From contig NZ_FUWJ01000003.1 in the NCBI RefSeq assembly GCF_900167455.1, positions 310,001-374,000 on the forward strand: a DNA stretch of 64,000 nt, given 5' to 3'. Shown piece after piece: positions 1 to 64,000 of the stretch (position 1 is the first letter of the stretch; the number at the start of each line of letters is the position of its first letter). The stretch is from Enhydrobacter aerosaccus (GTDB lineage Bacteria > Pseudomonadota > Alphaproteobacteria > Reyranellales > Reyranellaceae). A program made the translations under genes and the position numbers. Under the pieces are notes generated by a model. It saw only the letters and a list, made by a program, of their open reading frames with translations. It did not search any database and was not told the DNA's origin.

Positions 1-32
1 GCACGGTCTGGCACCGGGTGATACCGACCGTG

Positions 33-60
33 AGCGTCGGGGGGTATGTGAACCGACGCT
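33..60. terminator. Perfect hairpin near the left edge
   Basis: An inverted repeat, AGCGTCGG at 33-40 and CCGACGCT at 53-60, forms an 8-bp perfect stem with a 12-nt loop. No T-run follows on either strand. It lies downstream of the minus-strand small membrane protein gene and could act as a transcript end for it, or for a gene outside the window. Function is inferred from position only. Confidence 0.4.
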
Positions 61-69
61 GTCTTGGCG

Positions 70-96
70 GGGTCGACTAGGGCTTGCAGTCGACCC
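70..96. terminator. Perfect hairpin at the 3' end of the small membrane protein gene
   Basis: GGGTCGAC at 70-77 pairs with GTCGACCC at 89-96, an 8-bp stem with an 11-nt loop. It overlaps the stop codon of the minus-strand gene that ends at 77. Together with the hairpin at 33-60 it makes a tandem hairpin pair. There is no U-tract, so intrinsic termination is uncertain. Confidence 0.45.
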
Positions 97-328
97 GAGA
101 GGGCCTCGGGAATGCCCCTGAAACCGGCTTGCAGCTCCTCATCATGCTGATTCTGGCGGCTGCCATCGGCGCAGCGACCGATCTGGCCGCCGGCACTACC
201 CGCCGCTCTTCCGCCGGCGGCATGATCAGCAACGAAGCGATCAGGCCGGCGCTGAGGAGGGTTAGAGCCACCGTAAGCACGTTGAACACGTCCTCCACCA
301 CGGGGTGCATCAGCAGGCGACCAACCAT
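77..328 (-). CDS. Small single-pass membrane protein, unknown function
   Basis: This is an 83-residue protein that I do not recognise. The ATG at 328 has an excellent ribosome site, AAGGAGA, 5 nt upstream, which is why I prefer it to an upstream start at 421. Residues of about 13-36 form one hydrophobic helix rich in V, L, A and I. It is followed by a Pro, Glu and Arg stretch and a basic, Ala-rich tail. It is divergent from the histidine kinase to its right, with a shared 194-bp spacer, and a tandem hairpin pair follows it. The protein could be a small stress or envelope peptide, but the sequence gives no direct functional clue. Confidence 0.5.
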   Translation of the reverse strand: MVGRLLMHPVVEDVFNVLTVALTLLSAGLIASLLIMPPAEERRVVPAARSVAAPMAAARISMMRSCKPVSGAFPRPSRVDCKP

Positions 329-522
329 CGCTGTCTCCTTACCGACCCGTTGGCGAACCCGTCGCGCCAATCGGTGCAGGGACGTTAGCGATCCGGCGGT
401 TTCCCGATGATTGCGGAACATGCGGATTTGGTTTCTTGTGTTACGCCAACACGGTCATTGCCCGTCGATGAAACCGACGAAACATCTTTCGTGGTCCGCG
501 TTACGGCGAGGAAACAGGGCAG

Positions 523-3090
523 ATGGACGATAGGCGCGTGATCAAGTCGATCTCTCCGACCCCGACCGCACCCGCCCCACCCGACGATCCACGCATCGAA
601 CGGGCCATGACCGACAGCCTCATGGCCGGCAATTGGCTGCGGATCCTCGCGCTCGCCATGTGGGGCATCTTTGCCATCGCCTACGGCGGCAGTGTGCCGT
701 GGTGGATGCTCGCGGCGCCGGCAGCCCTGCATGTGGGCTCGATGATCGGCTTCCTGTGGCTGGCTCATCTCTATCGAGTGAATCCCGAGAGCCGTTCGAT
801 CGAAGGCTGGCGCCGTTGGTATATCTTCCTCGCCGCCCTGACCGGACTCTCCTACGGCATGGCCGCATTGTTACTGGTGCCGCAGCCGCCGCTGGAACCG
901 CGCATGCTGGTGGCGGCGACGCTGGCATCGATCGCCGCCCTGCCGCCGGGTCGGACCTTCGAACCGCGCAGCTATGTCCTGCTCGTCTGCGCCGATCTGC
1001 TGTTGCTGGCTGTCGGGTTCCTGTTGAGCGACGATCCGCTCGCCAAGCCAGTGGCGATCGGCGCGATCCTCTATCTCATCGCGCTGCTGCTCCAGAACAG
1101 CGTGCAGCACCGCATGCAACGCAAACAGACCGCGCTTGGCCTCGCGCACGAAGACCTCGCGGCGCTTTACGCACGACGCGAAAAGGAGGCGATGCAGGCG
1201 CGCGCGGTGCTGCAGGCCGTGTTCGACAACATGACCGACGGCGTCCTGCTGTACGAGGCCGACGGCCGCCGCGTGTATCACAACCCGGCGATCACCAAGC
1301 TCTACGATCTATCCGACGTGGCGCTGGAGACCTTGCCCACCTTCGGCGCCCTCGTGCGCTATCGCGCGCAGCGCGGCGATTACGGACCGCCGGCCGACCT
1401 ACAGGGCGGTCTCGATGCCTGGGTGGCCGGGCGCGCCGCGAACTTCCAGCGCACCGAAATTCCCACCGAACGCTGGCGAACGGTCGCGGGCCGAACCGTC
1501 GAGATCACTTATCGACGACTTTCCGACGGCCGCCTTCTCACAATCCACCACGACCTGACCGAGATCGTAGAGCGGGAGGAAAAGCTCACCCTGGCACGCG
1601 CCGAATCCGAGCGCGCCCGGGACGAGGCGGAGGCTGCCAACCACGCCAAATCGACCTTCCTCGCCACGATGAGTCACGAGATGCGGACGCCGATGAACGG
1701 CGTCGTCGGAACAGCCGAGTTGTTGGAACGCGAGCCCCTGAATGATCGGCAGAAGAGGCTGGTCGGCACCGTGCGCAGCTCCGCCACCGCATTGTTGCGC
1801 ATCATCGACGACGTGCTCGACTTCTCGAAGATCGAAGCGGGACGCATGGAGCTCGAGGAGGTTCCCTGTTCGCTGCGCACCGTCATTGGGGGCACGGTGG
1901 AGACGCTTGCGGTCCAGGCCGAGAAGAAGGGCCTGACATTGGCCGCGACGATCGAGCCCGACACCCCCGATGCCCTGCTTGTCGACGTCATGCGCATACG
2001 ACAGATCCTGTTCAATCTGATCGGCAATGCCATCAAGTTCACCGATGTCGGCCGCATCGATGTGCGCGTGCGCGCACTGGAGGCGGGTGGCGATGGCAAT
2101 GTCACTCTGGCGCTGTCCGTCAGCGACACCGGCATCGGTCTCGATCCCGCGCAGCAGGAGCGCCTGTTCAAGCCGTTCTCGCAGGCCGACAGCTCGACGA
2201 CGCGGCGCTATGGCGGCACGGGCCTTGGCCTCTCGATCGTTCGGCGGCTTGCCGAACTCATGGGCGGTCGGGTGATGGTCGAGAGCCGCCCGGGCAAGGG
2301 GTCGACGTTCACGGTGACGGTGAACGCGCGGCCAGCGACAGCCGCGGCCCCGATCGAGGGTCGAGCGCCAGAGCCTTTCAAGGTGGTCACTGCGCCGCCG
2401 GGCGTGCGTGTACTGGCCGTCGACGACAACCAGGTGAACCTCGACGTCGTGGCTGGCCAGCTCGAGATCCTGGGAATTCCGTTGGATACAGCGGCGAACG
2501 GCATTGAGGCGCTGACGCTATGGCGGGACCGGACCTATTCCTTGGTACTGACCGACATCCACATGCCGGACATGGATGGGTTCGAGCTGACTCGCGAGAT
2601 CCGGACCGAGGAAACCGCCAATCCGGACCGTCCCCGCACGCCCATTGTCGCCCTCACCGCCAACGCCTTGAAGGGTGAGGCCGAGCGTTGCCTCGCCGCC
2701 GGGATGGACGATTATCTGACCAAGCCGCTGACTCTCGATCGCCTGCAGGATGCGGTGGCCCGCTGGACCGCTCTGGCCAAGGCCAGGCCGGCAGCACTCG
2801 ACCGCTCGATCGTCTCGCAGATGTTTGGCGACAATCCCGCAACCGTGGAACGCGTGCTCGACCGGTTCCGAGAGGCGGGGGCAAAGCTCGTGGATGAGAT
2901 CGTCGGCTCCAGGGACGAACCCGATCGCCTGGTCGAGCTGGCGCATAAGCTGAAGGGTGCGGCACGCGCCGCTGGGGCCGCCCGGCTTGGCGATCTGGCC
3001 GAGGCCCTGGAGCAGTCCGGCCAGGCGACCCACGTGGCAGACCTGCAGGTCGAATGGCGTAAGGTGGTTTCGGATCTCACCGCAGCCTGA
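523..3090 (+). CDS. Membrane hybrid sensor histidine kinase with PAS, receiver and Hpt domains
   Basis: This 855-residue phosphorelay protein senses an unknown signal and passes phosphate His to Asp to His. Domains in order are an N-terminal block of about six membrane helices (about 35-190), a short coiled coil, a PAS domain (about 228-340), a second coiled coil, the HisKA dimerisation domain with the motif [11 protein letters not shown] (phospho-acceptor H385), an HATPase domain with the N box and a GGTGLGLS lid, a receiver domain (acceptor D678 in LTDIHMP) and a C-terminal Hpt domain (H808 in [12 protein letters not shown]). All key residues are present, so it should be active. No separate response regulator lies next to it, so the output partner is encoded elsewhere. 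It is divergent from the small membrane protein. Confidence 0.93.
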
Positions 3091-3126
3091 GATCCGGCCT
3101 CCCCCTCTTGCCCGACAGGCCAGCGG

Positions 3127-3723
3127 CTACGACGCTGCGGTACCGAACGACGGCAACTTGTCGGCCTTGTCGGCCAGCGCCTCCCGGCCCTCCGTCGGCA
3201 AGACTTCGACATAGTTCAGGGCCGCATCGATATCGCCTTCCCAGACCTCCCGCGGCAGGTCGTAGAGCAGTTCGACGCCGTAACCGTTGGGATCGTGGAT
3301 GTAGAGGCTGTGCGTCATGCCGTGATTGACCCGGCGATTGAACTTCACGCCTCGCGCCTGGAGAAAGGCGAGCTGCTGCAACCAGGCCTCGCGGCTCGGC
3401 AAGGTGATAGCGATATGGTTCACCGCCAGCGGCATGCCGAACATATTCCATTCCTTCGGCGGTGGCGGCAGATCGCGATTCTCCACCAGGGCGATATCAT
3501 GGTGATGGGTATGTCCATCACGGTCCCCGCTGTAGAAGCGCATCTTCGGCGGGTTCGGCCGTTGCGCGGTCGGACGCAATTCACCGACCTGCCGGAAGCC
3601 GATGATCTCCGTCCAGAAGCGATGCGACTCTTCGAGGTCGCGGACATTGAAGACGATGTGGTTGACGCCGCGTGGCGTCACGGCAGTAAGTGGCGGCGAC
3701 AGCGATTCCGATGATCGACTCAT
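3127..3723 (-). CDS. VOC-family (extradiol-dioxygenase-like) protein
   Basis: This 198-residue protein carries two vicinal-oxygen-chelate modules. The three expected metal ligands are visible as H22 (GVNHIVF), H103 (AVNHIAI) and E151 (GYGVELLYD), the pattern of type I extradiol ring-cleavage dioxygenases and relatives. An added His run (HTHHHD, 71-76) sits at the end of module one. The start at 3723 follows AGGAGG. It lies 33 nt downstream of the HpaB-type hydroxylase on the same strand, so hydroxylation followed by meta cleavage of a phenolic compound is a reasonable inference. The substrate cannot be read from the sequence; a glyoxalase-type isomerase is the main alternative. Confidence 0.8.
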   Translation of the reverse strand: MSRSSESLSPPLTAVTPRGVNHIVFNVRDLEESHRFWTEIIGFRQVGELRPTAQRPNPPKMRFYSGDRDGHTHHHDIALVENRDLPPPPKEWNMFGMPLAVNHIAITLPSREAWLQQLAFLQARGVKFNRRVNHGMTHSLYIHDPNGYGVELLYDLPREVWEGDIDAALNYVEVLPTEGREALADKADKLPSFGTAAS

Positions 3724-3756
3724 GCCATTCCTCCTGTGTGTCTGACGTCTAGCGCG

Positions 3757-5256
3757 TCATGACGCAGCTTGCCCAAGCGAACGCGGTAAGGCCGACGGGC
3801 TTGCCTGCTGGGTGCCGTCGCAATCCTCGAGTAGGAAACGGTCGAGCAGACGGTTGGCCCGTTTCCGGTCCGTGAACAGCTGTGCGTTGATCAGGTTACG
3901 CCCGACTGAGCCCAGGTAGAAGCGCTCATATTGCTCGTTGCGGCTGCCGAGCGCAGTTCCCGTGAAGTCCCAGGCCAGACGGAACAGCCGGCTGCGCTGC
4001 TCGGCGTCGATACCGACCCCGCGGAGATATTTGTCGATCAGCGGGCGAAGGTCCTTGTCCTGCAACGCGCCGAGGGCCGGCGTGGTCAGCAGGTTGTGCG
4101 AGCCGACGACCCGGATGATCTCGTTGACGCGCGGGAACCAGGTGGGAAGCGCCGCGCGCAATGCCAACAGGGGCCGGCCGTCGCAGCACCACAGACCGTT
4201 GCCATGTTCATGGGCGGCCTGCTCAGCCGCGAAGACCGAGCTGCGGGCAAACTCCGCATACATCGCGATCTCGCCCAGGAGCTGCTGGGTGGGCGGCTGG
4301 CTCGCGGAGTTGATGGCTTCGGCCATGCGCGTCGCCAGACCCCAGGCGAACTCGAGCTTGGTCTGCGCCCTGATCATGGTCTGCTGCATGATGTTGGACC
4401 ACCAGCTGGTCTTCATCACCGTATTGTAGACTTCGAGGTTGGCGTCGATGAAAAGCCGATCGCGCGGCACCTCGACATCGTCGAAGATCACGAAGGCATC
4501 CTGCTCGTCGAAGCGGCTCGAGAAGGGATGCTCGTAGCGGTTGGTGTTGACCGCCACGCTGTCGCGACAGATGAACTTGAGACCCGGCGTGTCCATCGGA
4601 ATGCAGAAGGCGAGCGCATGGACGTCCGCCGCGTTGGGCATCGCACTGCCGGGATAGACGGCGAGTTCGTCGGCGAAGGGCGCCAACGTCGCCAGCACGC
4701 GCGAGCCCCGCACCAGGATGCCGTTCGACGTGTTCTCGACCTTGTGCAGCTGAACCGGATCGAAGCCTACCGGATACTTGCCCTTGGCCAGATCGACCGT
4801 CGAGTGCACGATCGTGTGGGTGAGGGAGATGTCCTCGCGCGCGAGCTTCTTCTGGTAGCGGACCAGATTATCCGCGCCCTCGTCGTTACCGTTGCGCGCC
4901 CACTCGTCGCGGCGGCCGGCGAAGCCGGCGAAGGTCACGTTCATGTAGTCGGGCGTGCGGCCCATCAGGCCGACGGAGTATTCGGCCACACGCTCGAGGC
5001 CGCGATGACGCCGCAGGAGATCCTCGCGCGAATGCGGGATCATGTGGCTGACATTGATCGGCTCGCCCGTCTCCGGGTCAGGCATCAGGCAATCGTCGGC
5101 TGCCGCGTGCTGGAGATCGAACACCTCGGCCAAGGCATGGGCAGCACCCGTCAGCGCAGGATGATCGACGATCGAGCGCACGCGCTCGCCGCCAACCCAC
5201 AATTCGCGGCCGTCCTTCAGACCACGCAGGAATTGTTCGCCTGTCCGCGCCGCCAT
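3757..5256 (-). CDS. 4-hydroxyphenylacetate 3-monooxygenase (HpaB)-family flavin-dependent hydroxylase
   Basis: This 499-residue protein belongs to the FADH2-dependent hydroxylases that include HpaB and the pyoverdine chromophore family, which ortho-hydroxylate phenols with reduced flavin from a partner reductase. It has an acyl-CoA-dehydrogenase-like fold with the typical N-terminal stretch (GRTPDYMNVTFAGFAG) and a central substrate and flavin region (about 150-300). The ATG at 5256 follows GGGAGG with 6-nt spacing. A longer reading frame to 5469 would overlap the divergent LysR gene and is rejected. No HpaC-type reductase is adjacent. The VOC dioxygenase follows and the LysR regulator is divergent, so this looks like a small aromatic-degradation unit. 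Confidence 0.87.
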   Translation of the reverse strand: MAARTGEQFLRGLKDGRELWVGGERVRSIVDHPALTGAAHALAEVFDLQHAAADDCLMPDPETGEPINVSHMIPHSREDLLRRHRGLERVAEYSVGLMGRTPDYMNVTFAGFAGRRDEWARNGNDEGADNLVRYQKKLAREDISLTHTIVHSTVDLAKGKYPVGFDPVQLHKVENTSNGILVRGSRVLATLAPFADELAVYPGSAMPNAADVHALAFCIPMDTPGLKFICRDSVAVNTNRYEHPFSSRFDEQDAFVIFDDVEVPRDRLFIDANLEVYNTVMKTSWWSNIMQQTMIRAQTKLEFAWGLATRMAEAINSASQPPTQQLLGEIAMYAEFARSSVFAAEQAAHEHGNGLWCCDGRPLLALRAALPTWFPRVNEIIRVVGSHNLLTTPALGALQDKDLRPLIDKYLRGVGIDAEQRSRLFRLAWDFTGTALGSRNEQYERFYLGSVGRNLINAQLFTDRKRANRLLDRFLLEDCDGTQQASPSALPRSLGQAAS

Positions 5257-5357
5257 CGCATCCTCCCGGGATCTGTCGTCGCTTGAACGCGACTTATTGC
5301 GGTCGATGCTAGTCAGCGCCGGTACTTGCCGGAACGGACAAAGGAGAAATAGAACAT

Positions 5358-5372
5358 ATAACAAATCGTTAT
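5358..5372. promoter_or_regulatory. Candidate LysR-type operator (T-N11-A palindrome)
   Basis: ATAAC (5358-5362) and GTTAT (5368-5372) form a perfect inverted repeat around AAATC. This contains the T-N11-A signature of LysR-family operators. It lies in the 127-bp spacer between the divergent hpaB-like and lysR genes, 12 nt before the lysR start. The local sequence is AT-rich in a GC-rich region. Regulation of both genes is inferred. Confidence 0.6.
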
Positions 5373-5383
5373 GGGAGGATCGG

Positions 5384-6364
5384 ATGGCGGTGACACGCAC
5401 GCCGACAGCATCAGACACGCGCGATCTCGTGGCGCGCCTGCATCGGGTCAACCTCGACAGCTTGCCCATCCTTCACGAACTGCTGCGTACGCGCAGCGTC
5501 ACGCGCACGGCGCGGTCCTTCGGCATGACCCAGCCGGGCATCAGCCGAGTCCTGCGGCAGCTCCGGACCACGTTCGAGGACCAGCTCCTGGTCACCATCG
5601 GGCGGGAAGCCCAGCTGACAGTCCGCGCCGAAGCCTTGATCGGGCCGCTACACCGGGCCTTGAGCGAGATCGGCCTGTTACTTGATTCGACCGATCCGTT
5701 CGATCCAGCAACCGAGTCGGTGCATGTCGTGATCGCGACAGCGGACTATGTGGGCCTGCTCCTGGCGCCGATCCTGGCCGAGATCTGCGCCGCCGAGGCG
5801 CCGCATGTCGTCCTGGAATTCACCGAGGCGCGGGCCCGCAATCTGGGCGACCTCGCCCGGGTCGATTTCATGATCGGACCCCGCGCCTTCGGCGAGCGGC
5901 TCGGCAAGCGCGTGGGCTCGATGCCGCTCTGGCGCGACGACATCGTCTGTATTGCCGCCGAGAGCAACCCGCGGATTCCGGCACGCATCACGGCCGAGCA
6001 GTTCCAGAAGGCACGTCAGGTTGGCATGAAATCCGACCCGCGCGTGCCGCTGGATATCCGCCTTGCATTGCAGCCGACATCGGCCCTGGAGACCTCCCTG
6101 GTCTGCACCACGCCGAATTTTCTGGTGATGGGTGCTATCGTCGAGCAGGCGGACTGCGTGGCACTGGTGCCGCGCAAGGTGGCGCAGGAATTGATGAGAT
6201 CAAGACGCCTGCGGCTGGTCGAGCTTGCCTATCCGCATCGGCGGCTGATGATCGACGCCTATTGGAGCCTGGCCGCCAGCGGCAAGCGCGGGCATGCGTG
6301 GTTCCGCAGTCTGCTCGCGCGCGCGGCGAACCGGCTGGGGTCGACGCCGCCGCCGCGAGGGTAG
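5384..6364 (+). CDS. LysR-family transcriptional regulator
   Basis: This 326-residue protein has an N-terminal winged helix-turn-helix (about 15-75, with the recognition segment FGMTQPGISRVLRQLR) and a C-terminal type 2 periplasmic-binding-like effector domain. The N-terminal style, with an LDSLPILHELL... opening, resembles the NodD and PcpR branch of LysR proteins, which often control aromatic catabolism. ATG 5384 follows GGGAGG at 5373-5378. It is divergent from the hydroxylase gene and has a T-N11-A palindrome just upstream, so it probably controls the hydroxylase and VOC pair and its own expression. It ends 8 nt before the convergent parB stop. Confidence 0.88.
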   Translation: MAVTRTPTASDTRDLVARLHRVNLDSLPILHELLRTRSVTRTARSFGMTQPGISRVLRQLRTTFEDQLLVTIGREAQLTVRAEALIGPLHRALSEIGLLLDSTDPFDPATESVHVVIATADYVGLLLAPILAEICAAEAPHVVLEFTEARARNLGDLARVDFMIGPRAFGERLGKRVGSMPLWRDDIVCIAAESNPRIPARITAEQFQKARQVGMKSDPRVPLDIRLALQPTSALETSLVCTTPNFLVMGAIVEQADCVALVPRKVAQELMRSRRLRLVELAYPHRRLMIDAYWSLAASGKRGHAWFRSLLARAANRLGSTPPPRG

Positions 6365-6372
6365 CGAACGCC

Positions 6373-7320
6373 TTACCGGCGGGTCAGGCGCTCGACGACG
6401 AGGTCGAGCTGATCGTAATCGCGGATCTCGAGCGTCAGGATGCTTTGCTCACCGAGCCCACGAAGCGACAGCGACGCCTTGAGCCCGAGCGCCTCCTCGA
6501 GGCGCCGCTCGAGCGCCTTGGTGTCGGCGGTCTTGGTGCCTTCGACGGGAGCCGACACCTTGCCATTCTTGGCCTTCGGCGCTGCCGGCTTGTCGCCCGC
6601 GGCCAGGCGCTCCAGCTCGCGCACGCTGAGCTTCTCCTTCACCGTGCGCTCGGCCATGGTCACGGGATCAGGGAAGGCGAGAAGGGTGCGTGCCTGACCG
6701 GCGCTAAGCTCGTGCCGCTGGACCATGTCCCGCACCTCTTCGGGCAGGTCGAGCAGACGCAGGGTGTTGGCGATGTGGGGGCGGCTCCGCCCCATCGTCT
6801 CGGCCACCTGCTCCTGGGTCTGATTGAACTGGTCCATCAGGCGGCGATAACCCATGGCCTCGTCGATCGCCGACAGGTCGGTCCGTTGCAGGTTTTCGAT
6901 CAGCGCCAGCTGCAGGGCATCGAGATCGTCGAGCGTCCGGATGACGACCGGCACCTCGTGCAGCTGCGCCTTCTGCGCTGCCCGCCAGCGCCGCTCGCCA
7001 GCGATGATCTCGTAGGTATCCGGCTCGCCATAGAGCGGTCGCACAAGGATAGGTTGTAAAAGCCCGAACTGCTTGACCGAGTCGACCAGCCCATCCTTGT
7101 CCTCGAAGACTGTACGCGGCTGGAATTTGCCGGGGCGCAGATAGGTGATCGGCAAGGTCGCAGGCGCTCGCGCGGCCGCCGCCGGTCGCGGCGCTTCGCT
7201 CGGCGTCGGTTGAGGCGGTGCCGGAGGAGGTGACGGCGCCACGGCGGCGGCGACATCCTCGTCGCCAAGAAGGGCGGAGAGACCGCGGCCGAGACCGCGT
7301 GCTTTAGGAGACTGGCTCAT
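6373..7320 (-). CDS. parB: Chromosome-partitioning protein ParB
   Basis: This 315-residue CTP-dependent DNA clamp binds parS and spreads to load SMC and drive origin segregation with ParA. Visible parts are the N-terminal ParA-stimulating peptide (MSQSPKARGLGRGLSALLG), a Pro/Ala-rich linker, the CTP-binding domain with the GERRWRA motif, a helix-turn-helix (about 145-205) and a C-terminal dimerisation domain. The start at 7320 is chosen because the GLGRGLSALL motif must be near the N terminus. It overlaps the end of parA by 17 bp, which suggests translational coupling. Two perfect target sites lie a little upstream, inside rsmG and mnmG. Confidence 0.97.
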   Translation of the reverse strand: MSQSPKARGLGRGLSALLGDEDVAAAVAPSPPPAPPQPTPSEAPRPAAAARAPATLPITYLRPGKFQPRTVFEDKDGLVDSVKQFGLLQPILVRPLYGEPDTYEIIAGERRWRAAQKAQLHEVPVVIRTLDDLDALQLALIENLQRTDLSAIDEAMGYRRLMDQFNQTQEQVAETMGRSRPHIANTLRLLDLPEEVRDMVQRHELSAGQARTLLAFPDPVTMAERTVKEKLSVRELERLAAGDKPAAPKAKNGKVSAPVEGTKTADTKALERRLEEALGLKASLSLRGLGEQSILTLEIRDYDQLDLVVERLTRR

Positions 7321-8161
7321 CGGATGCCTGTGAAACGGCCGCTTCCGCGGCATTGCGCCGGCGGCGGATGAACTCGCTCGCCAGCAGGATATAGGCCTGC
7401 GATCCGGCGCAGGCATTGTCGTAGATGATCACCGGCAGGCCGTGCGAGGGCGCTTCGGCGATACGCACGTTGCGCGGAATGGTCGTGCCGAACACCAGCT
7501 CGCCGAAATGGCCGCGCACGTCGGCTTCGACCTGCTGGCTCAGCGTCATGCGACGATCGACCATCGTCAGAACGACCCCGGCGATATGCAACTTTGGATT
7601 GAGTTTCTTTTTGACGCGATCTACGGTGTTCGAGAGGGCGCCGATCCCTTCCAGCGCCAGGAACTCGGCCTGCAGCGGCACCAGCACGGCATCGACCGCG
7701 ACCAGGGCGTTCAGGGTCACGAGACCGAGCGAGGGCGGGCAATCGATCAGGATTGTGTCCCAGCGGGCGCGCGCGTCGTTTCCAGGAGCGGCCAGGGCAT
7801 CTGCCAGACGATGCTCCCGTCGTTCGAGATCAATCAATTCGATCTCGGCGCCAGCGAGCTGCACCGAGGCCGGCATGACCGACAGGTTCGGAATTTGGGT
7901 GGTCCGGACGGAATCGGTGAGCGACGTCAGGCCGAGCAGAAATTCATAGGAGCCGGGGGACCGGTTGTTGCGCGCGACCCCCAGCCCGGTCGACGCATTG
8001 CCCTGGGGATCGAGGTCGATCAACAGCACGCGATCGCCGACGGCAGCCAAGGCTGTCGCCAGGTTGATCGCCGTTGTCGTCTTGCCGACGCCACCTTTCT
8101 GGTTAGCGATGGCGAAGATCTTTGGCGGCGTAGGCTGTGATTCGGAGGAGGACGGCGTCAC
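7304..8161 (-). CDS. parA: Chromosome-partitioning ATPase ParA
   Basis: This 285-residue Walker-type ATPase forms the DNA-bound gradient that pulls ParB-parS complexes. It has the deviant Walker A motif KGGVGKTTTAINLA near residue 22, a switch I/Walker A' region with DLDPQGNAS, and Walker B in ILIDCPPSLG. No ATG fits before Walker A, so a GTG at 8161 is used. This start lies inside the end of rsmG with a 59-bp overlap, and the 3' end overlaps parB by 17 bp. The trio is therefore tightly coupled. Confidence 0.97.
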   Translation of the reverse strand: MTPSSSESQPTPPKIFAIANQKGGVGKTTTAINLATALAAVGDRVLLIDLDPQGNASTGLGVARNNRSPGSYEFLLGLTSLTDSVRTTQIPNLSVMPASVQLAGAEIELIDLERREHRLADALAAPGNDARARWDTILIDCPPSLGLVTLNALVAVDAVLVPLQAEFLALEGIGALSNTVDRVKKKLNPKLHIAGVVLTMVDRRMTLSQQVEADVRGHFGELVFGTTIPRNVRIAEAPSHGLPVIIYDNACAGSQAYILLASEFIRRRRNAAEAAVSQASDEPVS

Positions 8162-8762
8162 GATCCGTTACGCTGGTAAAAGGCTGAGCTTCAATGTCCC
8201 AGTCCTGACGGGCTTCGGTCAATTCACCCTGCCAGCCTTTTCCTTTGTGGAAAAGGCAAATAGCGGGGTCGTTCCGGTGCGGGGCGGCCCAAACGAGCAA
8301 CTGTTTGAGCGGAGCTAGGGCGCGGGCAGTCACGACATCGGCTTTGGCCGGTGGGACAGTCTCGATGCGTCCAACGACCACTGTTGGCGGCTTGGGCAGG
8401 TCCATGCGGCGCGCTGCTTCTCCGAGGAACGCGCCCTTCCGGGCGTCCGACTCGATCAGCGTTATGGCCAAGCTCGGCACCATCGCCGCCAGCACCAGGC
8501 CGGGAAAGCCGCCCCCCGATCCGAGGTCCGTCAGGCTCTTGGCGTCGCGCGGGACGAGAGGCACGAGCTGGGCAGAGTCCAGGACGTGGCGAATCCAGAT
8601 GTCTTCCAGGGTAGCCCGGCCGACGAGATTGATGGCCTTCTGCCATCGACCAAGAGTCAGGACGAGGGCCTCAAGACGGTCCCGTGTTTCACGTGAAACA
8701 TCCACCCGGAGTTCCCGCATCTCTTCGAGGAAGAGCTCTCGGCCGGCATGGACGTGGCTCAT
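8103..8762 (-). CDS. rsmG: 16S rRNA (guanine-527-N7)-methyltransferase RsmG
   Basis: This methyltransferase of about 219 residues modifies G527 of 16S rRNA using S-adenosylmethionine. The SAM-binding loop LGSGGGFPGL and the helix WQKAINLVG are present. The start is uncertain: GTG 8801, ATG 8762 and ATG 8720 are in frame and none has a strong ribosome site. I choose 8762 from family length (about 205-220). The peptide VSRET near residue 22 is encoded by a perfect parS site, so this coding segment is under double constraint. It sits in the mnmG-rsmG-parA-parB order typical of bacterial origins. Confidence 0.95.
   Translation of the reverse strand: MSHVHAGRELFLEEMRELRVDVSRETRDRLEALVLTLGRWQKAINLVGRATLEDIWIRHVLDSAQLVPLVPRDAKSLTDLGSGGGFPGLVLAAMVPSLAITLIESDARKGAFLGEAARRMDLPKPPTVVVGRIETVPPAKADVVTARALAPLKQLLVWAAPHRNDPAICLFHKGKGWQGELTEARQDWDIEAQPFTSVTDRDAVLLRITAYAAKDLRHR
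8685..8700. promoter_or_regulatory. parS: parS centromere site 1 (inside rsmG)
   Basis: TGTTTCACGTGAAACA is a perfect 16-bp palindrome and matches the canonical bacterial parS. It lies in the rsmG coding sequence, where it encodes VSRET. It is the expected binding site of the ParB encoded about 1.4 kb away. Confidence 0.96.
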
Positions 8763-8928
8763 GGCGAGCGGCCGTTCGGCCGGTCCGGCCGTGAGGCGCA
8801 CCCGGGAAAACTACCGCTCAGGACTAGGCGCGGAATGTCTTCATCCCCGGCTTTCACCTTTTGCACGCTTTGCACAGACCCTCGGACGGCAAGCGGCCCA
8901 GGCCTCAAACAGGATTGGCAATCGGTCA

Positions 8929-10833
8929 TCAAGCCGCCCGTCGGCGAACATGCTTGAGGAGTGCGACCAGCGCCGCCGGAGTGACGCCCGAGATTCGCGC
9001 CGCCTGCCCTAGGGTGACCGGCTTGTGCGCCTGGAGCTTCTGACGGACCTCGTTGCTCAGGCTTCCGACTGCGCTGTAGTCGAGGTCGGGCGGTAGTTCC
9101 AAGGCCTCGTCCCGACGGTACGCGGCGATATCCTGGCGCTGGCGATCGAGATAGCCGTCGTAACGGGCGTCGATGGTTAGTTGTTCGACGACACCACTAT
9201 CTATAGTAGCCAGTTGTGGCCATATGCCCGCTAGCCGCTCCCACGACATCTCCGGGTAGGCCAGCAAGTCCAGCGCCGAGCGAACGACGCCATCCTGATT
9301 GATCACGATCCCGAGCTTGGCCAGAGCCGATGGGCTTGCGCGGAGCGATCCAGCCAATTCCCGTCCAGACTCCAAGGCCCGTTGTTTCACGTGAAACATC
9401 CGGACGCGTTCCGACCTGACACAACCTATTGCGATGCCCTTGGGGGTCAGGCGCTGATCGGCATTGTCTGCTCTCAGCCATAGCCGATACTCGGCCCGGG
9501 ACGTGAACATCCGGTAGGGCTCAGTAACGCCAAGACTGACGAGATCATCGATCAGCACGCCAATGTAGCCATCGGCTCTGTCGACCGTGAAGGGTTGGGA
9601 TCCTCCTGCGGCCAGTGCCGCGTTCAATCCGGCTACCAATCCTTGCGCTGCGGCTTCCTCATACCCTGTGGTGCCATTGATCTGGCCAGCCATATAGAGA
9701 CCGGGCACGCGCCGGGTCTCTAAGGTCGAAAACAGCTCCCGCGGGTCGATGTGGTCGTACTCGATGGCATAGCCCGGCCGCAGCATCACCGCCCGTTCCA
9801 GGCCGGGGATGGTTCGCAGAAGCGCCGTCTGTACGTCGCGCGGCAGGGAGGTCGAAATGCCATTGGGATAGACAGTGGGATCGTCGAGTCCCTCGGGCTC
9901 GAGAAAGATCTGATGGCGATCCCGCTGTGCGAAACGAACGACCTTGTCCTCGATCGATGGACAGTAGCGCGGCCCGACGCCTTCGATCTGCCCTGAATAC
10001 ATCGGCGCGCGGTGCAGATTGGCGCGGATGATGTCATGGGTCGCTGGCGTCGTCTCGGTGACGTGGCAAGCGACCTGCGGCGTCGTGATCTCGGTCGTCA
10101 GGTAGGAGAAGGGGCGCGGTGGGGTGTCGCCCTCCTGGCGCTCCAACGAGGCATAATCGATGGTGCGACCGTCGAGCCGTGCCGGCGTCCCCGTCTTGAG
10201 GCGGCCGAGCGCGAAGCCAAGCGCCTGCAACCTCAGAGCGAGTGGTGTCGACGGCTCTTCGACGGCATTCGGCGCGAGATCGGCTGGCAGGCCATTGCGT
10301 TGCCCGCGGGCCCGTCCAGCCGGCATTGTCTGTTCGCCCAGATGAATAAGGCCTCTGAGGAAGGTTCCAGTCGTCAGGACCACGCGCCCGGCGGTGATCT
10401 CCCGGCCCGACTCCGTTACCACACCGACACACGTCCCGCGTGTATCGACCAGAATATCGCCGACGGCTTCCGCCCGAATCTCCAGGTTGCTTTGCTCGGC
10501 CAACAGCACCTGCATCGCCTGCCGATAGAGCTTGCGATCGGCTTGTGCCCTTGGCCCTCGAACGGCCGGGCCCTTGGACAGGTTGAGAGTGCGGAATTGG
10601 ATGCCCGCTTGATCGATGGCCCGTCCCATGACGCCGTCCAGCGCATCGATCTCGCGCACGAGATGGCCCTTGCCCAGGCCACCAATGGCTGGGTTGCAGG
10701 ACATCTCGCCGATCGTGTCGAGGCGATGGGTGAGAAGCAGGGTGCGCGCGCCCAGGCGCGCCGCAGCAGCCGCTGCTTCGCAACCGGCATGGCCGGCTCC
10801 CACCACGATCACGTCATAGGAAAAACCCGACAT
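8929..10833 (-). CDS. mnmG: tRNA uridine-5-carboxymethylaminomethyl(34) synthesis enzyme MnmG (GidA)
   Basis: This 634-residue FAD protein works with MnmE to modify wobble uridine of tRNAs. It shows the N-terminal FAD site [14 protein letters not shown], the family signature [15 protein letters not shown] (GPR..A..D), the PSIEDK region, and a C-terminal helical MnmE-binding domain. ATG 10833 is preferred to GTG 10854 because AAGG is 6 nt upstream and the family starts just before the FAD motif. A perfect parS site lies inside it at 9383-9398, encoding FHVKQ. Unusually, its partner mnmE is not adjacent: ku and ligD separate them. Confidence 0.97.
9383..9398. promoter_or_regulatory. parS: parS centromere site 2 (inside mnmG)
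   Basis: This is a second perfect copy of TGTTTCACGTGAAACA, 698 bp from the first. It lies in the mnmG coding sequence, where it encodes the FHVKQ peptide. Two sites this close to parAB are typical of an origin-proximal centromere cluster. Confidence 0.96.
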
Positions 10834-10970
10834 GGCGGGCCTTGTACGCTCCACACCCGGCCCCGGTCCAGCCAGCCGCTCATTGACGACCGGAATCGGT
10901 TATCACCAGAGCCTGCAGCTAGGATCGGCGATCATGCAGACTGCGCCACCCTTTCCTGTCCGGGGACTTC

Positions 10971-11006
10971 CCCATTTTTCGTCCATTTATTTAATGGACA
11001 AATGGG
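10971..11006. terminator. Long AT-rich hairpin directly after ku
   Basis: CCCATTT (10971-10977) pairs with AAATGGG (11000-11006), and GTCCATT (10981-10987) pairs with AATGGAC (10993-10999). This gives 14 bp of pairing with a 3-nt bulge and a 5-nt TATTT loop. It begins one base after the ku stop codon and is strikingly AT-rich for this genome. There is no clear U-tract, so it may be a transcript 3' end stabiliser, a terminator or a boundary relic. Confidence 0.5.
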
Positions 11007-11007
11007 A

Positions 11008-11901
11008 TCAGGCGGCGCGCTTCCGCCCGGCGCCGCGCTTACGCGTCTTGGCCCGCTTCTTCTTGGCGTGAGCGGCCATGAAACGCTCGGCCTTCTCGCG
11101 GCCGGCACCGCCGCCGTGCAGACTGCGGCGCAGGGCATCCATCAGGTCGACGACCTTTTCCTCGGGCTCTTCCTCTGCCGCCGTAACCAGCGGCTTACCC
11201 TTGCGCTTGCGGTCGATGAGCTCGCGCAGCGCGTCCTCGTAGCGGTCGGTGAACTCCGACGGATCGAACCTCGCTTCCTGCTGCTCGATGATCTTCTGCG
11301 CGATCTCCAGCATGCGCGCATCGGGCTTTGGCAGGCTGCGGTCGAAGATTTCGCCGCTGCTGCGGATCTCGTCGTGCGTACGCAAGGTCGTCAGCAAGAT
11401 GCCGCTGTCGCGCGGTTCCAGGGCGCAAAGCCGTTCCCGCTGATGCAGGACCAGACGGCCAAGCGCGACCTTGTTCTCCTTTGCCATGGCCGCCCTGATG
11501 ACGGAGAAGGCCTCCACGCCGGTCTTGCCCGATGGGGCCAGATAGTAGGGCTCGTCCCAATAGATGCGGTCTATATCGTTGGCACTCACGAAATGCTCGA
11601 TATCGATGAGTCGCGTCGACTCGATCTTCACCGCATCGAGCTCTTCCTTGTCGACCACCACATACTTGTTCTTGGCAACCGCAAATCCCCGCACCAACTC
11701 CGAGCGGTCAACGGGCTCTCCCGTGACGGCATCGACCGTCTGCATGTGAATGCGGTTGTTGGTCTTGGGATTGATCAGGTTGAAGTGGATATCGGCGGTG
11801 CGCTCCGTCGCCGTGTACAGCGCGACGGGGCAGGTGACGAGCGACAGCCGCAGATGGCCCTCCCAGGTCGGACGGAGCGCCTTACGCTGACCTTTGGCCA
11901 T
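11008..11901 (-). CDS. ku: Ku, DNA-end-binding NHEJ protein
   Basis: This 297-residue bacterial Ku forms a homodimeric ring on double-strand ends and recruits LigD. The N-terminal beta-barrel begins RPTWEGHLRLSLVTCPVALY and includes GFAVAKNKYVVVD, followed by the bridge region. The C-terminal tail is rich in Lys and Arg (KKKRAKTRKRGAGRKRAA), as in many Ku proteins with end-threading or DNA-binding tails. The start codon is 3 nt after the ligD stop, with GAGG overlapping the ligD end, so the two are co-translated. A strong hairpin follows the stop. Confidence 0.97.
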   Translation of the reverse strand: MAKGQRKALRPTWEGHLRLSLVTCPVALYTATERTADIHFNLINPKTNNRIHMQTVDAVTGEPVDRSELVRGFAVAKNKYVVVDKEELDAVKIESTRLIDIEHFVSANDIDRIYWDEPYYLAPSGKTGVEAFSVIRAAMAKENKVALGRLVLHQRERLCALEPRDSGILLTTLRTHDEIRSSGEIFDRSLPKPDARMLEIAQKIIEQQEARFDPSEFTDRYEDALRELIDRKRKGKPLVTAAEEEPEEKVVDLMDALRRSLHGGGAGREKAERFMAAHAKKKRAKTRKRGAGRKRAA

Positions 11902-11904
11902 AAG

Positions 11905-14547
11905 CTATTCCTCGCTGTTCACAAGCGTCTCGATTGCCGCTCGCAGCGGCCGCGCCGCCTCGTCATATCCCCGCCACGGCTTGCTCTTGCGCAGCAAGGC
12001 CGCGGCGGTGCGAATCGTATAGCGCTGCGGATCGAGTCCGGCCTTGACCTGGCTCCAGTCGAGCGGCATCGACACCGGCGCGCCATCCCGGGCGCGCGGC
12101 GACAGTGGCGCCACCGCGGTCGAGGTGCGGTCGTTACGCAGATAATCGAGAAAGATCCGCCCGCCACGTTCCTTCTTCGCCATGTTGAGCACGTAGCGGT
12201 CCGGCTCCGCATCGGCGAGACGCCGACAAATCTCCTTTGCGAACATCTTGGCCGCATCCCAGTCCGGCGTCTTCTTGTCATCGGTGAGCGGCACCACAAC
12301 ATGCAGTCCCTTCCCGCCCGTCGTCTTGCAGAAGGGAACGAGACCAAGCTTCTCCAGGCGCCGCCGCACCTCCTGGGCACCCTTGATCACTTCCTTGAAG
12401 TCGACATCGGGCGCGGGATCGAGATCAAACACCAGACGGCCGGGCAGGTCCGGTGCACCCGGCTGGCTGTTCCAGGGATGAAGCTCCGTCGCGCCGATCT
12501 GCGCCATCGCCGCCAGGGCCTCGACCCGGTCGATCTGAAGGTAGGGTTTGCGATCGCCACGCACCACCACCTCGGTAATCAGATGTGATCCACCCGGCAT
12601 GGCGTGCCGCTGGAAGAACTTCTGGTCTCCGTGGATGCCGTCCGGCGTCCGAACGATGGAGCAGGGTCGCCCCTTGATGTGCCCCAGCATCCACTCGCCG
12701 ATCTCCTCGTAGTACCGCGCCAGCTCGAGCTTGGTGACGGGCGGATCCTCGTCCGGCCACAACGCCTTGTCCGGGTGCGAGATCGACACTCCCATGACCA
12801 CGCCCGGTCCGTTGGGGGCGGTCGCACCACTCGACTTTGCCTTCGATGCTCGGCCTCGTTTGGGCTTCGGCACCGCCAGTTCGGCCTTGGTTGCTTCGAC
12901 GGGCTCCTCGGCTTCCACTTCCTCCGCCGGCTTATCGCTGCGCAGTCCCTTGAACGCGGCCTGTCGTACGTTCCCGTCCCGCGTCCAGCCGGCGAACTCG
13001 ATCTCCGCCACAAGCTCGGGACTTGCCCAGTGCATGTTGGCTTCCTTGGGCGGACTGGCGCCGGACGCGAAGGGCGTTGTCTTGCTCTCGACCGCCTTGA
13101 GCTTGGGTACGAGGCTGCGCATCACCGATTCGCCGAAGCCCGTGCCGACGCGCCCGACATAGACCAGCCGGTCGTTGCGATAGACGCCGGCCAACAACGA
13201 TCGAAGCTTGGAGCCTGTGGTGGTCCAGCCGCCGATGATCACTTCCTGGCCGCCCCGGCATTTGGCCTTGGTCCAGGTGCCATGGCGACCCGAGCGATAG
13301 GGCGCGTCGAGTTCCTTGGAGACGATGCCCTCGAAATGCATGCGGCAGGCCGACTCCAGCACCGCATCGCCCGCCGTCTCGAAGTGATCGACATAGCGGA
13401 TCAGCGGGTGCTTTCCCTTCACCTTCGACAGCAATTCCTTCAGCCGCTCCTTGCGCTCGCGCAGGGGCAGGGGCCGCAGATCCTCGCCGTCAACGAACAA
13501 CAGGTCGAAGGCGAAGAAAATCAGGTCTTCCGATCGCCCCTCCGACAGGGCGGCCTGCAGCGCCCCGAAATCGGGGGCGCCGGCCTTGTCGAGCGCAACC
13601 GCCTCACCATCGATCATGCAGTCCGGCAGCTTCTCCGCCGCCTTGGCGATCGCCGAGAATTTGTCGGTCCAATCGAGTCCTTTGCGGGTACGCAGCGTGG
13701 CTTCGCCATCCTCGATGCGCAGCTGCAAACGATAGCCATCGAACTTCACCTCGTGTCCCCAGCCGGAACCGGACGGCGCGCGGTCGACGAGCTTGCACAA
13801 TTGCGGTTCGACGAAGTCTGGCATCGACCGAACTTTCCGTGCCTTGATCTTCGACTCGGGCAGCGTGACCTTGTCGCCGCCGCCCTTCTTGTTGCTGTCC
13901 CAGACCGCATTCGCACCGCGCTTCTTCGCCGTCATGAACGGTGTCGGCGCACGTCCCTTGCCGAGCGCAATCTCCTTCAGGGTGCGGCCCGACGCAATCG
14001 AACTGGGATCCTTCAGCAGACGATCGCCGTCGCCATCGACCGCGGCCTCGTCGCGATGCTTGATCAGGAGCCAGTTGTTGCGCTTGCTGCCGCGACTGCG
14101 TTCCCGATCCCACTTCATCCGCACCAGCACCCAGCTTCCGCTCAAGCGACCGCCGACCAGCGTGAACTTGAGATCGCCGCGCTTCAGCCCGTCATGGGGA
14201 TCGCCTTCGGGAATCCAGTAGCCGCGATCCCAGAGCTGCACTGTCCCGCCGCCATACTGGCCTTCGGGAATGGTGCCTTCGAAATCGCCGTAGTCGAGCG
14301 GGTGATCCTCGACCTCGACGGCCAGGCGCTTGTCGTGCGGATCGAGCGAGGGCCCCTTGGTGACAGCCCACGACTTGAAGACGCCATCGAGTTCCAACCG
14401 GAAGTCGTAGTGCAGGCGGGTCGCATCGTGACGCTGGATGACGAAGCGCAACTGATCGGCCGCAGGCACCGCAGCTTTGCCCGAGGGCTCGTCGGTGTGG
14501 CTGAAATCGCGCTTGGCACGATAGGAGGCGAGATTGTCCCTGCGCAT
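11905..14547 (-). CDS. ligD: LigD, multifunctional ATP-dependent DNA ligase / polymerase / 3'-phosphoesterase
   Basis: This 880-residue NHEJ enzyme has domains in the order phosphoesterase, ligase, polymerase, the arrangement common in proteobacteria. The phosphoesterase domain (about 1-190) has [13 protein letters not shown] with H40, D41 and H46. The ligase domain (about 240-540) has the nucleophile K268 in EVKFDG. After a Lys/Pro-rich linker, the archaeo-eukaryotic-primase-type polymerase domain (about 590-880) has the metal pair D708 and D710 in VFDLDP. ATG 14547 has GAGG 6 nt upstream and is preferred to GTG 14565. It is followed by ku, and the pair lies between mnmE and mnmG. Confidence 0.96.
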
Positions 14548-14601
14548 CGAAGACCTCGGCTGCACAGTCAGGTGAACGTGAGGCGCTTACCCCGGTTCCC
14601 C

Positions 14602-15996
14602 TTACTTGCCAATGCAGAAGTCGCGGAAGATCACGTCCAGAAGCTCGTCGATGCGCACGGTGCCGGTGATCCGCCCGATCGCGCGCATGGCTAGGCGCAG
14701 GTCCTCGGCGGCCAGCGCAACTTCCGGAGCGTGAAGCGCACGGTCGAGCGCGGCAACAGCCTCGATCAGGGCCTCGCGATGGCGAACCCGGGTAAGAGGG
14801 GGAGCGCCGGCTCCCTGTTCCATGAGCAGGCCGGCCGAGTGCTGCAATCGGACCAGCAGCTCCGGCAGCCCGCTGCCCGACCGTGCCGACAGTGGCACCA
14901 CGTCCACGGCATCGACAGGGGCGGCATCGATAGGAGCGACATCGACCTTGTTGACGACGACGATATCGTGCGTCGGATCCCAGCGCGTGCCCCTGGCGGT
15001 CAGTTCGGTCATCTCGGCTCGCCAGTCGGTCGTGGCATCGAGCACCAGCAGGCGCAGATCGGCCGCCTCGGCCCGGGCCTGGGCCCGGCGCACGCCCTCC
15101 TGTTCGATGACGTCGCTGGTGGCCCGCAATCCGGCCGTATCGGCGAGCACGACGGGCCAGCCCCCGAGGTCGAGATGGACCTCGATCACGTCGCGGGTCG
15201 TACCGGCCGTCTCCGACACGATCGCGGCCTCACGCTGGGCCAGCAGGTTAAGCAGGGACGACTTGCCGGCATTGGGCGGCCCGATGATGGCAATGCTGAG
15301 CCCTTCGCGCAGCCGCTCGCCCCGCCTGTCTTCGAGATGGGCAGCGATCTCCGACCGCAGGTGCGTGATCTCCGTCCGCACCTCGTCGGCAATGCCGACA
15401 GGAAGATCCTCGTCGGGAAAATCGATCGCCGCCTCGAGATGGGCCAGGGCCCGCAGCCCGAGCGTGCGCCATTCCTCGTAGAGCCGATGTAGCGCGCCAT
15501 CCATCTGCTGCAACGCCTGGCGGCGCTGTTGGTCGGTTTCGGCGGCAACCAGATCGGCAATGGCCTCGGCTTGGGTCAGGTCCAGCTTGTTGTGCTCGAA
15601 AGCACGACGGGTGAATTCACCCGGCTCGGCGAGGCGACAGAAGCCGAGTTTCTGGATGGCTGCCAGCGTCCCGTTCACCACCGCCCGGCCGCCATGCAGA
15701 TGCAGCTCGGCCATGCTTTCGCCGGTCTCCGACCGGGGCGCTTCGAACCACACGACCAGTCCGCGATCGATCACCTCGCCGGTGACCGGGTCGAGGATGG
15801 TCCGCAGCGCCATATGCCGTGGCGGGGGCAGCGCGGGATCACGCGCCGAGTATCCGCGCTCGAAGGCTCGCCGCTCGGTCAGGAAGACCAGGGCATCCGC
15901 CGCCCGCGGCCCGCTCAACCGGATCACCGCCAGGGCACCGGGCCTGACCAGCGTCGGTGCCGGCGTGCCCAGGGCGTAGATCGTCGACCCGTCCAT
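14602..15996 (-). CDS. mnmE: tRNA modification GTPase MnmE (TrmE)
   Basis: This 464-residue G protein works with MnmG on tRNA wobble uridines. It has the N-terminal formyl-tetrahydrofolate-binding domain, a helical domain, an inserted Ras-like G domain with GPPNAGKSSLLN (G1), DTAGLR (G3) and NKVD (G4), and the invariant C-terminal CIGK. Its ATG overlaps the stop of the upstream HhH gene by one base (TGATG), implying coupled translation. It ends 54 bp before ligD. Normally mnmG would follow directly. Confidence 0.97.
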   Translation of the reverse strand: MDGSTIYALGTPAPTLVRPGALAVIRLSGPRAADALVFLTERRAFERGYSARDPALPPPRHMALRTILDPVTGEVIDRGLVVWFEAPRSETGESMAELHLHGGRAVVNGTLAAIQKLGFCRLAEPGEFTRRAFEHNKLDLTQAEAIADLVAAETDQQRRQALQQMDGALHRLYEEWRTLGLRALAHLEAAIDFPDEDLPVGIADEVRTEITHLRSEIAAHLEDRRGERLREGLSIAIIGPPNAGKSSLLNLLAQREAAIVSETAGTTRDVIEVHLDLGGWPVVLADTAGLRATSDVIEQEGVRRAQARAEAADLRLLVLDATTDWRAEMTELTARGTRWDPTHDIVVVNKVDVAPIDAAPVDAVDVVPLSARSGSGLPELLVRLQHSAGLLMEQGAGAPPLTRVRHREALIEAVAALDRALHAPEVALAAEDLRLAMRAIGRITGTVRIDELLDVIFRDFCIGK

Positions 15997-16367
15997 CAGC
16001 GTTTGGGCGCGCCCTGCGGCGGGTTGGCCGGCCGGACCGGCGCGGCTGGTGTCGCGGGCAGGGGCCGCGCCGTGACCTTGTCGCTGATCTTCTCGTACAG
16101 CGATTCGGGAATGATATGGCGCTCGACCAGCTCGGTCTTGGCTCGAAACGGACGCGACCGGATGATGGCGTCGGCCCGGACCTCGCCGATTCCCTCGAGC
16201 GTCATCAGGTCGTCCCGGCTGGCCGAGTTGAGATCGATCATGCTCGATGCCGGCGTCGCTGTCGGTTTCGGCTGGGCGCCGGCAGAGCCAGGGTCAGTTG
16301 CGGCGACGGCAACAAGCAGCGCGACAAGGAGGGGTAAACGCAACAGCGCTCGAACGGTCCGGGCCAT
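15996..16367 (-). CDS. Secreted helix-hairpin-helix (ComEA-like) protein
   Basis: This 123-residue protein has a signal peptide (about 1-31, cleaving near GSAGAQP) and one helix-hairpin-helix unit (about 44-95, DLNSASRDDLMTLEGIGEVRA), followed by a Pro/Ala-rich tail. The HhH unit resembles ComEA and the photosystem II PsbU type, which bind DNA or proteins outside the cytoplasm. Only one HhH domain and no membrane anchor beyond the signal are seen. It is translationally coupled to mnmE and divergent from glnD (75-bp spacer). A role in DNA uptake is possible but not supported by neighbours. Confidence 0.8.
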   Translation of the reverse strand: MARTVRALLRLPLLVALLVAVAATDPGSAGAQPKPTATPASSMIDLNSASRDDLMTLEGIGEVRADAIIRSRPFRAKTELVERHIIPESLYEKISDKVTARPLPATPAAPVRPANPPQGAPKR

Positions 16368-16442
16368 GGGCCTCCTCTAGCACCGGCCTCGGACAAGAAC
16401 CTCCCTATTTTACGCTCAATCCGCCCTGTAGTATCGGCCCAC

Positions 16443-19235
16443 ATGCCCACTCCCTACGACCACATCCCCGATCGCCGCGCGATCATCCGGCGCCGCGCGC
16501 TGGAGGAGGCCCTGGCCAAGCTGATGGAACACCTTTCCACCGGCAACGAGCCGCCGCGACAACAGGTTCTGGCCCTGTTGCGGACAGCCCTGGCCGAGGG
16601 ACGGGCCGAAATTCGGGGCCGCTTCGAAGGCATGGGGCCGTTGCGCAACGACGGGCCGGCCGTGCTGGTCGCCACCTCGTTCCTCATGGACCAGCTGGTC
16701 CGGGTGATCTTCGATTTCGCCGATGGAAAGGTCTTCCCCGCTGCCAATCCCAGCGCCGCGGAGCGTTTGGGGGTGATGGCGACCGGCGGCTTCGGCCGCG
16801 GCGAACTGGCCCCCCTCAGCGACCTCGATCTGCTGTTCCTGCGTCCCTACAAACAGACGCCGCGCGGCGAGCAGATCGTGGAGTACATGCTCTACCTCCT
16901 GTGGGATCTCGGACTGAAGGTCGGTCACGCGACCCGAACGGTCGAGGAGAGCATCCGTTACGCCGAGCGCGACCAGACCATCCGCACGGCCTTGCTCGAA
17001 GCGCGCTACATCTGGGGCGATCGGGCATTGTGCGACGACTTGCTGAAAAGCTTCGCCCAGCATTTCGGCGGTGGCGATGGTCGCGACTTCGTCGAGGCCA
17101 AGCTGAGCGAGCGCGATCAGCGCCACCTGCGCATGGGCGACTCGCGCTATGTCGTTGAACCGAACGTCAAGGAGGGCAAGGGCGGATTGCGCGACCTGCA
17201 CACGCTGTTCTGGATCGCCAAATATCTCTATCGCGTCGACAAGCCGTCCGAGCTGGTGGCCAAGGGTGTGCTGACGAGCGGCGAAGCGCATCACTTCATG
17301 CGCGCGGAGCGGTTTCTCTCCACCGTCCGCTGCCACATTCATTACCTCACGGGCCGCCCGGACGACCGACTGTCGTTCGATCTCCAGCGCGAGATTGCCG
17401 TCCGCCTCGGCTACCAGGACCGGCCGGGCAGCCGCGGCGTCGAGCGCTTCATGAAGCACTACTACCTGCACGCGAAGACGGTCGGCGATCTCACCCGCAT
17501 TTTCGTGGCCGCGCTCGAAGACAGCCATCGCCGCAAGCCCAAGCTCGCGGCCCTGTGGCAAAGCCTGCGGCCGCGCCAGCTCGGCGGCTTCCGTCTCGAC
17601 GGCGAGCGCGTTGCGGCCGCGACACCCGACGCATTCGAGAAGGATCCAGTGGCGATCCTGCGCCTGTTCCATGTCGCGCAGGAGAACGACCTCGACGTAC
17701 ATCCGGCCACGCTGCGGCTGGTCACGCAGAACATCCGGCTGGTCGACAAGCTGCGCAACGATCCCGAGGCCAATCGCCTGTTCATGGAGATGCTGACCTC
17801 GTCGCACGATCCCGAGACGACGCTGCGTCGGCTGAACGAGGCCGGAGTGTTCGGCCGCTTCATTCCCGACTTCGGCCGGGTCGTGGCCCAGACCCAGCAC
17901 GACATGTATCATACCTACACGGTCGACGAGCATACGATCCGCGCCATCGGCGTGCTCGCCAGCATCGAGAACGGCTCCTCCAAGGAAGACCATCCGCTCT
18001 CGGCCACGCTGGTGCACAAGATCGTATCGCGTCCGGTGCTTTATCTCGGCGTCCTGCTGCACGATATCGCCAAGGGTCGCGGCGGCGATCATTCCGTTCT
18101 CGGCGCTGACGTTGCGATGCAGCTCTGCCCGCGGCTGGGGCTGAGCGCCGCCGAGACAGAAACAGTGGCGTGGCTGGTCCGCTATCATCTCGCGATGTCA
18201 GCGACGGCGTTCCAGCGCGACCTGATGGATCCCAAGACGATCGAGAATTTCGCCGCTCTGGTCCAATCCCCAGAGCGGCTGCGGCTGCTGCTGGTGCTGA
18301 CCGTCTGCGACATCCGCGCCGTCGGACCGAATGTGTGGAACGGCTGGAAAGCGGCCCTGCTGCGTCAGCTCTATCATGCCACCGAGCACATCCTGTCGGG
18401 CGGAACACTGTCGGGCGGGCGCGCCGAGCGCATCAAGGCCGTGCAGACCGAGGTGGCCAAGCGGCTGACCGGCTGGACCGAAGCCGAGAAGGAAGAACAT
18501 TTCGGCCGCGGCTATCCCCCGTACTGGCTGTCCTTCCCGCCGGACACCTTGGCGCGACAGGCCGAGTTGGTCCGCCGGGCCGAGCGCGATCATCAACCGC
18601 TCGCCATCGAACATCGCGTCGATATCGAGCGCTCCGTCACCGAAGTGACGATCTACACGCTCGACACGCATGGCCTGTTCGCGCGGCTTGCCGGCGCGAT
18701 GGCGATCAGCGGCGCCAATATCGTCGATGCCAAGATCTTCACCCTGGCCAACGGCATGGCGCTGGACACCTTCTGGTTGCAGGACCTCGAGGGCAAGCCC
18801 TTCGACGGGCCGCAGCGTCTTGCCCGGCTCGCCGCCCGCGTCGAGATCGCGCTGTCCAACCGCCTCGACATCGCCCGCGAACTCGACAGCCAGAAGAGCT
18901 CGTGGCCCAAGCGCGACCGCGTCTTCACGGTCGAGCCGCGCGTTCTGATGGACAACAACGCGTCCGACACCTTCACCGTGATCGAGGTGAATGGCCGCGA
19001 CCGGCCAGGCTTCCTGCACATCGTCACGCGCGCCCTGACGCGCATGAACCTGCAAATCGCCACCGCGCACATCACCACCTATGGCGAGCGGGCAGTGGAC
19101 GTCTTCTACGTCAAGGACCTGTTCGGCCTGAAGATCGTCAACCAGGACAAGCTCAAGCAGATTGCGGAGGAGGTCGAAAAATCCATTCGCGAGTTCGACG
19201 CCCGGTTCGAACCGGTGCCGAAAGCCGCCGAATAG
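16443..19235 (+). CDS. glnD: [Protein-PII] uridylyltransferase / uridylyl-removing enzyme
   Basis: This 930-residue bifunctional nitrogen sensor uridylylates PII proteins under nitrogen limitation and removes UMP when glutamine is high. The nucleotidyltransferase domain has GGFGRGELAPLSDLDLLF (D127 and D129), followed by the GlnD-specific helical domain, the HD hydrolase domain with H540-D541 (LLHDIAKG) and two C-terminal ACT domains that bind glutamine. The length matches the family. No clear ribosome site precedes ATG 16443. In many alphaproteobacteria glnD follows mutS; here mutS is 33 kb away. Confidence 0.97.
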   Translation: MPTPYDHIPDRRAIIRRRALEEALAKLMEHLSTGNEPPRQQVLALLRTALAEGRAEIRGRFEGMGPLRNDGPAVLVATSFLMDQLVRVIFDFADGKVFPAANPSAAERLGVMATGGFGRGELAPLSDLDLLFLRPYKQTPRGEQIVEYMLYLLWDLGLKVGHATRTVEESIRYAERDQTIRTALLEARYIWGDRALCDDLLKSFAQHFGGGDGRDFVEAKLSERDQRHLRMGDSRYVVEPNVKEGKGGLRDLHTLFWIAKYLYRVDKPSELVAKGVLTSGEAHHFMRAERFLSTVRCHIHYLTGRPDDRLSFDLQREIAVRLGYQDRPGSRGVERFMKHYYLHAKTVGDLTRIFVAALEDSHRRKPKLAALWQSLRPRQLGGFRLDGERVAAATPDAFEKDPVAILRLFHVAQENDLDVHPATLRLVTQNIRLVDKLRNDPEANRLFMEMLTSSHDPETTLRRLNEAGVFGRFIPDFGRVVAQTQHDMYHTYTVDEHTIRAIGVLASIENGSSKEDHPLSATLVHKIVSRPVLYLGVLLHDIAKGRGGDHSVLGADVAMQLCPRLGLSAAETETVAWLVRYHLAMSATAFQRDLMDPKTIENFAALVQSPERLRLLLVLTVCDIRAVGPNVWNGWKAALLRQLYHATEHILSGGTLSGGRAERIKAVQTEVAKRLTGWTEAEKEEHFGRGYPPYWLSFPPDTLARQAELVRRAERDHQPLAIEHRVDIERSVTEVTIYTLDTHGLFARLAGAMAISGANIVDAKIFTLANGMALDTFWLQDLEGKPFDGPQRLARLAARVEIALSNRLDIARELDSQKSSWPKRDRVFTVEPRVLMDNNASDTFTVIEVNGRDRPGFLHIVTRALTRMNLQIATAHITTYGERAVDVFYVKDLFGLKIVNQDKLKQIAEEVEKSIREFDARFEPVPKAAE

Positions 19236-19310
19236 GCCCCTGTTCGCGCCACAATTCCGATCGAGGCTGGCGGCAACTTCATCCCTGTTCGCGCGCTTTA
19301 GAGGACTGCC

Positions 19311-20111
19311 ATGCGTTTTCTGGCCATCCTGCTTGCCGCCCTCGTTGCCGTGTCTGTCCCGGCAACAGCCCAGATTCAGCGGGGCGCTGCGGCATCGCAA
19401 GTCCTGTCGCCCCCGACCCTCGCTCCGCTGGTGCGCCGCGTCGCCCCGGCTGTCGTCAGCATCTCCATTCGCGGTCACGTCGCCATGGAGCAGAATCCAC
19501 TCTTCAGCGACCCGCTGTTCCGGCAGTTCTTCGGCATCCCCGAAGGACCGATCATGCACGAGATCCAGGCGGTCGGGTCAGGCGTGATCGTCGATCCGCG
19601 TCAAGGCCTCATCGTCACCAACAATCATGTCGTTGAGCATGCCGATGATATCGCCGTGACCCTTGCCGATGGACGCCAGCTCCGCGGTCGCAAGATTGGC
19701 GGCGATGCGCGGGCAGACATCGCCTTCATCCAGGTGCCACCCAACCATCTCGAATCGATCCCGTTCGGCGATGCCGACGCCCTCCAGGTCGGCGACTACG
19801 TGATCGCCATCGGCAATCCCTTCGGCATCGGCCAGACCGTGACGCATGGCATCATCAGCGCCGTGCGCCGCACTGGCATAGGCGACGACGAACAGGAGAA
19901 CTTCATCCAGACGGACGCCGCCATCAATCCCGGCAACTCCGGCGGCGCCCTGGTCGATATGAACGGCACGCTCGTCGGCATCAACACCGCGATCATCGGT
20001 CCGAGCGGCGCCAATGTGGGCATCGGCTTCGCCATCCCGGTCAATACAGTCCGGCTGGTCATGGACCGCCTGATGCGCCGCGCCGCCGCCGCGCACAACC
20101 GATGGCAATGA
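19311..20111 (+). CDS. Periplasmic Deg/HtrA-type serine protease lacking a PDZ domain
   Basis: This 266-residue trypsin-like protease has a signal peptide (1-20, ATAQ) and a full catalytic triad: H106 (TNNHVV), D136 (RADIAFI) and S210 (NPGNSGG). The Q-linker with PLFSDPLFRQFFGIP resembles DegP loop LA. The chain stops just after the protease domain (FAIPVNTVRLVMDRL), so the one or two PDZ domains that regulate DegP and DegS are absent. It is 75 bp downstream of glnD and convergent with the cation transporter, whose stop is 2 nt away. It is probably a periplasmic quality-control or processing protease. Confidence 0.9.
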   Translation: MRFLAILLAALVAVSVPATAQIQRGAAASQVLSPPTLAPLVRRVAPAVVSISIRGHVAMEQNPLFSDPLFRQFFGIPEGPIMHEIQAVGSGVIVDPRQGLIVTNNHVVEHADDIAVTLADGRQLRGRKIGGDARADIAFIQVPPNHLESIPFGDADALQVGDYVIAIGNPFGIGQTVTHGIISAVRRTGIGDDEQENFIQTDAAINPGNSGGALVDMNGTLVGINTAIIGPSGANVGIGFAIPVNTVRLVMDRLMRRAAAAHNRWQ

Positions 20112-20113
20112 TG

Positions 20114-21046
20114 TCAGGCTACGTGCTTGGCGCATGCCTTCGGTTTCACGAACAGCGCCACCACCTCGGGATGCTTGTCGCGGATCCGCCGCTCGAGTGA
20201 TACGACGCTTTGTTCGATATCGGGCGTTTTCAGTTCGTCATCGAACTCGAGATTGAGCGCTGCGAGGATCTCGTCCGGCGCAAGATGAACGGTGAAGACG
20301 CCAGTCGCCCTTTCCACACCGGGCTCACTCGCGGCCAGTTCGATGATGGAGTTGGAAATCCGCTTGCTGGCCTGTTCGCTGATCAGCAGCTCCTTGCTTT
20401 CCCGCGCCAGGATCAGGGCCGCGACCGCCAGGACGATCCCGATCAGGATCGATGCCAACCCGTCCAGTTCCGGGATGTTCAACTGGTCGGCCGAAAACAC
20501 TCCGATCGCGGCGATCACGATACCGATGATCGCGGCCGTATCCTCGAATAGCACCATGAAGGCTGGCGGATCCTTGCTCTCATGGACGGCCTGCCAATAG
20601 TTCCTCGTCCCCTTCCTTTCGCGAAACAGCCGAAGCGCCGTCCACCATGACGCGCCCTCGAACACGAGGGACAGAGCCAGCACGACGTAGTTCACCTCAG
20701 CGTGCTCGATCGGCTCGGGCTCGCGCATATGCATGACACCTTCGTAGATCGAAGCGCCGGCGCCCACCGCGAACAGCATCAGTGCGACCATGAAACTCCA
20801 GAAGTACAGCTCGCGGCCATATCCCAGAGGGTGCGATGGATCGGGCTTGCGTGCCGAGGCGCGATATCCGTACAGCAGCAGCAACTCGTTGCCACTATCG
20901 ACCAGGGAATGCATCCCCTCGCTCAGCATCGACGAGCTTCCGGTAAAAGTCGCGGCGCCGAACTTGGTGATGGCGACGAGGATATTTCCCGCCAGCGCCG
21001 CATAGACGGTCATCTTCGATGCCGACCGTCGATCCCTGCTTTTCAT
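20114..21046 (-). CDS. Cation diffusion facilitator (CDF)-family metal transporter
   Basis: This 310-residue inner-membrane protein probably exports divalent cations by proton antiport. It has about six membrane helices and the helix II metal site HSLVD (H46, D50). A paired metal site is expected in helix V, in AIGVFSADQLNIPELDG. The C-terminal cytoplasmic domain (about 215-300) has the ferredoxin-like CDF fold. The sequence fits the branch of CDF proteins with a longer loop after helix III (ESKDPPAFMVLFEDTAA). ATG 21046 follows GGAGG by 8 nt; the GTG at 21061 is less likely. Metal specificity cannot be read. Confidence 0.9.
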   Translation of the reverse strand: MKSRDRRSASKMTVYAALAGNILVAITKFGAATFTGSSSMLSEGMHSLVDSGNELLLLYGYRASARKPDPSHPLGYGRELYFWSFMVALMLFAVGAGASIYEGVMHMREPEPIEHAEVNYVVLALSLVFEGASWWTALRLFRERKGTRNYWQAVHESKDPPAFMVLFEDTAAIIGIVIAAIGVFSADQLNIPELDGLASILIGIVLAVAALILARESKELLISEQASKRISNSIIELAASEPGVERATGVFTVHLAPDEILAALNLEFDDELKTPDIEQSVVSLERRIRDKHPEVVALFVKPKACAKHVA

Positions 21047-21103
21047 GGCTGTCGCCTCCACCCCCGGCTTCGAACGAAAACGCCGCTGCTCGAGCAGCCG
21101 TTG

Positions 21104-21514
21104 CTAGGGCGTCACCGACACGGGCGAAGCGCACGCGCTTCCGCCTGCGGCCTCGCAGACGATGGTGATGACCTTGCGATCTTTCACCTGATCGCAGGGC
21201 ACCCCCAAGGCGCGCGAGGTATCGAGATGTTGCTGCAGGAACGCCGTCGCACCTGGAGCGATCGGAAAGAGAATCCCCTCGCGATAGGCCGACTGCAGCT
21301 CGAGGCGTCGTTCCGCGCCATCGGCCAGGGTGAGGAGAAGATCGACTTCGAGATACTCGATGGTCTGCATCGATCTGTTGTCCACGGCGAGACTGGGGAC
21401 ACAGCTCCCATAGAGCATCTTGTCGACACCACGATGAACTTCGATGACCGGATCGGCGGCCAGCGCCGGCCAGGCAAAGAGGAGGATCGATAGGATCGCC
21501 GGGCCGAACTGCAT
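21104..21514 (-). CDS. Small secreted protein with four cysteines, unknown function
   Basis: This 136-residue protein has a signal peptide (1-20, AWPALAAD) and a compact domain with four cysteines (C38, C107, C120, C128) that could form two disulfides in the periplasm. I do not recognise the family. ATG 21514 follows GGGAGG closely. It lies 11 nt after the ppsR stop on the same strand, so it is probably cotranscribed with ppsR, and ends 57 bp before the CDF gene start. The reading frame continues upstream over ppsR but that part is a shadow. Confidence 0.65.
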   Translation of the reverse strand: MQFGPAILSILLFAWPALAADPVIEVHRGVDKMLYGSCVPSLAVDNRSMQTIEYLEVDLLLTLADGAERRLELQSAYREGILFPIAPGATAFLQQHLDTSRALGVPCDQVKDRKVITIVCEAAGGSACASPVSVTP

Positions 21515-21525
21515 TGCGCCCTCCC

Positions 21526-22374
21526 TCAGGGCGTCGAGGCTTCTCCCGCCTGTAGGCGCCGTTCGCGCCGCACATTCAACATCTGAAGGATCGCCGCAGC
21601 GGTTTCCTCGATCGATCGCCGCGTGACATCGATCGTCGCCCATTGCCGCCGGGCATAGAGGCGTCGCGCGTCCTGGATTTCGCGCTGGACCTGCTCCATG
21701 TCCGTGTACTCGGTCTCGGTATCCTGCTGCAGCAGCCGCAATCTGTTCACACGGATCTGCACCAGCCGCTCGGGATCGGTGATCAACCCCACGACCAGCG
21801 GCCGCGTTGCCGCTTCCAGTTCCGGCGGCGGCGGGACCGACGGCACCAGCGGGATATTGGCGGCGCGAACGCCGCGATTGGCCAGATAGACGCAAGTCGG
21901 CGTCTTCGAGGTCCGCGACGGCCCGACCAGGACCACGTCGGCATCGTCGAGGTCGTGCGTGGATTGCCCATCATCGTGCGCCAGCGTGTAGTGCATCGCA
22001 TCGATACGGTCGAAATAGCCATCGTCGAGCTGATGCTGGCGGCCCGGCCACTGCTCGCTCTTCGAGTGAAAATGAACGGCCAGGACACTCATCACCTGAT
22101 CGAGCACGCCCACGCAGGGAAGCTGCAGGCGGCGGCAATGATCTCGCACGCAGTCGCGCAATTCCGGATCGACCAGCGTGTAGAGCACAGGGCCGCGATC
22201 GCGCTCGACCGCCTGCATGACCTTTTCCATCTGCCCTTTGGTGCGCACCAGGGACCACACATGTTCCTGGACGAACACGCCCTCATATTGCACCAGGCAG
22301 GCGCGGGCCACGCTCGACACGGTCTCGCCGGTCGAGTCGGACACCAGATGGACATGGAAATTTCGGTTGGCCAC
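21526..22374 (-). CDS. ppsR: Bifunctional kinase/pyrophosphorylase regulating PEP synthase or PPDK
   Basis: This 282-residue DUF299-family enzyme phosphorylates and dephosphorylates a threonine of phosphoenolpyruvate synthase or pyruvate phosphate dikinase, using ADP and phosphate. It shows the N-terminal HLVSDSTGETV motif and the P-loop-like segment VGPSRTSKTPTCVYLA. The start is GTG at 22374. It is divergent from hemE across 321 bp, a layout common in alphaproteobacteria near the origin. Confidence 0.94.
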   Translation of the reverse strand: MANRNFHVHLVSDSTGETVSSVARACLVQYEGVFVQEHVWSLVRTKGQMEKVMQAVERDRGPVLYTLVDPELRDCVRDHCRRLQLPCVGVLDQVMSVLAVHFHSKSEQWPGRQHQLDDGYFDRIDAMHYTLAHDDGQSTHDLDDADVVLVGPSRTSKTPTCVYLANRGVRAANIPLVPSVPPPPELEAATRPLVVGLITDPERLVQIRVNRLRLLQQDTETEYTDMEQVQREIQDARRLYARRQWATIDVTRRSIEETAAAILQMLNVRRERRLQAGEASTP

Positions 22375-22695
22375 GTCTCAACTTACTCCACAGCGGTCCG
22401 GGGAGAAATCCGGTTTCGCGGTAGCAAAACGGGGACAAGGGCACCTCTTTTCCCATCGGGCCCGGTTTGGGACCCGACTCGCCTGCCCCATCCCGTTCGT
22501 CATCCCCTCCGGATAAGATGAAATGAATGGTCTGCGAATCGGGAAGAAACGTATCCAGAGCTCATGAACCGCGCTTTTCCGATCCACAGCCGCCTGGGGA
22601 CCACTGTCTAATCATGCTGATCCCCATGCTCCACACGCTCAACGACTCCTACAACCTATTATGAAAGAGTAAGAGGAAGGCATGAGGGGACGAAC
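22375..22695. other. 321-bp intergenic region between divergent ppsR and hemE
   Basis: No convincing gene is present. A 69-codon minus-strand frame (22378-22587) has no ribosome site or recognisable features. The segment at 22457-22478 can form an imperfect hairpin (TCGGGCCC with GGACCCGA). The region must hold promoters for both divergent genes; I cannot place them with confidence. The right end is AT-rich (22650-22680) and gives the ribosome site for hemE. Confidence 0.6.
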
Positions 22696-23739
22696 TTGAG
22701 CCACGGGAAATTTCTGGCCACGCTAGCCGGGACGCGCTTTCCGACGCCACCGATCTGGCTGATGCGTCAGGCCGGCCGGTACCTACCGGAGTATCGTGCC
22801 GTCCGGGCCACCACGCGTTCGTTCCTCGATTTCTGTTACACGCCCGACAAGGCGGTCGAGGTCACTTTGCAGCCGATCCGTCGCTTTGGACTCGATGCGG
22901 CGATCATCTTTTCCGACATCCTCGTCGTGCCGCATGCACTTGGCCAAAAAGTCTGGTTCGAGGAAGGCGAAGGACCGAAGCTTGAAGCGCTGACCGACCC
23001 GGTGCAGTTCGGGCAGTTGTCTCGCGCCCGGCTGGCCGATCATCTGGCTCCGGTCTACCAGGCCATCACGGCAACGCGGGCCGCCTTGCCGCGCGAGACT
23101 GCCTTGCTGGGCTTTGCCGGCGCGCCTTTCACCCTTGCCTGCTACATGATCGAGGGAGCCGGCAGCCGTGACTTCGCCAAGGTGAAGCTCTGGGCCTATC
23201 GTCATCCCGATTCCTTTGGTCTGCTGATCGATCTTCTCGTCGAGGCGATCGTCGATCATCTGGCCTATCAGGTCGAAGCCGGTGCAGACGCCGTCCAACT
23301 GTTCGACTCCTGGGCGGGTGTCCTGCCCGAGGAGCAGCTCTTCAGCTGGTCGCTCGAACCGATGATCCGGATTGCGCACGCTCTCCATGCGCGCCATCCC
23401 AAAGTGCCGATCATTGCCTTTCCCCGCGCGGTCGGTCCTGCGGCGTTGATGTATCGCCGGCCGGACGCATTCGCAGCTCTGTCGATCGATACCGGCATCG
23501 GCGCGCATTGGGCCATGCAGGAACTGCAGCCGCATATCTGCCTCCAGGGCAATCTCGATCCCCTGATGCTGGTCGCCGGCGGACCGGCGCTCGAACGCGA
23601 GGCGCACCGTATCCTGAACAAGCTCGGTCACGGTTCCTTTGTCTTCAATCTCGGCCACGGTGTGGTGCCCCAGACACCGCCCGAGCATGTGGCACAGCTC
23701 GTCGATATCGTGCGCCACTGGAAGCCTTCTTCCTCGTGA
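22696..23739 (+). CDS. hemE: Uroporphyrinogen-III decarboxylase
   Basis: This 347-residue cytosolic enzyme decarboxylates the four acetate side chains of uroporphyrinogen III to give coproporphyrinogen III. The N-terminal signature WLMRQAGRYLPEYR and the catalytic Asp in IIFSDILVVPHALG are present. The start is TTG at 22696 with GAGGGGA upstream; the ATG at 22682 runs into a stop after five codons. It is followed by hemH (10-nt gap) and hemJ. Confidence 0.97.
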   Translation: MSHGKFLATLAGTRFPTPPIWLMRQAGRYLPEYRAVRATTRSFLDFCYTPDKAVEVTLQPIRRFGLDAAIIFSDILVVPHALGQKVWFEEGEGPKLEALTDPVQFGQLSRARLADHLAPVYQAITATRAALPRETALLGFAGAPFTLACYMIEGAGSRDFAKVKLWAYRHPDSFGLLIDLLVEAIVDHLAYQVEAGADAVQLFDSWAGVLPEEQLFSWSLEPMIRIAHALHARHPKVPIIAFPRAVGPAALMYRRPDAFAALSIDTGIGAHWAMQELQPHICLQGNLDPLMLVAGGPALEREAHRILNKLGHGSFVFNLGHGVVPQTPPEHVAQLVDIVRHWKPSSS

Positions 23740-23749
23740 GCGACCAGCC

Positions 23750-24709
23750 ATGAAGATCGCCATCATCCTGTTCAATCTGGGCGGCCCGGATTCGCTCGAA
23801 GCGGTGCAGCCCTTCCTGCGCAACCTCTTCAGCGATCCGGCAATCATCACGCTGCCATCCTGGCTGCGCTTGCCGTTGGCCCATTTCATTTCCAAGCGGC
23901 GCGCGCCCAAGGCGCTGGGCATCTATGAGCAGATCGGCGGCGGCTCTCCGATCCTGGGGCAAACCGAGGCGCAGGCTCGCGCGCTCGAAGAGGCATTGAG
24001 CCAGGGCAATCACCATGAATGGCGCGGTTATGTGTGCATGCGCTACTGGCATCCCCTGACCGACGCCGTCGTCAAATCGGTAGCGCGCTTTGCCCCCGAC
24101 CGTATTGTCCTGCTGCCGCTCTATCCGCAATTCTCGACCACCACCACCGCCTCTTCGTTCCGGGCTTGGCACAAGGTCGCTCATTTCAAGACGCCGACCC
24201 GCACTGTCGAGAGCTATCCCGTGGAACCCGGGTTCATCGCCGCATCGGTGGAACTCGTGAAGCAGGGGCTGTCGGAAGTCGGCGCTGCTCCGAGACGCGT
24301 GCTCTTCTCGGCGCATGGCTTGCCGGAAAAAGTAATCAAGGCAGGAGATCCATACCAACGGCAGGTCGAACAGACCGCCGAAGCGATTGCGTCACAACTC
24401 GGCGGAGTCGATTGGACGGTCTGCTATCAGAGCCGCGTCGGACCTTTGAAATGGATCGGTCCTTCCACCGATGCCGAGATCGCGCGTGCCGGCGCCGACA
24501 AGGTCGGGGTGGTCCTCTATCCTCTTTCCTTCGTGTCCGAACATTCGGAAACGTTGGTGGAACTCGACATCGAATATCGCCATCTTGCCGACAAGGCGGG
24601 TGTTCCCAAGTATGTGCGCGTCCCAACCGTGGGCACGCATCCGCAGTTCATCGCGGGCCTCGCCAACCTCGTGCGAGCCGCGCTCGCCGAACATGAGGAG
24701 ATGGCGTGA
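23750..24709 (+). CDS. hemH: Ferrochelatase
   Basis: This 319-residue enzyme inserts ferrous iron into protoporphyrin IX. It starts MKIAIILFNLGGPDSLEAV and shows the catalytic His in VLFSAHGLPEKVI and the acidic metal site in FVSEHSETLVELD. The C-terminal cysteines of [2Fe-2S] ferrochelatases are absent. It is cotranscribed with hemE, and its stop overlaps the hemJ ATG (TGATG). A reading frame beginning further upstream is a shadow over hemE. Confidence 0.97.
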   Translation: MKIAIILFNLGGPDSLEAVQPFLRNLFSDPAIITLPSWLRLPLAHFISKRRAPKALGIYEQIGGGSPILGQTEAQARALEEALSQGNHHEWRGYVCMRYWHPLTDAVVKSVARFAPDRIVLLPLYPQFSTTTTASSFRAWHKVAHFKTPTRTVESYPVEPGFIAASVELVKQGLSEVGAAPRRVLFSAHGLPEKVIKAGDPYQRQVEQTAEAIASQLGGVDWTVCYQSRVGPLKWIGPSTDAEIARAGADKVGVVLYPLSFVSEHSETLVELDIEYRHLADKAGVPKYVRVPTVGTHPQFIAGLANLVRAALAEHEEMA

Positions 24710-25134
24710 TGCTCTACAATGTCTTGAAGGCGCTCCACATCATCGCGGTTATTGCGTGGATGGCAGGCCTTCTCTATCTGCCACGCCTGTTCGTCTATCA
24801 CGCGGCCGTCGAGAAGGGTTCGGCCCAGAGCGAGACCTTCAAGATCATGGAGCGCCGCCTGCTGCGCGGCATCATGAACCCGGCGATGGTGCTGGTCTGG
24901 ATCTTCGGCCTGCTCGTGGTGTGGCAAGGAAGCTGGTGGCATGCTGGCTGGTGGCACGCCAAATTCGCGCTCGCGATCGTGCTCACCGTCGTGCACCACT
25001 TCTATTCGCGGTGGCGCAAGGATTTCGCCGCAGACCGCAATACGCGGCCCGCGAGCTTCTATCGCTGGTGGAACGAGGTCCCGACCGTCCTGATGATCGC
25101 CATCGTCTTCCTGGCGGTTCTCAAGCCGTTCTGA
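24709..25134 (+). CDS. hemJ: Protoporphyrinogen IX oxidase HemJ
   Basis: This 141-residue membrane protein oxidises protoporphyrinogen IX to protoporphyrin IX, the step before ferrochelatase. It has four membrane helices and the conserved His and Arg residues in LHIIAVIAWMAGLLYLPRL. ATG 24709 overlaps the hemH stop by one base. Its 3' end overlaps the convergent MATE gene by 14 bp. Adjacent hemE, hemH and hemJ give three of the last four haem steps; the coproporphyrinogen oxidase step is missing here. In many relatives rho follows hemJ, but not here. Confidence 0.96.
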   Translation: MLYNVLKALHIIAVIAWMAGLLYLPRLFVYHAAVEKGSAQSETFKIMERRLLRGIMNPAMVLVWIFGLLVVWQGSWWHAGWWHAKFALAIVLTVVHHFYSRWRKDFAADRNTRPASFYRWWNEVPTVLMIAIVFLAVLKPF

Positions 25135-26560
25135 CGTGCCATCCGGCGCGCCGGAAGATCGCCAGGGAGGCGAAGCCGGCATAGACGACGAACGAAAGCG
25201 CGACGATGGCCGATACTGTTCCCATGCCGGCGCCGAGAAACGTTACCGCCAACCAGGAAAGCCCAGCCGCCGTCAGCAGGCGACCGGAGACGGCAACGGA
25301 GGGCCAGAAGACGAGGTTGGCTCCCTGGCCGGCAAAGGACACAACGAAGCCGAAGCCGAACAGCCCATAGACGACGCCGACGATCCGCAGGTAGGTCGTT
25401 CCCGCCTCGAGCGCTGCCGGATCGTGCGTGAACAGGGTGAGCCAGAGCGATGGGGCAATGGCTGCCACCAGCCCGATCAGTTCGGTGACGCCAACACCGA
25501 TCAGGGCCGAGATCCAGGCGATATGGCGGGCGCGTGCGCCGTTGCCGGCGCCGATATTGATACCGACCATGGTGAGCACTGCGGAGGAAAGCCCGAACAG
25601 GACGGGGATCATCACATAGTCGAGCCGTGAAGCGGTTCCGTAGCCAGCCAGCGCCGCGGTGCCGAACAGGCCGACAGCGCCGGTGACCAGGATCACGCAG
25701 AGGTTCGTCTGCAGGGCGTTGATGGCGGTCGGCAGTCCGACTCTCAGAATGTCGGCGAACAGCCGCCATTGCAGACGCGCCAGGCCAAGCGTCAAGCCGG
25801 ATCGCCCCGAGCGCATGTACCCCAGCATGATCAGCAGGGCGCCGGTGTAATAGGCGCCGAAGGCGATGCCCGCACCGGCGATGCCCAGACGAGGAATCGG
25901 GCCGAACCCGAAGATCAATGCCGGCGAGGCCGGAATCATGACGAGGGCGCCGACAAGCGTGACCAGAGCCGGTACCTTCACGTTGCCCGAGCCACGCAGG
26001 GCCGCAGCGAACATGTTCACGATCCAGACCGCAATTGCGCCGGCGAACAGCCAGTTTGAATACTTCAAGGCTGCGGTCAGTGAGGCATCGTGGCCTCCCA
26101 GCGCGGCATAGAGGGCCGGGCCGCCCAGCCAGGCGCCGGCGGTGAACAGGGCGCCGAAGAACACCGCCAGCACGGTGGCATGGAATACCAGCGCGTCGGC
26201 GTCATGATGCCGTCCTGCGCCGATCGCCCGCGCTACGGCCGAGGCCACGCCGCTGCCGATTCCGCCGTTGGACATCGTGGTCATGAGCATGAAGATCGGA
26301 AAGACGAGGGCAACGCCTGCCAGGGCGTCGGTGCCGAGAAAGCCCACGTAATAGGTCTCGGCGATGCCGACGGCCGTCTGGGCCACCATCACGCCGATCG
26401 TCGGCAGGGCAAGTCGGGTGAGGGTGGGAACGATCGGACCTTCCAACATGAGCGTCCGGACCCGCGCCTTGCGCTCGGCGCCAGCGGTGCTGACAGGCTT
26501 TGCGAGTGCCGGTCCGACTGCAGGACCAGCGTCATCGGCAAGGGCGGCGACGTCGGACAT
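25121..26560 (-). CDS. MATE-family multidrug/Na+-type efflux protein
   Basis: This 479-residue inner-membrane antiporter has two homologous six-helix halves. The MATE pattern is seen in LTRLALPTIGVMVAQTAVGIA near the start and ADILRVGLPTAINALQ at the second half. ATG 26560 has AAGGAG 7 nt upstream and is preferred to 26581. The N-terminal 50 residues are charged and likely cytoplasmic. It is divergent from an HxlR regulator across 106 bp that contain two direct repeats, so HxlR control of this exporter is likely. Confidence 0.92.
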   Translation of the reverse strand: MSDVAALADDAGPAVGPALAKPVSTAGAERKARVRTLMLEGPIVPTLTRLALPTIGVMVAQTAVGIAETYYVGFLGTDALAGVALVFPIFMLMTTMSNGGIGSGVASAVARAIGAGRHHDADALVFHATVLAVFFGALFTAGAWLGGPALYAALGGHDASLTAALKYSNWLFAGAIAVWIVNMFAAALRGSGNVKVPALVTLVGALVMIPASPALIFGFGPIPRLGIAGAGIAFGAYYTGALLIMLGYMRSGRSGLTLGLARLQWRLFADILRVGLPTAINALQTNLCVILVTGAVGLFGTAALAGYGTASRLDYVMIPVLFGLSSAVLTMVGINIGAGNGARARHIAWISALIGVGVTELIGLVAAIAPSLWLTLFTHDPAALEAGTTYLRIVGVVYGLFGFGFVVSFAGQGANLVFWPSVAVSGRLLTAAGLSWLAVTFLGAGMGTVSAIVALSFVVYAGFASLAIFRRAGWHVRTA

Positions 26561-26599
26561 CGGCGTACTCCTTCCCGGCACAGATCGACCGGTTTCATA

Positions 26600-26647
26600 A
26601 TGGAACTACTTGGAGCCTAGCCCGGGCCTGTTCTATGATGCAACTAC
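26600..26647. promoter_or_regulatory. Candidate HxlR operator: two direct repeats
   Basis: ATGGAACTAC (26600-26609) and ATGCAACTAC (26638-26647) match at nine of ten bases and start 38 bp apart. The wider match is AT-N-ATG-N-AACTAC. They lie in the spacer between the divergent MATE and hxlR genes. Binding by the HxlR protein is inferred from position and the usual autoregulation in this family. Confidence 0.5.
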
Positions 26648-26666
26648 GCTTGCAAGAGGTTATCTC

Positions 26667-27110
26667 ATGCGACGAAAGAGTCTTTCGGCGGTGGCCTGTC
26701 CCATCGCGCGCACGCTCGACGTGATCGGCGACTGGTGGTCCCTGTTGATCGTGCGCGATGCCTTGCGCGGCATGAGCCGCTTCAGCGAGTTCCAGAAGAG
26801 CCTCGGCGTCTCCAGGAACATCCTGACCCAGCGCCTGCGCGTGCTCGTCGAGCAAGGCATCCTCGAACTGGCGCCGGCCGCCGACGGCAGCGCCTACAGC
26901 GCCTACCGCCTGACAGCCAAGGGTCGAGGCCTGTTCGCGATCCTCGTCGCCCTCGGCCAATGGGGCCAGGACAACCTGCCCACTCCGGATGCCGGGCGCA
27001 TGGCCATGGTCGACCGCAAGTCCGGACAGCCGATCCGCAAGTTGGAAATCCGCGCCAGCGACGGCCGCCTGCTCGGACCCGGCGAGACCATGGTCACGCG
27101 GGTCGCCTAG
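26667..27110 (+). CDS. HxlR-family winged-helix transcriptional regulator
   Basis: This 147-residue regulator has the family opening CPIARTLDVIGDWWSLLIVRDAL (C near residue 11) and a winged helix-turn-helix (about 30-100, with FSEFQKSLGVSRNILTQRL). HxlR proteins often respond to electrophiles or redox signals through the N-terminal Cys, and the Cys is kept here. ATG 26667 follows AGAGG by 7 nt. It is divergent from MATE and 113 bp upstream of the split ThDP decarboxylase operon, so either side could be its target. Confidence 0.9.
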   Translation: MRRKSLSAVACPIARTLDVIGDWWSLLIVRDALRGMSRFSEFQKSLGVSRNILTQRLRVLVEQGILELAPAADGSAYSAYRLTAKGRGLFAILVALGQWGQDNLPTPDAGRMAMVDRKSGQPIRKLEIRASDGRLLGPGETMVTRVA

Positions 27111-27223
27111 CCGGCCACGGTCTCCCCGCGAAATGCAAGCTCGATTGCTCCCGCTTCGTACTGGTGCCTGCGCCTGACGACGCTAGACTGCCGCGCTCCG
27201 ACGGCACACCAAGCACGGACTCC

Positions 27224-27739
27224 ATGAGCGATTGGCGCGACGACATTTTCGCGGTCCTTCAGGACCATGACATCAAACAAGTCTATCACGTTCCCGATGC
27301 TGGCCATTCGCGCCTCATCGAGGCCTGCCAGAAATCGAACGCGATCCGGACCCTGGCTCTCACGACGGAAGAAGAGGGCGTCCCGCTTGCTGCCGGCGCG
27401 TGGCTGGGTGGGCAGCGCTCCGTCCTGCTGATGCAGAGCTCCGGCGTCGGCAACACCATCAACCTGATGGGACTCACCAAGACGCTGCGGTTCCCCTTTC
27501 TGACCCTGATCACCATGCGTGGCGACTATGGCGAGTTCAACTCCTGGCAATATCCGATGGGTCAGGGCACGCCCAAGGTGCTCGAGGCCATGGGCGTGCT
27601 GCTCTATTCGGTCGATAGCGCCGCCGAGGTGAAGGCGACGGTCGACGCAGCCGCCCGTTCGGCTTTTCACGGCGGTCAGGCCGTGGCCGTGCTGCTGCGC
27701 CAGAAGCTGATCGGCATCAAGACCTTCGGGAAGAAATGA
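27224..27739 (+). CDS. Thiamine-diphosphate-dependent decarboxylase, alpha (PYR-domain) subunit, ComD-like
   Basis: This 171-residue protein is a stand-alone PYR domain of a ThDP enzyme, like the alpha subunit of sulfopyruvate or phosphonopyruvate decarboxylase. The cofactor-activating Glu is probably E50 or E51 in LTTEEEGVPLAAGAWLGG. The segments YHVPDAGHS and RGDYGEFNSWQYPMG also fit that subfamily. ATG 27224 is chosen by family length; the frame continues upstream over hxlR as a shadow. It is followed by the beta subunit with a 1-nt gap. Full-length ThDP decarboxylases fuse the two. The 2-oxo acid substrate is unknown. Confidence 0.82.
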   Translation: MSDWRDDIFAVLQDHDIKQVYHVPDAGHSRLIEACQKSNAIRTLALTTEEEGVPLAAGAWLGGQRSVLLMQSSGVGNTINLMGLTKTLRFPFLTLITMRGDYGEFNSWQYPMGQGTPKVLEAMGVLLYSVDSAAEVKATVDAAARSAFHGGQAVAVLLRQKLIGIKTFGKK

Positions 27740-27740
27740 C

Positions 27741-28355
27741 ATGAGCAAAGCCACGCTGCGCCGCCGCCCGCTCGTCAAGAAGCTCCTCGAGGGAGCCGAC
27801 GACAATCTGCTCGTGATTGCCGGCCTCGGCTCGTCCAACTGGGACATCACCGAAGCTGGCGATCGGCCGCTCAACATGCCGCTATGGGGCGCGATGGGCG
27901 CCACCGTTTGCATGGGCCTTGGCCTCGCCCTCGCGCAGCCAACCAAGCGGGTCCTGGTGATTACCGGCGACGGCGACATGCTGATGGGCATGGGTTCGCT
28001 CGCCACGGTCGCCAGTCAGCAGCCGGACAATCTCGCCATCGTCGTGCTCGATAACGAGAAGTTCGGCGAGACCGGCAACCAGGCCACGCACACGTCGCCG
28101 CGCAACAACGGCCCGACTGAATCAGGCGCCGGCACCGATCTCAGCCTGATCGCCAAGGGCTGCGGCATCACCGACAGTTTGATTGTGCGTGACGAGGGCG
28201 AGGTGCTGCAGCTCGTCAAGGACGCGCGCAGCAAGAAGGGTCCCGTCTTCCGCCTCGTCAAGGTGATGGTGGAGAAGCTCGAGTTCGTGATGCCGCCGCA
28301 GGATGGCGCCCATCTCAAGGATCGCTTCAGGCAAGCGCTGTTTGGGAGACCGTAA
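27741..28355 (+). CDS. Thiamine-diphosphate-dependent decarboxylase, beta (PP-domain) subunit, ComE-like
   Basis: This 204-residue protein is the ThDP pyrophosphate-binding half. The metal and diphosphate motif runs from GDGDM at 76-80 to N105 (GDG-N26-N type). The segment NMPLWGAMGATVCMGLGLA is like the beta subunit of sulfopyruvate decarboxylase. Together with the alpha subunit it should form an active site that decarboxylates a small 2-oxo acid. Its stop overlaps the C45 gene start by one base. No other CoM-biosynthesis gene is seen nearby, so sulfopyruvate is only one possibility; phosphonopyruvate or an oxidised amino-acid keto acid are others. Confidence 0.84.
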   Translation: MSKATLRRRPLVKKLLEGADDNLLVIAGLGSSNWDITEAGDRPLNMPLWGAMGATVCMGLGLALAQPTKRVLVITGDGDMLMGMGSLATVASQQPDNLAIVVLDNEKFGETGNQATHTSPRNNGPTESGAGTDLSLIAKGCGITDSLIVRDEGEVLQLVKDARSKKGPVFRLVKVMVEKLEFVMPPQDGAHLKDRFRQALFGRP

Positions 28356-29491
28356 TGAGTTATGCGCCATTTCCTCTGATCGATCTCACCGGCAGCCCGC
28401 GCGAGCGCGGCCGCCAGCATGGCCAGGCGGTCCCGGACCGCATCAAGCGCGGCATCGCCATGTATGCCGAGACCCTTCTCGCCAGCGGTGTCGCCTGGAA
28501 GGATCTCGAACGCCGGGCCGAGGCGCTGGTCCCGACGATCGACAAGTTCGATCCCGGCTATGTCGAGGAAATGCGTGGCATAGCCGAAGGCTCCGGCCAG
28601 CCCTTCGCCGGTATCGTGCTGATGAACGCGCGCACGGAACTGGTGGTGGCGGCGCGCAGGCAGCATATCGAAAAGCATTTTCCAGACGGCTGCACCGCGG
28701 CCCTGGCATTGCCGTCGGCGAGTGCCGACGGTGTCCTGCTGCACGGTCAAAACTGGGACTGGCGCGCCGACTGCGCCGAGACCGGTGTCGTGCTGCGCAT
28801 CCGCCGCGATGACGGGCCCGATATCTTGACCTTCACCGAGGCCGGCGGCCTGGCGCGGTCCGGCCTCAACTCGGCCGGTATCGGCCTCACTGCGAATGCC
28901 CTCGAATGCGACCGCGATTATCAGCGGGGCCTGGGCGTGCCGCTGCCGTTCATCCGCCGCAAGGTGTTGGAAAGCGCCTATTTGGCTGACGCCGTCCGCA
29001 CGATCTTCGCTACGCCCAAGCTCGGATCCAACCACATGGCAGTCAGCCATTGCGGTGGCGAGGCGTTCGGCTTCGAGTGCGCACCGGACGAGACATTCTG
29101 GCTGGCGCCGGACGACGGGATCTACGTCCATGCCAATCACTGGATTTCCGAGCCCGCACGGGCAAAGGTGAAGGATACCGGCCTCGCCGAGACGCCGTGT
29201 TCCATCTATCGCGACCGTCGCGTTCGCGACCATCTGTCGCCGAAGCGCGGCAAGCTCACGCTCGAGGACTTCCGCGAGGCCTTCTTCGATGACTATGCGT
29301 CTCCCTGGTCGGTGTGCCGCCCGCCGCGGCCGAACAACCGTGGCGCCATCGTTGCCACCTCCGCCATGATCCTCATGCGTCCCGCCGAGGGACATCTCGA
29401 AGCCTGCCCCATGCCGGCGCTCAATCGCACCTTCACGACTTATGGCCTGACGCCCGATATCACCGCGCAACGCGCGGCAGCCGCGGAGTGA
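28355..29491 (+). CDS. C45-family autoproteolytic acyltransferase/amidohydrolase
   Basis: This 378-residue Ntn-hydrolase resembles isopenicillin-N acyltransferase. The predicted autocleavage site precedes C113 in [11 protein letters not shown], which would become the N-terminal nucleophile. The segments HGQNWDW and [14 protein letters not shown] are typical of the family. The N-terminal stretch [15 protein letters not shown] is the usual opening. Members cleave or form amide bonds on small acyl-amino compounds. It is coupled to the ThDP subunits upstream and to the cysteine-synthase-like gene 4 nt downstream, so an N-acyl or amide intermediate of the same pathway is its likely substrate. The compound is unknown. 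Confidence 0.85.
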
Positions 29492-29495
29492 CGCA

Positions 29496-30467
29496 ATGAC
29501 CGATACGACATCGACTTCCCCTTTCCGTGGTCGCATCTATGGCGACATCACCGAGACGATGGGGGCGACGCCGCTCGTCCGCCTCAATCGCCTGCCGAAG
29601 GAAGCGGGCGCTCGGGCCGAGATCCTGGCCAAGCTCGAATTCTTCAATCCGATGTCGTCGGTGAAGGATCGCATCGGTGTGGCGATGATCGACGCCGCCG
29701 AGAAGGCCGGGAAGCTAAAGCCCGGCGTCAGCACCATCGTCGAGCCGACCTCCGGCAATACCGGCATCGGCCTCGCCTTCGTGGCCGCGGCGCGCGGCTA
29801 CAAGATCATCCTGACCATGCCCGAATCGATGTCGATCGAGCGGCGCAAGATGTTGCGCTTCCTGGGGGCGCGCCTCGAACTGACGCCGCGCGAGAAGGGC
29901 ATGAAGGGCGCCATCGCCCGGGCCGAGGAGCTTCTGAAGGAAGTGCCCGACAGCTTCATGCCGCAGCAGTTCCAGAACCCGGCCAATCCAGAGGTGCATG
30001 TCCGCACCACGGCCGAGGAGATCCTGCGCGACACCGGCGGCAAGATCGACATCTTCGTCGCCGGCGTCGGCACCGGCGGTACGGTCACCGGCGTCGGCAA
30101 GGTGCTGAAGGCCAAGGTTCCCTCGGCCAAGGTGATCGCAGTCGAACCTGAGGCCAGCCCGGTCCTGTCCGGCGGCCAGCACACGCCGCATCCCATCCAG
30201 GGAATCGGCGCCGGTTTCGTGCCGGACATTCTCGATCGCAAGGTGATCGACGAAGTCGTGAAAGTGTCCAACGACGCCGCCTTCAAGACCGCCCGCGGAA
30301 TGGCCGCTCAGGAAGGAATTCCGATCGGCATTTCCGGTGGCGCGGCGGTAGCGGCCGCGCTGCAGGTCGGCGCGCGGCCGGAGAATGCCGGCAAGCGTAT
30401 CGTCGTCATCGTGCCGGACTTCGCCGAGCGCTATCTGTCGACGCCGTTGTTCGAAGGGCTGGACTGA
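29496..30467 (+). CDS. cysK: Cysteine synthase (O-acetylserine sulfhydrylase)-family PLP enzyme
   Basis: This 323-residue PLP enzyme has the Schiff-base Lys K57 in [11 protein letters not shown], the Asn-loop [11 protein letters not shown] and the phosphate-binding [13 protein letters not shown]. The length and motifs fit CysK, which makes cysteine from O-acetylserine and sulfide. It is the last gene of a four-gene packed operon with the split ThDP decarboxylase and the C45 hydrolase. It may be a housekeeping enzyme, or a relative with another nucleophile or amino-acid substrate. No cysE lies nearby. It is convergent with the enoyl-CoA hydratase, 27 bp apart. Confidence 0.9.
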
Positions 30468-30494
30468 CGAAAGCGCGATTACGCGGAAGACCCG

Positions 30495-31283
30495 TCAGCC
30501 TGGATACCAGGCAGGCTTGCGCTTCTCCTTGAAGCTCGCCAGCCCTTCGGTGGCTTCGGCGAGTTGGCGCGTGCGGGCATGCTCCTGGATCAGGTCCCGC
30601 ATCTCGCCGTCGTCGACGAAGGCATCGGCCGAAGCCAGGGTGCGGAGCTTGGTTGCCGTGGTGGCGGCTGGCGCATTCATCAGGATCGCATCGACGATCT
30701 TGTCGCCGGTGCCCCGCAGGGCGTCGGCTGGACAGACCTCGTGCACGAAGCCGATCCGCCGCGCATCCGCAGCGCCGAAACGCTCGCCCGTCAGGGCGTA
30801 GCGGCGCACCTGCCGGACGCCCATGGCGCGGCAGAGCTGAGGCAGGATGATGCCCGCCATCAACCCCCAGCGGGTCTCGCTGATGGAGAAGATCGCGTCT
30901 TCGCTGGCGACGACGATGTCGCAGGCGGCCGCAATGCCGGTGCCACCGCCGAAGCATCCACCCTGGATCAGCGCCACGGTCGGCACCGGACAGGTATCGA
31001 GCCGGCGGATCGCCTCCGCCGTGAGGCGGCTCACCTCGTCGTTCTCGCGCGGCGTCTGCTTGGCGACGGTATTGATCCAGGCGAGATCGGCACCCGCCTG
31101 GAAATGCTTGCCATTGCCGGTGACGACGACGACGCGCAGCGTCGGCTCCTGCGCCAGGGCATCCATCGCGGCATGCAGGCCGGCGATCATGTCGCCGTTA
31201 TAGGCATTGTTCACTGCAGGACGGTTGAGCGTGACGGTGGCCACGCCGCGACCATCGACCTTCCAGAGCACCGTATCGTTCAC
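30495..31283 (-). CDS. Enoyl-CoA hydratase/isomerase-family protein, methylglutaconyl-CoA-hydratase-like
   Basis: This 262-residue crotonase-fold protein has the first oxyanion segment HFQAGADLAWI and the second GGCFGGGTGIAAACD. The AGADL.W motif and the later TGERFGAADARRIGFVHEV are like the LiuC and AtuE branch, which hydrates methylglutaconyl or geranoyl-type CoA esters in leucine or terpene breakdown. The start is GTG 31283 with GGGAG 6 nt upstream, one base after the stop of the SnoaL-like gene. No biotin carboxylase is present here, so the pathway assignment is tentative. Confidence 0.85.
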   Translation of the reverse strand: MNDTVLWKVDGRGVATVTLNRPAVNNAYNGDMIAGLHAAMDALAQEPTLRVVVVTGNGKHFQAGADLAWINTVAKQTPRENDEVSRLTAEAIRRLDTCPVPTVALIQGGCFGGGTGIAAACDIVVASEDAIFSISETRWGLMAGIILPQLCRAMGVRQVRRYALTGERFGAADARRIGFVHEVCPADALRGTGDKIVDAILMNAPAATTATKLRTLASADAFVDDGEMRDLIQEHARTRQLAEATEGLASFKEKRKPAWYPG

Positions 31284-31284
31284 G

Positions 31285-31653
31285 TCAGTCTCCCTTGAGA
31301 TAGCTGTCCTTGAGCGCGATCTTCCCGTCGCGCAGTTCGTAGAGGTCGATGCCGTAGCGATCGAAGGCCTGGCCCTGGGCGTCGATGCCGGTGACGCGGA
31401 ACGTCCCGAACAGCTTGTCTCCGGCGCGATGAATGCGCGCCTCGGAATAGCGGGCCTCGCGATGGGCCTGGCTCTTGTCGGCGAAATGGCGCCGCAGGTC
31501 ATCCTTGCCTTTCAGAACCCGGCCCGACGGCTGAGTGCCGGAGGCCAGGCGCCATTCGAAATCGTCGGTCACGCAGGCAGCGATCTCCTCGACATCCGCC
31601 TTGTTGAAGGCCTTGCCGAAGCGGCGGAACAGATCATCGATGGCATCTGCCAT
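31285..31653 (-). CDS. SnoaL-like / NTF2-fold protein
   Basis: This 122-residue protein has the pattern of SnoaL-like domains: DDLFRRFGKAFNKADVEEIAACV at the start and a central beta-sheet with FRVTGIDAQGQAFDRYGIDLYEL. Members are small hydratases, isomerases or ligand-binding proteins. It is upstream of and coupled to the enoyl-CoA hydratase (1-nt gap), so a role in the same small-molecule route is plausible. There is no direct evidence for a reaction. Confidence 0.75.
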   Translation of the reverse strand: MADAIDDLFRRFGKAFNKADVEEIAACVTDDFEWRLASGTQPSGRVLKGKDDLRRHFADKSQAHREARYSEARIHRAGDKLFGTFRVTGIDAQGQAFDRYGIDLYELRDGKIALKDSYLKGD

Positions 31654-31964
31654 GGGTATCTCCTCGTTGTTGGCCGGGATGTCACACGGGGATCGTCGGG
31701 CTCGGCAAGCGCAAGAGCCGGCGGCAACACCATCGATCGAGAAGCAGCGTCACGGCACGAGTTTCCCCAATTCCTCGCGCCACCGTAGCGCTCCATGACC
31801 AGGTGATCACCCCTTGCGTTTCGCAGGGTGCTCAGGCCGTCGCCATCAGGTTCGATCGCCGCGAGTGAGACGCGCTTGTGCTGCCGGAGCATCGGCTCGA
31901 TTGACTTTCCTCCTTCCGCCCCGCCTGATGCGAGCAACAAATCGATAAAGCATCGGGAGGAAGC
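31654..31964. other. 311-bp intergenic region between the divergent SnoaL-like and LLM genes
   Basis: No credible gene is seen on either strand. The right end (about 31935-31964) is AT-rich and carries GGGAGG as the ribosome site for the LLM gene. The rest is GC-rich with no obvious repeat. It should hold divergent promoters, which I cannot place. Confidence 0.55.
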
Positions 31965-32960
31965 ATGAAGCTCGGCGTGCTTCAGTTCTTCAGCTGGCCC
32001 GGTCGGCATGGGCCACTCGAGGACGTCTATGCCCGCGCGCTCGAGCGCATCGAGATCATGGACCGCGGCGGCTTCGATGCGGTGTGGCTGGCCGAGCATC
32101 ACTTCACGACTTTCAGCGTCTGTCCGTCGGTGCATATGCTGGGCGTGCTGGCGGCGGCGCGGACGACGCGCCTGCGGATCGGGACCGCCGTGTCGCTTGC
32201 TGCGCTCTATCATCCCCTGCGGCTCGCCGAGGAGGTGGCACTGCTCGATGTGCTGTCCGGCGGCCGCGTGAACTGGGGTGCGGGCCGAGGTTTCGCTCAT
32301 TCGGAATTCGCGGCGTTCGGCGTGCCGCCGGAAGAAAGCGGAGAGCGCTTTCGCGAGGCCGTCGAGATCGTGCTGGCGGCGTGGCGTGACGACCGGCTGA
32401 CCTACCACGGGCGGCACTTCTCGTTCGACGAAGTCGAGGTGCTGCCCAAGCCGTTGCAACGACCGCATCCGCCGGTGTGGATGGCGGCAACGTCGGAAGA
32501 GGCGATCGCGTGGGCAGCGGGCCGCGGCTTCTCCATCCTGATGGATCCGCACGCCTCGATCGAGGAACTCGGCCGCAAGCGTCGCCTGTATGCCGACAAG
32601 CTCACCGAAGCCGGCTTCTCCGAGAAGGATCGCGACATCCCGATGGCGCGCCTGCTGGCGCTGGCCGCGACAGAGGCGGAAGCGGCGGCGATTGCCCGGC
32701 GTGGCGCGCAGTGGCTGCTCGATGCCTACGCCGGTCCTCAGCATACCCATCGCAAGTCGATGCAGGTCCGGCGAAACTACGACGGCCGGGACCCCGTCGA
32801 TTACTACGTCGACAACGTGATCCTGCACGGCACGCCCGAGGCGGTCGTCGACAAGGTCGCGCGATTGAAGGAAGAGATCGGCCTCACCTACCTGATCTGC
32901 GCGCCCCTCAGCCGCGAGAGTTTCCGCCTGCTGGCGGACCAGGTGGCTCCCCGCCTGTGA
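31965..32960 (+). CDS. LLM-class (luciferase-like) flavin-dependent oxidoreductase
   Basis: This 331-residue protein has the bacterial-luciferase TIM barrel. Typical segments are MKLGVLQFFSW at the start, GFDAVWLAEHHF (about 45-50), RLRIGTAVSLAALYHPLRLAEEVALLD cut across 66-95, and a C-terminal HGTPEAVVDKV. Such enzymes are FMN monooxygenases or F420-type reductases; substrate range is broad and not readable here. ATG 31965 follows GGGAGG. Its stop overlaps the start of the lipid-kinase-like gene (GTGA), so the two are coupled. Confidence 0.9.
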   Translation: MKLGVLQFFSWPGRHGPLEDVYARALERIEIMDRGGFDAVWLAEHHFTTFSVCPSVHMLGVLAAARTTRLRIGTAVSLAALYHPLRLAEEVALLDVLSGGRVNWGAGRGFAHSEFAAFGVPPEESGERFREAVEIVLAAWRDDRLTYHGRHFSFDEVEVLPKPLQRPHPPVWMAATSEEAIAWAAGRGFSILMDPHASIEELGRKRRLYADKLTEAGFSEKDRDIPMARLLALAATEAEAAAIARRGAQWLLDAYAGPQHTHRKSMQVRRNYDGRDPVDYYVDNVILHGTPEAVVDKVARLKEEIGLTYLICAPLSRESFRLLADQVAPRL

Positions 32961-33898
32961 CGGACCCGCGTTCCACAGTCATCGTCAATCCCGCCGCCAA
33001 CAAGGGCGGCGCCGGCCGTCGTTGGCCGGCGATCTGCGCCAGGCTGGCCGCGCGCCTTGGCGACTTCGAACCGTGCTTCACCACGGCCCCGGGCCACGCC
33101 ACTGATCTGGCGCGCCAGGCCCTTTTGTCGGGCAGCCGAAGGTTCGTCGCGGTGGGTGGCGATGGCACCGTCAACGAAGTGCTGAACGGCCTGCTCGACA
33201 GGTCTGGCCGGCTGATCGAACCGGACGCGGTGATCTGCCCGATCCCTGCCGGTACGGCCAACGAACTCAATCGAGCGCTTGGCCATCTCCCAGACGCCGA
33301 CCGCGCCTATGACGCCGCGGCGGGGACAGGCAGCAAAGCCATCGATCTGCTGCGCATCCGCTGTTCCGGTCTCGACGGTCGGCCTATCGAGCGCTTCGGC
33401 TATCTGATGGTGTCCCTGGGCGCCGCCGCGGCGATCAGTCATCGCACGTCGCAATCGCGTTGGATCAAGAAGTTGGGACCCGCTGCGTACCTTCTGATGA
33501 CGCCGGTTGTGACATTGGGATACCGCAACCATTCCGTGCTTGTCGCCATCGATGGCGTGCCGCAAGGGCCGAGACGACTCTTCACCGCGATCGTGGCGAA
33601 TACGGAGAATGGCGGTGGCGGCATGAAACTCATGCCAGGCGCACTCTTCGATGATGGTGTGCTCGACCTCGTCGAGATGGGCGACATCTCCCGCGCCGGC
33701 ATGCTTACGGCGATCATGCCTAAGCTCCATCGCGGCACACATATTCATCACTCCAAGGTGAGAGTGACGCGCGGACGATCATTCCGCTTCGAGGCCGATG
33801 TGGATATTCTCGTCGATGTCGACGGTGAGACGGTTGGTCGTCTGCCTCTCGAAGTCACCGTGTTGCCGCTCGCTTTCTCTGTCGGGGCGGCCACTTAG
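32957..33898 (+). CDS. Diacylglycerol/sphingosine-kinase-like lipid kinase
   Basis: This 313-residue protein has the DAGK catalytic fold. It opens TVIVNPAANKGGAGRRW, has the nucleotide motif VGGDGTVNEVLNGL (about 71-84), then PIPAGTANELNRALG and the C-terminal beta-sandwich. The family phosphorylates lipids such as diacylglycerol or undecaprenol; some are polyprenol or glycolipid kinases. The start is GTG 32957, overlapping the LLM stop by four bases. The reading frame continues upstream over LLM but is a shadow there. A GC-rich hairpin follows the stop. Confidence 0.88.
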   Translation: MTDPRSTVIVNPAANKGGAGRRWPAICARLAARLGDFEPCFTTAPGHATDLARQALLSGSRRFVAVGGDGTVNEVLNGLLDRSGRLIEPDAVICPIPAGTANELNRALGHLPDADRAYDAAAGTGSKAIDLLRIRCSGLDGRPIERFGYLMVSLGAAAAISHRTSQSRWIKKLGPAAYLLMTPVVTLGYRNHSVLVAIDGVPQGPRRLFTAIVANTENGGGGMKLMPGALFDDGVLDLVEMGDISRAGMLTAIMPKLHRGTHIHHSKVRVTRGRSFRFEADVDILVDVDGETVGRLPLEVTVLPLAFSVGAAT

Positions 33899-33908
33899 CG
33901 CAAACTTT

Positions 33909-33927
33909 GCCGGCCGTGAGTGCCGGC
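33909..33927 (+). terminator. Hairpin after the lipid-kinase-like gene
   Basis: GCCGGC at 33909-33914 and at 33922-33927 pair with a 7-nt loop, 11 bases after the stop codon. No strong U-tract follows. It is a plausible transcript 3' end. Confidence 0.4.
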
Positions 33928-34060
33928 GCCATTCGATCCCATCAAAAGCAGAAGGAACACGGCGTGCTTCTTGCGTGTTTCTATTTGGGGCGAATGCAGT
34001 CTTGAAGAGGAGGGCAGGCGCCCCACTTGTGAGTTGAGTCTTACTCTAGAGGAGGTCGAT

Positions 34061-34450
34061 ATGTGTGATTACTCACTCGAAGCGTATCAGTCACGACCTG
34101 CCGAAGCTGGTGAGAAACTCACCCTTGAGCGCTTTGCCAGTGGCTCAATGGGATTTACCTCGGGACAGACCTGCGACTTGGCCGTGTGCGTGGCGGCCGA
34201 TAGCAAGTTGCGCCTGGAAGGTATCGGCGAGACGGTGCAGAAGGCCTATGGCGTCGGCCCCGTCGAGGATGTCGTGATGACGCGTCTGGAAACCGGCCCG
34301 CACAAGGATGCGGTAAGGTTTTCCAATGGAATCGAAGTGTCGCTGCAACGTCTCGATCGCGGTCTGACAGCGGTGATGCTCCCCTCCACGCGGAATCTTA
34401 TCGACGTCACCGAGATCGCTGCTCCGGTTGCGGAGCCTGAGTACGCCTAA
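34061..34450 (+). CDS. Conserved-type hypothetical protein (MCDYSLE... family)
   Basis: This 129-residue cytosolic protein has no signal peptide or membrane helix. It starts MCDYSLEAYQSRPA and has cysteines at 2, 38 and 43. The ribosome site GAGGAGG is near perfect with a 5-nt spacer, so it may be well expressed. I recall similar short proteins as uncharacterised in alphaproteobacteria but cannot verify this. It sits alone between the lipid kinase and purH, with a 162-bp leader that is less GC-rich than its surroundings. No function is proposed. Confidence 0.7.
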   Translation: MCDYSLEAYQSRPAEAGEKLTLERFASGSMGFTSGQTCDLAVCVAADSKLRLEGIGETVQKAYGVGPVEDVVMTRLETGPHKDAVRFSNGIEVSLQRLDRGLTAVMLPSTRNLIDVTEIAAPVAEPEYA

Positions 34451-34511
34451 CAACAAAGTCGCGTGTTAGGCGGTTGGCGCTGGGCCTTCCAGGCCAAGCG
34501 CAATCTGGGGC

Positions 34512-34533
34512 CCGCCCGGCATATTCCGGGCGG
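34512..34533. terminator. Bidirectional hairpin between the hypothetical gene and purH
   Basis: CCGCCCGG (34512-34519) pairs with CCGGGCGG (34526-34533) around a 6-nt CATATT loop, a perfect 8-bp GC-rich stem. It sits in the 108-bp gap between two convergent genes, so it could end transcripts from both sides. Confidence 0.6.
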
Positions 34534-34558
34534 ATGAGGGGAATGTGTGTGGATCGGC

Positions 34559-36169
34559 TCAGTGCCGGAAGTGACGCATTCCCGTGAACACCATCGCCAA
34601 TCCCGCCTCGTCGGCGGCATCGATCACCGCCTGATCGCGCATCGAGCCGCCGGGCTGGATGATGGCCGTCGCGCCCGCCTCTGCCGCCGCCAGCAGGCCG
34701 TCCGGGAAGGGGAAGTACGCGTCGGAAGCAACCACACTGCCGATAGCGGGGCTTTGCGCCAGCTTGGCCATCTCCCCGGACTCCGCGGCGCGAATGGCCG
34801 CGATGCGCGAGGAGTCGCGGCGGTTCATCTGGCCCGCACCGACACCGACGGTCGCGCCGTCCTTGGCATAGACGATGGCGTTCGACTTCACATGCTTGCA
34901 GACCGTGAAGGCGAACAGCATGTCGTTGATCTCCTGTTCGGTCGGCACGCGCTTCGTGACGACCTTGAGGTCAGCCCTCGCGACCCGTCCGTTGTCGCGG
35001 CTCTGGAAGAGGTAGCCGCCGGCAACGCTTTTCAGCGTCATGCCGGCGCTCGTCGGGTCCGGCAGCGTGCCGGCAAGCAGCACGCGAACATCCTTGCGAC
35101 GTGCCAGGATCTCCAGTGCCTCGGGCGTGGCATCGGGGGCGATGATCACTTCCAGGAATCGCTTGGCGAGGTCGGTTGCCGTCACCGCCTCGAGTGTCCG
35201 GTTGACGGCGACGATGCCGCCATAGATCGAGACCGGATCGCAGGCATAGGCCTTGAGATAGGCGCTTTGCTGGTCCTTGCCGATCGCCACGCCGCAGGGA
35301 TTGGCGTGCTTCACCACGACCACCGCCGGCTCCTTGAATTCGGCCACGCATTCGTAGGCCGCCTCGGTGTCGCCGATGTTGTTGTAGGAAAGCTCCTTGC
35401 CCTGGACCATGCGCGCCGTGGCGACGCCCGGCCGGTTGCTGCCGTCGGAATAGAAAGCGGCCTTCTGGTGCGGGTTCTCGCCGTAGCGCAGGACTTGTAC
35501 GCGCTTGGCGGCAAGCGTGAGCTGCTCGGGGAACAGCTCGTCCTGCTGCTTGGCAAACCAGTTGGCGATCGCCGAGTCGTAGGCGGCGGTCCGCGCATAG
35601 GCCTTGGCGGCGAGCTTGCGGCGCAGCGCCAGGGTCGTCGCCCCCTTGTTGGCGGCGAGCTCGGCCAGGACCGAGTCGTAGTCGGCGGGGTCGACAACGA
35701 CGGTGACGAAGTCGTGGTTCTTGGCCGAGGCACGGATCAGGGCCGGCCCACCGATATCGATGTTCTCGACGCAGGTCGGGAAGTCGGCGCCGCGGGCGAC
35801 CGTGGCCTCGAAGGGGTAGAGGTTCACCACCACCAGGTCGATCGGGGCGATCCGGTGATCGCTCATCGCCTTCCTGTGTCCCTCGTCGGTGCGCCGGGCC
35901 AGAATGCCGCCGTGGATCGAGGGCTGCAGCGTCTTCACCCGCCCATCCATGATCTCGGGGAAGCCGGTATGGTCGCTCACCTCGATGACCTTGAGCCCGG
36001 CGTCGCGCAAGGCCTTAGCGGACCCGCCCGTCGAGAGCAATTCGACGCCATGGCCCGCCAGCGCCTTGCCCAGCTCGACCAGGCCGGCCTTGTCGGAAAC
36101 GGAGATCAGCGCCCGTTCGATGCGGGCCAGATCGGGGGTGGGGGAAGGGGTGTAGCTATGGGCGGACAT
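34559..36169 (-). CDS. purH: Bifunctional AICAR transformylase/IMP cyclohydrolase
   Basis: This 536-residue enzyme carries out the last two steps of IMP synthesis. The N-terminal IMP cyclohydrolase (about 1-200) has the methylglyoxal-synthase-like fold with [15 protein letters not shown] and [14 protein letters not shown]. The C-terminal transformylase includes [12 protein letters not shown] with the catalytic Lys-His. Length is normal for the family. It is a single gene here, convergent with the hypothetical gene. Confidence 0.97.
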
Positions 36170-36223
36170 GGCCGGTCTTTTAGCTCTACCCCCGCCCCGA
36201 TGTAAGCGGCGCTTTGGCGCGAG

Positions 36224-36535
36224 TCAGGCCGGACCGACAGGCCTTAGGAAAGTGCGCTCTTCCTCCAGGATGAAACGCTGCTCTTCGGCGTTGCGGAAAT
36301 TGGCGGTCGCCTCCGGATCGGCCCGAAGCCGTGCCCGATAGGCTTCATAGGCTGCGAGAGTTTCGAAGCCGATGAGCGCCTGGGCGATATTGTTGGTGCC
36401 CTCATGGGGCATCCAGTAGCCGATCAGGTCGCCGCCGCATCGCGGTATGATGGTTTGCCAGCGGCGGGCGTAAGCCTCGAACGCCTCGCGCTGGAATGGA
36501 TCGATCCGATAGCGGATGAAAACCGTGATTGTCAT
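36224..36535 (-). CDS. NIPSNAP-family small protein
   Basis: This 103-residue protein has a ferredoxin-like dimeric alpha/beta-barrel fold expected from [22 protein letters not shown] cut at 1-20, and the segment [26 protein letters not shown] proteins have no settled biochemical role. ATG 36535 follows AAGGAG by 6 nt, which rules out the start at 36583. It lies between ilvA and purH on the same strand. Confidence 0.8.
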
Positions 36536-36613
36536 GGCGGTCTCCTTGAGTTGGGACCGCACGATCTTTGCCCTGGACGTCATGCTTTTGTTTCGGGCGA
36601 CGCCGAATGCACG

Positions 36614-37840
36614 TCAGATATCGGCGCCCTCCAGCACACGGACGGCGAAGCCGTCGCCCTCGAGTGCCTTCACCAGTTCCTTGACGTGCTCGCGGTCGCG
36701 GGTCTCGACGGTGACGTCGAGTTCGGCGCGCTTGGCGACCACGCTGCCGAACAATCTCTGGTGCTGCACCTCGACGATATTGCCGCCGGCCTTGCCGATC
36801 AGGCCCGCCACCCGGGCCAGCTGGCCGGGCAGGTCGCCGATCATGCAGCGCAGACGGACGATGCGGCCGTCGCGCACCAGGCCGCGCAGCAGCACCGAGG
36901 CGAGCAGGCGCGTGTCGATGTTGCCGCCGCTCAGGACCAGCCCGATCTTGCGGCCGGCAAACGAGTCCGGGGCGGCAACCAGCGCCGCCAGGCCGGCCGC
37001 GCCCGCACCCTCGACCACTGTCTTCTCGACCTCGAGCAGCAGCGAGATGGCGCGCTCGATCGCCACCTCGTCGACACTCACGACGTGATCGACCAGGGCG
37101 CGCGCCAGCCCAAGCGTCAGCTCGCCGATGTCGCGCACGGCGATGCCTTCGGCCAGCGTATCGCCGCCGACCGACACCGGCTGCCCGGCCAGGAGCTGCC
37201 GCATGGCCGAATAGGCCGCCGCCTCGGCGCCGATCACCTTGATCCCGGGGTTCAGGCCGCGCGCGGCGGCGGCGCATCCGGCGATCAGGCCACCGCCGCC
37301 GACCGGTATGACCAGGGTGTCGAGCTGCGGCGCATCCTCGAGCATCTCAAGGGCGATCGTGCCCTGGCCGGCGATGATGCGCGCATCGTCATAGGGGTGG
37401 ACGAAGACGAGATCGCGCGCCGCCGCCAGGCGATGCGCTTCCGCCGCCGCCTCGGCCAGCGTCTCGCCGTGGAGCACGACGGTCGCGCCATGGGCGCGGG
37501 TGTGGCTCACCTTGGTGTTCGGCGTGAAGGACGGCATCACGATGGTGGCGGGAATGCCGAGCCGTCCGGCGTGATAGGCCACGCCCTGGGCGTGGTTGCC
37601 GGCCGACATGGCGATCACGCCGCGCGCGCGTTCGTCCGCTGTGAGCTGCAGCAGGGTATTCAGTGCACCGCGCTCCTTGAACGAGGCGGTGAACTGCAGG
37701 TTCTCGAACTTGATCCAGATGTCGGCATGGAAGATGCGCGACAGGGTCTCGCTGCGCAGGCAGGGCGTGCGAACGATCGCGCCGCGGATGCGGTCGGCCG
37801 CTGCCCGGACATCGGACAGCGTTACGGGAAGGGGAGTCAT
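36614..37840 (-). CDS. ilvA: Threonine ammonia-lyase (threonine deaminase), short form with ACT domain
   Basis: This 408-residue PLP enzyme converts threonine to 2-oxobutyrate. K55 in ASFKERGA binds PLP, SAGNHAQGVAYHAG is the phosphate-contacting loop and PVGGGGLIAGCA is the glycine-rich loop. A single C-terminal ACT domain (about 330-408) is present, as in the shorter bacterial form. It could be biosynthetic or catabolic. ATG 37840 overlaps the stop of the upstream DAO-family oxidase by one base (TGATG), so they are cotranslated and may share amino-acid catabolism. Confidence 0.93.
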   Translation of the reverse strand: MTPLPVTLSDVRAAADRIRGAIVRTPCLRSETLSRIFHADIWIKFENLQFTASFKERGALNTLLQLTADERARGVIAMSAGNHAQGVAYHAGRLGIPATIVMPSFTPNTKVSHTRAHGATVVLHGETLAEAAAEAHRLAAARDLVFVHPYDDARIIAGQGTIALEMLEDAPQLDTLVIPVGGGGLIAGCAAAARGLNPGIKVIGAEAAAYSAMRQLLAGQPVSVGGDTLAEGIAVRDIGELTLGLARALVDHVVSVDEVAIERAISLLLEVEKTVVEGAGAAGLAALVAAPDSFAGRKIGLVLSGGNIDTRLLASVLLRGLVRDGRIVRLRCMIGDLPGQLARVAGLIGKAGGNIVEVQHQRLFGSVVAKRAELDVTVETRDREHVKELVKALEGDGFAVRVLEGADI

Positions 37841-39171
37841 CAGGCGGCTCGCTTGCGGTCGATCCAGTCGCGTGTGCGGTACCAGGCGCCGATCAGCGGC
37901 AGGATCCAGGATGGATCGCCGTTGTAGAACGGGTTGTCGGGAAAGTCGCGGCCGTCGAAGGGATTGATGGGCGCGTTGGAGCCGCCGGCGATCTTCTTGG
38001 CCGTCTGGGTCCCGAGATAGGTCATCATGGCGACGCCGTTGCCGTTGCAGGCCAGCAGATAGTGCAGGCCCTGATCGGTGCCCATGTGCGGCATGTAGTC
38101 GAGAGCGAAGGCGACATTGCCGGTCCAGACATGGGTGATGCGGATGCCCTTGAGCTGCGGGAACCGGTCGATCATGTACTGGTAAAGCACCGGCGCGCTG
38201 ACTTCGGGCGGCGCGGCCGTGAAACGCGCACGGCCGCCGAAGATCATATGCTTGCCGTCCGGCGAGGGGCGGTAATAGGTCAGCACCCGCTTGGTGTCGG
38301 CGATCGACCGCAGCTCCGGAATGAGCTCCGTCGCCGGCATCGGCAGTTCCTCGGTGGCGATGATGTGGCTCGCCACCGGCACGACGCGGCGCTTGAGGCG
38401 CGGCGTCAGATCGCCGGTATAGCCGTTGGTGGCGATCACCACTTCCTTGGCCTGGATCGGGCCCTTTGCGGTGAGCACGCGCCAACCGGTGCCAACCTTC
38501 TCCGTCCGCTCCGCCTCCACGTTGGCGCATAGGATCGCGCCGGCGCGATGGGCGGCCTCCAACAGGCCCTTGTAGTAGAGCGCCGGATGCAGGTGGCCGG
38601 AGCGGCGCGCATACATGCCGCCGAAGTAATAATCGGACGAAATCATCTCGCGCTGCCGTTCGCGCGGGATCATCTCGGCCCCGACATCGGCGTACTTGTT
38701 GAACATCTCGATCTTGGCCGCCTGCTCGTCATAGTGACGGGGCGTCCAGGCACCGACGAAACGGCCCTTCTTGATCACGCCGCACTCGATCTTCTCTCGC
38801 GCGATGATGTCCTCGATCACCGACAGCGAATCGGCGCCGGCGCCCAGGAACTCGGCCTTGCGGCGCGCGAATTCCTCCGCTGCCTGGTTCTTGCCACCCA
38901 GCCCCTTGCCGAGATTGACGCCGCCCGAGATCATGCCGCCATTGCGGGTCGATGCGCCGACGCCGAAGTCGCCGCGCTCCAGCACCACGGCATCGATGCC
39001 GTTGCGGCGAAGCTCGAGCGCCGTTGCCAACCCGCCATAGCCGGCGCCCACGATCACCACGTCGGTCTTCGCCGGCGGGTCCTGGGACAGGGCGTTGTTG
39101 GGCGTCCAGGCTTCCCACCACCACGGCCGGGCCTTGAAGCTGGGATGGAAGATGCTCTTCGATGTACTCAT
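37840..39171 (-). CDS. FAD-dependent amino-acid/polyamine oxidase (DAO family)
   Basis: This 443-residue protein has the N-terminal FAD site VVIVGAGYGGLATALELRR (about 37-55) and the DAO-family pattern with GHLHPALYYKGLLEAAHRAG and the C-terminal TGNVAFALDYMPHMG. It resembles gamma-glutamylputrescine oxidase and related enzymes that oxidise secondary or primary amines. ATG 39171 is preferred to 39213 by length. It is coupled to ilvA downstream. The substrate is not clear. Confidence 0.85.
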   Translation of the reverse strand: MSTSKSIFHPSFKARPWWWEAWTPNNALSQDPPAKTDVVIVGAGYGGLATALELRRNGIDAVVLERGDFGVGASTRNGGMISGGVNLGKGLGGKNQAAEEFARRKAEFLGAGADSLSVIEDIIAREKIECGVIKKGRFVGAWTPRHYDEQAAKIEMFNKYADVGAEMIPRERQREMISSDYYFGGMYARRSGHLHPALYYKGLLEAAHRAGAILCANVEAERTEKVGTGWRVLTAKGPIQAKEVVIATNGYTGDLTPRLKRRVVPVASHIIATEELPMPATELIPELRSIADTKRVLTYYRPSPDGKHMIFGGRARFTAAPPEVSAPVLYQYMIDRFPQLKGIRITHVWTGNVAFALDYMPHMGTDQGLHYLLACNGNGVAMMTYLGTQTAKKIAGGSNAPINPFDGRDFPDNPFYNGDPSWILPLIGAWYRTRDWIDRKRAA

Positions 39172-39230
39172 GGCGTTACTCGTCTCCAGCGCAGCAGGCA
39201 GGCTCTGCGGCACGGCCTGACCGATCGGTC

Positions 39231-39401
39231 CTAGAAGTCGGTCACTTTGCCGTTGAATTGCCAGTCGCCGTAGCGGGTCGGTTCGGGGCCGGGCGGGCCG
39301 CCGATTTCCTCGACCTTCTTGGGCTTGTCCGGGGCGGCGGGCTTGGCCGGCTCCGCCTTCGGGGTCTCCGCCGTGGCGGCGGGCTTTTCATCCTGGGTCA
39401 T
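39231..39401 (-). CDS. DUF1674 / SdhAF4-like succinate dehydrogenase assembly protein
   Basis: This 56-residue protein has a Lys/Pro/Ala-rich N-terminal half and the C-terminal signature [20 protein letters not shown], the DUF1674 motif. The mitochondrial SdhAF4 protein with this motif helps insert flavinylated SdhA. It is an orphan here: no sdh gene is nearby. ATG 39401 is used; an in-frame ATG at 39437 would add 12 residues. It is divergent from htpX, 59 bp apart. Confidence 0.82.
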
Positions 39402-39460
39402 GGCCCCATGATGCCGTCCCGCGCCTTGATTCGCCACAGTCTGGAGCCATCTTTCCGGGC

Positions 39461-40396
39461 ATGAACTATGTGAAGACCGCGCTGCTTCTTGCGGCGCTCA
39501 CGGCCTTCTTTCTCGCGGTCGGTTATATGCTGGGCGGCCATAACGGGCTGGTGATCGCCCTGCTGGTGGCCCTGGGCACGAACGTCTTTGCCTACTGGAA
39601 CTCGGCCAGCCTGGTGCTGCGCATGAGCAATGCGCATGAGGTCGGGCCGCAGGAGGCGCCCGAGCTCTACGGGATCGTGCAGGAGCTGACGCAGCGCGCC
39701 GGCCTGCCGATGCCGCGCGTCTATGTCATCGACGAGGACCAGCCCAACGCCTTCGCCACCGGCCGTAGCCCGGAGCATGCGGCGGTCGCCGTCAACACCG
39801 GTCTCCTGCGGCACCTCAACCGGCAGGAAGTGATCGGCGTGCTGAGCCATGAGCTCGGCCACGTGAAGAACCGCGACACGCTCACCATGACGGTGGCCGC
39901 CACGCTCTCCGGTGCGATCGGCATGCTGGCGACCTTCGGCGGCCTGTTCGGCGGCGGCCGCGACGAGAATGGCCGGCCGCTGGTCAATCCGATCGTCGCC
40001 ATCGCGGCCATGATTCTGGCGCCGCTGGCCGCCACGCTGGTGCAGATGGCGATCAGCCGCAGCCGCGAGTTCGAGGCGGACCGGATGGGTGCCGAGATAT
40101 CGGGTCACCCGGAATGGCTGGCCTCGGCCTTGGCGCGCCTGCATGCGGGGACCCAGGCCATTCCCAACGCGACGGCGGAAGCCAATCCGGCGACGGCGCA
40201 TCTCTATATCGACAACCCGCTGTCCGGCGGCGGCATGGCGAACCTGTTCTCGACCCATCCGCCGATGGAAGAGCGCATTGCGCGCCTGCAGGCGATGGCG
40301 TCGTCCATGACGCCGGCTCCCGCTTACGGGACGACGACCCGCGCCCGTGCCGGCGGATCGGTCCCGCAGACTGGCGGCCGCGGCCCGTGGGGCTGA
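39461..40396 (+). CDS. htpX: Membrane-bound zinc metalloprotease HtpX
   Basis: This 311-residue heat-stress protease degrades misfolded membrane proteins. Two N-terminal membrane helices (about 5-50) precede the M48 catalytic domain with HELGH (H130, E131, H134), and a third ligand Glu is in [12 protein letters not shown]. Two more membrane helices (about 145-200) follow the HELGH site. The C-terminal tail is Gly/Ala/Pro-rich. It is followed by a 375-bp structured gap and the convergent rmuC. Confidence 0.96.
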
Positions 40397-40712
40397 CGCC
40401 GGCCTCTGCTCCGCGCCGTCGGCAGCGTGGTGACCATAATCGGGGGGTGAAGATCGAAGGGTAAAATGGCGGCGTCGCTCCAGCTCCGGTCGAATACGCC
40501 ATGCCCTCCGCCGTCTCTCCATCCTGCATCGCCGCCCGCACCGTCTGCCGCGCCGCGGTCCCGTCGCGTCGTTTCGGGGATTCCCGAAAAGCCGGCTGGA
40601 ATCGCGTCGACCTCTTGATCGGACTCCATTTTGCGGTTTTCGGGAAATCCGCTTTTTCCTTCGCCGCGATTCGGGTGGGGGTGGCAGAAAGCGGGACGAC
40701 CGGCGCAAAAGG

Positions 40713-40731
40713 CCGATGCCATCGGCATCGG
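40713..40731. repeat. Perfect hairpin, 8-bp stem with ATC loop
   Basis: CCGATGCC (40713-40720) pairs with GGCATCGG (40724-40731) around a 3-nt loop. It is the first of two adjacent hairpins upstream of the rmuC stop. Confidence 0.55.
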
Positions 40732-40735
40732 ACGT

Positions 40736-40762
40736 GTCCCACCGGGTGAGACGCGGTGGGAC
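40736..40762. terminator. Perfect hairpin, probable bidirectional terminator
   Basis: GTCCCACC (40736-40743) pairs with GGTGGGAC (40755-40762) around an 11-nt loop. It lies 9 bases past the rmuC stop on the minus strand and downstream of htpX on the plus strand. No U-tract is present. Confidence 0.55.
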
Positions 40763-40771
40763 GGGCCGGGA

Positions 40772-41818
40772 CTAGGCCTTGGGCGGCAGTGGGGTCGGGC
40801 CTTCGCCGAGGTCGGTATCCAGGATACGCTGGCCGCGCTTGGTGATGCGGTCGGTCGAGGTGTCGATGTCGCGCAGATCCTTCTCGGTCTGGGCGAAGTG
40901 CTTCTTGAGATTGGTGACGCGATCGTCGAGCCGGCGGACGTCCTCGAGCATCAGCCCGACCGCCTTCTGGATCTCGCCCGCCTGCTCGCGCATGCGGACG
41001 TCCTTCAGGACCGCGCGGACCGTGTTGAGCGTGGCCATCATGGTGGTCGGCGAGACGATCCAGACGCGGGCCTTGTAGGACTCCTCGACGATCGCCGTGA
41101 AGTTGGCATGCAGTTCGGCATAGACCGCTTCCGAGGGCAGGAACATCAAAGCCGACTCGGCCGTCTCGCCGGGCACGATGTACTTGTCGCGAATGTCGCC
41201 GATATGCTTGCGCATCGCTTGCTGGAAGGCGCGTTGCGCAACGGCGAGCCCTTGCGTGTCGCCCGGGGCGACGGCGCGAAGCTGCCGGTAGCTCTCGAGC
41301 GGGAACTTGGCGTCGATGGCGATCGAGCCGGGCGGGTTGGGCAGGTGCAGCAGGCAGTCGACCCGCGAGCCGTTGCCCAGGCTGCACTGGAATTCGTACG
41401 CCGAGGGGGGCAAGGCGTTTTGCACCAGGTCGTTCAGCTGGACTTCGCCGAAGGCGCCGCGCGCCTGCTTGTTCGAGAGGATCTCCTGCAGCCCGACGAC
41501 CTGCGTGGAAAGATCGCCGATCTTCTTCTGCGCTTCGTCGATCCGGGCCAGTCGCTCGCGCAGGTCGCTGACGACCTGGCCGGTGGCCTTCTCGTTGCGG
41601 TCCAGCCGCTCGCTGACGACCTTGCTCAGGGCCTGTTCCTGCTCGCGCAGCGATCGCTCGACCCGCTGAACGGTCTCGGCCTGCTGGCTCAGCGCCAGCT
41701 CAAGATGACGCCGGACGGCCTCGGTCTCGCCCGCATCGTTCCGGCGCAGAAGCAGGACAAGCAGCCCGACAAGCAGTAGGGCGATTAGCGCCAGCAAGGC
41801 ATAAACGAGAATATCCAT
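40772..41818 (-). CDS. rmuC: DNA recombination protein RmuC
   Basis: This 348-residue protein has an N-terminal membrane helix (about 3-25), a long coiled coil (about 30-120) and a RmuC nuclease-like domain with CLLHLPNPPGSIAIDAKFPLESY cut at 150-170. RmuC limits recombination at inverted repeats; biochemical data are sparse. The length is slightly short of the E. coli protein but the core is complete. The start at 41818 is 63 bp from the divergent pyrimidine-nucleotidase gene. Confidence 0.93.
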   Translation of the reverse strand: MDILVYALLALIALLLVGLLVLLLRRNDAGETEAVRRHLELALSQQAETVQRVERSLREQEQALSKVVSERLDRNEKATGQVVSDLRERLARIDEAQKKIGDLSTQVVGLQEILSNKQARGAFGEVQLNDLVQNALPPSAYEFQCSLGNGSRVDCLLHLPNPPGSIAIDAKFPLESYRQLRAVAPGDTQGLAVAQRAFQQAMRKHIGDIRDKYIVPGETAESALMFLPSEAVYAELHANFTAIVEESYKARVWIVSPTTMMATLNTVRAVLKDVRMREQAGEIQKAVGLMLEDVRRLDDRVTNLKKHFAQTEKDLRDIDTSTDRITKRGQRILDTDLGEGPTPLPPKA

Positions 41819-41881
41819 TGCGGCTTCTTATAGGCTGCCCGCTCGACAAGCGCACGGACCGCGATTAAGCAAAATCCCCAA

Positions 41882-42565
41882 ATGGCCGCTCCCAAACACG
41901 ATCCCGACGTCTGGCTGTTCGATATCGACAACACGCTCTACCCGGCGCGGTGCAATCTGTTTGCCCAGATCGATGTCCGCATCAGCCGCTACATTGCCGA
42001 CTGGCTCAAGGTCGATGTCGAAGAGGCGCGACGCGTGCAGAAGCAGTATTGGCGCGATCACGGCACCTCGATGCGGGGCATGATGACCCTGCATGGCGTC
42101 GACCCGCGGCACATGCTCGCCTATGTGCATGACATCGATTATTCGCCGGTGCCCGCCAGCCCGGAACTCGACGCTGCCCTGAAGGCGCTGCCCGGCCGCA
42201 AGATCGTCTTTACCGCGGGTGACGTGCCGCATGCCGAGCGCGTCATGGAGCGGCTGGGCGTGGCTCATCATTTCGAGGCGATCTTCGACATCGTCGCCGG
42301 CGATTACTGGCCCAAGCCCCACCAGGCGATCTACGACAAGCTCGTGGTGAAGCATGACGTCGACCCGACGCGCGCGGCCTTTGCCGACGACGTCTCGGCC
42401 AACCTCAAGCCGGCGCACGACATGGGCATGCGCACGGTGTGGATCCGGACCGAGGAGAGCGTGAAGCGGGCCGCCGATACCAACCTGGATCACATCCATC
42501 ATCAGACCGACGACCTCGCCACGTGGCTGAGCGATTGGGTCGCGCAAAGGAGCACTGCCAAATGA
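41882..42565 (+). CDS. Pyrimidine 5'-nucleotidase-type HAD hydrolase
   Basis: This 227-residue HAD enzyme has the catalytic motif FDIDNTLYP (D14, D16), motif II VFTAGDVPHAERV and motif III plus IV in KPHQAIYDKL and FADDVSANL. This combination is the SDT1/Phm8-like pyrimidine 5'-nucleotidase branch. Its stop overlaps the next gene start by four bases (ATGA). A link to the downstream reductase is inferred from the overlap only. Confidence 0.9.
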   Translation: MAAPKHDPDVWLFDIDNTLYPARCNLFAQIDVRISRYIADWLKVDVEEARRVQKQYWRDHGTSMRGMMTLHGVDPRHMLAYVHDIDYSPVPASPELDAALKALPGRKIVFTAGDVPHAERVMERLGVAHHFEAIFDIVAGDYWPKPHQAIYDKLVVKHDVDPTRAAFADDVSANLKPAHDMGMRTVWIRTEESVKRAADTNLDHIHHQTDDLATWLSDWVAQRSTAK

Positions 42566-43509
42566 AGATCCTGATCCTCGGCGCCGGTGCGGTCGGCGGC
42601 TATTTCGGCGGCCGTCTGCATCAGGCCGGCGCTGACGTGACGTTCCTGCTGCGCGAGCCGCGCGCCACCAAGGTCAAGGCCGAAGGTCTCGTGATCAAGA
42701 GCCCGAAAGGCGACGCGGTGCTGCCGGTCAAGGTGGTGACCAAGGGCAGCGAAGGCGGGCCCTACGATATCGTCATCCTCGCCAGCAAGGCCTACGACCT
42801 CGATTCGGCGATCGAGGCGATCGCGCCGGCGGTGGGCGAGCACACGACCATCGTGCCGATGTTGAACGGGCTCGCGCATCTCGATGTACTCGATAACAAG
42901 TTCGGCGCCGACAAGGTGGCGGGCGGCCTCGCCCGCATCGGCGGCATGCTCGGTCCCAACGGCGAGGTGCTGCATACCAGCCCGTTCGCCGGCGTCTCCT
43001 TCGGCGAGCGTTCGGGCAAGCCCGTGCGGGCGTCGCTCGGGGAGCTGGATGCACTGTGCAAGAAGGCTGGCATCGAAGGGGGCCTCAACGACAAGATCAA
43101 CCAGGACCTCTGGGACAAGTGGATCATGCTCACGTCGCTGGCATCGATGTGCTGCACGCTGCGTGGCACCACCGGCGACATCCTGTCGGCCGATGATGGC
43201 GAAGCGCTGATGCTCGAGACGGTCGACGAATGCCGCCGCGTCGCCCGCGCCGAAGGCTTCGATCCCGGCGACAAGGGCATCGAAAACCTCAAGGTCTATC
43301 TGACCAAGCGCGGGTCGGCCTTCGCGGCCTCCATGCTGGGCGATCTCGAGAAGGGCGGGGCCATCGAGGGCCGCCACGTCATCGGCGACATGCTGAGCCG
43401 GGCGCGCAAGCATGGCATTGCCGCACCGAACCTGCGCATGGCCTATGCAGTGGTCCAGGCCTACGAAGCACGCCGCGCCCGCGGTGGCCTGAGCAAGCCC
43501 ACCAAATAG
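42562..43509 (+). CDS. panE: 2-dehydropantoate 2-reductase-family protein
   Basis: This 315-residue NADPH-dependent reductase has the N-terminal Rossmann motif ILGAGAVGGYFGGRL and the ketopantoate reductase core with DLWDKWIMLTSLASMCC, in which the Lys after DLWD is the catalytic base. It would reduce 2-dehydropantoate to pantoate in pantothenate synthesis; paralogues with other substrates are common and no panB or panC is nearby. A perfect hairpin follows the stop. Confidence 0.85.
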   Translation: MKILILGAGAVGGYFGGRLHQAGADVTFLLREPRATKVKAEGLVIKSPKGDAVLPVKVVTKGSEGGPYDIVILASKAYDLDSAIEAIAPAVGEHTTIVPMLNGLAHLDVLDNKFGADKVAGGLARIGGMLGPNGEVLHTSPFAGVSFGERSGKPVRASLGELDALCKKAGIEGGLNDKINQDLWDKWIMLTSLASMCCTLRGTTGDILSADDGEALMLETVDECRRVARAEGFDPGDKGIENLKVYLTKRGSAFAASMLGDLEKGGAIEGRHVIGDMLSRARKHGIAAPNLRMAYAVVQAYEARRARGGLSKPTK

Positions 43510-43516
43510 CCCCTCC

Positions 43517-43539
43517 GGGCCGGGTTGAAATCCCGGCCC
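43517..43539 (+). terminator. Hairpin after the 2-dehydropantoate reductase-like gene
   Basis: GGGCCGGG (43517-43524) pairs perfectly with CCCGGCCC (43532-43539) around a 7-nt loop. It begins 7 nt after the stop codon. A moderately T-rich stretch (TTACGTTTT) follows 9 bases later. This is the best terminator candidate in the window. Confidence 0.7.
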
Positions 43540-43638
43540 TGGCTCCTTACGTTTTGGTGACGATGGCGCGCGCCATCGTGCGTTTGCGCGTCTGCGCCCT
43601 TCTTCTTCGTTCCACAATTTGCTTCAGAGGCCTTCCCG

Positions 43639-44061
43639 ATGCGTGACGTCGTGCGGAGCCGTTCAGTTCCACAGATCATCGTGAGCAACGCCGACTACGA
43701 GCGGCTGATCGATCTCGCCAATGCCTCCATGCAGCGCCTTCCGGAGGTCGCCGAGGAGCTGCTGGCCGAGATGGATCGGGCCAAGGTCGTCGAGGATGAG
43801 GCGGTGCCTCCTCACGTGGTGCGGATGGGCTCGACCGTTACCTTCGAGTCGGACGACGGCCGGGTGCGTACGATGACGCTCGTCTATCCTGCCGACGAAA
43901 GCCTCGACCAGCACCGCATCTCGGTCATGACTCCGATCGGAGCAGCCTTGATCGGCCTAGGCGTCGGCCAGTCGATCTCCTGGTCGGCCCGCGACGGCAA
44001 GAATCATCGCCTGACCGTTACGCACGTCTCGACGCCTGCCAGCCCTAGTTGCCAGCCCTAG
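43639..44061 (+). CDS. rnk: Nucleoside diphosphate kinase regulator Rnk / GreA-GreB C-terminal family protein
   Basis: This 140-residue protein has a short N-terminal helical pair (about 15-52, DYERLIDLANASMQRL) and the C-terminal FKBP-like GreA/GreB domain (about 55-135, with PADESLDQHRISVMTPIGAALIG). The coiled coil is far shorter than in GreA, which is the pattern of Rnk. Rnk binds RNA polymerase without cleavage-stimulation. The ORF is convergent with dctM and overlaps its stop by 4 bp. Confidence 0.88.
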   Translation: MRDVVRSRSVPQIIVSNADYERLIDLANASMQRLPEVAEELLAEMDRAKVVEDEAVPPHVVRMGSTVTFESDDGRVRTMTLVYPADESLDQHRISVMTPIGAALIGLGVGQSISWSARDGKNHRLTVTHVSTPASPSCQP

Positions 44062-45341
44062 TTGATGGCGCCGGCAGCGCGCGGCAGGAAAAGCGCGATG
44101 TCCGGGAACAGGATGATCAGCAGCAGGCCGAACAGCAGTGCGGCGATGTAGGGCATGTAGGTGCGCCAGTGCTGGCCGACGGTCAGGTTGGCGAATTTGA
44201 GCGCCATCAGCAGCCCTACCCCCATCGGCGGCAGGAACAGGCCGATGCCCACCGCCGCCGTCTGCACGATGTTGAAGTGGTAGGGGTTGATGTTCATCTT
44301 CTCGGCGATCGGGAACACCACCGGAATCAGCACCACCGCCGCCGGCAGACCCTCCAGCACCATGCCGAACATCATGGTGATGGCGGCGGTGCAGAGCAGG
44401 AACAGCCACGGCATCGAGTGCAGCGGCGACAATACCTCCGCCAGCAGCTTCGGCACGCCGGAAACGCCCATCAGGTATTGGAACACCGACGCGACGGCGA
44501 GCAGGAACACGACCGATGCGGTGAGGATCGCGCTCTCGTAGGCAAGCTTGCCCATCTCGCGAAAACTGACGTTGCGATAGTAAAAGCGCGCGGCGACGAA
44601 GGCGTAAGCCGCCACCACCGCGCCCGCTTCCGTCGCGGTGAATACGCCACCGATGAAGCCGCCCAGGATGACGATCGGAATGACGAGCGGAATCGCGGCG
44701 CGCCGTGCCGTGGTGGTGAGCAAGGTCAGATCCGGCCGCGTGTCGACCGGCCAATCGTATTTGCGGGCCCGGTACCAGACCAAGGCCATCAGGCAGAGCA
44801 TGATGACGGCCGCAGGCACGAAGCCGGCGAGAAAGAGCGCGACCGCCGACGTGTTCGTGACCTGTGCGATCACGATCATGAAGATCGCTGGCGGCACCAG
44901 CATGCCCATCGCCGTGCCGGCGGCAATCAGTGATGCCGAGTCCTCGCGCTTGTAGCCGGCCTTGGTGAGCGGCGGCATCAGGGTCGAGCCCAGCGCCGAG
45001 ACCTCGGCCATCTTCGAGCCGCAGATGTCGGAGAAGAAATAGGCGACCACGATCACCGACATGCCGAGCCCGCCCTTGACCCAGCCCACCAGCGCGCGGG
45101 CGAAATCGACTAGGGCATGGCTCATGCCGCAGCGTTCCATCAGGCCGCCGGCGAAGACGAAGGCGGGAATGGCCAGCAGCACCCAGCTCTGCGAGCCCGA
45201 TACCAGGCTCGAGGACAGGACCTGCATGTCGTAACCGCCGATCCATAGCCCTGCCACGGCGGAGACGCCGAGGGCGAAGACAATGGGCATCGAGAAGACG
45301 ATCAGGACGACGAAGATCGCGGCGACCAGAAGCAACAACAT
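44058..45341 (-). CDS. dctM: TRAP transporter large permease, DctM-type
   Basis: This 427-residue inner-membrane subunit has about 12 membrane helices and the usual DctM motifs, for example IPAFVFAGGLMERCGMSHALVD cut at 60-80 and AIPLVIPIVILGGFIGGVFTATEAG. It moves an organic acid using the sodium gradient. It is the last gene of a P-Q-M cluster, 12 bases after dctQ. The substrate is unknown. Confidence 0.94.
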   Translation of the reverse strand: MLLLLVAAIFVVLIVFSMPIVFALGVSAVAGLWIGGYDMQVLSSSLVSGSQSWVLLAIPAFVFAGGLMERCGMSHALVDFARALVGWVKGGLGMSVIVVAYFFSDICGSKMAEVSALGSTLMPPLTKAGYKREDSASLIAAGTAMGMLVPPAIFMIVIAQVTNTSAVALFLAGFVPAAVIMLCLMALVWYRARKYDWPVDTRPDLTLLTTTARRAAIPLVIPIVILGGFIGGVFTATEAGAVVAAYAFVAARFYYRNVSFREMGKLAYESAILTASVVFLLAVASVFQYLMGVSGVPKLLAEVLSPLHSMPWLFLLCTAAITMMFGMVLEGLPAAVVLIPVVFPIAEKMNINPYHFNIVQTAAVGIGLFLPPMGVGLLMALKFANLTVGQHWRTYMPYIAALLFGLLLIILFPDIALFLPRAAGAIN

Positions 45342-45353
45342 GCCGTTCGATCC

Positions 45354-45845
45354 TCAGTGTGCAGTGGGGAAGCGGGGCGGCGGTGCGATCACCATGGAGG
45401 CGGCATAGATCGCGAGCAGGACTCCACCGATCACCGCAGATCCATAAAGGACGGCGAGATTGATCTCGAGGCCCGGCGTGGTGAGTGTGCTGTTGAGAAT
45501 GCACAGCCTGACGCCGAACCACGCCACCAGCAAACCGAGCGCGGCGACCAGAACGAAATGGATGCGTTCTACGAACAGCAGGCCGCGCGGCGTGAGATGC
45601 AGGACGTGCAGCGTGAAGTGTGCGCGTTCACGCACGCCGATCGCCGCGCCGATCAAGGTCAGATAGGCGAGCATCATCTCGCCCACTTCTTCGACCCAGG
45701 TGAAGGGGATCGGATCCAGGTCGAGCCAATCCGTGACCGGAATCATGACGTAGCGCAGGAACACGCCGATCAACAGGTTGACGATCGCTGCGATCAGCAG
45801 CAGGGAAACGACGAGCTTGGGGATCGCGGCGATGAACTTCATCAT
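45354..45845 (-). CDS. dctQ: TRAP transporter small permease, DctQ-type
   Basis: This 163-residue subunit has four membrane helices. The segment LDPIPFTWVEEVGEMMLAYLTLIGAA carries the conserved TWVEEV(G)E motif of the family. It pairs with DctM. Tandem ATGs at 45845 and 45842 are possible starts. It lies 73 bp after dctP. Confidence 0.9.
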   Translation of the reverse strand: MMKFIAAIPKLVVSLLLIAAIVNLLIGVFLRYVMIPVTDWLDLDPIPFTWVEEVGEMMLAYLTLIGAAIGVRERAHFTLHVLHLTPRGLLFVERIHFVLVAALGLLVAWFGVRLCILNSTLTTPGLEINLAVLYGSAVIGGVLLAIYAASMVIAPPPRFPTAH

Positions 45846-45918
45846 TGTCGTCCCAGGATGACACAGGCTTCGAGTTGGGTGAAAGTCCCGCGGCATCGCC
45901 CCGGGATGTCGAGGTCGG

Positions 45919-46953
45919 CTAGGACTTGAACGAAGCGATCTCGTCCCACATCTCGCTGTATTGCTTCTTGTAGGCCGGCCAGATCTTCGCCTCAGCGACC
46001 TTGCGGAAGGCCTCGACGTCGGCCTTGGCCACCGTCATGCCCTTGGGTTCGAGCAGTTCCTTCGCCTTCTCATAATTGTCGACCGACTCTGTGAGATCGC
46101 GGATCCGGCGCTGTGCTTCGCGGCTGAGATCCAGCATCAGCTTCTGCTGGGCCGGCGTCAGGCCGTTCCAGACAGCGAGGTTCATGACCGCATTGGTCGG
46201 GCCGTAATTGTGATAGGTCAGCGAGGCGTACTTGGAGACTTCGTAGATCTTCAGCGCCATCATGTTCACGATGGGAAGATCGCCGCCGTCGATCACGCCC
46301 GATTTTGCCGCCGAGATCACCTCGCCCCAGGCCATGGGCACGGCATTACCGCCCAGGCCGTTGATCGTGTCGCCGAACACCTTGGCCTGCTGGACACGGA
46401 TCTTGGCGCCGCGCAGATCCTTCGGCTCGACGATCGCCTTCTTGCCGGTCCAGAAGTGGCGGAAGCCGTAATCGAAGTAGCAGAGAGTCTTCACGCCGTA
46501 CTTCTGCTGGAAATCCTTGTCCATCTTGTCGCCGATCGGGCCGTTGAACATCTTGTAGGCCTGGTCGTAGCTCTTCACGAGATAGGGCACGAGGAACACC
46601 CCCATCTCCGGAAAGATGGTTGCCGCGGCGCCGGCCGGACTGCCCATAGCGATGTTGCCGGACTTCACGGCATTCATGATGTCGAGCTCCTTGCTGAGCA
46701 AGGTCGAGCCGAAGAACTGCATGTCGAGCTCGCCGTTCGACTGCTTCTTCACTTCGCCCGCCATCCAGTCGAAGGCGACAGCTGCCGACTCGGGCACGGC
46801 ATTGATATGCGCGAAGACCAGCTTCTTTGCTTCGGCGCGGGCAAAGGTGGGGGCAAGCCCGCTCGCCAGGATGCCCGCCATCCCGCCCGTCACCAGACTC
46901 CGCCGCCGAATTGCGGACAGACTCCGACTGCTGATTTTCATGATCGTCGACAT
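45919..46953 (-). CDS. dctP: TRAP transporter periplasmic solute-binding protein, DctP-type
   Basis: This 344-residue binding protein has an N-terminal export signal (about 1-40). The signal contains RRRSLVTGG, which resembles a twin-arginine motif, followed by a hydrophobic core and ARAEAKK. The mature part has the DctP features SAAVAFDWMAGEV and ATIFPEMGVFLVPYL, and an Arg in GAKIRVQQAK that normally binds the substrate carboxylate. ATG 46953 follows GGGAGG by 7 nt. It is the first gene of the P-Q-M cluster. Confidence 0.94.
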   Translation of the reverse strand: MSTIMKISSRSLSAIRRRSLVTGGMAGILASGLAPTFARAEAKKLVFAHINAVPESAAVAFDWMAGEVKKQSNGELDMQFFGSTLLSKELDIMNAVKSGNIAMGSPAGAAATIFPEMGVFLVPYLVKSYDQAYKMFNGPIGDKMDKDFQQKYGVKTLCYFDYGFRHFWTGKKAIVEPKDLRGAKIRVQQAKVFGDTINGLGGNAVPMAWGEVISAAKSGVIDGGDLPIVNMMALKIYEVSKYASLTYHNYGPTNAVMNLAVWNGLTPAQQKLMLDLSREAQRRIRDLTESVDNYEKAKELLEPKGMTVAKADVEAFRKVAEAKIWPAYKKQYSEMWDEIASFKS

Positions 46954-47017
46954 GGCGCGCCCTCCCAGGCGATTTATTTATGAAAATCCTATACCGCGGG
47001 GAGAGGGGCGCAAAGCG

Positions 47018-47653
47018 CTATGGCTTGTAACGCAGCAAGGCCACACCGAAACCGCAGAAGATCGCACCGCTGGCGCGATTGACGCGACGCAGCCAGGCAC
47101 CTTGCATGAGGTGAGTCGCGAATCGCCGACCGCTCAGCGAATAGAGCATGTAGAAGAAGGCTTCGACGGCGAGGAACGTCGCGACCAGCAGGCCGAATTG
47201 CGGGGCCCAGGGCGCGTTCGGCGTCATGAATTGCGGAAAGAAGGCGGCGGCGAACACCAGCAGCTTGGGATTGCTGATGCCGACGAGGAAACCACCGCGC
47301 AGCAAGGTCCAGCGATCCACTGTGCGGTCGTTGGTTTCGCGCGACGGTGCCGCAATGACGGGTGGGTCCACAGGCGACCGCCACGTCTGGATGCCGAGAT
47401 AGATCAGATAGGCGGCGCCGGCATACTTCAGGGCCTCGAAGGCGACGGGCACAGCGAGCATGAAGGCACTGACGCCGGCCACCGAAGCGACCAGCAGAAC
47501 CGTCAGGGACAGCAGGCAGCCTGTCATGCCGAGCATTGCGGCGCCGAAGCCGAAGCGGATGCTGCGCGTCGTGACATAGAGGACATTGGGGCCTGGCGTG
47601 GCGCTGATCAGGATGACCGCGCCGAGATAGAGCCACCACGTCTGGAAGGTCAT
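47018..47653 (-). CDS. LysE/RhtB-family amino-acid exporter
   Basis: This 211-residue inner-membrane protein has about six membrane helices and the LysE/RhtB N-terminal motif LISATPGPNVLYVTTRSIRFG. Such proteins export amino acids or analogues. It is downstream of the amidohydrolase by 9 nt on the same strand, so export of the amino acid made by the amidohydrolase is a reasonable guess. Confidence 0.9.
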   Translation of the reverse strand: MTFQTWWLYLGAVILISATPGPNVLYVTTRSIRFGFGAAMLGMTGCLLSLTVLLVASVAGVSAFMLAVPVAFEALKYAGAAYLIYLGIQTWRSPVDPPVIAAPSRETNDRTVDRWTLLRGGFLVGISNPKLLVFAAAFFPQFMTPNAPWAPQFGLLVATFLAVEAFFYMLYSLSGRRFATHLMQGAWLRRVNRASGAIFCGFGVALLRYKP

Positions 47654-47662
47654 GCGGTCAAG

Positions 47663-49381
47663 TCACTGCGCCGCGAGGGCGACATGCCGGCCCTGTGACG
47701 GAGCGAAGCGATCGAGGACATGGCCGGGTCCCTTGGCGTGGCGCACATAGTCCTTGCCGTCGAAGGTCTTCACGCCATTGCAGAACACGCCGTGGACGCC
47801 GGTCGGCCGGCGGATGGTCCGGCGGCCTCCACCCGGCAGATCGGCCACACGCTCGGCCGGGCTCACGCCGACGGTCGCGGGATCGAACAGCAACAGGTCG
47901 GCCTGAGCGCCGATGGCGATGCGCCCGCGATTGGGGATGCCATAAAGATCCGCCGGATGGCTGGTGAGCCGTCGGACGCCTTCGACGAGATCGAAATCGC
48001 CTCGTTCGCGCACCCAGTGCGACAGGAAATGCAGGCCAAATCCCGCATCGCACATGTAGATCAGGTGGGCGCCGGCATCGCTCAACGCCACCACGCCCGC
48101 TTCGTGCTTCAGCAGCCGCGCCACGCCGTCGTCGCCGACATTGAGGAAGCGACCGAGGAAGGCGGTTCCAAGATCCTCGTCGAGTGCCAGATCGAGCATG
48201 ACGTCGAGCGGGTCACGCCGCTCGGTCCGGGCGATCTCGTCGAGATAGCGGTTCACGTAGCGGGCGTTGGTGGGCTTTTGCGCCACCGCCACCATCACGC
48301 GATCCCAGTTGCCCTGGAAGATCATGCCGGGCCGCGGGTTGCGCGCGTTGTCGCGGAACTGGGCGCGCCACGACGGATCGCGGAACACGGCCTTCAGCTG
48401 CTCCGGCGTGTAGGCCTTGATCGGATCGAAGGCGGCATGGCTGTAGAAGGGATAGGCGTTCGCCATCGTGAAATCGAACGACAGCGGCTGGCAGGGGATC
48501 TGGACATAGAGCCCGTTGCCGCGATGGATGGCGGCGGCGCAGGCATCGAAGATGCGGATGGCGCGTTGCGGCTCCTGCTCATTGTACATCGCCATGCCGG
48601 TGCCCTGGAAGAACGGTCGTCCGTACTTCGCCGCCATCGGCTCCAGTTCCTCCGGCGTCTTCACGCCCGAGGCGATGGCGATGACGCCTTTGCAGCGCGG
48701 TCCCATCGCGCCGACCAGCGCATCGAGCTCCGACATCGGCGCGATGGTCGACGGCATCGGCACGCCGCCATAGCCGGAATGATTGAGCGAATAGGAGGCG
48801 CCCAGTCCGATGGCTCCCTGTGCCATCGCGTCGGCCACCATCGCTTTCATGCGCGCCAGCTCTTCCGGCGTCGCCTCCGCGCGTTGCGAGGCCGCCTCTC
48901 CCATGACGGCCGTGCGGATCGTGGAGTGGCCGGCCAGAACCGCGACATTGGCGTAGGCCGGCCGGCGGCGCAGCATGTCCATGTACTGGCCGAAGCTCTC
49001 GAAATCCCACTGGATGCCGGTGCGGAGCGCCTCGAGATCCATGCCTTCGACGACCGAGAGGTTGCGGATCACGAGATCGCGCGCGGCGGGCGGCGCCGGC
49101 ACGATCCCGAAGCCGCAATTGCCGATCACCGCCGTGGTGACGCCCAGCGACGGGGAGGGCGAGAGAGTCTGATCCCAGGTGATCTGGGCGTCATAGTGCG
49201 TGTGGACATCGACGATGCCGGGGGCCAGCACGAGGCCGCCGGCATCGATGGTTTCGGCCGCTCTGTCCTTGATCTCGCCAATCGCCTCGATGTGCCCATC
49301 CTTCACGGACAGATCGGCACGGCGCGGTTCGTTGCCGAGGCCATCGATGAGGGTGGCCCCGCGGATGACGAGATCGGACAT
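47663..49381 (-). CDS. N-acyl-D-amino-acid deacylase / amidohydrolase family 3 protein
   Basis: This 572-residue metal-dependent hydrolase begins MSDLVIRGATLIDGLGNEP and has the metal motif VDVHTHYDAQITWD (H60, H62). Later parts include NCGFGIVPAP, with a Cys typical of D-aminoacylases, and LSDAGAHLIYMCD. The family releases D-amino acids from N-acyl forms or opens cyclic amides. It lies 2 nt after maeB and 9 nt before the LysE gene. The exact substrate cannot be deduced. Confidence 0.88.
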   Translation of the reverse strand: MSDLVIRGATLIDGLGNEPRRADLSVKDGHIEAIGEIKDRAAETIDAGGLVLAPGIVDVHTHYDAQITWDQTLSPSPSLGVTTAVIGNCGFGIVPAPPAARDLVIRNLSVVEGMDLEALRTGIQWDFESFGQYMDMLRRRPAYANVAVLAGHSTIRTAVMGEAASQRAEATPEELARMKAMVADAMAQGAIGLGASYSLNHSGYGGVPMPSTIAPMSELDALVGAMGPRCKGVIAIASGVKTPEELEPMAAKYGRPFFQGTGMAMYNEQEPQRAIRIFDACAAAIHRGNGLYVQIPCQPLSFDFTMANAYPFYSHAAFDPIKAYTPEQLKAVFRDPSWRAQFRDNARNPRPGMIFQGNWDRVMVAVAQKPTNARYVNRYLDEIARTERRDPLDVMLDLALDEDLGTAFLGRFLNVGDDGVARLLKHEAGVVALSDAGAHLIYMCDAGFGLHFLSHWVRERGDFDLVEGVRRLTSHPADLYGIPNRGRIAIGAQADLLLFDPATVGVSPAERVADLPGGGRRTIRRPTGVHGVFCNGVKTFDGKDYVRHAKGPGHVLDRFAPSQGRHVALAAQ

Positions 49382-49383
49382 GG

Positions 49384-51684
49384 CTAGCTCCGTCGGCTGA
49401 GCGCTCCATAGGCGGCGAGCGCGGCGTGGTTGACGAGGTCGCTGACCGTGGCGCCCATGCCCACGATCTGCATCGGCTTCTGCAGGCCGTCGATCACCGG
49501 CCCGATCACGGTCACACCCCCCAGGCTCTGCATCAGGCGCGAGGCGATGTGCGCGGAATGGAGCCCCGGCATCACCAGCACGTTGGCGGGCCCGGTCAGG
49601 CGGCAGAAGGGATAGGTCGCCTTCATCAGTGCGTGGTCGAGCGCCATGTCGGCCTGCATCTCGCCGTCATATTCGAAGTCGACCTTCTCGGCGTCGAGGA
49701 TGCGGATCGCCTTGCGGATGCGGTCGATGCGTTCGATCTCCCGGCTGCCGAAGTTGGAGAAGGAGAGGAAGGCGACGCGCGGCTCGTGGCCCATCATGCG
49801 CGCGCTCTTCACCATCTGCTTGGCGATGGTGGCCAGCTCCTCCGGTGTCGGGGTCTCGTTGATCGATGTGTCACCGAGGAACACGGTACCGTGGCGCGAG
49901 ACGATCACCGAGTAGCCCATCGCCACCTTGCCGGGATCGACGTCGACCACATGCCTGATGTCGGTGTAGCACTCGGGGAAGCGGCGCGTGAGGCCGGACA
50001 CCATGCCGTCGGCATCGCCCATCGCCACCATGCAGGCGCCGAAGACGTTGCGGCCCTGATTCACCATGCGCTGCACATCGCGGCGCAGGAATCCGTCGCG
50101 CTGTAGGCGCTTGTAGACCATGTCGGTATAGGGCGTGTTGCGCGTCGACAGGCGGGCGTTGTGGATCTCGAGTCCGTCGGTGTTGGTAATGCCGAGGGAC
50201 TTCATCGTCTCGCGCACCTGCTCCTCGCGACCGATCAGGATCGGCGTGCCGTAGCCGTTGTCGCGGAACACCACGGCGGCGCGGATCGTCCGTTCCTCTT
50301 CGCCCTCGGCGAAGACGATGCGCTGCGGATTGGCCTTTACCTGTTCGAACAGGTTCTGCAGCCAGTGGCTGGTCGGATCGAGGCGGCCGGAGAGCGAGCG
50401 CTTGTATTCGGCCATGTTGGGAATCGGCTTGCGCGCGACGCCGGATTTCATGGCCGCCTCCGCGACCGCCGCCGAGACGGCCGAGATCAGGCGCGGATCG
50501 AACGGCACTGGCATGATGTATTCTGGTCCATAGCGCAGCCGCCGGCCGGAATAGGCGCGATCGACCTCATCGGGCACATCTTCGCGCGCCAGCTTGGCCA
50601 GCGCCTCGGCGGCCGCAATCTTCATGTCCTCGTTGATCGTGCTGGCGCGGACGTCGAGCGCGCCGCGGAAGATGTAGGGGAAGCCCAGCACGTTGTTGAC
50701 CTGGTTGGGATAGTCGCTGCGGCCGGTCGCCATGATGGCATCGCCGCGCACCGCCTTCACGTCTTCCGGCGTGATCTCCGGGTCGGGATTGGCCATGGCG
50801 AAGATGATGGGCTTGTCGGCCATCGACTTCACCATGTCCTTGGTGACCGCGCCCTTTGCGGACAGGCCGAAGAACACGTCGGCGCCCTTCATGGCTTCCG
50901 CCAGCGTGCGCGCCTTGGTGCGGACCGCGTGGGCGCTCTTCCACTGGTTCATGCCCTCGGTTCGCCCCTGGTAGATCACGCCCTTGGTGTCGCACAGGAT
51001 CGCATTCTCGTGCGGCAGGCCCATCGCCTTCACGAGCTCGATGCAAGCGATCGACGCGGCGCCCGCGCCATTCACCACCATCTTGACGTCCTTGATGTTG
51101 CGGCCGGTCAGGTGGAGGGCATTGATGAGGCCGGCGGCCGAGACGATGGCGGTGCCATGCTGGTCGTCATGGAAGACCGGGATGTCCATCAGCTCGCGCA
51201 GGCGCTGCTCGATGATGAAGCATTCCGGCGCCTTGATGTCCTCGAGGTTGATGCCGCCGAACGTCGGGCCGAGATAGCGCACGCAGTTGACGAACTGGTC
51301 GACATCCTTGGTGTCCACTTCGAGGTCGATGCAGTCGACATCGGCGAAGCGCTTGAACAGCACCGCCTTGCCTTCCATCACAGGCTTGCCGCCGAGCGCG
51401 CCGAGATCGCCGAGACCCAGCACGGCGGTGCCGTTGGAGATCACCGCCACCAGGTTGCCTTTAACGGTGTAGTCGTAGGCTTTGGCGGGATCCTTGGCGA
51501 TCTCGAGACAGGGGGCGGCAACGCCGGGAGAATAGGCGAGTGCCAGGTCGCGCTGCGTCACCAGGGGCTTCGTCGCGATAATCTCGATCTTTCCCGGACG
51601 CCCGGCCTTGTGCATCCGCAGCGAATCGCCGTCGAGATCGCCCATTTCATTGACCATTGCTTCCGAGCTGCTGCTGCTCGTCAT
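49384..51684 (-). CDS. maeB: NADP-dependent malic enzyme with C-terminal phosphotransacetylase-like domain
   Basis: This protein of about 766 residues decarboxylates malate to pyruvate with NADP. The malic N-terminal domain has [17 protein letters not shown] and FHDDQHGTA, followed by the NAD-binding domain ([16 protein letters not shown]). The C-terminal third (about 430-760) is phosphate-acetyltransferase-like and usually regulatory. ATG 51684 gives a normal ribosome-site spacing from GGGAG; ATG 51693 would be too close. It is divergent from the nucleotidyltransferase, with mutS beyond. Confidence 0.96.
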
Positions 51685-51787
51685 CTGCTTCATTCTCCCA
51701 GTTGAGTGCGCATATTGGCGGTATTCCGATGGTGGTACCAGCCAGCCATGCCGCGCTGCAACGTGGCGCAGAACCGTTTATTTGCAC

Positions 51788-52627
51788 ATGAGTGATGCGA
51801 TGAATGACTCCACCTCCAACGACCGAATCTTGCTCGACCGCCTGGTACGCGCCTTCGGCGGCGTGCCCGGTATCCGCGCTGTCGTTCTGGGAGGATCGCG
51901 TGCCCGCGGCGAAGGCTCTGCGCACTCGGACTACGACATCGGGCTGTATTACGAGCCCGACAATCCGATCGATGTCGGCCGGCTGGCCAAGGCGGCGATG
52001 CTCCTGCCGGGCGCGGCACGGTCCTCCGTGACGGCGATCGGCGAATGGGGACCGTGGATCAATGGCGGTGCCTGGCTGACCGTCGATGGCCGCAAGGTCG
52101 ATCTTCTCTATCGCGATCTGGAGAAGGTGCGGCAGGTCGTCGACGATTGCTGCGCCGGCACAGTGGAGCGCGTCTATCAGCCTGGCCACCCGCATGCCTT
52201 CGTGTCGGCTATCTACATGGGCGAATTGGCGCTCTGCCAGATCCTGTGGGATCCAGAGAACGCACTTGTCTCGACGCGCCGCAAATGCGCTTCCTACCCC
52301 GACGCGCTTGGCGAGGCGCTGATCAGGACGTTCTTCTGGGAAGCCCGCTTTGCGCTCGAAAATGCCAGCCACGGTCGCGGCCGGGACGATCTTTCCTATG
52401 TCGCCGGCTGCGCGTTCCGCTGTGTTGCCTGCCTGTGCCAGACGCTTTTTGCGCTGAACCGCACGTATCTCCTGAACGAAAAGGGCGCGGTACCGGGCGT
52501 CGAGCGCCTGTGCATCAAGCCGGTCGACTTCCGCTCCCGCGTCGAGAGCGCGCTTGCGCGAGCGGGTGCAGGTCTTTCCGATCTGGCGGCCCTGGTCGAG
52601 GAGACCGCGGGCCTGTTGAAAGTGTGA
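51788..52627 (+). CDS. Nucleotidyltransferase-domain protein
   Basis: This 279-residue protein has an N-terminal nucleotidyltransferase fold with [21 protein letters not shown], in which the GS motif and the DxD (in SDYDIG) bind nucleotide and metal, and a third acid in [12 protein letters not shown]. The rest is helical with several Cys (about 205-220). It resembles aminoglycoside-type and MNT-type nucleotidyltransferases, but no toxin-antitoxin partner is adjacent. It lies between maeB and mutS, 10 nt before mutS on the same strand. The acceptor is unknown. Confidence 0.8.
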
Positions 52628-52637
52628 ATTACCGGCC

Positions 52638-55355
52638 GTGGCGGGACGTCGAACGCCCGTGTTAAGCGGGGACGTGCCCGACAGTTCGCCTCCTCCCTCC
52701 GTGCCTGCCGAAGCGACGCCGATGATGCGCCAGTATCTGGCGATCAAGGCTGCGCATCCCGATCATCTGCTGTTCTATCGCATGGGCGATTTCTACGAGC
52801 TGTTCTTCGAGGACGCGGTCAAGGCGTCGGCCGCGCTCGACATCGCCCTCACCAAGCGCGGCCAGCATCTGGGCGAAGACATCAAGATGTGCGGTGTGCC
52901 GGTGCACAGCCATGAGGCCTACCTGTCGCGGCTCATCCGCCAGGGCTTCAAGGTCGCTGTGTGCGAGCAGACCGAGGATCCGGCCGAGGCCAAGAAGCGG
53001 GGCGCCAAGTCGGTCGTCGAGCGCGCCGTTGTCCGAGTCATCACGCCCGGCACCCTGACCGAGGACGCGCTGCTTGATGCGCGCAGCCACAACTATCTTG
53101 CGGCCCTGGCCGAGGCGCAGGGCGAGCTGGCGCTGGCGTGGCTCGATCTTTCAACGGCCGACTTCGCGGCCCAGCCGTTGCTGCCGGGCCAACTTGCCGC
53201 CGCACTGGCTCGCCTCTCTCCCGGCGAGATCCTGGTTTCCGACCGGCTGCTGGCGCGGGACGGCGTCAAGATCGTGCTGGGCGACTGGAACGCCGCGCTG
53301 ACGCCACTGCCTTCGGCGCGCTTCGACAGCGACAATGCCCGCAAGCGCCTGCAGGCCGCCTTCAATGTCGCGGCTCTCGACAGTTTCGGCTCCTTCTCGC
53401 GCGCCGAGGTCGCCGCGTGCGGCGCCTTGCTCGACTATGTCGAGCTGACCCAGGCCGGCAAGGCACCGGCGCTCTCGCCGCCGCGGCGGGAGCGGTCCGA
53501 CGGAACGATGGAGATCGATCCGGCAACGCGGCGCAATCTGGAGCTGGTGCGCGGCCTCGATGGCCGGCGCGAGGGCAGTCTCCTCGCCACCGTCGATCGC
53601 ACCCTGACAGGACCCGGTGCACGCCTCCTGGCCGAGCGGCTGGCGGCGCCGCTGACCGATCGTGCCGAAATCGAGCGTCGTCTCGACCTTGTCCAGCTCT
53701 TCGTCGAGCGCCCGGCGCTGCGCGAGCGCGTGCGCGAGGCGCTGAAGCGCACACCGGATATCGAGCGCGCGCTGCAGCGGCTGTCGGTCGGACGCGGCGG
53801 TCCACGCGATCTCGCTGCCCTACGCGACGGCCTCGACTCGGCCGAGGCATTGGCCGCGCTCCTGTCGTCGGAGCCCGAGGCACTGGCGCCCGCTCCAGCG
53901 CCCTTGGCCGAGATTGTCGTCGCCATCTCTGGCCATCGACCCCTGATCCAGTCGCTGGCCGCGGCGCTGACCGACGAGCCGCCGTTGCTCGCGCGCGAAG
54001 GTGGATTCATCCGCGCCGGTTATCGCGCCGAACTCGACGAGCAGCGCACCTTGCGCGACGACAGCCGCAAGACGGTGGCGGCGCTCGAGGCGAAATACCG
54101 GACGGCAACGGGCGTGCCGTCGCTCAAGATCCGCCACAACAACATGATCGGCTACCACATCGAGGTGACGGCGACGCACGCCGACAAGCTCGACCTGCCG
54201 GCGCTCGGCTTCACGCGACGTCAGTCGATGTCCAACGCGACGCGCTTCAGCACCGCCGAGCTGGCCGATCTCGAAACCCGCATCGGTCGTGCCGCCGACC
54301 AGGCGCTGGCGCTGGAACTCGCCGTCTTCGAAGCGCTGATTGGCGAGGTCGTGGCTGTTTCTGCCGCCGTTGCCGCGGCGGGCCGGGCACTTGCCGCGCT
54401 CGATGTCGCGTCCGGTCTCGGCGAACTCGCTGTCACGGGCAATTACGTTCGGCCGACCCTCAGCGACGATCCAGCCTTCACCGTTGTCGGCGGGCGACAT
54501 CCGGTCGTCGAGGCCGCGCTTCAACGCCAGGGAAACGCGTCCTTCGTGCCCAACGATTGCGAGCTGGGGCCGGATCGTCGCCTGTGGCTGCTCACCGGTC
54601 CGAACATGGCCGGCAAATCGACGTTCCTGCGCCAGAACGCCCTGATCGCGGTCCTGGCGCAAGCCGGCTCGTTCGTGCCGGCGCGGGAGGTGCGGCTGGG
54701 CATCGTCGATCGGTTGTTCAGCCGTGTCGGCGCGGCCGACGATCTTGCCCGTGGCCGTTCGACCTTCATGGTCGAGATGGTCGAGACAGCCGCGATCCTC
54801 AACCAGGCCACCGCACGCAGCCTCGTCATCCTGGATGAGATCGGCCGCGGCACAGCGACCTTCGACGGCCTGTCGATTGCCTGGGCCACGCTCGAGCATC
54901 TGCACGACATCAACAGGTGCCGGGCGTTGTTCGCCACGCACTACCACGAGCTGGGGGCGCTCAAGGAACGACTGGCCGCGCTCGCGCCCTACACGATGCG
55001 CGTGAAGGAATGGCAGAACGAGGTCGTCTTCCTACACGAGGTGGCGCCCGGCGCAGCGGATCGATCCTACGGCATCCATGTTGCCCAGCTGGCCGGCCTG
55101 CCGTCGGCCGTCGTCGCCCGCGCCGAAGAAGTTCTGGCAGTCCTCGAGAAGGGCGAGCAGTCGGGTGCCGTGACGCGCCTCGTCGACGATCTGCCGTTGT
55201 TTGCCGCCGCGCCGGCGCGGCCTGCCGGCGGCAGCGCCAAGTCGGCACCCTCGGAAATCGAATCCGCTCTCGTCGCCGTCAATCCCGACGAGCTGTCGCC
55301 GCGCGAAGCACTGGAGCTGGTCTACGCCTTGCGCGCGCGACTTCCGGCGTCTTGA
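52638..55355 (+). CDS. mutS: DNA mismatch repair protein MutS
   Basis: This 905-residue MutS has the mismatch-binding F-x-E motif in [13 protein letters not shown] (about residue 50-55), connector, core, clamp and the ABC-type ATPase domain with [14 protein letters not shown] (Walker A), [14 protein letters not shown] (Walker B and signature region) and ATHYHEL. The start is uncertain: GTG 52638 gives the listed length, while an in-frame ATG starts 28 residues later. The family usually begins with a TPMM(R/Q)QY segment a short distance in, consistent with either. Confidence 0.97.
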
Positions 55356-55359
55356 AATC

Positions 55360-56376
55360 TCAAAGGGCCTGACGGGCCAGCGCCGCGCCCTGGGCGAGGG
55401 CGCGCAGCTTGCCGTAGGCGGTCGCGAGCGTCATCGGCGCCATGCCGCAATTGGTGCAGGCCTGGATGCGCTCGGGATCGACGAACTCGGTCGCGACCTT
55501 GAGCGTCGCCGCCACCTCTTCCGGGGTCTCGATCTTGTCCGAAGCGACATCGATCGCGCCGACCAGCACGGTCTTGGTCTTGAGCAGCTTCATCAGTTCG
55601 GGCGGAACGTGGCTCTGCCGACATTCGAGCGACACCTGCTGGATCTTGCTGCGATCGAGGGCAGGGAAGGTCTGTTCGTACTGGCGCCAGCTTTCGCCCA
55701 GCGTCTCCTTCCACTTGATGTTGGCCTCGATGCCATAGCCGTAGCAGATGTGCACGGCGGTCGTGCACTTCAGTCCCTCGGCCGCCTTTTCGAGTGCCGG
55801 GACGCCCCACTCGACGGTCTCGCCGAGATAGACGTTGAAGGCCGGCTCATCGAACTGGATCACGTCGACGCCGAGCTTCTCCAGATCCCTGGCTTCCTGG
55901 TTGAGGAGTTCCGCGAAGGCGAAAGCCATCTTCACGCGGTCGCCGTAATAGCCGTCGGCCAGCGTGTCGATCAGGGTCATCGGGCCGGGCAAGGTGAATT
56001 TGAGCTTGCGTGCCGTGGCTGCCCGGGCGGCGCGTGCCTCGCGCTCATGGACGAACTTGCGGCGCTTCAGCGCCGAGGTGACGGTGGGACAATCGGCTTC
56101 GTAGCGATTGTTCCGGATCCCCATGCGGACCTTCTTGTCGAAGTCCACGCCGTCGACTTCGGCCAGGAAGCCGTGGACGAAATGCTGCCGCGCCTGCTCG
56201 CCGTCGCTGACGATATCGAGACCGGCCTCTTCCTGGCGGCGGATGGCGAGGATGGTGGCGTCCTCCTTGGCTTCCTGCAGGGGAGCGCCGGTCAACGTCC
56301 AGGGTGCCCACAGCACGTTGGGTGTGGCCAGCCACGACGGCTTGGGCAGGCTTCCGGCCAGCGTCGTCTCGAACAT
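55360..56376 (-). CDS. Cobalamin-independent methionine synthase (MetE) core-like protein
   Basis: This 338-residue protein corresponds to the C-terminal catalytic half of MetE: the zinc ligands are likely His and Cys in VHICYGYG, Glu in SLECRQSH and Cys in TNCGMAP. The N-terminal half of full MetE is missing, so it resembles the single-barrel archaeal and bacterial core forms. Those use folate or corrinoid-protein methyl donors. It is convergent with mutS, with 4 nt between stops, and upstream of it on the same strand is hemY. Physiological methyl donor is unknown. Confidence 0.88.
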   Translation of the reverse strand: MFETTLAGSLPKPSWLATPNVLWAPWTLTGAPLQEAKEDATILAIRRQEEAGLDIVSDGEQARQHFVHGFLAEVDGVDFDKKVRMGIRNNRYEADCPTVTSALKRRKFVHEREARAARAATARKLKFTLPGPMTLIDTLADGYYGDRVKMAFAFAELLNQEARDLEKLGVDVIQFDEPAFNVYLGETVEWGVPALEKAAEGLKCTTAVHICYGYGIEANIKWKETLGESWRQYEQTFPALDRSKIQQVSLECRQSHVPPELMKLLKTKTVLVGAIDVASDKIETPEEVAATLKVATEFVDPERIQACTNCGMAPMTLATAYGKLRALAQGAALARQAL

Positions 56377-56405
56377 GAGTCCTCCCTAGGTTCTTGTTTC
56401 TGATC

Positions 56406-57764
56406 TCAGGACGGCAGGGGTCCCTGCAACGCCGGTTGCGGCTGGACTTCCGGCGGCAGGATATGGCCGAAGGTTCCCGGCGCATGCCAATGCAGTGTCC
56501 CAAAGGCGCCGCAACTCTCACACACCGAGCGCCAGGTCTCGTGATGCGCGCCGCAGGCGGAGCAGCGCCAGGTCCGGTCGGCTGGAGCCTCCGCCGCGCG
56601 CGCCAGCCATTCATGCAGCTTGGCGGGATCGCCGCCCGAACGCTCCTCGACATCGGCCATCAAGCGGCAGATGCGTGCGGTCGGATGCTCGCCGCCGGCG
56701 AGCTCGAGATGCCGCCGCGCTTCGCCCCACAGCGAGGCGTCCAAGGCCGCTTGCGCGAGCGCGATATGGCTCTCGGCATCCTCGGGCTTGTGGTCGACCA
56801 GCTTCCGGATCACGCCGACCCGCTTCAGCGGATCGGTTTCGCCCGACGCCTTGAGATAGAGCGACGCCAGGTCCGGGTGTGGCGCCAGAGCCCAGGTTCG
56901 CTCCAGCGTCTTCATCGCCCTCTTGGCTTGGCCGGACTTGATCTGCAGCTCCGCCAGCCTGAGCGCGACGGCGATGCGCTCGGGCGCCAGACTGAAGGCT
57001 TCCCGCGCCAGCGCCAGTGCGTCGACCTCGTAGTTCTCGCGCTCCGCCACGCGGCTGCGCTCGACCAGCAGGAGCGCCTTTAGGGTGCGTCCCTTATCGG
57101 ATGTGACGACTTTGGTGCGCAGCCCGGTCTCCAGCGTTTCCTGCGCGTCCTTCCAGCGGCCGATCTGCGCCTGCATGTCGAACAGGGAGTGCACGACCCA
57201 CGGCGTCTGCGGCCGCAGCTTGAAGGCGCGCTGGGCATAGTCGAGCGCCTGTGCCTGGTTGCCGTCGGTCAGCGACTGGGCGATCAGTCCGCGCAGGCCG
57301 AGGAAGGCCATCTGCTCGTCCTCCAGCATGGCGTTGAACGCCCGGCGCGCGCCCTCGCGATCGCCATTGAGCTGCGCGGCCTGGGCCGACAGGAGGAGGG
57401 TCAGTGACGGCTCGGACAGGAGCTGTTCGGCCTTGCGCGCATTCTTCTGCGCATCGGCAGCATCGCCGGCAGCCACGGCCGCCAATCCCTGGGTGAGGGC
57501 GCGGTAGCCACGTCGGCGCCGACTTTCGCCCCAGCCCTCCAGCAAGGCTCCCGGTGTACCAACGATCCAGCGGTAGAGCAGCCACGCCGCGACCGCGAGC
57601 AGGATGAGGAGCAGCACGCCGCCCAGCAGGATGCCGACGCTGGTATCGAGGCGCCATCCTTGCCACTCCATCGTGACCAGGCCCGGGCGTTCGGCCAGCC
57701 ACACCGCCCCGAACATCAGGACGGCCGCGATCGCGAACCAGAAGAGCGCGCGCAGGAAGGTCAT
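56406..57764 (-). CDS. hemY: HemY-family membrane TPR protein with C-terminal zinc ribbon
   Basis: This 452-residue protein has two N-terminal membrane helices (about 5-25 and 45-70), a long TPR array (about 80-380), and at the end four cysteines in two CxxC pairs: C401, C404, C415 and C418. The latter resemble the rubredoxin-like ribbon of LapB/YciM. HemY in this sense is a TPR protein genetically linked to haem synthesis; it is not the HemY protoporphyrinogen oxidase of Gram-positive bacteria. It lies 6 nt after the HemD-mitofilin fusion. A role as an assembly scaffold is inferred. Confidence 0.9.
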   Translation of the reverse strand: MTFLRALFWFAIAAVLMFGAVWLAERPGLVTMEWQGWRLDTSVGILLGGVLLLILLAVAAWLLYRWIVGTPGALLEGWGESRRRRGYRALTQGLAAVAAGDAADAQKNARKAEQLLSEPSLTLLLSAQAAQLNGDREGARRAFNAMLEDEQMAFLGLRGLIAQSLTDGNQAQALDYAQRAFKLRPQTPWVVHSLFDMQAQIGRWKDAQETLETGLRTKVVTSDKGRTLKALLLVERSRVAERENYEVDALALAREAFSLAPERIAVALRLAELQIKSGQAKRAMKTLERTWALAPHPDLASLYLKASGETDPLKRVGVIRKLVDHKPEDAESHIALAQAALDASLWGEARRHLELAGGEHPTARICRLMADVEERSGGDPAKLHEWLARAAEAPADRTWRCSACGAHHETWRSVCESCGAFGTLHWHAPGTFGHILPPEVQPQPALQGPLPS

Positions 57765-57770
57765 GGCCGC

Positions 57771-59768
57771 CTACCGCGCCGCTGCCAGGAGGGCCACACC
57801 TTCGGCCGCCAGCAGGTCGATGGCGCGCTGGGCCGCGAGATGCGCTTCGGCACGAGCAAGCCACGAGGAGGTGGCCGATGCCGTCTGGGGCGGCAACGAC
57901 TTCACGAGCTCGACCGCCTTGGCGAGGTCGCCCGTCTTCAAGGCCGCCTCGGCCCTGGCCAGCTTGGCCTCGGCGCTGTCGCCGGGAACGTCGGCACCGA
58001 CGCGGCGCAGGGAGATCAGCGACTTGAGCCGGCCCAGGACTCGTTGGCCGAGAGAGTCGTCGGCAAGGTCTTCGGCCAGGGCCGCCTTGGCCACAGCGGG
58101 AAAGCCGGCCGCCAGGGCTGCGCGCGACGCGACACCCTTCTCGGCCAGGGGCTGCAGCGTGGCCTTCTGTTCGGCGACCTTGGCATTGTCCTGCGCCAGC
58201 GGCGCCAGAAGGGAGAGATCGGCGGTGAAGGGCTGCTCCGATTCGAGTGCCGCATCCAGCCGGGCCGCGATGCCGATCAAGGCGGAGGCGCGCGCTGCGG
58301 CAAGGGTCTTCTGCTCGTCGGCGCTGATGCGGTTCGACTGCGCCTTGGTCTTCTCGATCGCATCGGCGAGGGCGGTTGCCTGATCCTTCTGGCCCGACAT
58401 CGCCTGTTCGAGATTCTGCAATCCCGATCGCAGGGTCGCGATCTCGATGCGCAGCGCCGCGACATCCTTGTCGACCTTCTCCGTATCGGCGGCGGGTTGC
58501 GGTGCCGGTTGCGGCGCCGGCTTGTTCTCCAGGGTCTCGATGCGGTTGCGCAGCGCGTTCAGCGTCTCGTCGGACGCGACAGGCGCAGGACTTTGGGTCG
58601 CGGTATTCGCCAGGGCGCGCATCCGCTTGTCGATGTCATCGAGACGTGCCCGGAATTCTTCCTGCGTCTTGGATAGCTTGTCTTCGTCAGCGCGTAGCCG
58701 TGCCTGGGCTTCGGCCAGGGCGCGCAGCGCCGCTTCCACTTCCTGCCGAGCCTTGTCTGCCATCGCCGACGCTTGTCCACTCTCGGGAGCGGCAGTTGCC
58801 GGTCCGCGCCACATCGCCTGCATTTCCGGGGGCCAATAGGGCAGGGAAAAGAGGGCAGCCGCGAGGACGATGACGGCAGACACGATACCAATGACAAAGG
58901 CGGTGACGGGCCCGATCCCGGATCGCACGGCCGCCGGACGTGTCGCCAGCGGAGGCGGTGTCGGCGCCGGTGAGGGTGCGGCGGGCGGTTCGCTCTCGGG
59001 GAGCGGAGAGGGAGAGGGCTCGCTCATGGGATGGGTCTCGTGCTCCGCATTTTGGGCATCGGCTTCAGCCAGCCGGTCGATCTCGTCGAGGATGGCCTGG
59101 CGCGTCGGACGCTCTGCCGCCACCGTGGCCTTGAAGGGCAACGCCTTCAGCGGCTCGGCCGCGGCCGGGCTGATGGCAATGGCCGTTACCGTACGGCAGG
59201 ACTCGGCCAAGCCGGCGGCGAGAACGAGTTGCACGAACAGCTTGGAGGCGCGCGGCGAGAAGAAGGTCGCAACATCGATGGCGCGGGCCTCCAGGGCGGC
59301 GCGCGCCGAGTCGGGCAGGGTGTCGACCTGTTGCGATTCATAAAGCGCGAATCGGCGGACGAAATCCTGGGGGCCGAGGTCTCCTTTGACATCGACGCCC
59401 GAGACATGGATGAGCGGCCCGCCCTTGGGATCGAGCCGCTCCTGGACGAGCTTGGCGAGCGCCGCGCTGTCGCCCGAAGCGGACGTCACGGAGGTGAAGC
59501 CCAATCCTTCCGCCGTCGCCGCCGTCATGTCGCCAACGGCGAGGATCGGCTTGCTGCGAAGCTCGGTCGCTTCGGCAAGCGCACGAGCGCCGTTGGCGCT
59601 GGTCAGGAGGATTGCCTGACTGGCGGCCAGCGCCGGCGCGAAGTCGTCCGGTGGTCGGCGGAAATGAAGCTGGAACAACGGCGCGATCACGGGCACGTGC
59701 CCACGCTGGCCGAGTGCCTGGGACAGCGTCGTAGCCTCGCGTTCCGGCCGGGTGATCAGCACGCGCAT
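57771..59768 (-). CDS. hemD: Uroporphyrinogen-III synthase fused to a mitofilin-like membrane protein
   Basis: This 665-residue protein combines two families. The first about 235 residues are HemD: MRVLITRPEREATTLSQALG, LLTSANGARALAEA and TFFSPRASKLFVQLV; it closes the linear tetrapyrrole to uroporphyrinogen III. After a Pro/Ser linker comes a membrane helix (about 285-310), coiled coil (about 325-470) and a mitofilin-like helical C-terminal domain. ATG 59768 follows GGAGAG. An in-frame ATG at residue 248 could give separate synthesis of the membrane part. No hemC is adjacent. Confidence 0.93.
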   Translation of the reverse strand: MRVLITRPEREATTLSQALGQRGHVPVIAPLFQLHFRRPPDDFAPALAASQAILLTSANGARALAEATELRSKPILAVGDMTAATAEGLGFTSVTSASGDSAALAKLVQERLDPKGGPLIHVSGVDVKGDLGPQDFVRRFALYESQQVDTLPDSARAALEARAIDVATFFSPRASKLFVQLVLAAGLAESCRTVTAIAISPAAAEPLKALPFKATVAAERPTRQAILDEIDRLAEADAQNAEHETHPMSEPSPSPLPESEPPAAPSPAPTPPPLATRPAAVRSGIGPVTAFVIGIVSAVIVLAAALFSLPYWPPEMQAMWRGPATAAPESGQASAMADKARQEVEAALRALAEAQARLRADEDKLSKTQEEFRARLDDIDKRMRALANTATQSPAPVASDETLNALRNRIETLENKPAPQPAPQPAADTEKVDKDVAALRIEIATLRSGLQNLEQAMSGQKDQATALADAIEKTKAQSNRISADEQKTLAAARASALIGIAARLDAALESEQPFTADLSLLAPLAQDNAKVAEQKATLQPLAEKGVASRAALAAGFPAVAKAALAEDLADDSLGQRVLGRLKSLISLRRVGADVPGDSAEAKLARAEAALKTGDLAKAVELVKSLPPQTASATSSWLARAEAHLAAQRAIDLLAAEGVALLAAAR

Positions 59769-59816
59769 GCGCTCTCCGTAGCCCATTGGGCGGCGCCACT
59801 CCAGTGGCGCGAATGC

Positions 59817-60278
59817 CTAAAGCAAGACGACGCCTTCGACGGCGAGGAGTTGCCGCTTGGTCGGCAGGCCGCGGCCGCCTGAAAAGCCGCCTTCCTTGCC
59901 GCCGCTGGCGAGGACGCGATGGCACGGGACGATGATGGGGATCGGATTGCGGCCGCAGGCCATGCCGACGGCGCGCGGACCTGAGCCAAGGGCCATCGCC
60001 ATGCCGCCATAGGTCGCAGTCTCGCCGTACGGGATATCGCGCATCATCGCCCAGACGCGCTTCTGGAAATCGGTGCCATGCTGCAGCAGCGGCAGATCGA
60101 AGCGCTTGAGCTTGCGCTCGAAATAGCGCTTTAACTGAAGCGTCGCTTCCCTCAGGACGCGAGAAGGCGTATCGAGCGGCGGCTCATCGGCGTTCGTCCA
60201 TCGCACGGCGCACAAGGCCTCGCCCTCCGCCTCGAGGGAGAGGCGGCCGACAGGACTGTCGATGAAGCAGATCGTCAT
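59817..60278 (-). CDS. ogt: Methylated-DNA-[protein]-cysteine S-methyltransferase
   Basis: This 153-residue suicide repair protein transfers methyl groups from O6-methylguanine to its own C119 in IPIIVPCHRVLAS. The DNA-binding helix GETATYGGMAMALGSGPRAVG and the Arg finger region are present. There is no Ada-type regulatory domain. ATG 60278 is chosen by family alignment; no clear ribosome site is seen. The frame extends far upstream as a shadow. It is upstream of the hemD fusion on the same strand (48-bp gap). Confidence 0.95.
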   Translation of the reverse strand: MTICFIDSPVGRLSLEAEGEALCAVRWTNADEPPLDTPSRVLREATLQLKRYFERKLKRFDLPLLQHGTDFQKRVWAMMRDIPYGETATYGGMAMALGSGPRAVGMACGRNPIPIIVPCHRVLASGGKEGGFSGGRGLPTKRQLLAVEGVVLL

Positions 60279-60344
60279 GGTCGAAGCGTAGCGTCGGGCG
60301 ATGGCATTTGCCAACATGCGCCCAACCTGTTCGGGGGAGATGAA

Positions 60345-61712
60345 ATGACAGGCGGACGGCCGACACGGCGCGCCGTATTGGCGGGCGCGATGGCTTTGGC
60401 CCCGACCCTCGCTTGGGGCCGGCAGCGCCAGGCGTCCACCGGTGACGCTGCGGGACCGCCGCCGATCGTGTTCGTGCATGGCAATGGCGATTCGGCCGCC
60501 GTCTGGATCAACAACTTCTGGCGTTTCGAGAGCAACGGGTTTCGGCGCAACCAGCTCTTTGCCATCGACTTCCCCTATCCGCTGGCGCGCACCGACAATT
60601 CCAAGCCGCAGGCGTTGCGCTCGTCGGCGGAAGACCAGACGCGCGAACTGGCAGCCTTCGTCGCCCAGGTTCGCAGCACCACCCGTCGGCGCAAGGTCGC
60701 GCTGATCGCCTCGTCGCGCGGCGGCGATGCCGTGCGCGGCTATCTGAAGAATAGCGGCGGCGCGGAATTTGTGAGCCACGCCGTTCTGTGCGGCACGCCG
60801 AACAAGGGCATTGTCATTTCCGAGACGATGCTGCCCGGCAGCGAGTTCAATGGCGCGGCGCCGTTCCTGAAGGATCTCAACAGCGGTGCGAACGATCTCG
60901 TTCCCGGCGTCGAGATGATGGCGATCCGCTCCGACAACAACGACAAGTACTCGCAGCCCGATGGCCGCTATGTCGGCTTTCCGGGCAAGCCGACGGGAGT
61001 CGGATACGACGCCTCGGAACTGCGCGGCGCAAAGAACGTGATCCTCGACGGGCTGGATCATCGCGAGACCGCCTTCCACAAGCTCGCGTTCGGCGCCCAA
61101 TACGAATTCATCGTCGGCCAGCCCGCCGGCACGCTGTTCATCGCGCAGGAACCTTTGCCGACACTCAACGGCAAGGTCAGCGGGATCGCCGAGGGCGTCT
61201 ATACCAACCTGCCGGTTGCCGACGCCGACGTGGAAATCTACGAGGTCGACGCCAAGACCGGCGAGCGCAAGAGCAACGTTCCCGTCCACCACAAGAAGAC
61301 CGGTGTCGATGGCCAGTGGGGACCGTTCGTGGCCCATTCCGATGCCTATTACGAATTCATGGTCAAGGTGTCGGGCCAGCCGACGACGCACATCTATCGG
61401 TCGCCGTTCCTGCGGTCGTCCGACATCGTGCATCTGCGCCCACAGCCTTTCGGCAAAGGCGACGAAGCGGCCGGTGCAATCGTCATCATGAGCCGGCCGC
61501 GCGGCTATTTCGGAGTCGGACGCGACAAGTTCAGCCTCGATGGCAAGGTGCCGCCGGGCATCACCGAAGGCGTTCCCGCGGTATCGACCGGCAAGCTCGC
61601 CTTCGATGCGACACCGCGGACCGTCGTCGCTGTCTTCAACAACGAAGTCATCCCGACACGCACTCTTCCGGCCAAGGACAACCACATCGTGGTGGCAGAG
61701 TTCACCAACTGA
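60345..61712 (+). CDS. Tat-exported alpha/beta hydrolase (lipase/PHA-depolymerase-like)
   Basis: This 455-residue protein has a twin-arginine signal (R8-R9 in PTRRAVLAG; cleavage near AWG). The alpha/beta-hydrolase part (about 40-250) has the oxyanion HGNGDSAAVW and a nucleophile elbow IASSRGGD with S124, in which the first Gly of the usual GxSxG is Ala. His is likely in LDGLDHRETAFHK. A second C-terminal beta-rich domain (about 270-455) follows. It is likely a periplasmic or exported esterase; the substrate is unknown. ATG 60345 follows GGGGGAG. Confidence 0.85.
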   Translation: MTGGRPTRRAVLAGAMALAPTLAWGRQRQASTGDAAGPPPIVFVHGNGDSAAVWINNFWRFESNGFRRNQLFAIDFPYPLARTDNSKPQALRSSAEDQTRELAAFVAQVRSTTRRRKVALIASSRGGDAVRGYLKNSGGAEFVSHAVLCGTPNKGIVISETMLPGSEFNGAAPFLKDLNSGANDLVPGVEMMAIRSDNNDKYSQPDGRYVGFPGKPTGVGYDASELRGAKNVILDGLDHRETAFHKLAFGAQYEFIVGQPAGTLFIAQEPLPTLNGKVSGIAEGVYTNLPVADADVEIYEVDAKTGERKSNVPVHHKKTGVDGQWGPFVAHSDAYYEFMVKVSGQPTTHIYRSPFLRSSDIVHLRPQPFGKGDEAAGAIVIMSRPRGYFGVGRDKFSLDGKVPPGITEGVPAVSTGKLAFDATPRTVVAVFNNEVIPTRTLPAKDNHIVVAEFTN

Positions 61713-61724
61713 CGGTCGGTCGGG

Positions 61725-62735
61725 TCAGGCGATCCGGATCAGCCGCTTGCCGAGATTTTCACCGCGATAGAGGCTGGCGATGGCGTCGGGCGCCTTGTCG
61801 ATCCCGTCGAGTATGTCCTCGCGGTAGCGGAGCCTGCCCTCGCGAACCCACTGGGCGAGGGCGACACGGCCCTCGTCGTAGCGATTGGCGTAATCGAAGA
61901 TCAGGATGCCCTGCATGCGGGCCCGCTTGACCAGCAGATGGCGCTCGACGCGCGGGCCGAGCGGAACGGGATCCCAGCTCGACACCGATGCCGTGCCGCA
62001 GATCACGACGCGCGCCCCGACAGTCAGATGCTTCATCACGGCATCGCTGATGGCGCCCGCCGTATTGTCGAAATAGACATCGATGCCGTTGGGACAGGCG
62101 GCGGTCAGCGCCGCGTCGAGATCTCCCTGCTTGTAGTCGATCGCGGCATCGTAGCCGAAGGCGTCGCGGCAGAGTTCGGCCTTGGTCGGTCCTCCGGCAA
62201 TGCCGACGCTGCGACAGCCCTTGATCTTGGCGATCTGGCCGACGCAGGAGCCGACCGACCCCGCCGCCGTCGAGACGACGACCGTCTCGCCGGCTCTCGG
62301 CTGACCGACATCGAGCAGGCCGAAATAGGCCGTGAGACCGTTGAGGCCCAGCACGCCGAGCCAGGCCGACAGCGGCGGCTCGGCACTGGTGACCTTGGTC
62401 TGGATAGCGTCCGGGTCGACAGCAGCGAAATCCTGCCAGCCGAACATGCCGACAACCACATCGCCCGGCTGCCAGTCGGGATGGCGCGACTCGACGATCC
62501 GGCCGGCGGCGAGGGAGCGCATGACGCCACCCAGCGGCACCGGCTCGGAATAATTGGCCACCGCACTGACCCAGCCGCGCATCGCCGGTTCGACTGAGAG
62601 ATAGGAGTTCCGCACCAGCACTTGGCCGTCGGTCAGAACGGGCAACGGTCGCTCGACGACCTCGAAATGCTCGGCCTGCGGGATGCCGGTCGGCCGGGCC
62701 CGCAGCAGCACCTGCCGGTTGACGTCGTTCTTCAT
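61725..62735 (-). CDS. NADP-dependent MDR-family oxidoreductase (CurA / leukotriene-B4-dehydrogenase-like)
   Basis: This 336-residue medium-chain reductase has no zinc sites and shows the cofactor motif STAAGSVGSCVGQIAKIKG (about 160). The segments EPAMRGWV and GLTAYFGLLDVGQP are typical of the LTB4DH and CurA branch, which reduce the alpha,beta double bond of enones. Its ATG overlaps the stop of the upstream ATC-hydrolase-like gene by four bases, so they are cotranslated. Confidence 0.9.
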   Translation of the reverse strand: MKNDVNRQVLLRARPTGIPQAEHFEVVERPLPVLTDGQVLVRNSYLSVEPAMRGWVSAVANYSEPVPLGGVMRSLAAGRIVESRHPDWQPGDVVVGMFGWQDFAAVDPDAIQTKVTSAEPPLSAWLGVLGLNGLTAYFGLLDVGQPRAGETVVVSTAAGSVGSCVGQIAKIKGCRSVGIAGGPTKAELCRDAFGYDAAIDYKQGDLDAALTAACPNGIDVYFDNTAGAISDAVMKHLTVGARVVICGTASVSSWDPVPLGPRVERHLLVKRARMQGILIFDYANRYDEGRVALAQWVREGRLRYREDILDGIDKAPDAIASLYRGENLGKRLIRIA

Positions 62736-63217
62736 TTATCTTCGTAGCGATAGCGAAAGTCGCAGTGGCTGGCCCCCTGCATGATGGTCTGCGTGCGTTC
62801 GAGCTTGAGTTTGGGATCGTAGCCCTCGCAGAAGGCGCCGTCGCGATTGCAGGACAGCAGATGTCCGATCTCGCCCAGCCCCATGGCCTTGTAGGTCTCG
62901 GCATAGCGGCAGCGCGTGACATTGAACGCGAAGGTCTTGTCGGTCTGTTCCTTGACCTCGATCTCGAGCGCGCCGCCCTTGGTCCAGAGCGGCATCACGT
63001 CCTCGAACGCCTGGAGCGACGGCCCGCCCGGCGCCGAAGCAGCGAACTGCTTGCCTTGGGCGATTGCCGAGCGCCGCACCGAATCGGTGATCGTCTTGCG
63101 CGCGACCTCCTCGCCATGGCTCGCCTTCAGCGTCTCGTAGACCTCTTTCAGGATCTCGGCCTCGATCTTCCGCTTCTCGAGCATCGACAGGCCTTCGGGG
63201 TGCAGAGGTTGTGCCAT
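62732..63217 (-). CDS. L-2-amino-thiazoline-4-carboxylic-acid-hydrolase-like protein
   Basis: This 161-residue protein has the ATC-hydrolase family features: an N-terminal helical part, then FNVTRCRYAETYKAMGLGEIG cut near 104-123, LLSCNRDGAFCEGYDPKL, and TQTIMQGASHCDFRYR at the end. The cysteines in these segments are probably catalytic or metal-binding. ATC hydrolase opens thiazoline rings in L-cysteine formation, though most homologues are untested. ATG 63217 is preferred to 63286. It is coupled to the MDR reductase downstream. Confidence 0.85.
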   Translation of the reverse strand: MAQPLHPEGLSMLEKRKIEAEILKEVYETLKASHGEEVARKTITDSVRRSAIAQGKQFAASAPGGPSLQAFEDVMPLWTKGGALEIEVKEQTDKTFAFNVTRCRYAETYKAMGLGEIGHLLSCNRDGAFCEGYDPKLKLERTQTIMQGASHCDFRYRYEDK

Positions 63218-63331
63218 GAAAAATAACTCGCGTGTTGTGCATCTTCGCAGATTGCGAAGCCTGCACCGTTTCGGTACTGGGTTCAAGAATTGGGGGCTAT
63301 TGCGTGCGTTAATGCGCGCTGGGGGAGAACA

Positions 63332-63976
63332 ATGAGTTTAGGTCGCGTGAGCGTCATCGGCACCCTTGCCGTGACGGCGTTGGTTGTATCTGCGTGCGCT
63401 TCGATGATCGACGGTAGAACTCAGCAGGTTCTGGTTACCACCGACCCTCCCGGAGCAGATTGCGGACTGTATCGCGAAGGCGGCCTCCGGATCGCAACGA
63501 TCCAGAACACACCCGGCAGCGCCACGATTACCAAGACAAAGCACGATATTTCGATTGTCTGCGTGAAGACAGGATATCAGCAGGCGACATATTTGAATCA
63601 TTCGGGCTTGGCTGGTTCGACGGCAGTCAATTTGGTGGGCGGAATATTCACGCTTGGTATATCGACCGCCATTGGAGCGGCGGTGGATGCATCCACCGGT
63701 GCGGGGAATGAATACCAAAGCCAGGTCGATATACGCATGACCGCTAATTCGCCCGATCAGTCGGAGGCGCAAGCCACATTGCCGGCGACCTACGGACCGG
63801 TCGGCAAGAGCGCGGAGACAAAGCAGGCAGCATCACAGACGGGTGCCAACGCGCCGTCCTCTGCCCCTGCAACGGCTTCGCCGACACCTCCCTCGGCCTC
63901 CACGCCCGAGGCGTCAGGCACTTCTGTGACGCCCGTTTCCGGCTCGGCGCCGCTCAAGGCCTCCACCGAGCGGTGA
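63332..63976 (+). CDS. Putative lipoprotein of unknown function
   Basis: This 214-residue protein has a lipoprotein signal with lipobox VVSAC (C22 lipidated). The mature part contains a PEGA-like beta motif (VLVTTDPPGADCGLY) and a two-segment hydrophobic, glycine-rich stretch (about 99-125) that may form a hairpin insertion. The last 60 residues are Ala/Ser/Pro/Thr-rich and likely disordered. It starts at ATG 63332 with GGGGGAG. I do not recognise the full-length family. It is divergent from the ATC-hydrolase gene. Confidence 0.75.
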   Translation: MSLGRVSVIGTLAVTALVVSACASMIDGRTQQVLVTTDPPGADCGLYREGGLRIATIQNTPGSATITKTKHDISIVCVKTGYQQATYLNHSGLAGSTAVNLVGGIFTLGISTAIGAAVDASTGAGNEYQSQVDIRMTANSPDQSEAQATLPATYGPVGKSAETKQAASQTGANAPSSAPATASPTPPSASTPEASGTSVTPVSGSAPLKASTER

Positions 63977-64000
63977 CGATGCGAACCGCACGTTTCTCAG

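Follow-up and report, generated by a model that had tools for sequence, protein, structure and literature searches.

Why do ligD and ku, two genes of non-homologous end joining (NHEJ), lie between mnmE and mnmG, and what drives their expression? We addressed this question in a window of 64 kb (the whole stretch of DNA that was analysed), part of a 6.77-Mb assembly (G000, contig C12). Open reading frames and Pfam matches gave the minus-strand order HHH protein, mnmE, ligD, ku, mnmG, rsmG, parA and parB (Table 1). From the mnmE stop (14602) to the mnmG ATG (10833) the sole genes are ligD and ku, and the coordinates confirm the preliminary description of a same-strand pair separated by a 3-nt gap. 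The ligD frame can be extended to a GTG at 14565 (11905-14565) and that of mnmG to a GTG at 10854 (8929-10854), with the ATG codons at 14547 and 10833, respectively, being the likelier starts. Neither an Rfam family nor a tRNA gene was found within the window. On the sequence evidence presented below, we consider it likely that ligD and ku form a two-gene NHEJ operon driven by an EcfG-type promoter of its own just after mnmE, and that this operon was gained once early in the genus, inherited mainly vertically and lost repeatedly.

Table 1. Features of the ligD-ku locus and of the general stress response genes. Positions are those of the window unless a locus is named.
Feature	Position	Strand	Basis or remark
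HHH protein	15996-16367	-	
mnmE, tRNA modification GTPase, upstream flank	14602-15996	-	Pfam TrmE_N, MnmE_helical
EcfG-type (general stress) promoter, predicted, GGAAC-N16-CGTT	14575-14599 (contig 324575-324599)	-	motif scan with controls
ligD, phosphoesterase-ligase-polymerase order	11905-14547	-	Pfam, PDB matches
ku, bacterial Ku homodimer subunit	11008-11901	-	Pfam Ku PF02735, E 4e-47
Perfect hairpin in the ku-mnmG gap, no U-run	10981-10999	-	sequence
mnmG, downstream flank	8929-10833	-	Pfam GIDA, E 7e-165
parS inside mnmG	9383-9398	.	exact palindrome
parS in the rsmG ORF or just before the true rsmG start	8685-8700	.	exact palindrome
parA	7304-8161	-	Pfam AAA_31/ParA
parB	6373-7416	-	Pfam ParB_N, HTH_ParB
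PhyR	L203 5845-6645		
NepR	L203 3416-3709		28.2 bits, cut-off 25.7
ECF sigma factors	L203 3744-4385 and 4471-4938		

The predicted LigD carries three catalytic domains on one protein (PF13298, PF01068, PF04679 and PF21686), each domain with solved relatives among the PDB matches. A Ku beta-barrel protein is encoded beside it, and the pair thus has the gene content expected of a putative LigD-Ku NHEJ system. The assembly holds a second ku on contig C8 (L116 9457-11664), beside pyrophosphatase and isochorismatase-like genes, and no ligD match was found near this copy within 20 kb of surrounding DNA. In some relatives, members of both neighbouring families follow ku within the mnmE-mnmG gap.

The preliminary description noted that mnmE and mnmG are contiguous in many alphaproteobacteria and took the pair between them as a possible lineage-specific insertion. 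For the class survey 114 genomes were searched. Of 112 class genomes outside the genus, 91 gave both mnmE and mnmG and 21 gave one or neither; the two genes were found on one contig and strand in 79 of the 91. The gap, taken as the distance between match ends and so inflated in some genomes by partial matches, had a median of 104 bp, was at most 300 bp in 69 of the 79, so that adjacency is the norm in the class, and exceeded 1 kb in six. None of five gaps of this last kind gave a ligD or ku match, the sixth (G153) being outside the sample.

The genus itself was taken to be Reyranella because the records with the same locus include R. aquatilis, R. soli and R. massiliensis. Here mnmE and mnmG were on one contig in 44 of 65 genomes; in the remaining 21 they were on different contigs or one was missing. 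Among the 44 testable genomes the gap held ligD-ku in 27, ligD alone in one, ligD remnants in two and neither gene in 14, and it ranged from 34 bp to 19.3 kb with a median of 6.6 kb. In five sister-genus genomes in which mnmE and mnmG are neighbours (G004, G005, G070, G072 and G073), the gap contained other genes and gave no ligD or ku match, while in a further one (G071) the two flanks were far apart. The order adds one more genome, which lacked a usable mnmE match. Thus the insertion is lineage-specific at the level of the genus but is not peculiar to this genome, and an arrangement ancestral and widespread in the order, the converse possibility, was found within the genus only.

The prediction on expression came from the DNA directly upstream of the operon. 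In the window a predicted EcfG-type promoter fits into the space between mnmE and ligD, with 2 nt from the mnmE stop to the -35 element and 27 nt from the -10 element to the ligD ATG. The motif scan covered 130 nt ahead of the operon's leading gene in 35 loci of the genus, in 23 of which this gene is ligD and in 12 a catalase gene. The strict motif, GGAAC-N16-17-CGTT, was present in 22 of the 35, and the form G[GC]AAC-N16-17-CGTT in 33, the GCAAC variant having been admitted after the upstream sequences were inspected, with literature support coming later. Allowing any base before GTT raised the count to 34. By comparison, 100 dinucleotide shuffles gave means of 0.08, 0.11 and 0.35 for the strict, G[GC]AAC and loosest forms, with maxima of 1, 1 and 2, respectively. 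The 35 loci are related and are not independent trials; two of them have ligD remnants only (G045 and G044) and one is without ku (G033). The two misses of the G[GC]AAC form were G037, where AGTT replaces CGTT, and G013, whose contig starts inside a gapped catalase gene with the promoter lying beyond. G028 was excluded from the count as its contig starts inside ligD, and for G056 the ligD start was assigned manually by homology, at position 5248, the gene caller having started too early.

The motif also followed the operon when its surroundings changed. Where a catalase gene stands ahead of ligD, the motif preceded the catalase gene in 12 of 12 loci, and in the eight loci where other genes put 3.8-7.9 kb between the operon and mnmE, the motif stayed with the operon in every case. 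Control genes of the same loci lacked it: it was found before none of 52 mnmG, 33 ku and 32 histidine-phosphatase genes. It was likewise absent before 31 ku genes sampled elsewhere in the genus, and it preceded three of nine ku genes in the sister genera; this ku control covered the 300 nt before each ku match, so that a promoter ahead of an upstream operon gene would escape it. Genome-wide, the strict motif was not enriched (89 matches vs 146 for the reversed control). Therefore the case for a promoter is made by the position and conservation of the predicted motif, and it is these, not its mere occurrence, that carry weight. A chance match, with ligD-ku constitutive or regulated otherwise, would fit a motif that is weak by itself and without genome-wide enrichment, but position and conservation exceed both the shuffles and the control genes, and we regard this reading as highly improbable.

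A different explanation is that ligD-ku lacks a functional promoter and is expressed by read-through within the housekeeping mnmE transcript, a ride on this transcript being one option given in the preliminary description. The two genes share a strand, just 54 nt separate the mnmE stop from the ligD ATG, and neither a terminator nor a sigma-70 promoter was found between them; in a search that took in the surroundings of the operon, no promoter-like site of the sigma-70 type and no intrinsic terminator between genes came up. Against this, the EcfG-type motif is kept before the first gene in nearly all loci, including all eight in which the operon is several kilobases away from mnmE, with inverted molybdo-oxidoreductase genes in the intervening DNA. 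A predicted promoter that stays with the operon at such a distance undercuts the proposal, and we judge read-through as the sole source of expression unlikely. Because no terminator was seen, read-through from mnmE may still occur in the window and may add to ligD-ku expression. Between ku and mnmG, the hairpin lies in a 91-nt stretch whose predicted fold is much more stable than those of shuffled sequences (z-score -4.5); the hairpin was not called as a terminator and is possibly a 3' end element.

Of the general stress response genes, the genome encodes PhyR, NepR and two ECF sigma factors within one 8-kb stretch (Table 1). Among 75 family genomes, 53 gave a NepR match with E<=0.001, and 38 were over the cut-off. 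A NepR match was missing in seven of the 35 genomes of the motif scan (G008, G013, G029, G033, G036, G039 and G056), which may reflect an overlooked short gene or a missing partner. Stress activates PhyR, and activated PhyR binds NepR and so frees the EcfG sigma factor. Under our preferred reading of an operon with its own promoter, free EcfG would bind and initiate transcription at GGAAC-N16-CGTT, LigD and Ku would rise on growth arrest, oxidation or desiccation, and the two proteins would rejoin double-strand breaks in resting cells.

When did the pair enter the gap? On a tree of MnmE plus MnmG from 57 genomes, built by a quick method, the ligD-ku label (31 rows) requires 13 changes, a count in which G028, whose contig is simply cut, was scored as a fragment, and G015 and G041, whose contigs are split, as 'none'. 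This count alone does not separate gain from loss. Most Reyranella sub-clades carry the label, as does G068, a genome that branches close to the base. The 33 full-length LigDs of the interval (28 with both flanks, five with one flank) formed one supported clade whose sub-clades resemble those of MnmE/MnmG; the clade also takes in five additional rows, whose contigs are cut or are other Reyranella-like ones. Distances correlated at 0.88 for LigD-Ku, 0.86 for LigD-MnmG and 0.76 for LigD-MnmE, and KatE, the catalase, correlated with LigD at 0.91 over 12 genomes and with MnmE at 0.62 over 11. Of 30 genomes chosen for an RpoB search, 24 yielded the protein. With long RpoB only (>1100 residues), the comparison on which we rely, r was 0.77 for LigD-RpoB and 0.64 for Ku-RpoB over 14 genomes, and none of 5000 permutations was as high. 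With partial RpoB included the correlations were weak (LigD-RpoB 0.16, Ku-RpoB 0.07), as were those of MnmE and MnmG.

Since LigD distances follow those of MnmE, MnmG and the unlinked RpoB, one early gain in the genus with many losses is the simplest reading of these sequences, and ligD-ku seems to have been present between mnmE and mnmG since early in the genus. Additionally, the ligD remnants in G045 and G044 point to loss. On this reading the operon would have come into the gap a single time, early in the ancestry of the genus and probably within a larger stress cluster with the catalase gene directly upstream of ligD. Mainly vertical inheritance with many losses would have followed, and in the lineage of the window the catalase gene would have gone from the gap, leaving the promoter directly before ligD. 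On a contig binned as Bosea (L132) there is katE-ligD-ku, very close to a Reyranella LigD; the Bosea assignment is probably a binning error.

The mnmE 3' end is used for integration by SGI1, and a recent horizontal insertion of ligD-ku by an integrative element of this kind would agree with the high variability of the interval in the genus (34 bp to about 19 kb) and with the defence genes that some genomes have in the interval, for example a type I restriction system or an nSTAND protein. However, no integrase or transposase family was found by Pfam among 39 different interval proteins drawn from some of the gene clusters, a few of them from sister genera, LigD and Ku distances agree with RpoB, and the GC3 of ligD and ku is like that of the window. 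We therefore hold a recent insertion to be very unlikely. A mobile element was rejected on these same 39 proteins, and in the window the insert consists of ligD and ku only, without the integrase gene expected of an SGI1-like element at mnmE. Composition, for which the preliminary description suggested a comparison of codon usage with the flanks, gave no foreign signature, and foreign origin by composition was rejected: GC3 was 0.81 for ligD and 0.83 for ku vs a mean of 0.815 for 39 window ORFs. The ligD value, calculated from a start that lay 7 codons inside the gene, was unchanged for the full ORF. As for the defence genes themselves, the type I restriction system lies in the gap of G042 (L113), and that of G020 (L081) contains an nSTAND NTPase, a patatin-like protein and a PIN-domain pair.

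In several relatives the gap also contains an inverted CoxL/M/S-like oxidoreductase trio (L069 1387-5112, L092 and others). The motif was found before the iron-sulphur subunit gene of the CoxLMS-like trio in six of seven loci, with the pyrophosphatase operon in four of four (twice before ppa and twice before the gene preceding ppa), and before four of six OmpA-like genes, every one in the GCAAC form. In G011 one trio site overlaps the ligD site on the opposite strand, but this trio gene also has another site that is not shared. Iron-transport operons of the same gap were without the motif, which preceded none of six TonB receptor genes and none of 14 genes of the ABC-ATPase cluster, four of the latter belonging to other transporters.

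This variable gap is also close to the partition sites. Two exact parS matches (TGTTTCACGTGAAACA) were found in the window, against a chance expectation of 0.08 at <=3 mismatches, and the whole assembly holds no other site with <=1 mismatch. The earlier claim of NHEJ genes near parS holds literally, with 1.6 kb from the ku stop to the nearer site. In three single-contig genus-mates (G011, G048 and G051) all parS sites lie within mnmG or less than 100 bp past its end. Judged from predicted promoters and gene content, the ligD-ku pair of the window seems to be what is left of a general-stress cluster beside parS. A bolder proposal makes the Reyranella mnmE-mnmG gap a genus-wide stress island of catalase, LigD-Ku, CoxLMS-like, pyrophosphatase and OmpA-like genes, whose EcfG-type operons were kept or gathered near parS since a ParB-covered, early-replicated and pole-held region favours expression or dosage in resting cells; we think this doubtful.

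A gene-order oddity thereby becomes a regulatory prediction: one NHEJ operon of Reyranella would be stress-induced, the other ku copies examined (0/31) lacking the motif. Additionally, the space next to the partition sites, almost closed in most of the class, has turned into a variable site with many genes that have stress-type promoters, and one can ask directly how ParB-bound DNA influences which genes lie near it.

A narrow literature search gave no paper on the Reyranella locus among the matches listed, and RpoE2, LigD, NHEJ and the general stress response nowhere occurred together in it. Two papers name both Reyranella and ligD, each word once or twice. For catalase-ligD linkage, and for mnmE, mnmG or parS, nothing relevant was among the matches listed. 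The searched text of a comparative study of bacterial NHEJ does not name Reyranella (PMC7719229).

Among known systems, the LigD-Ku NHEJ of the Pseudomonas and Mycobacterium type likewise has three catalytic domains in one protein; here, ku follows ligD in one operon within the mnmE-mnmG gap. In Sinorhizobium meliloti, a 2019 study reportedly placed ku/ligD under RpoE2, an EcfG-type sigma factor, making NHEJ stress-inducible. Stress inducibility would thus be shared with our predicted operon, whereas S. meliloti has several ku copies with ligD partners at other genomic places. In Mesorhizobium loti, three of the four ku genes and one of the three ligD genes are induced by heat (PMC3989490).

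The closest parallels come from sphingomonads. One study gives GGAAC-N16-CGTT as the EcfG promoter, in which the -35 box is most often GGAAC or GCAAC, and assigns ku-ligD of Sphingopyxis granuli to the EcfG regulon (PMC7083833). Another describes an EcfG-dependent Ku with a GGAAC motif in Sphingomonas melonis, where the regulon also includes outer-membrane proteins, catalases and homologues of CoxL/M/S; for the Cox genes and for one of the catalases, the motif scores are under that paper's cut-off of 10 (PMC6599016). Both systems resemble ours in a Ku or LigD with a GGAAC-type -35 box and in catalases of the same regulons (PMC7083833, PMC6599016), and the CoxL/M/S-like and outer-membrane genes listed for S. 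melonis match gene kinds in the Reyranella interval (PMC6599016). Thus EcfG-dependent ku/ligD is already known in other alphaproteobacteria. In contrast to S. granuli and S. melonis, Reyranella has ligD followed by ku in the mnmE-mnmG gap beside parS, under a regulation predicted from sequence, and it is this location, together with the clustering of stress-type operons there, that seems to be new.
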